Of a stretch of 45,323 nt of DNA, positions 1-45,323 are shown piece by piece. Source of the stretch: Opitutia bacterium (GTDB taxonomy: Bacteria > Verrucomicrobiota > Verrucomicrobiia > Opitutales > UBA953); the NCBI GenBank assembly GCA_947470855.1, contig CANIUQ010000013.1:1-45323 (forward strand). Direction: 5' to 3'. The notes under the pieces are model-generated. The model saw only the letters and a program-made list of their open reading frames with translations, was not told the DNA's origin and made no database searches. Position numbers and translations under genes: made by a program. Each line of letters starts with the position of its first letter. Within the stretch, counting starts at the first letter, position 1.

Positions 1-1065
1 AATAACACCATCTATTCCAATTTAAGTCCAGCGGTTTGGTTTTATGATTTTGCATCGATGTCGGGCGTGAAAGTGCGAAATAATATTTTTGTGACCACCA
101 ATGGTCATCCTATCATTAAGTATCAGGTGCAAACCACAGCTCCGACAACAGCCCAGTGTCAATTCCAGGGTAATAACTATTGGTCGACTGGATTCCCTCT
201 TAATATTGCCGGTTATACATCTCTGGCGGCATGGCGTTCAGGCAGGGGGCAAGAGAAGAACGGTTTAACAGACGTAGGTTTTAATGTGGATCCGATGCTT
301 ACTTTGCCTGGCGGTGGAATAGCCATCAACGATCCCTCCAAGTTCTACACCCTCGACGCTTACAAACTCCAAGGAATCTCTCCGATGATTAACGCCGGAT
401 TAAATCTATCCCCTCTTTTTGCTATCAACCCAGGTGTGCAAGATTTCTACGGCACTGCCTTACCTCAAGCTGGTGCGTATGATGTTGGTGCGATGGAGTA
501 TTACACGGTGACCTCGACACCTCCTGGTGCTCCGATTGCTCCCAGTATTTCGAGCATTACCACTAATTCGTTAGTTCTTTCTTGGATTGATGGATCTACC
601 GATGAAAGTGGTTTTAATATCGAACGCTCAACGGATGGGGTAAATTACCTTCCTCTCGTGACCGTAGGTGCCAATGTCACTTCTTACACCAACACTGGCT
701 TAACGGCGAACACCACTTATTATTATCGTGTTCGTGCTTACAACAACGTCGGTACCTCAGCTTGGGTTTCCGTTTCGGGCAAGACCCTCAATGTTACAGC
801 TCCTGCTGCACCTACGGGTCTTAAAGCGACTGCTGGAATTAAGAAGGTCGCATTGACGTGGGTCGCTTCCTCAGGTGCCACGAGCTATAATATCAAACGA
901 GCCACCACCAGCTCGGGTATACCAACGACGATTGCGACAGTTACCGGTACTTCTTTCACAAACACAGGATTAACCAGCCGAACCACCTATTTCTATGTGG
1001 TTTCAGCGGTGAATGCAGGTGGGGAAAGTCCTAATTCCCTGAAAGTTAGTGCAACGGCCAAGTAA
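1..1065 (+). CDS. Secreted beta-helix / fibronectin type III protein, 5' partial
   Basis: The reading frame is open to the first base of the window, so the gene starts upstream; 354 residues are visible. The first ~150 residues are Asn/Thr/Ser-rich beta-helix-like sequence (NNIFVTTNG, NNYW motifs). Two fibronectin type III repeats follow, at about residues 174-262 and 267-354, each with the YYYRV or YFYVV strand typical of FnIII. The protein ends straight after the second FnIII domain, with no visible sorting domain or membrane anchor. It is clearly paralogous to the next gene, with the same order of blocks and shared motifs (RNNIFVT, NNYW, DFYG..LPQ.G..DVGA). The likely role is an extracellular polysaccharide-binding or polysaccharide-degrading protein. 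No catalytic residues can be assigned, so enzymatic activity is unproven. Confidence 0.8.
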   Translation, partial: NNTIYSNLSPAVWFYDFASMSGVKVRNNIFVTTNGHPIIKYQVQTTAPTTAQCQFQGNNYWSTGFPLNIAGYTSLAAWRSGRGQEKNGLTDVGFNVDPMLTLPGGGIAINDPSKFYTLDAYKLQGISPMINAGLNLSPLFAINPGVQDFYGTALPQAGAYDVGAMEYYTVTSTPPGAPIAPSISSITTNSLVLSWIDGSTDESGFNIERSTDGVNYLPLVTVGANVTSYTNTGLTANTTYYYRVRAYNNVGTSAWVSVSGKTLNVTAPAAPTGLKATAGIKKVALTWVASSGATSYNIKRATTSSGIPTTIATVTGTSFTNTGLTSRTTYFYVVSAVNAGGESPNSLKVSATAK

Positions 1066-1084
1066 TTGGACGATTTGAGCATTT

Positions 1085-1120
1085 AAGCCACGCCACCCCT
1101 AAGGATGGCGTGGCTTTTTT
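1085..1120 (+). terminator. Rho-independent terminator after the first FnIII gene
   Basis: An 11-bp perfect stem (1085-1095 with 1106-1116) around a 10-nt loop is followed by a run of T. It lies 20 bases after the stop codon, so the two paralogous genes are probably separate transcription units. Confidence 0.85.
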
Positions 1121-1161
1121 ACACATTTTTGTGGTATTGTAGCATTTCTATCTTATGTTGA

Positions 1162-1178
1162 AGGTTCGTTGCGAACCT
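1162..1178. repeat. Short inverted repeat in the leader of the second paralog
   Basis: AGGTTCG and CGAACCT are separated by TTG, about 33 bases before the ATG at 1212. There is no T-tract, so it is not a terminator. It could be a leader hairpin or an operator. Only the palindrome itself is seen; function is unknown. Confidence 0.35.
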
Positions 1179-1211
1179 CCATCGCTTGATTAAAACATCG
1201 ATCAACTTTTT

Positions 1212-3659
1212 ATGAAGCTCCACCGTTTGTTTACCAAGTCACTCTTAGCGTTTTTTGCGCTGGCTTTCTTGGTTGCTCAGTCTGCCTCTGCCGCGACTCG
1301 TTATGTCAGTCCGAATGGTAACGATACCACGGGAGATGGTACTCAGGCTAGACCATGGAAGACTTTTGCATGGGCCTTCAAAGCAACGGCTCCTGCCAAT
1401 CCTAATCGTGTTGTTGCGGGAGATACACTCTACCTTGAGCCTGGTGCGACTTTTACTGAGTCGCTTTATCCTGCGAGTGGTACTTCTACAAACCCTGTTA
1501 CCTTAACCAGTGATCCCGCTAATCCAGCAATCATCCGTGCAGCGGCTTGGGCAGGAATTGGCATGTATGATACGAAGTATGTTCGCATCAGTAATATCAA
1601 AGTTGCTGGTCTTGGCCGTACAACAACGCCAGCATGGCTTACAGCTGGCATCATTATTTCGACTAAAACAGCTAACGGTTGTGAGGATATTGTCCTAACA
1701 AATGTTTCTGTTTCAGACTCTCTCAATGGAGTGAAGCTTGAATCGCCTGGTTTAAGTCCAGGTAGTATCCGTAATATTACATTTAATCGCTGCGAGTTTT
1801 TCAATAACAGCAATAATGGTCTGTGGGCTAAGAAAGACATTAATTTCCTTTCTGGCAATTACACGCAAACAGGAACAACCGTTACCGTCACGGCTACAGC
1901 TCACGGTCTTAGTGTGGGCGATTCTATTGCTGTCGATATAACGAGCGGTACCGGGGTTGATGGTACTTACACCGTCGCTTCAGTTTCTGGAAATAATACT
2001 TTCACCTACACTGCTGGAACGAGTTTAACGACGAGTGGAAGCGTTTCGCTCTCCAATTTTTCTAATTTCCTGACTAACTTAACTGTCAATGATTCGTCTT
2101 TCTATAATAATTTTAACAATAACACGGGTGCAGGCGCTGGGGTTTACTTCGACTATGGAGTTGTGAATTCTACTTTTAACTACTGTAAAGCATACGGTAA
2201 CGGTTCTAACTTTGGATCCAAGGGTCAGGCTGGATTTTATATCTTTGGCGGAGGCAATATCATATTCAAGAACTGCGAGTCCTATAGTAACTCGGGTAAT
2301 ATTTTTAACGCTGCTTACAAGGACGGAGCTGGTTTTGCCTTGGATTCGACCTATTCAACCACCATTGAAAATTGCTACACTCGCGATAATTTGGGTGCGG
2401 GTTATGCCATTATTGGCGCAGGTTCCTCGACTGATACTTCTGGCAATCCACAATCGGGTAACGTCGTGCGCTACAGTATTAGTTATAACGATGCTAAAGG
2501 AAGACAGCAGGGTGCCATTCACCTCTTTTCTCCTAGCCCCAATCGCTATCTGAGCGATAGCCATTTTTATAATAATACGATTCTTTCAATCGATGCTTCG
2601 CCCGTGTGGTTGAACTTTGGCACCTTGGTTGGCATCACGATGCGTAACAACATTTTCGTGACTGCGCCCTCCAATCCTCTCATACGTTTCACGAGTAGTA
2701 ATCCTGCTCCTAATAATATTGCTGTTACTCCTAGTGTTGGGCAGTGCCTCTTCCAAGGAAACAACTATTGGACGGGTGGTGCAGTTAATTTGGCTGGGTT
2801 TTCTTCGTTGGATGCTTGGCGCTCAGCACAGAGTCAAGAGCTCTTAAATGGGGTTCCAGTTGGTTCTGTTGTTAACCCAATGTTTAATGACACTCGGCCT
2901 TTAGCTGCTGTTTATACATCAAATAGCATGCGCGATGTTTCTGGTATTACCGCCTTTAAGCTCCACTCCAGTTCTCCTCTTATCAATAACGGACTCAGTT
3001 TATCATTTTTTGGTTATACGATTACTAATCTGACCGACTTCTATGGATCATCGTTACCTCAATCTGGGTCGTTTGATGTTGGGGCTTTTGAACGTCCAGC
3101 GGTAGCCTCTGTCCCTCCCAGCGCCCCTGTAGGTCCTTTGGCAATCAGCCAGTCAGGAGCTAACTTGCCTGTTGTTCTTACGTGGACTGATGCTGCAACA
3201 GATGAGACTGGATTCCGTGTGGAGCGTTCATCGGATAATGTTAATTTTGCGACAGTGGCAACGTTAGGATCCAATGTTGCTACTTTTTCCGATATTTCAA
3301 CATCTCCCAATGTCGTCTACTATTATCGGGTTCATGCTTTCAATAGTGCTGGTAGATCGGCCTCTCTCTCTGGCACCTTTACAACGGCAGCCAGCCAAGC
3401 TGATTTCTTAAAGGCTGTTTCAAGCAGTCGAGGATCTGTCACTTTGACTTGGACGCAGCAATCGGGTGTTACTTCGTATACTATCCGTCGAGCTACCTCG
3501 CCCAATGGACCTTACACTACCGTGGCAACGGGTGTTAGAGGCCTTCAATTTACTAACAAGATGTTGAAGAGTGGGGTTAAGGTTTATTATACTGTTTCAG
3601 GTATTCGTCCACCTGGTGAGGTTGTTTCCTCTAATGCGGCTGTGGTAACGACTCGATAA
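1212..3659 (+). CDS. Secreted right-handed beta-helix protein with two FnIII domains
   Basis: 815 residues. The start is fixed by a clear signal peptide (charged MKLHR, hydrophobic core, cleavage near SASA-A). Mature protein opens with RYVSPNGND.GDGTQARPWKT, the N-cap motif of DUF1565 / pectate-lyase-like beta-helix proteins. A long Asn-rich beta-helix runs to about residue 620. It is interrupted at about residues 216-280 by a foreign-looking module containing TATAHGLSVGD and GVDGTYTV. Two FnIII repeats follow (about 633-728 and 730-815). Likely exported or surface-associated; possible roles are binding or lysis of polysaccharides. Catalytic Asp/Arg residues of true pectate lyases could not be assigned. 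It is a tandem paralog of the preceding gene, and each has its own terminator. Confidence 0.85.
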   Translation: MKLHRLFTKSLLAFFALAFLVAQSASAATRYVSPNGNDTTGDGTQARPWKTFAWAFKATAPANPNRVVAGDTLYLEPGATFTESLYPASGTSTNPVTLTSDPANPAIIRAAAWAGIGMYDTKYVRISNIKVAGLGRTTTPAWLTAGIIISTKTANGCEDIVLTNVSVSDSLNGVKLESPGLSPGSIRNITFNRCEFFNNSNNGLWAKKDINFLSGNYTQTGTTVTVTATAHGLSVGDSIAVDITSGTGVDGTYTVASVSGNNTFTYTAGTSLTTSGSVSLSNFSNFLTNLTVNDSSFYNNFNNNTGAGAGVYFDYGVVNSTFNYCKAYGNGSNFGSKGQAGFYIFGGGNIIFKNCESYSNSGNIFNAAYKDGAGFALDSTYSTTIENCYTRDNLGAGYAIIGAGSSTDTSGNPQSGNVVRYSISYNDAKGRQQGAIHLFSPSPNRYLSDSHFYNNTILSIDASPVWLNFGTLVGITMRNNIFVTAPSNPLIRFTSSNPAPNNIAVTPSVGQCLFQGNNYWTGGAVNLAGFSSLDAWRSAQSQELLNGVPVGSVVNPMFNDTRPLAAVYTSNSMRDVSGITAFKLHSSSPLINNGLSLSFFGYTITNLTDFYGSSLPQSGSFDVGAFERPAVASVPPSAPVGPLAISQSGANLPVVLTWTDAATDETGFRVERSSDNVNFATVATLGSNVATFSDISTSPNVVYYYRVHAFNSAGRSASLSGTFTTAASQADFLKAVSSSRGSVTLTWTQQSGVTSYTIRRATSPNGPYTTVATGVRGLQFTNKMLKSGVKVYYTVSGIRPPGEVVSSNAAVVTTR

Positions 3660-3691
3660 TCCTTTTTTGGGTAACTCTCTCGTTCGAATTT

Positions 3692-3727
3692 AAAGAGCAC
3701 AGGTCTAATACCTGTGCTCTTTCTTTT
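3692..3727 (+). terminator. Rho-independent terminator
   Basis: A 12-13 bp perfect stem (AAAGAGCACAGG with its complement, 3692-3703 and 3711-3722) is followed by a T-rich tail. It lies 32 bases after the stop of the beta-helix gene. Confidence 0.85.
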
Positions 3728-3763
3728 AGGTTTGGGCTGGAGGCGGGCAGTTGGTTTTACAGC

Positions 3764-4504
3764 ATGACCGTTATGGCAACTGTGATTTGTATGAAGTGGG
3801 GCACAAAGTACGGCCCCGAGTATGTCAATCGACTGCACTCGATGGTGAAGCGACATCTGACAATACCACACCGTTTTGTTTGTCTCACCGATAATCGAGA
3901 CGGATTGAATGAGGGTATTGAGACTTTTTCTATTCCAAGTTTAAAACTTCCAGCGGGTGCTCCCGAGCGAGGTTGGACAAAATTAGTTTCCTTTTCTCCC
4001 GATCTCGTTGCGCCTGGTGGGCCTGAGCTAAAGGGAAAAGTTTTGTTTCTCGATATCGATATCGTGATTGTCTCCAACATCGATAGTTTCTTTGAGCAAC
4101 CCGGAGAGTTTTTGATTATTCGCGACTGGCAAAAAGGTCACTATACAGGGAATTCTTCAGTCTATCGATGGACGGCTGGACAGCACCCTGACGTTTTGGA
4201 GTACTTTCGTGAAAATCTCGATGAAGTGCGGAAGCGACATCGCAATGAGCAGGAGTTTCTTACAGCCTATTTAAATCGACAGGGTAAAGTTAGCTACTGG
4301 CCTGAATCTTGGTGTCGCAGTTTTAAGCGTCACTGTGTAAAGTATTTCCCATTCTCTTTATTCCAGACGCCAAGCATTCCAGAGGGTGCCAAGATTATTG
4401 TTTTCCATGGAGTGCCTAACCCACCCGATGCTTTAGTGGGTCGAAGCGGTAAGTGGTACCGACGTGTTTTACCAACGCCTTGGATTGCGGATAATTGGAA
4501 ATAG
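3764..4504 (+). CDS. Glycosyltransferase-like protein with DxD motif
   Basis: 246 residues, cytoplasmic, no signal peptide. The N-terminus (ATVICMKWGTKYGPEYVNRL) and the segment KGKVLFLDIDIVIV, with a DID motif near residues 97-99, resemble GT-A fold glycosyltransferases, in which DxD binds metal and the nucleotide sugar. NSSVYRW and HGVPNPP further on are typical of small bacterial relatives. The acceptor and donor are unknown; a cell-surface glycan role is a guess. The ATG at 3773 is an alternative start three codons in. Neither start has a good ribosome binding site. The gene converges with the minus-strand gene ending at 4538. Confidence 0.7.
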   Translation: MTVMATVICMKWGTKYGPEYVNRLHSMVKRHLTIPHRFVCLTDNRDGLNEGIETFSIPSLKLPAGAPERGWTKLVSFSPDLVAPGGPELKGKVLFLDIDIVIVSNIDSFFEQPGEFLIIRDWQKGHYTGNSSVYRWTAGQHPDVLEYFRENLDEVRKRHRNEQEFLTAYLNRQGKVSYWPESWCRSFKRHCVKYFPFSLFQTPSIPEGAKIIVFHGVPNPPDALVGRSGKWYRRVLPTPWIADNWK

Positions 4505-4537
4505 TTCCGCTACTCCTTTTATCTCGAAGACCCAAAA

Positions 4538-6001
4538 CTATTTAGTCTCTTCTGACGAATCTTCGTTTTCTGCCTCTTCCTTGGCCTTTGCCTGAGAACT
4601 TAAAATAGGCTGCGCGAAAAGACGTCCGTCGTGTAACTTTGCAATATACCCTTCGGTAATGAGGAAGTTAAGATCGGCTAGAACCTTCGATTTGGCTGCA
4701 TCATCGGCCCCTTCGCCTGCCACTTGAGCAACAACATCCTTACTTTGTTGGCCTGAGGTTTTGTCGAGACAGTCTAAAATCTTCTGCATGGAATCACTGA
4801 AGGTAGACTTTGGATCGCGACATTTTCTTCTCACGCCACAGGCGTAAGTAATGCCTTTTGATCCTTTTTTGTAGAGGTGGAAGCCTTCTTTGCGTAGTCG
4901 ACCGCGGATACCATTGGCCGTATCAAGGGGGAATCGACGTTGGAGTTCTAGGGCGTGGCGAATGGAGTCACGTAAAGGTCCAGGAGGCATTTCAGCTAGC
5001 AGACGCCCCGGGAAACGTACTTGTGGTCGGGTGATGACCGTCGCTTCGCGTCGAAAAGCCAATAAAAAGCCACGAGCGGCATCGATTGATTCGAGGCGTT
5101 CTGGTTCACCTTCTTTTCGGTCTTTGGGTGCATATTCGAGGCGTTTGGACATCGATTTAACCCATTGATCAATGGCTTCTTGGTCGCGCACCATTTCAAG
5201 CCCAGCTTTAAAGCGCTCGAAAGGAACATTGGGGAAGTAGCGAGCGTGGTGCTCTCGAAGATTTTTCTGGTAATGGTGATGAGTGGGAGCGCCGAGAATG
5301 GATCCAGACTTTGGGCATCTTGCGACCATCGAAAAGCTTCCCTTCGGTGCCTCGATGTCGACTTCAACCGTATCGAAAAACTTATCGAGGTGACGTGACA
5401 TGACATGGTTTACCGCTTCAGCCTCCGTCAAAAAGGGTATGCCATCAGGTACCGATAAGGACAAGGTTGGCTCGGGATTTTTATCCGCTTGTACGGGCTT
5501 GATTAGAATGGAGAGACGATCCTCTTTATCTAAAATTAATTGAGCGATGCTGAAGAGCTCATAAGTGATGAGACTTTTCTTCATCGCCTCGCCTAATACC
5601 TCAAACTTGGCATCATCAGGGAAGAATCCCACACTAACGACTGGAGAGTGGGCGAAGTTTTCTTCCTGTCTTGGCGAGTGAGAGAATCGTTCTTCGCGCG
5701 AGGTTCCTCTTCCGTGATGGCGAGCCTGCCGATCGGATGGACCTGGCTTGCCTTCTGGTCGACGTGGGGGTCGACGTTGGTCGTCGTGTTGATGAATTCG
5801 GCGATGCCCTTTGTCGCGATTTTCGCGACGTCCCGAGCTAACATTCTCGGCAGGGCCTGATACCCAGGAGGGGCCTAGACCCAAAAAACTAAGGTCTAAA
5901 GGCTTGGGAGAATCTTTTTCAGGTGGGTTAGACTCGGCCGAATCGGGTGACATTGCGGTTGGAGAGTTGGGAAAGATACCCACTTTGGCAAGCGTTGGCA
6001 T
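4538..6001 (-). CDS. Hypothetical protein: Arg/His-rich disordered N-terminus, winged-helix-like C-terminus
   Basis: About 487 residues from the ATG at 6001. A GTG at 6046 (502 residues) and an ATG at 5953 are alternatives, with no strong ribosome binding site to decide. The first ~130 residues are low-complexity and rich in Arg, His, Pro, Gly, Glu (RRPPRRPEGKPGP), as in RNA- or DNA-binding tails. The middle has conserved-looking blocks (HHHYQKNLREHHARYFP; REATVITRPQVRFPGRLL). The last ~80 residues look like a winged helix (VLADLNFLITEGYIAKLHDGRLFAQP). No enzyme family was recognised. A nucleic-acid-binding regulatory role is an inference from composition and the C-terminal fold pattern. It is transcribed divergently from the adjacent tRNA-Leu. 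Confidence 0.7.
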   Translation of the reverse strand: MPTLAKVGIFPNSPTAMSPDSAESNPPEKDSPKPLDLSFLGLGPSWVSGPAENVSSGRRENRDKGHRRIHQHDDQRRPPRRPEGKPGPSDRQARHHGRGTSREERFSHSPRQEENFAHSPVVSVGFFPDDAKFEVLGEAMKKSLITYELFSIAQLILDKEDRLSILIKPVQADKNPEPTLSLSVPDGIPFLTEAEAVNHVMSRHLDKFFDTVEVDIEAPKGSFSMVARCPKSGSILGAPTHHHYQKNLREHHARYFPNVPFERFKAGLEMVRDQEAIDQWVKSMSKRLEYAPKDRKEGEPERLESIDAARGFLLAFRREATVITRPQVRFPGRLLAEMPPGPLRDSIRHALELQRRFPLDTANGIRGRLRKEGFHLYKKGSKGITYACGVRRKCRDPKSTFSDSMQKILDCLDKTSGQQSKDVVAQVAGEGADDAAKSKVLADLNFLITEGYIAKLHDGRLFAQPILSSQAKAKEEAENEDSSEETK

Positions 6002-6059
6002 TAGCGCTTTTTTCTTGCACCTATCCACAGGTGTTCCAGCGTCCACTTTCCCTTTTATC

Positions 6060-6143
6060 GCTCAGGTGGTGGAATGGCAGACACGCATGATTGAGGTTCA
6101 TGTGCCGTAAGGTGTCCGGGTTCAAGTCCCGGCCTGAGCACCA
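6060..6143 (+). tRNA. tRNA-Leu (anticodon GAG)
   Basis: The acceptor stem GCTCAGG pairs with CCTGAGC, followed by an encoded ACCA end. The anticodon stem CATGA/TCATG encloses TTGAGGT, giving anticodon GAG (reads CTC/CTT). There is a long variable arm and a TTCAAGT T-loop, as expected for a class II tRNA-Leu. Its first 27 bases are identical to those of the second tRNA-Leu at 27410-27491. Confidence 0.95.
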
Positions 6144-6150
6144 TTTTAAG

Positions 6151-6185
6151 CAGGAAGACCTAAGTTTTAGGTCTTTTCCTGTTTT
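6151..6185 (+). terminator. Terminator after tRNA-Leu(GAG)
   Basis: The stem AAGACCTAA/TTAGGTCTT (6155-6163 with 6167-6175) is extended by CAGG/CCTG and followed by TTTT. It sits directly after the tRNA and before purD. Confidence 0.7.
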
Positions 6186-6223
6186 GTGTTCCCATTCTTA
6201 ATCAGAATCTCACAAATAAGGTC

Positions 6224-7522
6224 ATGGCTTCAAAGGGAAAAATTAAAGTCCTGATTCTTGGTTCGGGGGGTCGTGAGCACGCTTTACTCAAAGTTTGTTT
6301 ACGCAGTCCACGTGTATCGCAAGTGTGTGTTGCACCAGGTAATGGTGGAATGGCGATGGAAGCCGAGTGCTTGCCTGTTGATTTAACGAAACCAGCCGAA
6401 GTCCTTGCTCTGGTTCAACGAACGGAATCACAATTTGTTATTGTTGGTCCTGAAGTTCCATTAGCTCATGGCGTTGTTGATGCTTTAGAGTCTGCGGGTA
6501 TTCCAGCTTACGGTCCCTTGGCTTCGGGTGCGCGACTTGAGGCAAGTAAAGCGTTCAGCAAAGATTTTCTTTTTCGACATAAAATTCCCACCGCTGCTGC
6601 CGAAACGTTTCGTCAACTCGATGAAGCTATCGCTTATACACGGAAGCAGTCGCTGCCGATTGTCATTAAAGCTTCAGGTTTAGCGGCAGGGAAGGGTGTT
6701 GTCATTGCTACCACTCACGCTGAAGCCGAAGAAGCTTTGCGTTCGATGATGGAAACGAAAATTTTTGGTTCTTCGGGCGATGAGGTGATTATCGAAGAAT
6801 TTATGCAGGGCGAAGAGGCTTCGATTATGTTAATGGTCTGTGGCGAAGAGTATTTAATGTTGCCCCCTAGTCAGGATCATAAGCGTGTTGGCGAGGGCGA
6901 TACAGGTTTAAACACAGGCGGGATGGGTGCGTATGCACCGACAACGGTTGTCACTCCTGAAGTCGAACGGCGTTTGCGTGAAGAAATTATCGTTCCCACT
7001 TTGCGCGGACTTAAGGCTGATGGGATTGATTATCGAGGGACTCTTTACGTCGGTATCATGGTAACTTCAACAGGTCCTCGAGTGGTTGAGTTTAATGTAC
7101 GTTTCGGTGATCCAGAGTGTCAGGTCTTGATGCCGATGTTGGAGACCGACCCCATTGAAATCATGGAGGCTATCGCTGCAGGGACATTTAAGTCCTCCAG
7201 TGTTAAGTTGCGTGCAGGGTCCACGATTATCGTCGTACTTGCTGCTGGAGGGTATCCAGGCGAGATTCGTAAAGGCGATGTTATTGAGTTTCCCAAGGAT
7301 TTACCACCGGGAGTTGATATCGTGCATAGTGGAACACAAAAACTTGCCGATGGCCGTGTGGTGACCTCTGGTGGCCGTGTCTTGGGCGTGGTAGCCCATG
7401 GGGCGACTTTGCAGGAGGCGGTTAAAAAAGCCTATTCGGTCGTGCCTAAGATTCGCTTTGAGGGCTGTCATTGCCGACGTGATATCGGCTACCGCCAGTT
7501 AAAACGCGATTCTGCTCTTTGA
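6224..7522 (+). CDS. purD: Phosphoribosylamine--glycine ligase
   Basis: 432 residues, the usual family length. The enzyme joins glycine to 5-phosphoribosylamine using ATP, the second step of purine synthesis, in the cytoplasm. The N-terminal motif ILGSGGREHAL and the ATP-grasp signatures (KASGLAAGKGVVIA, NTGGMGAYAP, RFGDPECQ) are all present and uninterrupted. The start has AAGG four bases upstream. It is first in a co-directional run with the phosphatase, rpiB and glyA. GlyA makes glycine, the PurD substrate, and one-carbon units for later purine steps, so the grouping makes metabolic sense. Confidence 0.97.
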   Translation: MASKGKIKVLILGSGGREHALLKVCLRSPRVSQVCVAPGNGGMAMEAECLPVDLTKPAEVLALVQRTESQFVIVGPEVPLAHGVVDALESAGIPAYGPLASGARLEASKAFSKDFLFRHKIPTAAAETFRQLDEAIAYTRKQSLPIVIKASGLAAGKGVVIATTHAEAEEALRSMMETKIFGSSGDEVIIEEFMQGEEASIMLMVCGEEYLMLPPSQDHKRVGEGDTGLNTGGMGAYAPTTVVTPEVERRLREEIIVPTLRGLKADGIDYRGTLYVGIMVTSTGPRVVEFNVRFGDPECQVLMPMLETDPIEIMEAIAAGTFKSSSVKLRAGSTIIVVLAAGGYPGEIRKGDVIEFPKDLPPGVDIVHSGTQKLADGRVVTSGGRVLGVVAHGATLQEAVKKAYSVVPKIRFEGCHCRRDIGYRQLKRDSAL

Positions 7523-7585
7523 TTACGGGTTGAACGTCCGTCATGTTTGAGCAATGGTTTGTTTATGCTCGAGGGGCGCGATACC

Positions 7586-8050
7586 GTGACATTTGTCTGC
7601 ACAGGCAATACCTGTCGTAGTCCTATGGCTGAAGCCTTGTTGCGTGCTGCTTTACAAAAAGCGGGGGGAGGGTTGGAGAAACTAAAAGTTGTTTCCTTGG
7701 GGCTGGCTGCGACTCCTGGAAATGGAGCTTCGCTTCATTCAATCAAAGCCATGCAAAGAATTGGGTTGGATCTTCAGCGCCATCGCAGTCGAGGTATCAC
7801 GCAGGCTGACGTTGATTCAAGTTATGTTATTTTTGGTATGACGGAGTCTCACCTCGATGCTCTTCGACAAAGGTTTCATCGTTTACCTAAGCACGTCATG
7901 CTTTTACGCGATGTCTTGCCTGAGACCGAAATACGTGCGGTTCCTGATCCTTTTGGCGGAAGTTATCGCGACTATGAAGAATGTCGAGATTCCATGATTG
8001 AAGCCATTCCTGGGATTGTTGAATTTTTGAAAAAGAATTTATTATCATGA
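7586..8050 (+). CDS. Low-molecular-weight protein phosphatase, YwlE-like (putative protein-arginine phosphatase)
   Basis: 154 residues from the GTG at 7586, which follows GAGGGG by nine bases and gives the family N-terminus VTFVCTGNTCRSPMAEA. Upstream TTG (7547) and ATG (7565) starts are possible but unsupported. The CX5R loop is CTGNTCRS (Cys5, Arg11) and the DP general-acid loop is in VPDPFGG. Position 9 of the loop is Thr, as in Bacillus YwlE, the protein-arginine phosphatase; classical tyrosine phosphatases of this fold have Ile there. Specificity for phospho-arginine is therefore suggested, not shown. Its stop overlaps the rpiB start by four bases, which implies translational coupling. 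Confidence 0.88.
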   Translation: MTFVCTGNTCRSPMAEALLRAALQKAGGGLEKLKVVSLGLAATPGNGASLHSIKAMQRIGLDLQRHRSRGITQADVDSSYVIFGMTESHLDALRQRFHRLPKHVMLLRDVLPETEIRAVPDPFGGSYRDYEECRDSMIEAIPGIVEFLKKNLLS

Positions 8051-8493
8051 CTACACCCCTAACTCTTTCTTTTGGTAGTGATCACGGTGGGCTCGCTCTC
8101 CGACGTGAATTGATGGCAGCTTTGAAAGCCAAAGGTTATACCATTTTGGATCGGGGGACTGAGACCTCCGCTTCATGCGACTATCCAGATTATGCTCAAG
8201 CCGTGGCTGCGGATGTGAACGCGGGACGAGCACGATTCGGTATTTTGGTTTGTACGACGGGCATTGGTATCTCGATTGCAGCTAACAAGGTGGAGGGTAT
8301 TCGTGCGGCCCTTGTGAATAACGTAGATGCAGCTGAATTGAGTCGCCGCCATAATGACGCTAATGTGCTTTGTTTTGGGGCAAAATATGTCGATGCCCCC
8401 TTGGCTCTCGCCTGTACAGAGGCTTTTTTAAAGGCCCAATTTGAGGGGGGAAGGCATGAAAACCGAGTGGCTAAAATTGAGCCTAAAAAATAA
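8047..8493 (+). CDS. rpiB: Ribose-5-phosphate isomerase B
   Basis: 148 residues, the normal RpiB size. It interconverts ribulose-5-phosphate and ribose-5-phosphate in the pentose phosphate pathway. Visible features are FGSDHGG near the N-terminus, the catalytic Cys69 in VCTTGIGISI, and His102 in RRHNDANVL. The start ATG overlaps the phosphatase stop as ATGA. The product feeds PRPP and so purine synthesis, matching the neighbouring purD and glyA. Allose-6-phosphate isomerase activity, known for some RpiB proteins, cannot be excluded. Confidence 0.95.
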   Translation: MTTPLTLSFGSDHGGLALRRELMAALKAKGYTILDRGTETSASCDYPDYAQAVAADVNAGRARFGILVCTTGIGISIAANKVEGIRAALVNNVDAAELSRRHNDANVLCFGAKYVDAPLALACTEAFLKAQFEGGRHENRVAKIEPKK

Positions 8494-8552
8494 TCATTTC
8501 TTTTCGTTTGCCTCGAGTCCCGCCTCACATTGCCCTTTAACGATTACGAATC

Positions 8553-9806
8553 ATGACCGCTATCAGCCGTATCCCCCTCGCCCAACTCGATCCCGCTATC
8601 GATACACTTATTAAGGCTGAATTAAAACGTCAGCAGACACATATTGAGTTAATTGCCTCGGAGAATTTTACTCTTCCTGCCGTGATGGAGGCACAGGGCA
8701 GTGTTCTCACGAATAAGTATGCAGAGGGTTATCCAGGTAAGCGCTGGTATGGAGGCTGTGAAGAGGTTGATAAGGTGGAGCAACTCGCGATTGATCGAGC
8801 CAAAGCCTTGTTTGATGCTGATCATGCCAATGTTCAGCCACACTCGGGTAGTCAGGCTAATGCAGCAGTCTATTTGGCCACGATTAAGCCGGGGGATAAA
8901 ATTTTAACCATGAATCTTTCCCATGGTGGCCATTTGACGCACGGCAACTCGGCTAATTTTTCCGGTAAACTTTACTCAGTAGTGCACTATGGAGTCGGGG
9001 CAGATGGTCGGATTAATTATGATGAGGTCGCTAAGATGGCTGCCTCAGAAAAACCCAAGATGATTACGGTGGGTGCTTCGGCCTATGCTCGAACCATTGA
9101 TTTCGAGCGTTTCGGTAAAATTGCTCGGGAAAATGGTGCTCTACTTTTAGCTGATATTGCTCACATCGCCGGGCTTGTGGCAGCGGGGGTTCATCCTTCA
9201 CCTATCCCACATGCAGATTTTGTTACGACAACTACCCATAAAACCCTACGCGGACCTCGTGGAGGCTTGATTCTTTGCAAAGCAGAACACGCTAAGGCTA
9301 TTGATTCGGCAGTTTTCCCTGGTACGCAGGGTGGTCCCTTGGAGCATGTGATTGCGGCGAAAGCGGTTTGTTTTGGTCAGTGTGCAACGCCCGAGTTTAA
9401 AGAGTACGCACGACAAGTGGTCGCCAATTCCAAAGCTTTAGCGGATGCTTTAGTGAAGCTCGGTTTTCATTTAATCAGCGGTGGCACGGATAACCACCTC
9501 AGTTTGCTCGATCTGCGGAAGAGCCATCCCAATGTTACTGGGAAAGATGCGCAGTTGGCTCTCGATGCCGCGCATATTACCACCAATAAAAATACCGTTC
9601 CTGATGAAACGCGCAGTCCATTCCAAGCGAGTGGCATTCGCGTTGGTACTCCCGCCGTTACTTCTCGAGGAATGAAGGAGGCGGAGATGGCTGAAATTGC
9701 TAAAGCGATATCCATCGTGCTTTCTGATCCGCAAAATCCTGCCAAGATTGAGGAAGCTAAATCCATAGCCTCAAGCCTTTGCGCGCGTTTCCCTCTGCCT
9801 TACTAA
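8553..9806 (+). CDS. glyA: Serine hydroxymethyltransferase
   Basis: 417 residues, typical length. A PLP enzyme converting serine and tetrahydrofolate to glycine and methylene-tetrahydrofolate in the cytoplasm. Diagnostic segments are [23 protein letters not shown], the PLP lysine (Lys230) in [14 protein letters not shown], and a C-terminal [10 protein letters not shown]. There is no Shine-Dalgarno sequence before the ATG; the start is set by homology. It is last in the purD-phosphatase-rpiB-glyA run and is followed by a strong terminator. Confidence 0.97.
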
Positions 9807-9826
9807 AGCATCTTACGTTTGGTGAC

Positions 9827-9851
9827 AAAAGCCCCGAAAAGGGGCTTTTTT
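9827..9851 (+). terminator. Terminator after glyA
   Basis: AAAAGCCCC / GGGGCTTTT with a five-base GAAAA loop and a T-run, 20 bases after the glyA stop. Confidence 0.9.
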
Positions 9852-9887
9852 GTTTTCGAAATTTGAATTTACTGACACAGTATCAAG

Positions 9888-10820
9888 ATGCTTTCGATGA
9901 AAGTTTGGATTGATGCGTGTCGTCCTAAGACCTTGGTTGCAGCGGTTGTCCCTGTGGCTGTGGGTGCTTCGGTTTGGAAGGTTTATGGGGATGTTTCGCA
10001 GGGCACGACGCAAGAACACATCATCGCATTTACCTCTTGTTTGCTTTTTGCTTTTGGAGCACAGGTGGCGAGTAATTTTGCCAATGATTTGGGCGATGCT
10101 CAACGCGGGGCTGATTCCTTGCACCGGGTGGGTCCGGTACGCGCAGTGGTAACAGGATTGATTTCTCCGCTTCAGATGAAAATCGGCATCGGTCTTGCCT
10201 GCCTCTTTGCTTTTTTAGCGGGACTGCCTTTGGGGTTGAATCATCCCATTTTATTTATTCCTGCGATTCTCGCTTTGCTTTTTGCATTGGGATACACGCT
10301 TGGGCCTTTCCCTTTGGCTTACTGGGGATTGGGCGACTTGTTTGTGATTACTTGTTTTGGCTTACAGGCGACAGCATTGACTACTTATGCTATGCAAAAT
10401 TATTCGAGTGGAGCCGTGTTGGCTGATACTCCTTGGCAGCCAGCGTTGTTGGCTGGCCTGGGTATCGGATTTTTGGCCGACAACATTTTACTCTCGAACA
10501 ATGCGCGCGATAAAGAGGTGGATCAGGAGGCAGGTAAACGAACCACCGTTGTTCTTTGGGGACGTGGATTCGCTAAAATGGCTCATTTATCTAATATTTT
10601 ATTAGGCTTGGCCTGTTTAAGTTTCGTTTTTGGTTGGGCACTCTGGGTTCTTTTGCCTTGGGGTCTTTGGCAAAATCGGGGTTTTCGTGCTGCTCAAAAA
10701 CCTGCTGATTTTATTCCATTTTTAACTCAGTCGGCGGTGTTACTGCTGATGGCGGGGGTGTTGTGTGTAACTGTCGCTTGCCTCGGTTGGGTCTCTTGCG
10801 GAGGGTCTTTTCTGAGATGA
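9888..10820 (+). CDS. menA: 1,4-dihydroxy-2-naphthoate polyprenyltransferase
   Basis: 310 residues with about eight or nine hydrophobic segments; a UbiA-superfamily inner-membrane enzyme that attaches the prenyl tail in menaquinone synthesis. The first Asp-rich motif is NDLGDAQRGAD and the second is NNARDKEVDQEAGKRT, whose context matches MenA rather than UbiA or heme O synthase. The N-terminus WIDACRPKTL is also MenA-like. The ATG at 9897 is an alternative start. It overlaps the next gene as ATGA. Its presence suggests menaquinone is the respiratory quinone, which fits the alternative complex III genes at the end of the window. Confidence 0.92.
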   Translation: MLSMKVWIDACRPKTLVAAVVPVAVGASVWKVYGDVSQGTTQEHIIAFTSCLLFAFGAQVASNFANDLGDAQRGADSLHRVGPVRAVVTGLISPLQMKIGIGLACLFAFLAGLPLGLNHPILFIPAILALLFALGYTLGPFPLAYWGLGDLFVITCFGLQATALTTYAMQNYSSGAVLADTPWQPALLAGLGIGFLADNILLSNNARDKEVDQEAGKRTTVVLWGRGFAKMAHLSNILLGLACLSFVFGWALWVLLPWGLWQNRGFRAAQKPADFIPFLTQSAVLLLMAGVLCVTVACLGWVSCGGSFLR

Positions 10821-11296
10821 AAACGCCCGCTTCACTCGCTGGTCAATTAGAGGCCCTTGTCCAAGGAGGAAAACGTCCGTCTTGGGATGAGTATTTTATG
10901 GCAACAGCTGTTTTGGTGAGTTCGCGTTCAAGTTGCGAACGTCTCCACGTTGGCTGTGTGGTGGTTTCCACAGGACGTCATCCTAATCGCATTGTGGCTG
11001 CGGGGTATAATGGGTTTCTTCCTGGTGCACCGCATGATTCTCAGGTGCGTGATGGCCACGAGCAAGCCACGGTGCACGCGGAACAAAATGCTGTCGCAGA
11101 TGCAGCTAAGCGGGGAGTTTCTTTACAAGGCACGATTTGTTTTGTGACGCATTTTCCTTGTGTGAATTGTGCCAAAATTTTGGCTTCGGCAGGAGTCACA
11201 GAAATTCGTTACCGCCATGATTATAAAAATGATCCTCTGGTATCTGAATTATTTACTCAAGCGGGAGTCCTGGTAAAAAAATTAGAGGATCTATGA
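10817..11296 (+). CDS. dCMP deaminase / ComEB-like cytidine deaminase
   Basis: 159 residues from the ATG at 10817, chosen because it forms an ATGA overlap with the menA stop. An upstream ATG at 10763 would extend the protein backward into menA. The zinc site is visible as HAE (VHAEQNAV) and PCxxC (FPCVNCAK), with the family segment RLHVGCVVV and GYNGFLPGAPH. The enzyme deaminates dCMP to dUMP for dTMP synthesis. It sits in a tightly coupled trio with menA and the AlgH-family gene; no shared pathway is obvious. Confidence 0.9.
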   Translation: MKTPASLAGQLEALVQGGKRPSWDEYFMATAVLVSSRSSCERLHVGCVVVSTGRHPNRIVAAGYNGFLPGAPHDSQVRDGHEQATVHAEQNAVADAAKRGVSLQGTICFVTHFPCVNCAKILASAGVTEIRYRHDYKNDPLVSELFTQAGVLVKKLEDL

Positions 11297-11838
11297 AGGG
11301 GAAATCTCCGTCTTTTGCGGGAAAGCTTTTAGTTTCACATCCCTTGCAAAAGGAGGAATCTTTTTCGGAAACGGTTGTTCTCTTGCATGCCCATTCTGAA
11401 AAAGAAGGTGCGATGGGCGTTATTCTTAATCGGCCTTGTCGACGGACCTTAGCCCAATCTCAATCTGATTTTTCTGAAGGACTTTTAGCTGGGTTGCCCC
11501 TTCATCTTGGAGGTCCAGTGAGCACTAATCGTATGGCTTTTGGTGGGTGGAAATTTCCTGCCCGAGGTCCAGCTTCCATTCGCTATGGAATCAGTCGTGA
11601 AGAAGCAGCTGATTTAGCGAAAGAGGGCCTTTACCAACTCTTTGCTTTTGTTGGTTATGCTGGTTGGTCCCCTGGGCAATTAGAGAATGAATTACGATTA
11701 AATGCCTGGTTAGTTTGTCCCTTTACCCGCGAAGTAGCGCATCTTGAAGAAAGAGATTTTTGGAAGACTTTACTCGCCATTCATCGGCCAGATTGGCGTT
11801 TGGTTTGCGATTCTCCTTCGAGTCCCGACTTAAACTAG
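11293..11838 (+). CDS. YqgE/AlgH family protein (UPF0301)
   Basis: 181 residues. The N-terminus GKLLVSHPLQKEESFSETVVLL, then GAMGVILNRP and FVGYAGWSPGQLENEL, are the family hallmarks. Structures of the family are known but its biochemical function is not; some members are linked to transcriptional control of alginate or virulence genes. It overlaps the deaminase gene by four bases (ATGA). The stop codon abuts the stop of the convergent M23 peptidase gene with no intervening base. Confidence 0.9.
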   Translation: MKGKSPSFAGKLLVSHPLQKEESFSETVVLLHAHSEKEGAMGVILNRPCRRTLAQSQSDFSEGLLAGLPLHLGGPVSTNRMAFGGWKFPARGPASIRYGISREEAADLAKEGLYQLFAFVGYAGWSPGQLENELRLNAWLVCPFTREVAHLEERDFWKTLLAIHRPDWRLVCDSPSSPDLN

Positions 11839-12828
11839 TCATCTCGAGTTCGAGAGAAGTATTTCCAAATTTTGGATGAGAATTTCTCCAGGTTTTTTTC
11901 CATCGCTCGCCAACATTTGTCGCTGAATCATGAGATCGCGCATCTGGGGATTTATTCCTACAATTTTGTAACCATTCGATGGTAATTGTTTACTGTCAGC
12001 TGGTAAGGCCGTCCAGTGTTTGGGCAAACCATGCCATGTAAATTCGATGTACCATCCGGCAGCCGTACTTGCTTCGCCATTCGTTAGGCCAGGATACCGA
12101 TAAACAAAATCAGGGGCCGTTTGAGTGCGCATCACAACCGCGAGAGCGGTGGGTAGATTATGTACGACTTCGAGTAAGTTGACTCGTGTGCTTTTAAGAA
12201 TGTAAGAGGGGTCGAAACCAACAAGGTTTTGCCCATTCCAAACGCCGTGACGATTAGGGTTTTTTTGAGAGTCATTCTTCTTGTTGTACCAACGATTAAA
12301 AGAATCAGACAGCCTTAGCCCTACTTCAAAATGTAAATGTGAACGCTCAAGTGGCATGGGATTATCGGGAGTTGAAGATCGTCCCATTAGGGCGATGGCT
12401 TTCCCTCGAGGCAAAGGGTCTCCGATGCGAAGATTTTTATCAATGGTGGCGAGGTGAGCGTAGAGTGTGTAGACCTCGATTTCGGCCTCAGGGTGGACGA
12501 GGATGATGTATTTTCCATAGGGCCCGTTTGTCCCGTGATTGAGATAGGCGACTTTTCCGGCTATGGCAGAGAAGATACGATCGGCTGCCTCACCATTGGC
12601 AAAAACTCGAGAGGGGCGAATGTCTAACCCCTCGTGAAATCGTTTTCCGTCTTCGCGAACCATACCAAAAGTGCCCGATGAAATTTTCCCAGAGACGGTG
12701 GGTTGAATGAAATCTTCGAAGGACTGAATCGTCTGACGATTCATGGAGGTTGGCCAGGCTACTTCGGTAGCGAAAAGTGGAGCACACCATCCGCCCAGCC
12801 AAATTAAAGTGCACCAATAGTACCACAC
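11839..12828 (-). CDS. M23-family metallopeptidase (LytM/peptidoglycan endopeptidase type)
   Basis: 329 residues with a GTG start and a signal peptide (hydrophobic residues 3-20, cleavage near LFA-T). The LytM zinc site is complete in sequence: HxxxD as H65EGLD69, then H125 and the HxH motif H164LH166 in SHLHFEVG. The PYGKYIILVHP strand is typical. The C-terminal ~100 residues are not a recognised domain. It should act in the periplasm on peptidoglycan cross-links or as an amidase activator; intact zinc ligands favour true enzymatic activity. It starts two bases after the lipoprotein gene, so it is co-transcribed with it. Confidence 0.88.
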   Translation of the reverse strand: MWYYWCTLIWLGGWCAPLFATEVAWPTSMNRQTIQSFEDFIQPTVSGKISSGTFGMVREDGKRFHEGLDIRPSRVFANGEAADRIFSAIAGKVAYLNHGTNGPYGKYIILVHPEAEIEVYTLYAHLATIDKNLRIGDPLPRGKAIALMGRSSTPDNPMPLERSHLHFEVGLRLSDSFNRWYNKKNDSQKNPNRHGVWNGQNLVGFDPSYILKSTRVNLLEVVHNLPTALAVVMRTQTAPDFVYRYPGLTNGEASTAAGWYIEFTWHGLPKHWTALPADSKQLPSNGYKIVGINPQMRDLMIQRQMLASDGKKPGEILIQNLEILLSNSR

Positions 12829-12830
12829 GT

Positions 12831-13334
12831 TTATTCTTGTAGCTTACGAATCGCTAAAATGGATGTGTTGAGATCTTTACTTAAATCCAAAGCAGCCTGC
12901 TTGTTTGTCTTTCCTTTTTGCTCAACCGTGAAAAAGAGATTACCGTCTACCACAGGTTCGCTGATTGGCATAATCCCCACGGCTTGGTCATTCACTACAA
13001 GAACAAAACTTTTACCTTTAGCGTGACGAGAAACCTCCATGATGTTTTTTGCTGCTTTGCGGTCAACTTGGACAAGTAAACACACTAAACGAAGACCTGG
13101 TTCCCCAATTTCCACAACTTCGGTATTGAGCAAATCCTCGGCCAAAGTGAGTTCTTTGGTCATGACAGGAATGGAAATGCCGCTGACGGGAAGGGTTACC
13201 GTGCGCTGCATACTTTGACTCGCCGAGGCTGGAGCCTCGATGAAAATAGAGGTGATGTGCGTGACTTTATTGGTTTCGCAGCCAGTAAAAAGAAAAAGAC
13301 TGCTGCCGAGGATGGAGAGAAAGATTTTATTCAT
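12831..13334 (-). CDS. Lipoprotein, hypothetical
   Basis: 167 residues. It has a signal peptide with lipobox LFTGC and the lipidated Cys near residue 19. The C-terminal half (VLVVNDQAVGIMPISEPVVDGNLFF) resembles the small alpha/beta domain seen in SecD P1-like and related periplasmic proteins, but the match is only by eye. It lies between a hypothetical cytoplasmic protein (four bases upstream) and an M23 peptidase (two bases downstream), forming an operon. An envelope role alongside the peptidase is plausible. Function unknown. Confidence 0.75.
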   Translation of the reverse strand: MNKIFLSILGSSLFLFTGCETNKVTHITSIFIEAPASASQSMQRTVTLPVSGISIPVMTKELTLAEDLLNTEVVEIGEPGLRLVCLLVQVDRKAAKNIMEVSRHAKGKSFVLVVNDQAVGIMPISEPVVDGNLFFTVEQKGKTNKQAALDLSKDLNTSILAIRKLQE

Positions 13335-13338
13335 AAAG

Positions 13339-13830
13339 TTATCCCACGAGAAGTTCCAGAGACTGGCTGACTTGTTGAATATGGCTTGGCTGTAAATCGA
13401 GGGCTGGAATCAGGAGAATTTGTTTCGTTTCTGCATGCTGGTAAGGAATGAAACCATTTTCTGCTGGCCCCGTGGCACGAACGATTCGTTTGCGCTCAAG
13501 TAACATCGCTAAAATATGTTTAAGTAATGCCTTATCACCGGTTGGGTCTTGCGGGTCATCAAAGAGGGACAGGAAAAATTCTTCGCGTGAAGCGAGTAAC
13601 TGGGCGCGGAGAGCTTTTTCTTCTTCGCCTCGCTCTTTAACTTCGCGGGTCCAACGACCTAGGAGTAAGCCGTCGGTTTTAAAATTTTCGGCGTTATCTT
13701 TTAAGACATCACGACGTTCGATTGTTCCTTCTTGAGTTTTGTAAACGAAGCAAACGACGGTGTCGCCAACTTTAAGTTCTTGGCCAGATGCGGCACAAGT
13801 ATGAGCAATAGGTTTAACCTGCCAGTCCAT
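13339..13830 (-). CDS. Hypothetical protein
   Basis: 163 residues, no signal peptide. The first ~30 residues (HTCAASGQELKVGDTVVCFVYK) look like a small beta-rich domain with two Cys. The centre is charged and helical (WTREVKERGEEEKALRAQLL), and LLKHILAMLLERKRIVRATG could be a helix-turn segment. No family was recognised. It is first in the operon with the lipoprotein and M23 peptidase. The region 13831-13943 upstream holds no gene. Confidence 0.65.
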   Translation of the reverse strand: MDWQVKPIAHTCAASGQELKVGDTVVCFVYKTQEGTIERRDVLKDNAENFKTDGLLLGRWTREVKERGEEEKALRAQLLASREEFFLSLFDDPQDPTGDKALLKHILAMLLERKRIVRATGPAENGFIPYQHAETKQILLIPALDLQPSHIQQVSQSLELLVG

Positions 13831-13943
13831 GTCCTAAAATGAGCCAATCTCTATGGGTCGGGCAACCTGATTCCAAAAGAAGTCAAAGGTCTTTCTGGTT
13901 GGGTTTATTTGTATCGTCTCGCTACCTTTTGTTTTCTTGGTGA

Positions 13944-14966
13944 TTAAGGGCAGTCGATGGTTAATTGTGGGGCGGGTGTTATGTTTTGATGGGGTGGCAA
14001 GTGGTGTTCGGCCCATGCCGTGAAGGCAATCATCCCGGCATTATCACCGCAATGTTGGGGTTTAGCGATTAGCAACGGAAGGTGCTTAGACTGAGCACAT
14101 TCTTTGAGTTTTTGACGTAATGAGAGGTTGTTGGCGACGCCTCCAGAAAGTCCGATAGACGCAAATTTTTCGACTTTTAAGATAGCTTCCACTTTGGCCA
14201 AAAGTTGTCCCAAGATGGCGTCTTGGTAGCTCGCACATAAATCGGGTAACGCTTTTTTTACCTCTGTATCAGTCATTTTTTCTAATTGATAACGCAGGGC
14301 AGTTTTAAGTCCCGAGAAACTGAATCGCCAATCCGTGTGGTCGGGAACGGCTCGAGGAAAATGAAAAGAATGAGCTTGGCCGTTTTGTGCGTATTTTTCA
14401 ATCAAAGCACCTCCGGGATAGGGTAGGCCGAGAAGCTTGGCACCTTTATCAAAGGCTTCACCAGCTGCATCATCGACGGTTCTTGCGAGTACTGTTAAAC
14501 TGCCATCTTTATCGAGTTTAACACAAAGCGTGTTTCCTCCTGAAACCACTAAACCGAGATGCGGTAAGAGATTTTTTCGGTGAGCGAGAAAATGATGAGG
14601 GTCTTGGGCGTGGAGATCGATAAAGGCCGAGTGAACATGGGCACGGAGGTGATTAACTCCTACAATCGGTTTCCCGGTGGCCAGAGCAATGGCTCGAGCT
14701 AAACTAATGCCCATGGATAGGCAGGGTAGAAGTCCAGGTCCACGGGTGACGGCAATTTGATTAACCTGAGCGAGTTCGTCGCGGAAATCTTCGAGTAAAA
14801 GAGGTAAAGCTGAAAGATGCATTCGACTGGCCAAATCGGGAACCACGCCACCGAATCGCTCGTGGGTAGCAGCCTGTGAACTGATTAACTCGCGACGCAG
14901 TCCTGCTTTCGGCTCAAAGAAGGCAAGAGCCGATTCATCGCAGGAACTTTCGATGGCGAGAATCAT
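13944..14966 (-). CDS. tsaD: tRNA N6-threonylcarbamoyladenosine (t6A) transferase subunit
   Basis: 340 residues from the ATG at 14966, chosen because the family begins MILAIESSCDE; an upstream ATG would add 43 unrelated residues. TsaD transfers threonylcarbamoyl to A37 of ANN-decoding tRNAs, working with TsaB, TsaE and TsaC. The iron-binding HxxxH is H106LRAH110, and SGGNT plus the ASIGLSGGVANN segment are in place. No tsaB or tsaE is beside it. It is divergent from the MidA-like gene across 81 bases that should carry both promoters. Confidence 0.95.
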   Translation of the reverse strand: MILAIESSCDESALAFFEPKAGLRRELISSQAATHERFGGVVPDLASRMHLSALPLLLEDFRDELAQVNQIAVTRGPGLLPCLSMGISLARAIALATGKPIVGVNHLRAHVHSAFIDLHAQDPHHFLAHRKNLLPHLGLVVSGGNTLCVKLDKDGSLTVLARTVDDAAGEAFDKGAKLLGLPYPGGALIEKYAQNGQAHSFHFPRAVPDHTDWRFSFSGLKTALRYQLEKMTDTEVKKALPDLCASYQDAILGQLLAKVEAILKVEKFASIGLSGGVANNLSLRQKLKECAQSKHLPLLIAKPQHCGDNAGMIAFTAWAEHHLPPHQNITPAPQLTIDCP

Positions 14967-15047
14967 AAGAAGATTCAGACGAAATTCTTCTCTGGCACAA
15001 TCCCGTTTCGTCTCGCGATACTTAAATCTGAGGTTATCGCTCAAGGT

Positions 15048-16022
15048 ATGGATCCCTCTGCTCGTCATCTTGCATTGGTGGAAGTGCTTCGCCACGAGGC
15101 ACGGGAGGGAGTTGTGCCGTTGGTCCGTCTCATTGAGGTCGCACTTTACTGGCCGAATTTGGGTTATTACACATCGACAAACACGCGAGTTGGTAAATTG
15201 CCCGGGACGGATTTTACGACTGCTGCTGCACTTGGTCCTATGTTTGGTGAATTAGTCGCGAGTGCTGCTGAAACTTTTTTGGGTAATCTTTCGACTTATA
15301 CTCTGGTGGAAATTGGAGCAGAGCCCAATCAGTCTCATTTCTCTACGGTGTCAGGTCGTTTCGCAGGTTTTAAACCAATCCGCTACGGAGAAAGTTTATC
15401 CTTTCCTTCGCGAGTGGTTCTGGTTGCGAATGAGTTGTTTGATGCCCAGCCATTTTATCGCTTACAGTTTCAACAGAGTCGATGGGTTGAAGTTGGAGTG
15501 CGAGTCGATGGAGATGAATTGTGTTTCGAGACATTGCCTCAATTTTCTTCTGTCCAGATTGCCCAGTGGGCTGAGAAACTTCCTCCTGCTTCTGAAGGAT
15601 GGATTTTGGATGTGCCTTTGGCGGCGGAAAACTTGTTAGAAAAACTCCTCTCACCTAAGTGGTCTGGGGCGGTGATGTTTTTTGATTATGGGAAGACTCT
15701 GGCTCAGTGTCTCGAGTCTTCTCCCGCTGGTACGGCCCGAGCTTATTTGAAACACCAGCTTTCGAATGACATTCTCCAAAATTTAGGGTCTCAAGATATT
15801 ACCTGTCACGTGCTATGGGATCAACTTGAACCCTTGTTGAAAAAACATGGTTTTGAAAAGGTTGGCCTGGAGAGGCAGGAAGTTTTTTTTGTTAAATTTG
15901 CTGGCAAAGAAATGGAGCGCATGGCAAGGGGGGGAGATTGGGAAAGTAGGGGTCGCTTGCGTGCCTTGACGCACCCCGCTCATTTCGGTTCGAAGTTTCA
16001 GGTTTTATTCGGTATTCGTTAA
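15048..16022 (+). CDS. MidA/NDUFAF7-family SAM-dependent methyltransferase (COG1565)
   Basis: 324 residues. The N-terminus GYYTSTNTRVGKLPGTDFTTAA corresponds to the family's GYY..... .GDF.T.. block, followed by LVEIGAEPN (SAM motif I region), VANELFDAQPFYRLQF, and VMFFDYG. In eukaryotes the family methylates an arginine of a complex I subunit during assembly; the bacterial substrate is unknown. Motif I is EIGAEPN, whereas many members have EIGAGRG or EIGPG, so activity may be altered. No convincing ribosome binding site. Confidence 0.8.
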   Translation: MDPSARHLALVEVLRHEAREGVVPLVRLIEVALYWPNLGYYTSTNTRVGKLPGTDFTTAAALGPMFGELVASAAETFLGNLSTYTLVEIGAEPNQSHFSTVSGRFAGFKPIRYGESLSFPSRVVLVANELFDAQPFYRLQFQQSRWVEVGVRVDGDELCFETLPQFSSVQIAQWAEKLPPASEGWILDVPLAAENLLEKLLSPKWSGAVMFFDYGKTLAQCLESSPAGTARAYLKHQLSNDILQNLGSQDITCHVLWDQLEPLLKKHGFEKVGLERQEVFFVKFAGKEMERMARGGDWESRGRLRALTHPAHFGSKFQVLFGIR

Positions 16023-16107
16023 AAATCTCTAATTTGAGGCTGTTTTTGAAAGCCGTTCTCGACCTTCTAGGAACTTCTCTTTGTATTTACTGTTACAACG
16101 ACAAGCT

Positions 16108-19100
16108 ATGCGGTTATTCTCCCTTCTTTTGGCCAGCCTTTGGATTGGCACCTTGAGTGCTCGGGCTGAGACCTATGTCATCCAGTCATTCGAGGGCGAT
16201 GGCTTTGGCGACTGGCAAGTTGGAGGGAAGGCTTTTGGTCTCGCTCCTGTGCATGGCAAGGTCGATGGACTCGAAGGCGAGTTACAAGGTTTTGCGGGTA
16301 AGGCTCTACTTTGTTCTGCCACCTCAGGTAATTTGGCTACTGGGGCAATCACTTCTCCTGAAATCCCTATCGTCGAACCTTATTTCTATTTAGGATTTTT
16401 GATTGGAGGTGGCAATCAGCCAGATAAGTTGGCGGTGCAATTACTCGTTGATGGTAAGGTTGTGCGATCGGCAACAGGAAATAATAGTTTTGTTTTACGC
16501 CAAGAGGTCTGGAATCTTTCAGAGTACAAAGGCAAGAAGGTAGTCATTCGTGTGCTCGATGATGCTACAGGCTCTTGGGGTTTTATGGCTGCGGATCAGT
16601 TTGTTTTTTCGACGAACGACAAACCTGATTTTGCTGTGTTGGGCAATGATGAGATGGCTGATCATCTCGTTCGTGTGCCTAGCGAAGCTTCGGTTGCTGT
16701 TTTTCCTGGATTAAATTTTAAGCAGGTCGCCGACTATAAATCCGCCCAGATTACCTCTCCCACCTCGATTGCTTTTGGCAATCAAGGGCAATTGTTCATT
16801 GCGGAAACCCACCGCTTCCGTTTTGGCGTCGAGGACGATCGCGACTGTCTTTATTGGTATTTGCAGGATTTATCCAATCGCACCAATGAAGAGCGCAAGG
16901 CGATGTATGAAAAATGGTCGAGCAAGAAATCTTCGGACTATTTTACAGCTAAGTCGGAAGTGATACGTCTTCTTTCCGAGGAAAAGTCCGATGGCACCTA
17001 TGCCAAGTCCTCGGTTTTTGCGGATAATTTCCGTGATGCACTCGATGGCACTGCTGGAGGTGTTTTTGCTTGGGATGACACGGTTTATTTTGCCTGTATT
17101 CCAAAGCTTTGGATGTTACGAAATCCCGCCCAAAGTGGTGTATCAAATGAGCGCAAAGTAATCGAAGATGGATTTGGCGTTCGCGTCTCTTTCTCGGGTC
17201 ACGATATGAACGGCTTTGTTTTAGGTTACGATGGTCGTCTCTATGGAACCATCGGTGACCGCGGTTTCAACTTAAACACGAAGGAAGGTCGTAAATATGA
17301 TCACCCTGATATTGGTGCCGTGTTTCGTTTTGAACCCGATGGCACCCAGTTTGAAGTTATCTACAAAGGACTGCGAAATCCTAAAGAATTTGCCTTTGAT
17401 CAATTTGGTAACGCGGTGACCATTGATAATAATTCCGACCAAGGTGATAAAGCACGTTTGGTCTACGTCGTTGAGGGTGGGGATTCAGGTTGGGAGATGG
17501 AGCACCAAGCGATGCATACCTTCCACCGTGAAATCGGGCTCGAGCGACGTCCTCCTTCTCGATGGATGAATGAGCGTATGTGGGAGACCCAGAATCCCTC
17601 ACAGCCAGCTTTCATGTTGCCCCCTGTCGATTATATCTGTGCAGGACCTTCGGGGTTAACTTACAATCCTGGTGCAGGCTTTTTGGAGTCCGAGGTAGGG
17701 CATTTCCATATTTGCGATTACCGTGGTTCTTCCAGTGCCTCAGGTATTTGGTCGTTTAAGATCGAGCCCTTAGGCGGAGGTATGCGCATGGCTGATAAAC
17801 ATCAACTGATTTGGGGGTTGGCTGCGACGGATATCGAGTATGATTGGAAAGGGCGTTTGTTTATTTCGGACTTTATTGGTGGCTGGGAGTCTCATGAAGC
17901 TGGTCGCATTGTGAGTTTAACCGCTGAAAAACCTCACCAGCCCGAGGCCAGTGCACAAGTCGCCTCATTCATTCGTGAAGGTTTGAATAAAAAGACATCA
18001 GCCGAACTCGCTGTGTTATTAAGTCATCCTGACCAGCGTATTCGTTTACGTGCACAGTTGGAGTTAACTCGCCGTCCAGAAGGTCTAGCGGTGTTTGAGA
18101 AAGCAACGCAGTCGAAGAACCTAATTGAGCGCTTACACAGTATTTGGGGATTGGGGATTTTATCTCGTCGCGGTCCTGCGATTGCCCCTAATGATGTTTG
18201 GAATAATACTTCTCCAGCCATCGCTTCGGTCGAGGATCGGACGAAGGCTGCAAAAATCCTCATCCCTTTACTCGCTGATGCCGATGTCGAAGTGCGTGCT
18301 CAAACCGTGCGTGCGCTCTCTGAGTCTCCTCTCTTAGGTAACGATTTGCCACTGGGCAAACTGATACTCGACCCTTCTCTGCGTGTTCGTTCTTTTGCGG
18401 CTATTGCCGCTGGTCGAATGGGAGCAGACAAATTCTTACCTGAGGTTTTCAAGATGTTGCAGGAGAATGCCGACGTGGATCCAGTTTTGCGTCACTCTGG
18501 TTCCATGGCTTTGGATGGAATGTGTAAGACCGCTGAGCAATTGGATGCTGCCATTAAACACGAGTCGGCCTCGGTGCGCTTAGCTGCTGTCATTACTTTA
18601 CGCCGTCGTGCTGATGCCAGTGTTGAGCGATTGGTACAAGATTCCTCTTCGATTGTCGCCGACGAGGCCATTCGAACAATCAACGATAAAGATCTGAAGT
18701 CGGCTCGACCAGCTGTCGCAGCATTGATTGATTCGCGAAGTAAGCGGGAGTGGAGTCCTTTCATGCTCCGTCGCTTAATTCATAATGCTTACCGTGTTGG
18801 CGGTGAGGAAAATGCAGCGCGCGTTGTTGCAGTCGCGGTGGATGAAAGTGCACCTGAAGAGGTTCGTTTAGAGGCGTTACGTCTGATGAGCCTTTGGGTG
18901 GAGCCATTCCCCGTTAATCAGTTTACTGGTCATTGGTCGCCTTTACCTAAGCGAGCAACGAGCGAAGTGCACAAAGTTCTCAGCGCAGCCCTACCTCAGT
19001 TGATTAAGGGTAACTCCGAACTCATCCGTGCCACCCTCGATTTAGTTGGCAAATATCAATTGAATACTGATTCACTGCCAAATCAGACCTTAGTAAACTT

Positions 19101-20445
19101 GGTTGCGAATCAATACCTCACAGGGACTGCTCGATCCAAGGCCCTGGAGATGTTGTTGGCTCGTCAATCGGATGACGTTTTAGAAATTGCTAAAAAGTAT
19201 GCTTCAGATGTGCAGGATGATGTGGCATTAATTGCCATCGCCGAGCTGGCTCGTCAGAAGCCCGAACTTGGTTTGCTTGAATATCGCAAAGCCGTAACTG
19301 CGCCTTCCGCTTATCGTCGTCAGCAGGCTTGGAAAGCCCTGGCTACATTCCAAGCGGGAGGAGTAGAGGCTCTTTTCCTTGAACAAATTAAGGCTATTGA
19401 AACATCGAAAGGTGTATCTTCAGCGGCGATTGAATTAATGGAAGCGGCACAAGCCCGTTCGGAAGCATCCATAAAGACTGCCTTGGAAGCATTAAAGACC
19501 TCTCTGAACAGCAATCCTGACACTTTGATGAAGTGGATGCCTTCGCTTGAGGGTGGCGATGCTTCTCATGGTTTTGCTCTTTTCCAAGCACTGCCGGCAG
19601 GGCAATGTATGCGTTGCCATAAGTACTCTGCTGACGGCCACTCAGCTGGCGGTGAAGCTGGACCTAATCTTGCTGGTGTCGCCAAACGTGGTGATCGTCG
19701 TTACTTACTTGAATCGATTGTTCATGCTAACGCCGCTGTTGCATCGGGCTATGGCGCCGTAAATATCGAATTGGTTAATGGAGGTGCTTTGACTGGTACT
19801 TTGCTTCAAGACACCCCCAACTTTGTCGATGTGGATGTCGCTGGTAATCGTTGGCGTGTTGCGCGTAGTGATATTAAGTCCATGACGCCTCCTGTGTCAG
19901 GTATGCCAGTCTTGGAGAATGCTCTTACCCCCCATGAGGTTCGTGATCTCGTCGCTTGGTTATCCACCCTAGATAAAGGTGTTCAAAAAGAAAAACTACC
20001 CGACCCCAAGCCGCTTGATATTTCTACCATCAAGCCAGTGGCACCTGTTACTGTGGCTTCTAATATCGATCCGGCCATGATGACGGCAGGTAAAAATGCT
20101 TATATGACTTGTGCTGGCTGTCACGGTGCTAATGGCGAGGGAACAGCCATTGCACCACCGTTAGCTAATTCTAATTGGGTCAATGGCCCCATTGATAACT
20201 TAATCCGTATTCAATTACGTGGTCTCCAAGGTCCTATTACGGTCTCGGGTAAGAAATATACGCCTCCTATGCCTATGATGCCCTTGGCTCATCAAACTGA
20301 TGATCAAATTGCGGCGGTGTTGACGTATATTCGCAATAGTTTTGGCAACTCGGCTTCAGCCGTTAAGCCCGAGGAGGTCAAAGCCCTTCGCGGTGAAGTG
20401 GGTAAACCGATGCTGACCGAGGCGGATTTAATTCCGACTAAGTAA
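16108..20445 (+). CDS. PVC-type heme-binding protein: jelly roll, beta-propeller dehydrogenase, HEAT repeats, two cytochrome c domains
   Basis: 1445 residues from the ATG at 16108, which gives a clean signal peptide (cleavage near ARA-E); a TTG at 16081 is also in frame. Residues ~25-160 form a jelly-roll-like domain similar to C-terminal modules of GH32 enzymes. Residues ~165-620 are the membrane-bound dehydrogenase-type beta-propeller. Residues ~640-1150 are HEAT-like helical repeats. Two CxxCH heme sites follow: C1167-C1170-H1171 in a planctomycete-type heme domain, and C1335-C1338-H1339 in a class I cytochrome c domain (CAGCHGANGEG). Such proteins are abundant in Planctomycetes and Verrucomicrobia and are thought to oxidise sugars or polyols in the periplasm; the substrate here is unknown. 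Confidence 0.9.
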   Translation: MRLFSLLLASLWIGTLSARAETYVIQSFEGDGFGDWQVGGKAFGLAPVHGKVDGLEGELQGFAGKALLCSATSGNLATGAITSPEIPIVEPYFYLGFLIGGGNQPDKLAVQLLVDGKVVRSATGNNSFVLRQEVWNLSEYKGKKVVIRVLDDATGSWGFMAADQFVFSTNDKPDFAVLGNDEMADHLVRVPSEASVAVFPGLNFKQVADYKSAQITSPTSIAFGNQGQLFIAETHRFRFGVEDDRDCLYWYLQDLSNRTNEERKAMYEKWSSKKSSDYFTAKSEVIRLLSEEKSDGTYAKSSVFADNFRDALDGTAGGVFAWDDTVYFACIPKLWMLRNPAQSGVSNERKVIEDGFGVRVSFSGHDMNGFVLGYDGRLYGTIGDRGFNLNTKEGRKYDHPDIGAVFRFEPDGTQFEVIYKGLRNPKEFAFDQFGNAVTIDNNSDQGDKARLVYVVEGGDSGWEMEHQAMHTFHREIGLERRPPSRWMNERMWETQNPSQPAFMLPPVDYICAGPSGLTYNPGAGFLESEVGHFHICDYRGSSSASGIWSFKIEPLGGGMRMADKHQLIWGLAATDIEYDWKGRLFISDFIGGWESHEAGRIVSLTAEKPHQPEASAQVASFIREGLNKKTSAELAVLLSHPDQRIRLRAQLELTRRPEGLAVFEKATQSKNLIERLHSIWGLGILSRRGPAIAPNDVWNNTSPAIASVEDRTKAAKILIPLLADADVEVRAQTVRALSESPLLGNDLPLGKLILDPSLRVRSFAAIAAGRMGADKFLPEVFKMLQENADVDPVLRHSGSMALDGMCKTAEQLDAAIKHESASVRLAAVITLRRRADASVERLVQDSSSIVADEAIRTINDKDLKSARPAVAALIDSRSKREWSPFMLRRLIHNAYRVGGEENAARVVAVAVDESAPEEVRLEALRLMSLWVEPFPVNQFTGHWSPLPKRATSEVHKVLSAALPQLIKGNSELIRATLDLVGKYQLNTDSLPNQTLVNLVANQYLTGTARSKALEMLLARQSDDVLEIAKKYASDVQDDVALIAIAELARQKPELGLLEYRKAVTAPSAYRRQQAWKALATFQAGGVEALFLEQIKAIETSKGVSSAAIELMEAAQARSEASIKTALEALKTSLNSNPDTLMKWMPSLEGGDASHGFALFQALPAGQCMRCHKYSADGHSAGGEAGPNLAGVAKRGDRRYLLESIVHANAAVASGYGAVNIELVNGGALTGTLLQDTPNFVDVDVAGNRWRVARSDIKSMTPPVSGMPVLENALTPHEVRDLVAWLSTLDKGVQKEKLPDPKPLDISTIKPVAPVTVASNIDPAMMTAGKNAYMTCAGCHGANGEGTAIAPPLANSNWVNGPIDNLIRIQLRGLQGPITVSGKKYTPPMPMMPLAHQTDDQIAAVLTYIRNSFGNSASAVKPEEVKALRGEVGKPMLTEADLIPTK

Positions 20446-20473
20446 TCCACTAAAGTTTCATCAGAATCTCAAC

Positions 20474-20507
20474 GAGGGGTGCCACATAATGGCACTCCTC
20501 TTTTTTT
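20474..20507 (+). terminator. Terminator after the heme protein gene
   Basis: An 11-bp stem (20474-20484 with 20490-20500, one G-T pair) with a five-base loop and seven T. The tail reaches the stop codon of the convergent gene at 20506. Confidence 0.85.
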
Positions 20508-21024
20508 AGGGTCTTCGAATGTGGTTAGCCCAAGCCTTCCCAGTTTCATCATAAAATTCAATCCGTTCGATGGCTTGATCGATTTCTTTATCAAGACGGG
20601 GAAGGATAATAGCGCATTGCGGATGCATCGTGTAGGTTTGTTTTACTCCTCGCGTGATTTGACTGACTACGCGGAGGGAGCGCTGGCGAATCTCACATCT
20701 CACAATCGTGATTTTTGTGGCAGAAGCGGTATCCGCATCATCGATGGCAATGACCCATTCTTTAGAAAAGTTGGGCTTGATAGCATTTAATCCATTAAGT
20801 GCTGCGGGGTGAAAGTGTTGATCAAATTGAGCTTCGTTTTCGATAATGAGGTAGCGTGGCCCAAGGGTTTTGCTGATGATAAAAAAACGCTCCAGCTTTT
20901 CGCCTTTTAAAACTTTGGCTGATGAAGGCGTGTTTGATTTAAAATAAAAATAGACGCTGAGATTGATAAACAGGGCAACAATTGCGAGGCCTGTTGCCCA
21001 GATCCAGTGCTTGTCGATTTTCAT
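20506..21024 (-). CDS. Membrane-anchored hypothetical protein
   Basis: 172 residues. One transmembrane segment near residues 9-28 (ATGLAIVALFINLSVYFYF) follows a short charged N-terminus, so the bulk probably lies in the periplasm. The rest is mixed alpha/beta with no motif recognised; TKITIVRCEIRQ and RGVKQTYTMHPQCAII look like beta strands. It lies downstream of the aldolase gene on the same strand but is separated from it by a terminator, so it probably has its own promoter. Function unknown. Confidence 0.65.
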   Translation of the reverse strand: MKIDKHWIWATGLAIVALFINLSVYFYFKSNTPSSAKVLKGEKLERFFIISKTLGPRYLIIENEAQFDQHFHPAALNGLNAIKPNFSKEWVIAIDDADTASATKITIVRCEIRQRSLRVVSQITRGVKQTYTMHPQCAIILPRLDKEIDQAIERIEFYDETGKAWANHIRRP

Positions 21025-21103
21025 TGTTCTAGGTTAGGGAGGTTATTCCTTGGGTCAAGGTGGGGGCCTGAGCCTTGCATAACCTCATTAAGGCTGGTTA
21101 AAT

Positions 21104-21133
21104 AAAAAAGCCCCAGGGTTCTGGGGCTTTTTG
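21104..21133 (-). terminator. Terminator after class I aldolase gene
   Basis: A 12-bp perfect stem AAAAAGCCCCAG / CTGGGGCTTTTT around GGTT. It lies 20 bases beyond the minus-strand stop of fbaB and would work in either direction. Confidence 0.85.
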
Positions 21134-21153
21134 TTTGGTAACAGTGCTTCCGT

Positions 21154-22224
21154 TTAAGCAATGGTAACCTCTTTGGAGAGGTAAACATCCTGAATGGTGT
21201 GCAGGAGTTTCGCACCTTCTTCAATTGGACGTTGGAAAGCCTTACGACCCGAGATGAGGCCTTGGCCACCTGCTCGTTTATTAATAACGGCCGTTTTAAC
21301 GGCTTCAGCGAAGTCATTGCTTCCAGAGGGACCGCCTGAGTTAATTAAGCCGATACGGCCCATGTAGCAGTTGGCTACTTGATAGCGAGTGAGGTCGATC
21401 GGGTGATCGGAACTTAAGTCCGTATACATACGCTTGTCGATTTTGCCGTAGGAGGACTCGGTTTGTTGGATAGCGAGGTAGCCACCATTGTTCTCAGGAA
21501 GCTTCTGTTTGATGATATCGGCACAGATGGTTACGCCGAGGTGGTTGGCTTGGCCTGTGAGGTCAGCCGAAACGTGATAATCCTTATCTTTCTTGAAAGC
21601 GTTATTGCGAGTATAGCACCACAAAACAGTCGCCATACCTTGTTCGTGAGCCATTTGGAAGGCCTTCGAAACTTCGATGATTTGGCGGTTGGATTCGGCG
21701 GAACCGAAGTAGATTGTGGCTCCGATAGCGGCACAGCCCATATCGGCGGCTTGCTTGATGGTGCCGTACATAACTTGGTCTCCCACATTGGGGTAGGTGA
21801 GTAACTGGTTATGGTTAATCTTTACCATGAAAGGAATTTTGTGGGCGTAGCGACGCGATACACTGCTCAAGACGCCATAGGTTGAACAAACAGCATTGCA
21901 GCCACCTTCGATGGCCAACTTCACGATGTTCTCACCGTCGAAATAAATAGGATTTTTAGCAAATGAGGCGCCAGCGGAGTGCTCGATACCTTGGTCAACG
22001 GGGAGAATGGAGACATACCCAGTGTTAGCGAGGCGACCGGAGCCATACAGACGTTGCAGGTTAGCGAGTACACGATTGTTCCGATCGGAGGCACCGAAAG
22101 CGTGTTCAACCCAGTCGGCACGAGGGTGATGAATTTGGTTTTTATTAATCTTCGGATTGCTGAATCCGAGGAGGGATTCTGCTTCATTGCCGAGAAGTTT
22201 TTGGATTTCGCTGTAGTTGCTCAT
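21154..22224 (-). CDS. fbaB: Class I fructose-bisphosphate aldolase, DhnA/FbaB type
   Basis: 356 residues. The enzyme reversibly cleaves fructose-1,6-bisphosphate through a Schiff-base lysine. Hallmarks of the DhnA family are [41 protein letters not shown] and a C-terminal GGPSGSNDF. The class II metal-dependent type is not present in this window. Together with gap, pgk and tpiA at 38969-42209 it supplies lower glycolysis. The 126-base gap upstream must contain its promoter, and its own terminator follows. Confidence 0.93.
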
Positions 22225-22350
22225 AGTAAGAGTGTGTCGATACTATCTACAAAAGGTGGATTCTAGGCTTAGGCATCAAGCCATAATTTAGTTTCACCCC
22301 GAAAAGGTTTAGGAAGTAGCGTCTCTTGCCTAGATTCGGGCTGAACTTGA

Positions 22351-24210
22351 TTAAATTTGCCAATCTTCGGCTGCTGCGGAGGCCGGTTTTGGTAGAACAG
22401 GATGGGGGGCAGTTACAATGTGCAAGACGGCTTGAGCGTTCCCTGTTAATTCTCGAGCTCTTTTCACCGCCTGCGCAAGAGCAGAGGTAGGGTTGGTGGT
22501 GTCCCAGGGTATGACATTCTCTGGTCCAATCGTTTTAACCAAACCTGCTTTATCAAAGATACGCATCGTTTCTGGTTTGGCCTCGCAAAGAATAAGATGA
22601 CGACTGGAGGATTTTAAAGTATTGGCTAAATCTTGAAGCAATAAAACTCCATTGGCATCCAGATGATGTGCCTCGCGGAATTTAAGAATAAGCACTTTTA
22701 AATGGGGGTCGGCTGAGGCGCGGCGAAGGTGTTCATGAAAAGCCTGTGTGGCGCCAAAGTGTAGACTGCCTTCAACATGGAGAATTGAAATACCCGTCGT
22801 TTTTTGTCCCTTGGGTCGATGTTTAATTTCTCCCGTTTCTGAAAAATCGTATTCGACCACTTCTGGCTCAGAAGTCTTTTTGAGGTAAAAGGCGATGGCA
22901 ATCGCTGTCCCGAAAAAGATAGCCACATCGAGAGGTGCAATCAGGGCTGTCAGAAGAGTGGTCAAGAAAACAGCACGATCTTGCAGGCCTGATTTGAGAA
23001 TGAGTTTAATCGTGGGGAAATTGGCTAATTCGATTTCAACTAAAATAACGATAATTGCCAAAGAAGCTAAAGGAACCACGGCTACCCAATTGCTAGCCAA
23101 ATAGGCACCTGCCAAAATGAACACACCGCAAAAGAGAGAGGCGAGTGCGGTGCGGGCACCGCTGGAAATGTTGAGGGCAGAGCGACTGATTGAACCAGAG
23201 GCCGCCATTCCGCCGGTAAATGCACAAACGAGATTAGCCATGCCGAGCCCAAAAACTTCTTGATGAAGGTCGGAAGGGTGACCTGTTTTAAGAGCTGAGG
23301 CTCGTGCGTTAGCGGTTCCCTCGATAATAATAAGAACTGCCAAAGCTAAGGCAGGAGAAAAAAGTACAGAAAGAGTCCGTAAAGAGAAGTCGGGCTGATA
23401 CAACGTGGTGGCTGAGCGAGCTGCATCACCAACATATTGAACCAGAGCATGCGTGCTTCCTTGGTTGTTTGCGACATTTTGCGCCAACATGGCACCAAAG
23501 GTTGTAAGAGCGACTGATCCAAGGATGGCTTTCCCTGTGCCGTAATTTTTTCGTAAAAGATAGTAGGCGATTCCCGTGATGATAGCGAAACCCAATTCAG
23601 GGTTAATCAACTGTCGCCCCATTTTAATGAAATACCAAAAAACTTCGGGTAAGCTTTCTCCTGCGTGTTCACCTGTCATACCTGCCACATAGGGAAGTTG
23701 AAGGGCTATAACTTTTAAGGCAGCAGCAGCAATGTAGGCTGAGATAACGGTGCGCGGAACGAAATCGACAAATCCACTTAGGCGAAGCCATGAAGCAATC
23801 AGGAGGAAGACTCCCGTCATGAGTATGAGGGTCGGCAAAGCGGCAACGCGTTGATCGGGTGTGAGCACGCCCAAGGTCGCGAATGTACCTAAAAGCATGG
23901 CCGCCGAAGCATTGGTTGGGCCTGCAGAAAGATTGATGGAGCCCGTGAAGATGGCTGAAACGAGAGCGGCGACTCCGCAACCAACCAGTCCACACCAGAC
24001 GGGTAAGCCAGCCTTCATCGCAAAAGCCATCGACATAGGGAAGGCGAGAAGGGCAACATTTAACCCAGCGATTAAATCTGCCTTGAGAGAGTCTTGATTT
24101 GTTTGTGTAAATGCTCGACTAATCGGGAAAAACCGTGGTCGAGGAATTTGGCCGATTTGTTGGGTAACTTGGCGAAGGCGAGAAAAGAAAGTAGCAGGGC
24201 TAGAACTCAC
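22351..24210 (-). CDS. SulP-family anion permease with STAS domain
   Basis: 619 residues; the start is a GTG at 24210. About 10-12 membrane segments span residues ~35-450 with the SulP pattern (LIAGLNVALLAFPMSMAFAMKAGLP; GMAASGSISRSALNISSGARTALAS). A cytoplasmic STAS domain covers about 475-590 (ILHVEGSLHFGATQAF; VLILKFREAHHLDANGVLLLQDL). The family carries sulfate, bicarbonate or other anions, and the substrate cannot be read from sequence. It begins 48 bases after the DUF2017-like gene, so it may be co-transcribed with the kinase-clpS group. No carbonic anhydrase lies next to it. Confidence 0.9.
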   Translation of the reverse strand: MSSSPATFFSRLRQVTQQIGQIPRPRFFPISRAFTQTNQDSLKADLIAGLNVALLAFPMSMAFAMKAGLPVWCGLVGCGVAALVSAIFTGSINLSAGPTNASAAMLLGTFATLGVLTPDQRVAALPTLILMTGVFLLIASWLRLSGFVDFVPRTVISAYIAAAALKVIALQLPYVAGMTGEHAGESLPEVFWYFIKMGRQLINPELGFAIITGIAYYLLRKNYGTGKAILGSVALTTFGAMLAQNVANNQGSTHALVQYVGDAARSATTLYQPDFSLRTLSVLFSPALALAVLIIIEGTANARASALKTGHPSDLHQEVFGLGMANLVCAFTGGMAASGSISRSALNISSGARTALASLFCGVFILAGAYLASNWVAVVPLASLAIIVILVEIELANFPTIKLILKSGLQDRAVFLTTLLTALIAPLDVAIFFGTAIAIAFYLKKTSEPEVVEYDFSETGEIKHRPKGQKTTGISILHVEGSLHFGATQAFHEHLRRASADPHLKVLILKFREAHHLDANGVLLLQDLANTLKSSSRHLILCEAKPETMRIFDKAGLVKTIGPENVIPWDTTNPTSALAQAVKRARELTGNAQAVLHIVTAPHPVLPKPASAAAEDWQI

Positions 24211-24258
24211 CTCATTTGTTTTGCTGAAGCCGTGGAATCACTCAAATGCTTTTTTAGA

Positions 24259-24723
24259 TTAATCGAAAGCTTCGGAATCAATCTGACTAATCAAGGATTG
24301 CTGTAAGAGCCCAAAGCAGGAGTAGCAGGCCAGAGCGTGACGTTTTTCATTGGGCAGATTGTCATCGTCTAAATCTTCAGCCCTTTCCAATTGATCATCA
24401 GGAATGTCTGAAAAAACCAGTTCACGTAGGGCAAAACGAACCGCTGAAAGGGCACGTAGAAAGGCGAGAGACTGTGCTTCATTTTTAAGGATGATGACCG
24501 CAGGTTCACCTTTGGCATTGGCAAAGGCAGCGGCCAAGAGTCGTGCCTCTTCTCCCGCCTGAGCGGAAAGACTCTCCGTCCAAAAAGAAGCGACTTCTTT
24601 ATCGCCATCCGGAATCTGAGCCCGATTTACCGAAACTCGTGCCGCCGCTGGGGCAATAAGGCGTAAAAGATCAGTCAGCACATTGCGTGCTTCAGCCGTC
24701 ATGGTTAGTCTGAGTTCAGCCAT
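24259..24723 (-). CDS. DUF2017-like protein, clpS partner
   Basis: 154 residues, acidic, mostly helical. It starts inside the end of clpS (8-base overlap), so the two are translationally coupled. In Actinobacteria clpS is usually followed by a DUF2017 gene; the position, size, helical N-terminus (LTDLLRLIAP) and the C-terminal pattern YSCFGLLQQSLISQI resemble that family. This assignment is by eye and by context; no profile was run. A role in substrate delivery to Clp protease is inferred only. Confidence 0.65.
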   Translation of the reverse strand: MAELRLTMTAEARNVLTDLLRLIAPAAARVSVNRAQIPDGDKEVASFWTESLSAQAGEEARLLAAAFANAKGEPAVIILKNEAQSLAFLRALSAVRFALRELVFSDIPDDQLERAEDLDDDNLPNEKRHALACYSCFGLLQQSLISQIDSEAFD

Positions 24724-25003
24724 TTTTTTCTAATCGTGCACTGAGGTGCCATTGTTGAAGTTCGAGAACAATCATTTCTGCTCTTTCGAGTTTGCCTGTC
24801 CACACAATGGCTCGTCCCTCATTGTGAACTATTAGCATATATTTTTTTGCTTGGGTGTGAGAGATACCCAGAACATTGGTTAAAACGATAACTACGTAAT
24901 CTTGATAATTTACCGGATCATTAAGTACGACGACATTCCAATGGGGGCTGACTGAGACAACTTTTTCGGTTCCAATCTCCGGTTTAATTTTAGGTTTGGC
25001 CAT
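24716..25003 (-). CDS. clpS: ATP-dependent Clp protease adaptor ClpS
   Basis: 95 residues, usual size. ClpS binds N-degron substrates and hands them to ClpA or ClpC. The core motifs WNVVVLNDPVNYQDYV and MLIVHNEGRAIVWTG are intact, including the conserved Asn-Asp pair and pocket His. NDPVN and HNEGRA match actinobacterial and cyanobacterial ClpS more than E. coli (NDD..P, HYQGKA). It overlaps the histidine kinase gene upstream by 14 bases and the DUF2017-like gene downstream by 8, so all three are translated as a unit. No clpA or clpC is in the window. Confidence 0.92.
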   Translation of the reverse strand: MAKPKIKPEIGTEKVVSVSPHWNVVVLNDPVNYQDYVVIVLTNVLGISHTQAKKYMLIVHNEGRAIVWTGKLERAEMIVLELQQWHLSARLEKNG

Positions 25004-26822
25004 CGGCAGTCAAATCTCCCAAGGAGCGTAACAATTCCTCGAGCCTTCGCAAGCCATCGATGAGTTGTTTTGTTCTTTTTATCGTTTGGGGGTCGCGGGG
25101 TTTGTGTTCGATTTGACCGGCAAGATTGACCAGTCTTGTGCAGCCCATCATGCCCAGCATGCCTGAAACCGCATGGGCTTGAAATCGAATATCCTTGGGG
25201 TCGTTTTTAGCCAAGGCTGTTTGGAGTTTTTCAATAAAGGAATGGGAGTACTTGAGAAAAACACGCGCAGCACATTTTAAGTCTTCGGCCTCCTGCTCAT
25301 CGGCAAGTCGAAGGTTTTTAGTAAACTCATCGATGTTGTCGGGTAATTCATTGGATTGGCTAACGACCTTGATTTTTTTGACTAGATCAGCGCCACGCAG
25401 TGGTTTTACCAAATAGGTTTCAAGACCGGCCTTTTTACAATTGGCCCGTTGGCCTGGTTCATTCATTCCCGTTAATGCAATCAAGGGGATGGGTTTTCTT
25501 TTTAAGCGTTTCTCTTCTCGACGTATGGCTGTTGCCACCTCGATGCCTCCTATAAGCGGCATTTGTAAATCTAAAATAACGAGATCAAATTCTTTAATTC
25601 GCCAGAGTTCCAAGGCCGCCACCCCGTCGACCGTGGCACTGACCTCGTGACCAGCCCGTTTTAACTGTAAAGAAATTACCTCACGGTTTACTTCGTTGTC
25701 TTCTGCAACCAAGATGCGCAACGCACGTTCCGTTTTTTCTTTAGGTTTTAGGAGAGAAGGCATGACTTCCGTGCTTTGCTTTTTGTCTTCAAGGAGGTTG
25801 CGTAAAGTTTGAAGATTTAAAGGTTTAGGTGCGACTCGATAGCCGTGAAAAGGGTAATCAAAATCAGTCAACAAAATGATCGAAGTTGAACTGGTTTGAG
25901 GTAGTTGTGGAGAAGTGTCTGCGGGGATATCGATAATGAGGTAGTCAAAATTTTCATTACCGTTTATTTTCTCAACCTCCTCGGTGCTATTGGCGGTTAC
26001 CACTTTGGCACCCCAGAATTGAAGGCTTTGACTCAACCACGGTTGGAGATGGGGACAGGAGCATTGCAATAGAATCTTCTTTGCTTTCAGGGTCTTAGGA
26101 GTCGTGGCATGGAGTGAATGAACGAAGGCACAATTCAGATTGACCGTAAAACAAGTGCCTTTGCCGATATCGCTTTCTACGAGAACATCTCCTCCCATCG
26201 CTCTGGCCAGAGATTGAACCATCGCTAAGCCTAGTCCTGAGCCTCCGTAGCATTCAGCCGTGTTTGGTTCCGCTTGAGTGAAAGGTTGAAAGAGGAAGGC
26301 CAAACGTTGTTGCGCAATGCCAATTCCAGTGTCTTTGACTTTCATTTCGACTCGATAGCCTGTGGCCGATTCTCGAAAGTTTAAAGAGGCATGAATTGTC
26401 CCCTTGGCGGTAAACTTTACGGCGTTGTGTAGGAGATTGGTGAGAATTCTTTTAAACTTTATTTTGTCTCCCATGACCTGTTCGGGTGCGTCAGCGGGAG
26501 TAAATCCTAAGAGTTCGATTCCTTTAGCTCGTGCCTTGGGATAAAGGTAGGCGAGTGTCTCATGAAAAGCACTCACTGGATCGAAAGCGATTAGCGAGAG
26601 TTTGCCCTGTCCCTGTTGGAACTGGGCAAATTCAAGGACGTCTTGAACGAGGTTGGATAACTCCTCGGCGCAGTTTTTTATTTTTTGTAAAACCTGGGCT
26701 GACTCGGGTGAGTTCAGCGTAGGCAAGTTTGTTTCGCATAAACCTAAAATTGCCTGCACGGGATTTTGAATTTCGTGAGCCAAGTTGGCCGCAATTAAGA
26801 AATCAGGATTTTCTTTAGACAT
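24990..26822 (-). CDS. Soluble hybrid histidine kinase with receiver and HPt domains
   Basis: 610 residues, no membrane segment and no N-terminal sensor domain; the phospho-accepting His16 (LAHEIQNPVQ) is almost at the start. The HATPase domain covers about 110-230 (KDTGIGIAQQRL, GGSGLGLAMVQSL). A divergent, probably inactive receiver spans about 245-345. A good receiver follows at about 370-490 with Asp418 (LVILDLQMPL) and EDNEVNR. A C-terminal HPt domain contains His550 (FQAHAVSGMLGMMG). This gives a full internal phosphorelay. Without a sensor domain, input must come through a partner or the pseudo-receiver. The gene ends inside clpS. Confidence 0.92.
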   Translation of the reverse strand: MSKENPDFLIAANLAHEIQNPVQAILGLCETNLPTLNSPESAQVLQKIKNCAEELSNLVQDVLEFAQFQQGQGKLSLIAFDPVSAFHETLAYLYPKARAKGIELLGFTPADAPEQVMGDKIKFKRILTNLLHNAVKFTAKGTIHASLNFRESATGYRVEMKVKDTGIGIAQQRLAFLFQPFTQAEPNTAECYGGSGLGLAMVQSLARAMGGDVLVESDIGKGTCFTVNLNCAFVHSLHATTPKTLKAKKILLQCSCPHLQPWLSQSLQFWGAKVVTANSTEEVEKINGNENFDYLIIDIPADTSPQLPQTSSTSIILLTDFDYPFHGYRVAPKPLNLQTLRNLLEDKKQSTEVMPSLLKPKEKTERALRILVAEDNEVNREVISLQLKRAGHEVSATVDGVAALELWRIKEFDLVILDLQMPLIGGIEVATAIRREEKRLKRKPIPLIALTGMNEPGQRANCKKAGLETYLVKPLRGADLVKKIKVVSQSNELPDNIDEFTKNLRLADEQEAEDLKCAARVFLKYSHSFIEKLQTALAKNDPKDIRFQAHAVSGMLGMMGCTRLVNLAGQIEHKPRDPQTIKRTKQLIDGLRRLEELLRSLGDLTADGQT

Positions 26823-27046
26823 AGTGGGAAGAAGAGATCGTTTGTTGGCTCATGGAGTCATTCCATTCTCAGCGAATGCTTGAGTGGTGAAACGAGTTAT
26901 CACGAGTTCCGCCATAGCAGAGCCTCTCCTTTAAGTAGTGAATCGATTTTTGGATACAAAAATCTTACTGAGGTATTTCCTTTATAGAATTTCTCTAATA
27001 AAAATGTTCACTTTTAGGCGAATGGGGTTAGATTCGGTTTAAATAT

Positions 27047-27403
27047 ATGCATTTCGAGCATCATCGTCAGCCCCTCGCAACGCGCGAAAAGTTTCTCCGT
27101 CGCCTAGGGCGATTCGCTCTTTATGCTTTAGGCTTTTTAACCTTTTCACTCTGCGTTGGAGTCGTCGGCTACCATTGGATTGCGGGGCTTCCTTGGATTG
27201 ATGCCTTGCTCGATGCTTGCATGATTTTGGCGGGCATGGGTCCGGTTTCGGTTTTGACGACGAATGAGGCCAAGCTCTTCGCTTCATTTTATGCCGTCTT
27301 TAGTGGCGTGGCTTTTCTAACCACGTTTTCGATTTTGATCGCTCCTGTCTTACACCGCGTCTTGCACCGCCTACACTTGGGTGATGGTGTGGATCGAGGA
27401 TAA
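27047..27403 (+). CDS. Small K+-channel-like membrane protein
   Basis: 118 residues. Two hydrophobic helices (about 23-45 and 78-103) flank a re-entrant-type segment, GLPWIDALLDACMILAGMGPV, placed as the pore helix plus filter of two-TM K+ channels. The filter position reads GMGP instead of GYG, so potassium selectivity is doubtful. The remainder (KLFASFYAVFSGVAF) is characteristic of a widespread small family often labelled as channel-related. It is monocistronic, with its stop codon seven bases before the convergent tRNA-Leu(CAG). Probable inner-membrane protein; conduction not shown. Confidence 0.7.
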   Translation: MHFEHHRQPLATREKFLRRLGRFALYALGFLTFSLCVGVVGYHWIAGLPWIDALLDACMILAGMGPVSVLTTNEAKLFASFYAVFSGVAFLTTFSILIAPVLHRVLHRLHLGDGVDRG

Positions 27404-27409
27404 AAGGGG

Positions 27410-27491
27410 TGCTCAGGAAGGGACTTGAACCCTTACGCTTTAGGGGCACTAGAACCTGAATCTAGCGTGTCTGCCATTCCACCACCTGAGC
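27410..27491 (-). tRNA. tRNA-Leu (anticodon CAG)
   Basis: On the minus strand the acceptor stem GCTCAGG/CCTGAGC, anticodon stem CTAGA/TCTAG and loop TTCAGGT give anticodon CAG (reads CTG). There is a long variable arm and a TTCAAGT T-loop. After the discriminator A the genome reads CCC rather than CCA, so the 3' CCA must be added by nucleotidyltransferase, unlike tRNA-Leu(GAG) at 6060. Confidence 0.95.
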
Positions 27492-27540
27492 ATTTACCGA
27501 CAAACTTTTGAGCAAAGAGGGTGAGGGGAGGGTGTCAAGG

Positions 27541-28041
27541 TTAGGGCTTGCGAAGTGACTTCAGCATATAGACGCAGTCGAGTTCTTGGCCAAATTTTTG
27601 TCCGACGCCCTGTAAGAGCCCTGCCTGTTTAAATCCCAAACTCTCGTGGAGCTTAATACTTGCCGTTTGCTCTCCTGAAATTCGAGCGACGACCGAGAGA
27701 TGTCCCAATGCTTCGGCTCGATTGAGTAGGGCCTGGAGAAGTTGTTTCCCGTAGCCCTTTCCGTGGTAGAGGTGGTTAATAAATATAGAATCTTCAACCG
27801 TTTTGGACCAGCCTTCCCGAGCATTATAGGGGGAAATAGACCCCCAGCCGATAATTTTACTGCCTAATTCGATGACCATGACTGGGTGGGAGTTTTTTCT
27901 GTTTCTGAACCATTTCCTACGTCCATCTAGGGTTTCCTCGGATAAATGCCAGGTGCAGGTGCTCCTATTTACATAATAGTTGTAAATACCGTTGATGGCT
28001 TCGGCATCAGCCTCGGTGGCTAGGCGGATACAGGTATCCAT
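27541..28041 (-). CDS. GNAT N-acetyltransferase, phosphinothricin-acetyltransferase-like
   Basis: 166 residues from the ATG at 28041; a GTG at 28062 would add seven residues. The fold pattern IRLATEADAEAINGIYNYYV, then SIFINHLYHGKGYGKQLLQALLNRA with the acetyl-CoA loop (HGKGYGKQLL), and SIKLHESLGFKQAGLLQGVG is that of the PAT/YncA-type GNATs. These acetylate small amines such as methionine sulfoximine; the true substrate is unknown. It is transcribed away from the ribosomal protein pair. Confidence 0.85.
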   Translation of the reverse strand: MDTCIRLATEADAEAINGIYNYYVNRSTCTWHLSEETLDGRRKWFRNRKNSHPVMVIELGSKIIGWGSISPYNAREGWSKTVEDSIFINHLYHGKGYGKQLLQALLNRAEALGHLSVVARISGEQTASIKLHESLGFKQAGLLQGVGQKFGQELDCVYMLKSLRKP

Positions 28042-28156
28042 GGTGGGGGTAAAATTAGACACAGCTTTTACTTAGGACAAGAATAGGAAATCCCGTTGAC
28101 AGTTAAGGCAGAGAAGCCTTTGTTGGCCGACCTGCCCTTTTAAAGGCCCTAAGACC

Positions 28157-28282
28157 ATGAAAGTTTCATCCTCACTCAAATCGCTCAAGAAGCGTCACCC
28201 TAATTGCCAAGTTGTACGTCGCAAAGGTCGTATCTACGTAATCAATAAGACCCATCCACGTTACAAAGCACGCCAAGGTTAA
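28157..28282 (+). CDS. rpmJ: 50S ribosomal protein bL36, zinc-independent type
   Basis: 41 residues: starts [17 protein letters not shown] and ends [12 protein letters not shown], a near-textbook bL36 of the YkgO (C-minus) kind. The canonical zinc ligands are lost: only one Cys remains (Cys17) and the second CxxC and later Cys/His positions are Lys, Asn or other. It is followed after 21 bases by the C-minus bL31 gene, as in the ykgO-ykgM pair of E. coli. It is very short and easily missed by gene finders. No ribosome binding site is visible. Confidence 0.93.
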
Positions 28283-28303
28283 TCCCTATAAACCCCTGTT
28301 TTT

Positions 28304-28546
28304 ATGAAGAAAGAAGGTCATCCCGAGTATCAACCAGTCGTTTTTGTGGACGTTTCTACCGGCCGCGAATTCCCTACGCGTTCGACCATGAAGTCGAAAG
28401 AAACCAAATCCATTGGTGGGGTTGAGCACTTCGTGATTCGTCGAGAAGTGACGATGGACTCTCACCCTGCTTACACTGGTGAAAAGCGCTTCGTTGACTC
28501 CGCTGGTCGCGTTGAGAAGTTCAACACCAAGTTCCGTCGTAAATAA
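28304..28546 (+). CDS. rpmE2: 50S ribosomal protein bL31 type B, zinc-independent
   Basis: 80 residues with no cysteine at all, so it cannot form the CxxC zinc site of type A bL31. The N-terminus MKKEGHPEYQPVVFVDVSTG and the C-terminal HPAYTGEKRFVDSAGRVEKFNTKF match type B. It is a large-subunit protein at the central protuberance/intersubunit bridge. It is in an operon with rpmJ and is followed by a strong terminator. Whether zinc-binding paralogs exist elsewhere in the genome cannot be seen from here. Confidence 0.95.
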   Translation: MKKEGHPEYQPVVFVDVSTGREFPTRSTMKSKETKSIGGVEHFVIRREVTMDSHPAYTGEKRFVDSAGRVEKFNTKFRRK

Positions 28547-28567
28547 TTTTAGGTTCAGAAATGATCC

Positions 28568-28599
28568 AAAAGCCCGCTCGGTTTCCAGCGGGCTTTTTT
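28568..28599 (+). terminator. Terminator after rpmJ-rpmE2
   Basis: An 11-bp perfect stem (AAAAGCCCGCT, 28568-28578, with 28587-28597) and a T-run, 21 bases after the rpmE2 stop. Confidence 0.9.
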
Positions 28600-28743
28600 G
28601 TTGGTCTCCCGCCAAGGACGATGACTTAAGGAATGCGATGGAACTGCGTTGAGGCTTTTTTGCCTAAAAAAGTAAATTAAACGATTTTTTATCTTATTTT
28701 TAGTATGGAATTGAATAAGTGGGTCACCAAATTTTAAAAATTA

Positions 28744-28771
28744 AAAAAAGCCCAGTTTTAATGGGTTTTTA
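28744..28771. terminator. Orphan terminator-like hairpin
   Basis: A nine-bp stem (AAAAGCCCA with TGGGTTTTT, one G-T pair) around GTTTTAA, flanked by A- and T-runs so it could act on either strand. No gene ends just before it on either strand; the nearest upstream gene already has its own terminator at 28568. It may end an unannotated small transcript. Confidence 0.5.
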
Positions 28772-28813
28772 TGATTATTATGATTTATTAACAGAGGGTG
28801 TTAATAGAGTGTT

Positions 28814-28819
28814 TATAAT
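28814..28819 (+). promoter_or_regulatory. Candidate -10 box for the outer-membrane protein gene
   Basis: A perfect TATAAT lies 82 bases before the ATG at 28901. The -35 region is weak (TTAACA at 28788-28793 gives a 20-base spacer), so this is tentative. The predicted leader of ~75 bases has no Shine-Dalgarno sequence. Confidence 0.4.
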
Positions 28820-28900
28820 GCGTAATAAGGGTCATTAGTGCTTAAAAATAGCACTTTATGCTTGATTTCGAAACATTACCGTAACAATACTGCTCACGCT

Positions 28901-29416
28901 ATGAAGCATATCCTCCCTATCCTAACCGTAACGACCCTCAGCGCTGCTGCTTTCGCTCAAACGGCTGCTGCCGCTCCTGCTGGTCTCTCCTACAACCGTG
29001 TAGGTTTGAACTACCAAACCAATGGTAGCGAGAACCCTACTTCCATCAGCGCCTCCGCTTTCATTGGTTCTTCCAATGTTCTCGTTTCCGGCACTGCTGA
29101 TCTCACCGCTGCTGGCGACGATTCCGTTTCCCTCGGATACGTTTTCAAGAACGTTGCTGCTGGCGTTGACGCTACCGTATCCATCGGTTCCAACGACACT
29201 TACGGAATCAACCTCCGTCGTGCCCTTAACGAAATCGTTTCTGGTCTCGAAGTAGCCGTTGCTTACAACCGCACCATTGGTACCAACTATGATTCCCAAT
29301 GGGTTTACGAGCTCTCTTACAACTTCACTAAGCAGTATTCTATCGCTTACAGCGTGACCGATCCTAACGGCACCGCTCAAAGCGTTAACCAAGTTAGCCT
29401 CCGCTATAACTTCTAA
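28901..29416 (+). CDS. Small outer-membrane beta-barrel protein
   Basis: 171 residues from the ATG at 28901, which begins a clear signal peptide (MKHILPILTV..., cleavage near AFA-Q). A GTG at 28838 is in frame but puts the signal inside the protein. The mature part shows alternating strands (GLSYNRVGLNYQT, YELSYNFTKQYSIAYSV) and ends VSLRYNF with a C-terminal Phe, the usual signal for BAM-dependent insertion. Codon use is strongly biased toward C-ending codons (TAC, AAC, TCC, CTC), unlike neighbours, which suggests very high expression. The specific function is unknown; a porin-like or structural role is possible, though it is small for a porin. Confidence 0.85.
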   Translation: MKHILPILTVTTLSAAAFAQTAAAAPAGLSYNRVGLNYQTNGSENPTSISASAFIGSSNVLVSGTADLTAAGDDSVSLGYVFKNVAAGVDATVSIGSNDTYGINLRRALNEIVSGLEVAVAYNRTIGTNYDSQWVYELSYNFTKQYSIAYSVTDPNGTAQSVNQVSLRYNF

Positions 29417-29428
29417 TCTTCGGATTAG
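29413..29428 (+). promoter_or_regulatory. UUCG-tetraloop hairpin overlapping the stop codon
   Basis: CTAATC-TTCG-GATTAG forms a six-bp stem closed by a C(UUCG)G tetraloop, one of the most stable RNA loops, and includes the TAA stop of the outer-membrane gene. It precedes the true terminator by 12 bases and may protect the abundant mRNA from 3' exonucleases. Confidence 0.5.
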
Positions 29429-29439
29429 AGTTTAACACT

Positions 29440-29466
29440 AAGGGCTCCGGAAACGGGGCCCTTTTT
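29440..29466 (+). terminator. Terminator after the outer-membrane protein gene
   Basis: A ten-bp stem AAGGGCTCCG/CGGGGCCCTT (one G-T pair) with a GAAA loop and T5. Converges with the transglutaminase gene ending at 29469. Confidence 0.85.
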
Positions 29467-29468
29467 GT

Positions 29469-30311
29469 TTATTTAGCCTCAACATGCACGGTAACCCTCA
29501 TTTCTCGGTCTCCCGTACCCCAATAACTACCGCGAATCGGCGTGGCATCGCGGTAATCTCTGCCTAGGGCTGATGCCACATAGGATTCATTGACGATGCG
29601 TTTATTGGTTGGGTCTAGCCCCAACCATCCATAGCTAGGTATCCAGACCTCGCACCAAGCATGAGAAGCGTGACTGCCTAACACCTCGCCTCGTTTAGGA
29701 TCGTAAACATAGCCACAGATATAGCGAGCGGGAATGCTCAAAGACCGACACATAGCCAGTAAGAGATGAGCAAAGTCTTGGCAGACACCTTCAGGGTTTT
29801 TGAAAAACTGTTCGGTGGTGGTATTAACGTTCGTTACTCCGGGGACGTATTTGCAGTTTTTATGCACCATCTCCATTAAAGAAATAACCACTCCAAAGAC
29901 GTCTTTTTTATCACCTCGAGCATCGACCGCGGTTCGCCAAATTTGAGGCGTAATCTGAATGGGCCCATCTGATTGAAGGTAGGGCTGAAAACTTTCCGTT
30001 ACCTCGGGGAGAGACAAAGCACCCATCGGACTATCGGAGGGGATAGCCTTCAACGGCGTGGGCTTGGTTTCGACCATGCTGGATACATCAATAATTAGTT
30101 CTTTGTGGGATTCTTCGACCTCGAAAAAAGAGACCGTATTACGATGGAGGTCGTGATATCTGCGCATTTTTACGACAGGCAAAACCCGAACGAGATGCAG
30201 AATGGTCCGCTGTCTTTGATTATCGAGCGGAGTAACGCGTAATTCGTTGTTATTATTTCGAACAGGTAGGGCGTAGCGATATTCGGTGCGGTGAAGAATG
30301 CGGAGCTTCAT
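29469..30311 (-). CDS. Transglutaminase-like cysteine protease family protein
   Basis: 280 residues, no signal peptide. It has the N-terminal beta-domain of bacterial transglutaminases (LRILHRTEYRYALPV). The catalytic triad follows: Cys177 (PEGVCQDFAH), His217 (SHAWCEV) and Asp233 (WLGLDPTN). The family hydrolyses or forms amide bonds. It is the third gene of the ATP-grasp / alpha-E / transglutaminase cassette, 18 bases downstream of the alpha-E gene. In such cassettes it is proposed to trim or cross-link a peptide-like product made by the ATP-grasp enzyme; the product is unknown. Confidence 0.9.
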   Translation of the reverse strand: MKLRILHRTEYRYALPVRNNNNELRVTPLDNQRQRTILHLVRVLPVVKMRRYHDLHRNTVSFFEVEESHKELIIDVSSMVETKPTPLKAIPSDSPMGALSLPEVTESFQPYLQSDGPIQITPQIWRTAVDARGDKKDVFGVVISLMEMVHKNCKYVPGVTNVNTTTEQFFKNPEGVCQDFAHLLLAMCRSLSIPARYICGYVYDPKRGEVLGSHASHAWCEVWIPSYGWLGLDPTNKRIVNESYVASALGRDYRDATPIRGSYWGTGDREMRVTVHVEAK

Positions 30312-30329
30312 AGCGTCGAATGCAAATAA

Positions 30330-31364
30330 TTATTGTTGCTGTTGCTGCTGTTGTTCCCGCTGCCAATCGGACATCGATTCGGGGCGATTATGTCGAGTGA
30401 AGTGTCGTCCTACTTCGGAAGGCAGTAAGACGAAACTCTCGAAGACCGCTTGGCTTGAGCTATTGAGCTGTTTTTGTAGATCATCGATATAGTCATGGAG
30501 GCCTTTGGCCATCACTTCGGTGGGACCCGAAAAACTGAGTCGGGCGAGTAAAGCCCCAGTTAGTTTCTCACATTGATTACTGTAGCCACCCGTGGGAGTG
30601 CCTGAAATATCATGAAGCACTTCATCGGCCCGTCTTAGACAGTGGCGTATGGAACGAGGAAACTCGTTCGAAAACAGTAATAAATCCACCACTTTTTCGA
30701 TGGTAATCTCGCCACCGTAAGCTTTGCGATATCCTGCATGAGCCCCACAAGCACGCAAGACGGCACCCCATTTAAGAGATTCTTCGGCAGCGTCCTGACT
30801 CGTCGATTGCGACCAAATATCCAGAAAACGACTCGTCATGTCCGCACGCTCTAGAAGCCTTCCGAGTTGTAAAAAGTTCCAGCCCTCATCTCGCGTGAGA
30901 GTCGCCTCGGTGATTCCGTCAAAAAGCATCGAGGAGGAAATAATTTTCTCATAAAAAGCCTGAGGTGCCACCTCGAGTAAATCAATACCTTCAGGAGAAG
31001 TAACGAGCATGTTTAGGGCGTTAATTTCGGTCCACATTTCCTCTGAAATTTTATCGCGGACTGAACGGGCGTTTTCTCGAGCTTGTCGAATACACGAAAT
31101 AATTGAATCGGCATTACGTAAATCCGAAGTGATAAAGCGGGCGGCATCACCTTGTCGTGGTTGAGGGTAAAGAGATTTAAAGGATTCTTCCATCGCAGTA
31201 GCTTGGAGTACAGGAGTCCAGTACTCCTGAGCCGAACCACGACCGAGAGTTTCGTCATCGAGCAACATCTCTTCACTGATTCGAACCAGCCGAGCAAGGT
31301 TTTCGGCCCGTTCAATTTGACGGGACATCCAGTACTGGTGATCAGCAACGCGCGAAAGCATCAT
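30330..31364 (-). CDS. Alpha-E domain protein (DUF403) with C-terminal poly-Gln
   Basis: 344 residues from the ATG at 31364, since the family begins MMLSRVADHQYWMSR; the upstream in-frame ATG lies inside the ATP-grasp gene. The domain is all helical, with ERAENLARLVRISEE and LLERADMTSRFLD as typical segments. Its biochemical role is unknown, but it nearly always accompanies a circularly permuted ATP-grasp protein and a transglutaminase. The C-terminus runs DWQREQ and ends in seven Gln encoded by mixed CAA/CAG codons, an unusual tail discussed under findings. It starts four bases after the ATP-grasp stop. Confidence 0.88.
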   Translation of the reverse strand: MMLSRVADHQYWMSRQIERAENLARLVRISEEMLLDDETLGRGSAQEYWTPVLQATAMEESFKSLYPQPRQGDAARFITSDLRNADSIISCIRQARENARSVRDKISEEMWTEINALNMLVTSPEGIDLLEVAPQAFYEKIISSSMLFDGITEATLTRDEGWNFLQLGRLLERADMTSRFLDIWSQSTSQDAAEESLKWGAVLRACGAHAGYRKAYGGEITIEKVVDLLLFSNEFPRSIRHCLRRADEVLHDISGTPTGGYSNQCEKLTGALLARLSFSGPTEVMAKGLHDYIDDLQKQLNSSSQAVFESFVLLPSEVGRHFTRHNRPESMSDWQREQQQQQQQ

Positions 31365-31368
31365 AAAA

Positions 31369-32799
31369 TTAAGTGGCAAAAACCCAGGTGTCTTTGCTGC
31401 CCCCTCCTTGCGAGGAATTAACCACGAGAGAGCCACGTTTGAGAGCCACGCGGGTTAATCCGCCTGGAAGAACTTTTACGGTGTCACCCCAAAGAACAAA
31501 GGGACGGAGATCAACGTGTCGTCCTTCAATGCCACTCTCGACGAGCGTGGGATGTTGAGAAAAGTTTACCACGGGTTGCGCAATGTAGTTTCGCGGCGTG
31601 GCGATGATTTTTTGACGAAACTCTTCAATCTGCTCCTTGGTTGAAGCAGGCCCAATAAGCATACCATAACCACCGCTCTCGTTGGCCGCTTTAACAACCA
31701 ATTGAGGCAGATTATCTAAAATATATTTTTTATCTGAGTCTCTCCAAGCTAAGTAGGTTGGCACTTGGTCGAGAATGGGTTCTTGGCAGAGATAATATCG
31801 AATCATCTCGGGAACGTAGGCATAGGTGACTTTATCATCGGCAACGCCTGTACCAATCGCATTCGCCAGAGCGACATTTCCTCGACGTACGGCATCGACC
31901 AATCCTGGGACACCTAGGCAGGAGTCCTTGCGAAAAACTTGTGGGTCGAGGAAGTCATCATCGATTCGACGATAGATAACATCGACTTGGCGCAAGCCCC
32001 GCGTGGTACGCATATAAACGAACCCATCGAGAGCAATCAGGTCTCTGCCTTCGACTATTTCGATACTCATTTGTCGAGCGAGGAACGAGTGCTCGAAGTA
32101 AGCGCTATTGTGAACGCCTGGAGTAAGAAGAACGATGTTCGGATTGGGGTTTTCGCGAGGGGCGATATGTCGAAGGGTCGCCAGTAGGTCAGCGGGGTAA
32201 GTATCAACCGATCGAACGCCCCCACCGAAAAGGTGAGGGAAGACTCGTTTCATTGCGGCACGATTTTCTAAGACATATGAAACACCAGAAGGACATCGGC
32301 CATTGTCCTCAAGTACCAGATATCTTCCGTCAATATCGCGAATTAAATCAGTCCCGCAGATATGAATATAGGCATCCTTAGGAATCGAAACTCCCATGAA
32401 TTCAGGTCGAAAATGGGCAGCACTGTAAACGACTTCTTTGGGGATGATGCCATCCTTGATGATGCGTTGCTCGTGATAAACATCGTACAAAAAAAGATTT
32501 AGAGCCGTTATTCGTTGAACCAATCCTGCCTCAATCGTTTCCCATTCAGGGGCTGGAATAACCCGGGGAAAGGGATCAAAAGGGAAAACACGCTCGGTCC
32601 CTTTTTCATCACCATAAACGGTAAAAGTGATTCCTTGTTTAAGGAAAAGAAGTTCTAGGCTTCGAATCTTTGTTTTTAACTCATCATGAGAGAGAGAGGA
32701 GAGTCGATCGACGATGGTTTTGTAGTAGGGTCTCACTTTCCCTGACTCATCCATTAATTCATCGAAAAGTTTGTTAGGCTTATAGTCCTTGAGAAGCAT
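31369..32799 (-). CDS. Circularly permuted ATP-grasp type 2 protein (DUF404/DUF407)
   Basis: 476 residues, usual length. Visible blocks are [95 protein letters not shown] and GGYGMLIGP. They match the circularly permuted ATP-grasp family predicted to form amide bonds. It heads the cassette with the alpha-E protein and transglutaminase. The 112 bases upstream separate it from the sigma factor gene, with no clear terminator seen. The substrate is unknown; a peptide- or amide-ligase role is inferred from the fold and the neighbours. Confidence 0.92.
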
Positions 32800-32911
32800 G
32801 CTCTTTTCTGAGCATAGTCCTTGCCACCGAGTCTAGGTCACCAATGTGTCTAAAAAAAGGCAGATTATCTCACTAACTTTGAGCACCGAGGACTAGAACT
32901 GGTCAATTGAC

Positions 32912-33982
32912 TTAAAGTCCTTCGCGATGAGGTCTTTCGGGAACCTTAGCACCCTTGGAGCGGAAAAATTCGCTTAAAACCTCAGCCCGGGCATCTGCCA
33001 ACTTGTTTTTTCGCACATCCTCGGGGGTTAGTAATTTTTGCCGCTCTGTCAAAATGCGACGTAATTGCATCAAGGCGCTCTGTTGTAATTGGCGAACGCG
33101 CTCACGGGTGAGTTTAAATTTTTCTCCAATTTCTTCGAGGGTCAGTGGGCTCTCTCCGCTTAAGCCAAAACGCAGGGTAATCACTTCGGCTTCACGTGGG
33201 TCGAGTCTAGCCAGCATTTCATTGATTTCGGAAACGTCGGACTTGCCACGCAAGTTTTCGAAGGGCGTACGCGCACTCTCATCTTTAACCAAGTCGCCTA
33301 AGGTGGATTCGCCTTCTTCACCCACGGGTTGATCCAGTGAGGCCGCACGATTGGCGACGGATTTCATGTGCACGACTTTAGCGATAGGAATTTCCATCGC
33401 TAAGGCGATTTCCTCATTGGAAGGTTCGCGCTCTAGTTCCTTGGTCAATTGTGCGATGACGCGACGCATCTGTGAGATGCGATCCACCATATGAACGGGC
33501 AAGCGAATGGTTTTGCCGCTCGAAGCGAGAGCGCGTTTAATCGCCTGTTTAATCCACCAAGCCGCATAGGTGCTAAGCTTTCCCCCTTTATCGGGGTCGA
33601 AACGCTCCACGGCTTTAATGAGACCAAAATTGCCTTCACTGATGAGATCCATCAGCGGCAGACCAAAATTATCATAGTCTTTGGCGATACGCACCACGAG
33701 ACGAAGATTCGCCTGAATCATTTGTTGGCGTGCCGCTTCGTCACCCTTGAGAATGCGTCGAGCGAGAGCTGTTTCTTGTTCAAGGGTGAGCAAGGGAGTT
33801 TTACCGATTTGATCGAGATAACTACGAATCGGTGAGCGCTCGTCTGGCGAAAGGGTTTCCCAAGATTCTCCGGGCTCTAGGGGGTCATCTGTCGATGCGG
33901 GCACAGCGGGAGACTGTGGTTCTAGTTTTTTAACAGGAGAACCAAGCAACTTATCTTTTTTGGAGTGCTTGGATTTGGCCAT
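32912..33982 (-). CDS. Sigma-70 family RNA polymerase sigma factor, lacking region 1.1
   Basis: 356 residues. Region 1.2 is at about 48-80 (SPIRSYLDQIGKTPLLT), region 2 at about 85-160 (LRLVVRIAKDY, DLISEGNFGLIKAVERFD, TYAAWWIKQAIKRALA), region 3 follows, and region 4.2 has LTLEEIGEKFKLTRERVRQL. The basic N-terminus (~45 residues) is disordered and lacks acidic region 1.1, so it is closest to group 2 sigma factors. In region 2.4 the Gln of the -12 contact is kept, but the residue matching E. coli Thr440 is Lys. It starts four bases after trpE, suggesting co-transcription. Which promoters it reads is unknown. Confidence 0.92.
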   Translation of the reverse strand: MAKSKHSKKDKLLGSPVKKLEPQSPAVPASTDDPLEPGESWETLSPDERSPIRSYLDQIGKTPLLTLEQETALARRILKGDEAARQQMIQANLRLVVRIAKDYDNFGLPLMDLISEGNFGLIKAVERFDPDKGGKLSTYAAWWIKQAIKRALASSGKTIRLPVHMVDRISQMRRVIAQLTKELEREPSNEEIALAMEIPIAKVVHMKSVANRAASLDQPVGEEGESTLGDLVKDESARTPFENLRGKSDVSEINEMLARLDPREAEVITLRFGLSGESPLTLEEIGEKFKLTRERVRQLQQSALMQLRRILTERQKLLTPEDVRKNKLADARAEVLSEFFRSKGAKVPERPHREGL

Positions 33983-33986
33983 GAAA

Positions 33987-35483
33987 TTAAGATTTTAACC
34001 CAGAGGCTAACCCTAAAGCGCGTAGCACGCTCTTGGATTTGTTTATGGTTTCTTCATATTCCAGTTGAGGAACCGAATCAGCGACGACTCCAGCGCCCGC
34101 TTGGATACTGGCCACTCCTTTACGCAAAGAAGCGGTGCGAATCACGATACACGAATCGTGAGCTCCATCGAACCCAAAATAACCTACCGCGCCACCGTAA
34201 ATACCTCGCCGTTCGCCTTCTAATTCTGAGATGATTTGCATCGCGCGAATTTTGGGTGCACCCGAGAGTGTTCCAGCAGGGAAGGTGGCTCGAAACAAAT
34301 CAAAGGCGTCGTATGGTTTTGCGAGTTCGCCTTCCACTTGAGAGACGATGTGCATCACGTGAGAGTAACGTTCAACGATGGCATAATCTGGAACGCTGAC
34401 TGAACCAGGAATACAAACTCGTCCAAGGTCATTGCGGGCAAGGTCTACGAGCATCAAATGCTCGGAACGTTCTTTAGGGTCGGCGAGTAATTCGGCCTCG
34501 AGCTTGCGATCAGCTATTTCATCGAGGCCTCGAGGGCGTGTACCTGCGATAGGACGAATTTCACAACGTCGACCCGTTAGGCGAACATTCACTTCGGGCG
34601 AGGCACCTACGACATCAAAACCAAGTTTCGTCTCAATGACGAACATGTAGGGCGAGGGATTTACCTGACGAAGTACGCGATAGAGGTCGAGAGGTTCGCC
34701 TTGGAAAGGGACATCGGTGCGTCGTGAGAGAACCACTTGAACGCAGTCTCCAGCTTTGATGTATTCTTGGGTGTGTTTTACAGCGGCCTCAAAATCAGCT
34801 TGATTGATATTGGCTTTGCCTTGTGCGAAATCGGCCGAAGAGGGTAACTCCGCTGCCACGGCAGCCCTAGGGCCAGTCACGACTTGGCGTAGTTTTTCTA
34901 GTTCATTTTTCGCAACGGCAAATGCCTCATCCGCTTTGTCGGGTGAAGAAATATGAGCATTGACGATTAACCGGAGAGTTTGGCGGGCATTATCGAACGC
35001 TACCAATCGATCCACTAAGAGAAAATGAAGAAGAGGCGTTCCTGCAGAATCTTTTTTAGGACAAGGAACTGTTGGCTCGATACGATGAATATACTCGTAT
35101 CCAACCATACCGACCATTCCGCCGACGAAAGGAGGAAGACCAGGAACCTTGGCGACACGAAGTCCAGAAACATGTTTTTTAATGAGCTCCAATGGGTCCC
35201 TGGGTGTGGGTAAGGTTTCTTTTTTACCATCTCGATGCGTTACTTCTGTTCGATCTTCCCAGGCGGTGATGGTTAAGGCCGGAGCTGCTCCACAAAAACT
35301 GTAACGTCCAATATGTTCTCCACCAGTGACGGATTCAAAAAGGAAACTCGCCCCCAGTGTGCGTAATCGTGCATAGACCGAAACGGGTGTCTCTAAATCG
35401 GCCATTAAATCCAGACACACGGGTACAACGTCAGCGTTGCGGGCTAACTCACGAAAAGTCGATGCGTCGGGAATGAGACTCAC
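33987..35483 (-). CDS. trpE: Anthranilate synthase component I
   Basis: 498 residues with a GTG start at 35483. It makes anthranilate from chorismate with the glutamine amidotransferase TrpG, the first step of tryptophan synthesis. Chorismate-binding signatures are complete: GTRPRGLDE, ERSEHLMLVDLARNDLGRVC, PAGTLSGAPKIRAMQII and GGAVGYFGFDG. Length and the N-terminal extension separate it from pabB. No trpG or other trp genes lie beside it; the next gene downstream, four bases away, is a sigma factor. No attenuator-like leader peptide was seen in the 78 bases upstream. Confidence 0.93.
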   Translation of the reverse strand: MSLIPDASTFRELARNADVVPVCLDLMADLETPVSVYARLRTLGASFLFESVTGGEHIGRYSFCGAAPALTITAWEDRTEVTHRDGKKETLPTPRDPLELIKKHVSGLRVAKVPGLPPFVGGMVGMVGYEYIHRIEPTVPCPKKDSAGTPLLHFLLVDRLVAFDNARQTLRLIVNAHISSPDKADEAFAVAKNELEKLRQVVTGPRAAVAAELPSSADFAQGKANINQADFEAAVKHTQEYIKAGDCVQVVLSRRTDVPFQGEPLDLYRVLRQVNPSPYMFVIETKLGFDVVGASPEVNVRLTGRRCEIRPIAGTRPRGLDEIADRKLEAELLADPKERSEHLMLVDLARNDLGRVCIPGSVSVPDYAIVERYSHVMHIVSQVEGELAKPYDAFDLFRATFPAGTLSGAPKIRAMQIISELEGERRGIYGGAVGYFGFDGAHDSCIVIRTASLRKGVASIQAGAGVVADSVPQLEYEETINKSKSVLRALGLASGLKS

Positions 35484-35561
35484 GTTAGAAAGATGGGCAA
35501 TAATAACGGTAAAGGGAAACCATTAACCTAACGATAGAATAAAAGTTCAATTTTAAATGGA

Positions 35562-36461
35562 TTACCCTTGAGTTTTACCCTGCCAGCGCCCCCAGAGTGA
35601 CAGGGGAAGGAGGCGTCGGGAGTCCTCTTGTCGTAAAGCCAATTCACCAATATCAATCCTGCCGCCTAATCCTTGAGTGCTTTCTTCCAATAAATTATAG
35701 CACAAGATGGACGAGGCATCGATGGTGTAGACGGTTAATAGAATAAATTTTGCCTGAGGTGAGAGTAGTTCCCTGCAACTACGCAAGAGGGGGGCTAAAT
35801 CTCGTTCCACTTTCCAAAATTCACCAGTGGGACCCCGACCAAAAGCAGGGGGATCCAACAAAATGGCCTCGTATTGATTACCGCGTTTAATTTCACGTTT
35901 TACGAATGTCGGAGCATCTTCGATAATCCATCGAATGGGCTCCTGACTCATTCCAGAAATCTCTTGATTACGACGACCCCAGGCGACCGCTGGCTTGGAG
36001 GCATCGACATGAGTGACACTCCAACCAGCTTGGGCGGCGACCAAGGAGGCCACTCCTGTGTAACCAAATAAATTGAGCAATCGAGGGCGTGGAGTTGCCG
36101 TATGCTTTTGTTCAGCCAGCCATTTCCAATGCGGTGACTGTTCGGCAAAAACTCCGAATTGCTTGGAGTTGTCCATGAACCGTAGTTGTAATTTTAATTT
36201 ACCGAGTTGGGTTTCCCATTCGCGCGGACAGTGGGCATGTAATTTCCAGCGACCTTCTCGGCCTCCTTCTTCATGCACTGCCACGGCCTTGCTCCATTCG
36301 GCGGGGGGTAGACTCTTTTTCCACCAAGCCTTGGGCTCGCTCCGCACCATGCGCACGCCACCAATCTCTTCTAGTTTCAGGCCATCACCCGAATCCAAGA
36401 GACAATGGTTTTTCCATTCACTGACTAGAACTTTGATATCCACAACGTCAATGTGAGCCAT
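35562..36461 (-). CDS. RlmI/RlmK-like SAM-dependent methyltransferase (COG1092)
   Basis: 299 residues from the ATG at 36461 (MAHIDVVDIKVLVSEW), because an earlier start would extend across the divergent GH13 gene region. SAM motif I is LNLFGYTGVASLVAAQAG, motif II VTHVDASKPAV, and the catalytic-region motif IV is LLDPPAFGRG. This family methylates 23S rRNA, but this copy is shorter than RlmI and lacks the N-terminal PUA domain. The RNA target is unknown. It is divergent from the GH13 gene; the two starts are about 66 bases apart. Confidence 0.85.
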   Translation of the reverse strand: MAHIDVVDIKVLVSEWKNHCLLDSGDGLKLEEIGGVRMVRSEPKAWWKKSLPPAEWSKAVAVHEEGGREGRWKLHAHCPREWETQLGKLKLQLRFMDNSKQFGVFAEQSPHWKWLAEQKHTATPRPRLLNLFGYTGVASLVAAQAGWSVTHVDASKPAVAWGRRNQEISGMSQEPIRWIIEDAPTFVKREIKRGNQYEAILLDPPAFGRGPTGEFWKVERDLAPLLRSCRELLSPQAKFILLTVYTIDASSILCYNLLEESTQGLGGRIDIGELALRQEDSRRLLPLSLWGRWQGKTQG

Positions 36462-36527
36462 AGTCGGCTCGGAGTGAAGCCCGCTTTTGCTCGCCAACGA
36501 TTTCTTTGCCCTCATCAATCTTTGTCG

Positions 36528-40015
<3,488 letters not shown>

Positions 40016-40037
40016 GGTTTACTGAGATTGATTTGCG

Positions 40038-40064
40038 ACAGGCGACCCTTGGGTCGCCTGTTTT
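40038..40064 (+). terminator. Terminator after gap
   Basis: ACAGGCGACCC and GGGTCGCCTGT form an 11-bp perfect stem with only TT between (so a four-base loop in practice), then a T-rich tail. It lies 22 bases after the gap stop and before pgk. Confidence 0.9.
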
Positions 40065-40168
40065 GTTTTAGGGAATAAAAAGGGGCAGAGTAGGGTAGAA
40101 TTGGCATTACAGTTGCTTTATTCTTCCCACGGACAGGAGAACTCTTTTCTCTGCTATCCTTTACCACC

Positions 40169-41413
40169 ATGCCTGCTCTCTCCCTTCGCGACCTCGGTTC
40201 CCTCTCTGGCAAGTGCGTGCTTGTCCGCGTCGACTTTAATGTCCCGCAAGATAAAAAAACCGGGGCCATTACCAATACTCAGCGTATTGCTGCGGCATTA
40301 CCCACGATTCGATTCTTGCTCGAAGCAGGTGCTTCTCTGGTTCTGATGTCTCACCTTGGACGTCCTGATGGCAAAGTGGTGGAAAAGTTTTCCCTTCGTC
40401 CTGTAGCCGTTGAATTAGAAAAACTCTTAGGTCGCCCCGTTAAGTTTATTTCCTCGTGCGTCGGCGCTGAAGCCGAGTCTGCGGCGAAAGCACTCAAGGC
40501 TGGTGAGGTTTTACTTTTGGAAAATTTACGTTTTCACATCGAAGAAGAAGGAAAAGTAAAACTCGAAGACGGCACTTCGATGAAAGCCGATCCTGCTCGT
40601 GTCGCTGAATTCAGGGCCTCCCTTTCACGTTTGGGCGATGTTTATGTGAACGATGCCTTTGGCACGGCACACCGCGCCCATTCTTCGATGGTGGGAGTTA
40701 ATTTACCCCGAAAGGCAGCGGGCTTCTTACTGGAGGCTGAGTTGAAAGCCTTCGATACTGTGTTGCACAACCCCCAGCGTCCTCTCTTGGCGATTTTGGG
40801 TGGAGCTAAGATTGCTGATAAGATTCCTCTCATTCGTAATCTTATCGAAAAAGCAGACGAGATTATCATCGGTGGCGGTATGGCTTACACTTTCCGAAAG
40901 GTTTGTGATGGAATGGATATTGGTAACTCTCTGTTTGACGCTGAGGGGGCTAAAATTGTCGCTGAGCTTTTAGAAAAAGCGAAAGCACGTGGCGTTAAGG
41001 TAACCTTGCCAGTTGATTTTATCTGTGGCGACAAATTCTCCCCCGATGCAAATACACAACCAGCGACGATGGCTTCGGGTATTCCCGCAGGTTGGGAAGG
41101 AATGGATGCTGGTCCTGAATCGATTAAACTTTATCAAGCAGCGATCGGTCGAGCGGGTACGATTATCTGGAATGGCCCCTGTGGTGTTTTTGAATTCGAA
41201 AAGTTCGCCCAAGGTACCAAAGCAATGGCCCAGGCTGTGGCCGAAGCGACTGCGCGAGGTGTTATTACCATTGTTGGAGGTGGCGATACTGCAACCGCAG
41301 CGAAGAAATTCGGCGTCGACACCAAAGTGACTCACTGTTCCACGGGTGGTGGCGCTTCGCTGGAATATTTAGAAGGAAAGGCCTTGCCTGGCGTGGTTGC
41401 TCTTTCCCAATAA
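40169..41413 (+). CDS. pgk: Phosphoglycerate kinase
   Basis: 414 residues. It transfers phosphate from 1,3-bisphosphoglycerate to [44 protein letters not shown] and [16 protein letters not shown] are all in place. The start ATG follows a pyrimidine-rich stretch with no Shine-Dalgarno sequence. It is co-transcribed with tpiA, which begins 19 bases after the stop. Confidence 0.97.
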
Positions 41414-41432
41414 CTCTCGTCTTTTATTTACT

Positions 41433-42209
41433 ATGTCAAAACGCACACCTCTCATTGCTGGTAACTGGAAAATGAACAAGACGGCCACCGAGGGCGTCGA
41501 GTTAGTTAAAGAAATCGCCGCTGCTGTTGGCACGGAGTCCTCTGTCAATGTCCTGCTCTGCCCACCTTTTACTGCTTTGAGTGCAGTCGGTTCTGCCGTA
41601 GAGGGGACCCACTTGGGCCTTGGTGCTCAAAATATGCACGATAAGGTAAGTGGTGCTTTTACGGGGGAAATCTCTGCCTCGATGTTGCGCGATCTTTACG
41701 TAACCCACGTGATTTTAGGTCATAGCGAGCGTCGTAGTATCTTTGGAGAGAATGATGCTTTTATTAATCGCAAAGTATTGGCTGCATTATCTGCATCACT
41801 GAAACCAATACTATGTGTCGGTGAATTACTTTCCGAGCGTGAGGCTAATCAAACGATGGAGGTTGTACGTCGTCAGATTGAACAAGGACTTGCTGGAGTT
41901 CCTGCTGCCAAAGCAGAAAATGTTGTTATTGCATACGAACCTGTTTGGGCGATTGGCACAGGCAAAACTGCTACCCCTGCCATGGCACAAGAGGTTCACG
42001 CCTTTATCCGTAAGCTTTTAGCACAACAGTTTGGAGCAGAGACCGCATCGCGTATCCTTATTCTTTATGGAGGATCAATGAAGCCTGATAACGCCGATGC
42101 TCTTCTTGCTGAGCAGGATATCGATGGAGGCCTCATTGGCGGTGCTTCTCTGGAAGCCAAAAGCTTTGTCGAGTTAGTTCAAATTGCTGCCAAATCTCTT
42201 CGCGACTAA
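41433..42209 (+). CDS. tpiA: Triosephosphate isomerase
   Basis: 258 residues from the ATG at 41433 (family start RTPLIAGNWKMN); an earlier in-frame ATG lies inside pgk. It interconverts dihydroxyacetone phosphate and glyceraldehyde-3-phosphate. The catalytic Lys is in GNWKMN, His97 in ILGHSERR and Glu169 in AYEPVWAIGTGK. SecG often follows tpiA in other bacteria but is absent here; a non-coding region follows instead. Confidence 0.97.
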   Translation: MSKRTPLIAGNWKMNKTATEGVELVKEIAAAVGTESSVNVLLCPPFTALSAVGSAVEGTHLGLGAQNMHDKVSGAFTGEISASMLRDLYVTHVILGHSERRSIFGENDAFINRKVLAALSASLKPILCVGELLSEREANQTMEVVRRQIEQGLAGVPAAKAENVVIAYEPVWAIGTGKTATPAMAQEVHAFIRKLLAQQFGAETASRILILYGGSMKPDNADALLAEQDIDGGLIGGASLEAKSFVELVQIAAKSLRD

Positions 42210-42498
42210 TCAGATTTTTAGAGAGTTCAGTCTGTGATTAGTCCCACAAGGGCTAATCACGCATTTAACTAATAGTTCACAAAACCATTTTGTGCCGTTT
42301 TGTTAGTTTTTTAACAAACAACACTATTGGTTGGTGTTATAAGTTAATGTATATCAGTAATTTAAGAACTTATTTTTAATTCTATTAACAGTTTATCCCT
42401 ATTTTGGGCACAGGTTACTCCATAAAATGACCAAAAAACGGGCTAAAATTGGGTTGCGAAGGGGTTCTCGTTTTCGTGCCTCTGTATGGTAAATTCCT
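42210..42498. promoter_or_regulatory. AT-rich regulatory region before the alternative complex III operon
   Basis: 289 non-coding bases. A hairpin GTGATTAG/CTAATCAC (42234-42241 and 42253-42260, inner CCC/GGG) lies just after tpiA and may help end its transcript, although no T-tract follows. A second inverted repeat, TTTGTTA/TAACAAA (42299-42305 and 42312-42318), could be an operator or terminator. The rest is AT-rich and should contain the act operon promoter; no confident -10/-35 pair was found. Confidence 0.45.
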
Positions 42499-42693
42499 AT
42501 GAGCGAGCAACCCACCTCCCGAGAGAAGTTTTTAGCCCAAGCCGGTGCAGCCGTGGCATCGGTTTTGACTCTCGGTTTTTTGTCCAAAGCTCCATCTCTA
42601 ACGCCGGCATCTGCTTCTTCGATTTCATCTGAATCTGAAACTTTCTCTGCTCAGCCCGAAAAGCGGGCTATTCCTCGTAACTCCAAGCAATAA
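42499..42693 (+). CDS. Small hypothetical membrane protein at the head of the act operon
   Basis: 64 residues. A hydrophobic segment (about 13-29, AQAGAAVASVLTLGFLS) follows the charged start MSEQPTSREKF and precedes a Ser/Pro-rich tail ending PRNSKQ. It begins with a plausible ATG and stops 21 bases before actA. No homolog was recognised. It could be a small subunit or leader of alternative complex III, or a non-functional ORF. Confidence 0.5.
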   Translation: MSEQPTSREKFLAQAGAAVASVLTLGFLSKAPSLTPASASSISSESETFSAQPEKRAIPRNSKQ

Positions 42694-42714
42694 TTTATCT
42701 CGCTCGAAAATCTG

Positions 42715-43416
42715 ATGCGTAAACTCATTGAATTTTTAAAAGGACCTGCACCGCGCGGCAATTTTTTCCGTCGTTCAGCCAACACGGTGCCATTTCAGGT
42801 TCTCGTTTGTCTCACGGTTACTGTCTTACTGGTTATCGCTGCCATTAATCACTACGCGACCAATAAGTATTTAAATGTTGGGTATACTCCTGACCAGCCG
42901 GTTGCCTTTGATCACTCTTTCCACTCCGGACCGGATTCTGTTTTGGGTTTGGATTGTCGTTACTGTCATAATTTTGTCGATCGCTCGGGTCACTCCAATG
43001 TGCCTAGCACCAATACCTGTTGGAACTGCCATAGTCAGGTTAAGCCAGATAGCCCAGCCCTTGCCTTGATTCGTCGCAGTATTGAAACGGGTGAGCCAGT
43101 CCGATGGGTTAAGGTGCATAAAGTTCCCGACTACGTTTATTTTAATCACGCGGTACATATCAACCGAGGCGTCAGTTGTGTTGAATGCCACGGTCGAGTG
43201 GACCAACAAGAAGTCGTGGGTCAGCATAAATCTTTAAACATGTCTTTCTGTCTCGATTGCCACCGCAATCCCGAGAAAGTGCTTCGTCCTCTGGATAAAG
43301 TTACGGATCTCGCTTGGAAGGCTGAATCTCCTGCAGCTCAAGCCGCCCAAGGCACAAAGTTTGTGCACGATTGGAAAGTTAACCCACCACAAAGCTGCTC
43401 AGGCTGTCACCGCTAA
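42715..43416 (+). CDS. actA: Alternative complex III pentaheme cytochrome c subunit ActA
   Basis: 233 residues. A membrane anchor (about 27-48) near the N-terminus places the heme domain in the periplasm. Five CxxCH sites are present with first Cys at 81 (CRYCH), 102 (CWNCH), 155 (CVECH), 179 (CLDCH) and 228 (CSGCH). The family signatures FDHSFHSGPDSVLGLDCRYCHNFV and SVPSTNTCWNCH-like context match ActA. It receives electrons in menaquinol oxidation by alternative complex III, which replaces the cytochrome bc1 complex. ActB follows after 15 bases. Confidence 0.95.
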   Translation: MRKLIEFLKGPAPRGNFFRRSANTVPFQVLVCLTVTVLLVIAAINHYATNKYLNVGYTPDQPVAFDHSFHSGPDSVLGLDCRYCHNFVDRSGHSNVPSTNTCWNCHSQVKPDSPALALIRRSIETGEPVRWVKVHKVPDYVYFNHAVHINRGVSCVECHGRVDQQEVVGQHKSLNMSFCLDCHRNPEKVLRPLDKVTDLAWKAESPAAQAAQGTKFVHDWKVNPPQSCSGCHR

Positions 43417-43431
43417 GCTTCATTTATCTCA

Positions 43432-45323
43432 ATGAGTAAGAAAATTTTTAATCATCCCACTTTGCAAGAAGGAGAACCTACTGGTCCTTCCTACTGGCGT
43501 AGTCTTGATGAACGTAACAAGAGTCCCGAATTCCGCACCCGTGCTGAGCGTGAGTTCTTGGATGGAGCTTCCACGATTAATACCGTTGAACGCCGTGAGT
43601 TTTTAATGCTCATGGGGGCTTCTTTTGGTTTAGCAGGATTAGGATTAGCCGGATGCCGAGAGCCTCGTAATCATACTTTGCCTTACAGCAAACAGCCGGA
43701 AAATACCATTCCTGGCGTAGCCACTTATTACGCTAGTTCTTTTCCGGGTGAGTGGGCTAATCAGCCACTGATTGTTGAGACGCATCAACACCGTCCAACC
43801 AAAGTTGAAGGTAATACCAGTCATGCTCCCAATGGCTCAGCTTCTTCCAAATTTGCCCAAGCAAGCGTGCTCGATTTGTATGATCCCGAACGTGCACAAT
43901 TTTCAGTAGGCGCTAACGGTGCAACTCTTTCGATTGCAGCTGCTCGTGAGGCTCTTGTACAATTAGCCAGTGAGGCGAAATCCAATAGCGGAGAAGGATT
44001 GGTTTTTGTTGCTCGTCCATCCACATCTCCCACTCGAGCACGTTTGGTGCAGTTGATTCAATCAGCCCTGCCACAGTCGCGATTTGTCGAATATACTCCC
44101 GTTTCACAAAACGGTGCAGAATTGGCCTTGGGGGCTCGCCCTCTGCCTGATTATGCAAAAGCGCGACGCATCCTTAGTTTGGATGCTGACTTTTTAGGTT
44201 CAGGTGATGCCTCCGTTGAAGCAACACGTGCTTACGCTTCAGGTCGTCGTGCAGACAATGCTGATGAGGCTGAGCAAATGACACGTCTCTACGTGGTTGA
44301 GTCGACTTTCACTCTCACAGGTGCAGCGGCTGATCACCGTTTACGTGCTTCGACATCTCACATTTCTGCTCTCGCTGCTTTGTTTGCAGCGGAGGTCTTA
44401 GCCCAGACGGGTAATAACGATGAGGCGACTTTGCTTCTCTCCAAAGTTTCTGGGGTCAATGTTGACCAAAATTGGATCAAAGAGTGCGTTACCGACTTAG
44501 TTAAGGCGAAGGATAAATCTCTCATTGTCGCCGGTGCACACCTTTCGGCCGATGCGCATCGTGCTGTATTCTTAGCCAATGCTGCACTCGGTGCTGCAGT
44601 GCGTTACGCAACAGTTCCTGCAGTTTCGAAGCATCAGCTTTCCGATCTCGTCAGCAATGTGCCTAGCACTCTGGTAATTCTTGGTGGCAACCCAGCTTAC
44701 GACGCTCCTGCGAATGTTCCTTTTGCTAAGTTGGTTAAAGCGGCCAAAAAAGTAGTACGTTTTGGCTATCATGGCGCTGCTTTTGACGAAACTTCAGCTC
44801 TGGTAAAATCAGTCGGCGGGATTGTGCTCGCTGCCTCACATTATTTAGAAAGCTGGTCAGATGGTCGTACTGTGGATGGCACTTATGTCCCCGTGCAACC
44901 GATGATTGAGCCTTTGTTCCCTTCGCTTTCAGACCTTGATGTTTTGGCTCCTTTTGCTGGTTCAACCAAGGATGCTCATGGATTGGTTCGCGAGACTTTC
45001 CAAGAGATTAGCCAAGATAAATCTGATTCCGCTTTTGCCGCCTGGTTAGCCGAAGGTGTTTTACATAAGAGTGGTTATGGAATTATCAATCCATTGGTTA
45101 ATCTCGATGGTTTAAAGCCTTTCCCAGCTCCCCAACTTTCCTTTGATGCCTTGGAGGTTCGTATTTTACCAAGTGTTCACACGGGCGATGGAATGTATGC
45201 GAATAATGGATGGCTTGCTGAAGCACCTGACCCGATGTCTAAAACAGTTTGGGAAAATGTCATTTTAATCAGCCCGAAGTTGGCGGCCAAGTTAGATATC
45301 GAACCTCGTCAAGGAGTCATCAC
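43432..45323 (+). CDS. actB: Alternative complex III iron-sulfur subunit ActB, 3' partial
   Basis: The frame is open from the ATG at 43432 to the window end, so 630 residues are visible and the gene continues. The N-terminus YWRSLDER.. PEFRTRAEREFL is the ActB signature. A twin-arginine-type signal (R54R55EFLMLMGAS) is followed by a hydrophobic stretch and a possible lipobox Cys75 (LAGC). FAQASVLDLYDPERA and the rest match the molybdopterin-oxidoreductase-like half, which in ActB carries no molybdenum cofactor; the C-terminal Fe-S half lies beyond the window. ActC and later subunits are expected downstream. Confidence 0.95.
   Translation, partial: MSKKIFNHPTLQEGEPTGPSYWRSLDERNKSPEFRTRAEREFLDGASTINTVERREFLMLMGASFGLAGLGLAGCREPRNHTLPYSKQPENTIPGVATYYASSFPGEWANQPLIVETHQHRPTKVEGNTSHAPNGSASSKFAQASVLDLYDPERAQFSVGANGATLSIAAAREALVQLASEAKSNSGEGLVFVARPSTSPTRARLVQLIQSALPQSRFVEYTPVSQNGAELALGARPLPDYAKARRILSLDADFLGSGDASVEATRAYASGRRADNADEAEQMTRLYVVESTFTLTGAAADHRLRASTSHISALAALFAAEVLAQTGNNDEATLLLSKVSGVNVDQNWIKECVTDLVKAKDKSLIVAGAHLSADAHRAVFLANAALGAAVRYATVPAVSKHQLSDLVSNVPSTLVILGGNPAYDAPANVPFAKLVKAAKKVVRFGYHGAAFDETSALVKSVGGIVLAASHYLESWSDGRTVDGTYVPVQPMIEPLFPSLSDLDVLAPFAGSTKDAHGLVRETFQEISQDKSDSAFAAWLAEGVLHKSGYGIINPLVNLDGLKPFPAPQLSFDALEVRILPSVHTGDGMYANNGWLAEAPDPMSKTVWENVILISPKLAAKLDIEPRQGVI

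Follow-up and report, generated by a model that had tools for sequence, protein, structure and literature searches.

A tripartite histidine kinase gene, sensorless in one lineage, precedes clpS and a DUF2017 gene in two families of Opitutales

The window, as the whole stretch of 45,323 nucleotides analyzed here is called, comes from a contig of an Opitutia bacterium of the order Opitutales. Open reading frame calling in the window places three genes on the minus strand in the transcriptional order kinase, clpS and DUF2017, and the overlaps of 14 and 8 bases that the original prediction had reported between them are confirmed by the coordinates of the reading frames (Table 1). The neighbor divergent from the kinase (27047-27403, plus strand) encodes a 118-aa protein with two hydrophobic stretches that, by eye only, is small-membrane- or channel-like.

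Table 1. Coordinates of the genes, domains and overlaps of the locus, numbered from the first position of the window
Feature	Position	Strand	Basis
Hybrid histidine kinase, tripartite, 610 aa, no sensor domain	24990..26822	-	ORF and Pfam
HisKA dimerization/phospho-acceptor domain, aa 11-71, His16	26610..26792	-	PF00512, E 5e-13
HATPase_c catalytic domain, aa 118-229	26136..26471	-	PF02518, E 9e-25
Putative degenerate (pseudo) receiver, aa 246-345	25788..26087	-	AlphaFold2 (AF2), receiver-like order; Asp298 kept
Receiver, aa 370-485, Asp418	25368..25715	-	PF00072, E 5e-25
Hpt, aa 520-592, His550	25047..25265	-	PF01627, E 9e-11; sole Pfam Hpt match of the genome
14-base overlap, clpS start with kinase 3' end	24990..25003	-	ORF coordinates
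clpS, N-degron adaptor, 95 aa	24716..25003	-	PF02617, E 4e-18; pocket residues conserved
8-base overlap, DUF2017 start with clpS stop	24716..24723	-	ATG at this place in 51/51 genus loci
DUF2017 protein, 154 aa, mainly helical	24259..24723	-	PF09438; AF2 pLDDT 91

The kinase is built of HisKA, HATPase, pseudoreceiver, receiver and Hpt regions. It had been described as a sensorless hybrid kinase; the sensor is indeed absent, with HisKA beginning at residue 11, while the tripartite architecture, with its Hpt domain and an extra, degenerate receiver, had been overlooked. The segment at aa 246-345 is read as a putative degenerate receiver, in which the strands and helices of the AF2 model follow a receiver-like alpha/beta order, the aspartate at the phospho-acceptor place is kept and the first acidic residue is replaced by G, A, C or S in the alignment of the window's family (f1); the orthologous kinase of a second family (f20) has two Response_reg matches in Pfam. 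Across 62 aligned orthologues, His16, Asp418 and His550 are kept in all sequences that cover them, the exception being the truncated kinase of G058 (genus g5; loci L392 and L081), which is down to 356 aa with receiver and Hpt gone, sits on a very long branch of the kinase tree and is followed by an intact clpS-DUF2017 overlap. Alignment and tree place the kinases of both families in one orthologous group with invariant catalytic residues. Among NCBIfam profiles, BarA scores best (E 1e-78), with 265 bits against a cutoff of 890 and hence short of the level set for BarA orthologues. The window kinase shares the HisKA-HATPase-receiver-Hpt order and the conserved H, D and H phospho-acceptors with BarA/GacS and ArcB but differs from them in having no membrane or HAMP sensor, in the loss of PAS, in the extra degenerate receiver and in its position before clpS.

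The majority of kinases in the genus are 869-896 aa long and carry a PAS domain ahead of HisKA, within approximately 270 N-terminal residues that are extra relative to the window kinase. The kinases of the window, G018 and G031 are 608-610 aa and have no PAS match in Pfam. Only ∼9 codons of open frame lie upstream of the ATG in the window, and a hidden PAS remnant upstream was rejected, as tblastn with the N-terminus of the relatives gave chance matches only. Since the relatives have PAS domains, the sensorless state is derived, the window lineage having lost PAS late with every phospho-acceptor retained. Further shortened kinases are present in two other groups of the genus (656 and 731-738 aa) and in two g5 genomes (577 and 583 aa); the short forms fall apart in the kinase tree, which suggests several losses, in a tree with flagged long branches where it is uncertain that the 610-aa group joins the 735-aa group. 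The dN/dS of the sensorless window kinase is 0.24 against G018 and 0.11 against G031, which shows continued purifying selection, weaker than that on the aldolase, SulP or DUF2017. Repeated PAS loss combined with retained phosphorelay residues raises the question of how a sensorless kinase is controlled.

The identity of the second gene as clpS, proposed from the outset, is upheld by Pfam at 65.3 bits against a cutoff of 23, while the cutoffs of the NCBIfam subgroups (86-160 bits) are not reached. The pocket residues N34, D35 and H66 are invariant in an alignment with Escherichia coli ClpS, and the equivalent of the gatekeeper Met40 is Gln. Among 51 genus loci, position 40 is Q in 32, T in 15 and M in 4; it is M in 13/13 other Opitutales compared. 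Replacement of Met40 bears on the specificity of ClpS and not on its family membership, and a changed N-degron preference is possible for the Gln and Thr forms. The NDPVN motif, previously taken for an actinobacterial-type signature, is the ordinary form throughout Opitutales. The clpS matches at L088 and L089 (G068 and G074) contain an in-frame TAA that reflects sequencing error or decay.

The third gene had been called DUF2017-like, and the profile search agrees, with a score of 34.9 bits (cutoff 25, E 2.2e-8) for a match that covers only positions 76-177 of the 179 in PF09438; 57 of 72 DUF2017 homologues from Opitutales match the profile at E ≤ 0.001. The structure model is confident and has no match in the PDB at E ≤ 0.001; residues W48, R96 and Q141 are conserved. 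The best structural matches in a further comparison, globin and phycobilisome chains at Z ∼6, fall below the level that is meaningful for helical proteins and give no clue to function. We know of no function and no interaction for DUF2017. In actinobacteria DUF2017 adjoins clpS, with Rv1332 as the mycobacterial neighbor; no paper on Rv1332 was found in the literature searched.

The pairing of DUF2017 with ClpS extends well beyond the genus. In 276 Opitutales genomes, ClpS is present in 136 and DUF2017 in 133; both occur in 132, ClpS alone in 4, DUF2017 alone in 1 and neither in 139 (Fisher p ∼4e-73, kinship uncorrected), and at least two of these five single-gene cases (G266 and G292) rest on fragmentary matches. 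Co-occurrence is independent of adjacency, because the two genes of G071 sit on different contigs; DUF2017 lies after clpS in 75/80 named Opitutales loci. This near-perfect co-occurrence makes DUF2017 a strong candidate for a ClpS partner, and clpS-DUF2017 is a stronger association than kinase-clpS. ClpF-ClpS1, a proposed binary adaptor of chloroplasts in which a second protein partners ClpS at ClpC (PMC11371169), serves as a working analogue for DUF2017, with homology not claimed. The near-constant pairing of ClpS and DUF2017 appears to be undescribed in the literature searched, which contained no paper on DUF2017.

The three genes had also been proposed to be translationally coupled. The overlaps are real; the kinase-clpS overlap is not fixed, overlaps are common and coupling itself is conjectural. 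On the gene list made for this analysis, 8/26 same-strand neighbor pairs in the window overlap, and overlap was rejected as a sign of special coupling. A Shine-Dalgarno-like motif is missing at the first start codon of 31/37 window genes; its absence before clpS and DUF2017 is uninformative, because most window genes lack one, and was likewise rejected as evidence of coupling. The kinase-clpS junction is variable, with overlaps of 8-38 nt in the genus and gaps of 14-110 nt, once 397 nt, in f20. The clpS-DUF2017 junction is stable, since the DUF2017 ATG lies 8 bases inside the clpS end at every genus locus and overlaps of 8 or 14 bases are widespread across the order.

Gene order, unlike overlap, exceeds chance. 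The kinase immediately precedes clpS, with both on one strand, in 49/49 genus genomes with a contig reaching upstream (two further genomes, in which a contig end cuts upstream of clpS, were left out), and a second family shows this order too. Within f1, the same three genes are found in genus g3, with a 927-aa kinase, and in genus g5, with kinases of 356-583 aa; in f20 they are found in 9/10 genomes, where the kinases are 906-917 aa and the genomes, which are larger than in f1, 3.7-5.8 Mb. The flanks differ between f1 and f20, with only the kinase, clpS and DUF2017 common to the loci read, and the three-gene block is therefore treated as the shared unit. Conservation across Verrucomicrobiota, on which the original prediction was to be judged, turns out to be partial, the order being neither unique to this genome nor phylum-wide. 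Kinase-clpS linkage beyond the two families was rejected: none was seen in loci read from other Opitutales families, in the 80 named Opitutales loci, where a single weak match (L237) is separated by 2.8 kb, or in 20 Verrucomicrobiota loci outside the order, and most Opitutales with clpS-DUF2017 have no kinase attached. Nor is adjacency essential within f20, because G146 keeps the orthologous kinase and clpS ∼44 kb apart; its kinase adjoins ketosynthase, ACP and FAD-oxidoreductase genes. In several Opitutales families (L091, L381, L089, L092 and L094), a ketosynthase-ACP-FAD oxidoreductase set recurrently adjoins the kinase, clpS-DUF2017 or both. As judged from these comparisons, kinase-clpS-DUF2017 is a real, conserved gene block, most likely an operon, with a narrow taxonomic range. 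ClpS and the kinase family are already known; their combination appears to be undescribed, and the literature searched yielded no paper on a kinase-ClpS operon.

The genome encodes ClpB, a UVR-motif ClpC, ClpX, a ClpP that adjoins ClpX, and the leucyl/phenylalanyl transferase Aat, which by analogy with known systems would make a complete ClpS-ClpC-ClpP set for N-degron turnover. The genome shares the ClpS pocket residues, ClpC, ClpP and Aat with the established ClpS-ClpC N-degron pathway and differs in that genus ClpS mostly has Q or T at E. coli position 40. Aat is present in 84 of the 276 Opitutales genomes, 77 of which also have ClpS. In the f1 genera g2 and g4, ClpS and DUF2017 are absent, Hpt is absent in tested members and Aat is absent in all but G271.

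The signaling inventory of the genome comprises four HisKA kinases, seven receiver domains and one Hpt, that of the window kinase. The six other receivers are an OmpR-type beside a kinase, two NtrC-like, another OmpR-type and two tandem NarL/LuxR-type. The original prediction had called for a search for the cognate output regulator; no response regulator lies within the kinase-clpS-DUF2017 locus, and the search yielded unlinked candidates. The tandem NarL/LuxR-type regulators (L282:2664-4146; G000:C21:10663-12146) have no kinase beside them, are kept across the genus and have related regulators in g3, g5 and f20. They are the best output candidate for the window kinase, as yet unproven. An exclusive partnership is not supported, as a NarL-type regulator is also present in G060, a g4 genome without ClpS and Hpt.

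The locus may represent an inherited single transcription unit in which a phosphorelay kinase and an N-degron adaptor pair are linked mainly by shared expression, a reading to which we give an even chance. A cytosolic BarA/ArcB-like kinase would relay phosphate from His16 to Asp418 to His550 inside one protein, and the Hpt would pass it to a response regulator encoded elsewhere, with the tandem orphan NarL-type pair as the likeliest recipient. ClpS and DUF2017 would hand N-degron substrates to ClpC-ClpP. The signaling state and the capacity for N-degron turnover would then change together through shared expression rather than through direct phosphorylation of ClpS and, having lost PAS, the kinase would depend on its expression level, partner proteins or the remaining pseudoreceiver and not on a sensor of its own. 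The reading draws on the recurrence of the order in the genus, g3, g5 and f20 with only these three genes common to the loci read, on the orthology, invariant residues and dN/dS of the kinase, on the single Hpt of the genome, on the tandem NarL-type regulators that lack an adjoining kinase, on the presence of the Clp proteins and Aat, and on the joint absences in g2 and g4. Counted against it are the separation in G146, the truncation in G058, the kinase-free clpS-DUF2017 loci of most Opitutales and the NarL-type regulator of G060. The kinase and clpS-DUF2017 may instead be neutral neighbors, the kinase having landed before the pair in the ancestor of both families and been kept by descent, with compact genomes giving rise to the overlap and no functional link. 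The frequency of overlaps in the window and the separate genes of G146 fit such a history, as does at least one distant genus member that also retains the flanking SulP and aldolase genes. In L089 (f15) the ketosynthase-ACP-oxidoreductase genes lie directly before clpS without a kinase, whereas in f20 the kinase lies between, in keeping with one insertion. Neutral order would, however, be expected to decay, and the linkage persists in the large f20 genomes across long gaps and different flanks; this explanation is a tentative one, less probable than shared expression.

The idea of a signal-controlled degradation module goes further, in that the kinase or its phosphorylation state would directly control ClpS/DUF2017 or ClpC as a post-translational switch like that of RssB or CpdR. 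Adjacency conserved in two families and a locus without a regulator gene are in its favor, as are precedents in which a phosphorelay is likewise tied to an adaptor of a Clp protease. The tripartite kinase ArcB phosphorylates RssB, an adaptor of ClpXP (PMC10948607), and the phosphorylation of CpdR, another ClpXP adaptor, is under the control of CckA (PMC11519897). However, RssB and CpdR are themselves receiver proteins that serve ClpXP, whereas ClpS and DUF2017 have no Response_reg match in Pfam and no evident Asp acceptor, ClpS is expected to act on ClpC, and the link here is by gene order only. In most of the order, and presumably in G058, the clpS-DUF2017 pair also does without the kinase. 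Direct phospho-control of ClpS is possible, if unsupported, and direct control of the module as a whole is unlikely; because ClpS and DUF2017 lack an evident acceptor, shared expression is placed first, neutral adjacency second and direct control third. More doubtful still is a scheme in which the kinase gates N-degron proteolysis via a receiver-less ClpS-DUF2017 complex with DUF2017 as an obligate co-adaptor. A closer parallel to shared expression than RssB or CpdR is the GacA-Rsm pathway, which governs the stability of RpoS by way of clpXP expression (PMC12923157). If functional, the kinase linkage would give the N-degron pathway an input from a phosphorelay. To our knowledge, little is understood of how ClpS-dependent N-degron turnover is controlled.

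Over window positions 22351-24640, DNA identity to L031 of G018, the closest relative, falls from ∼95% to 74-84% across DUF2017 and SulP and returns to ∼95%; for G031 the identity remains close to 87%. The DUF2017-SulP stretch of G018 has probably undergone homologous replacement.
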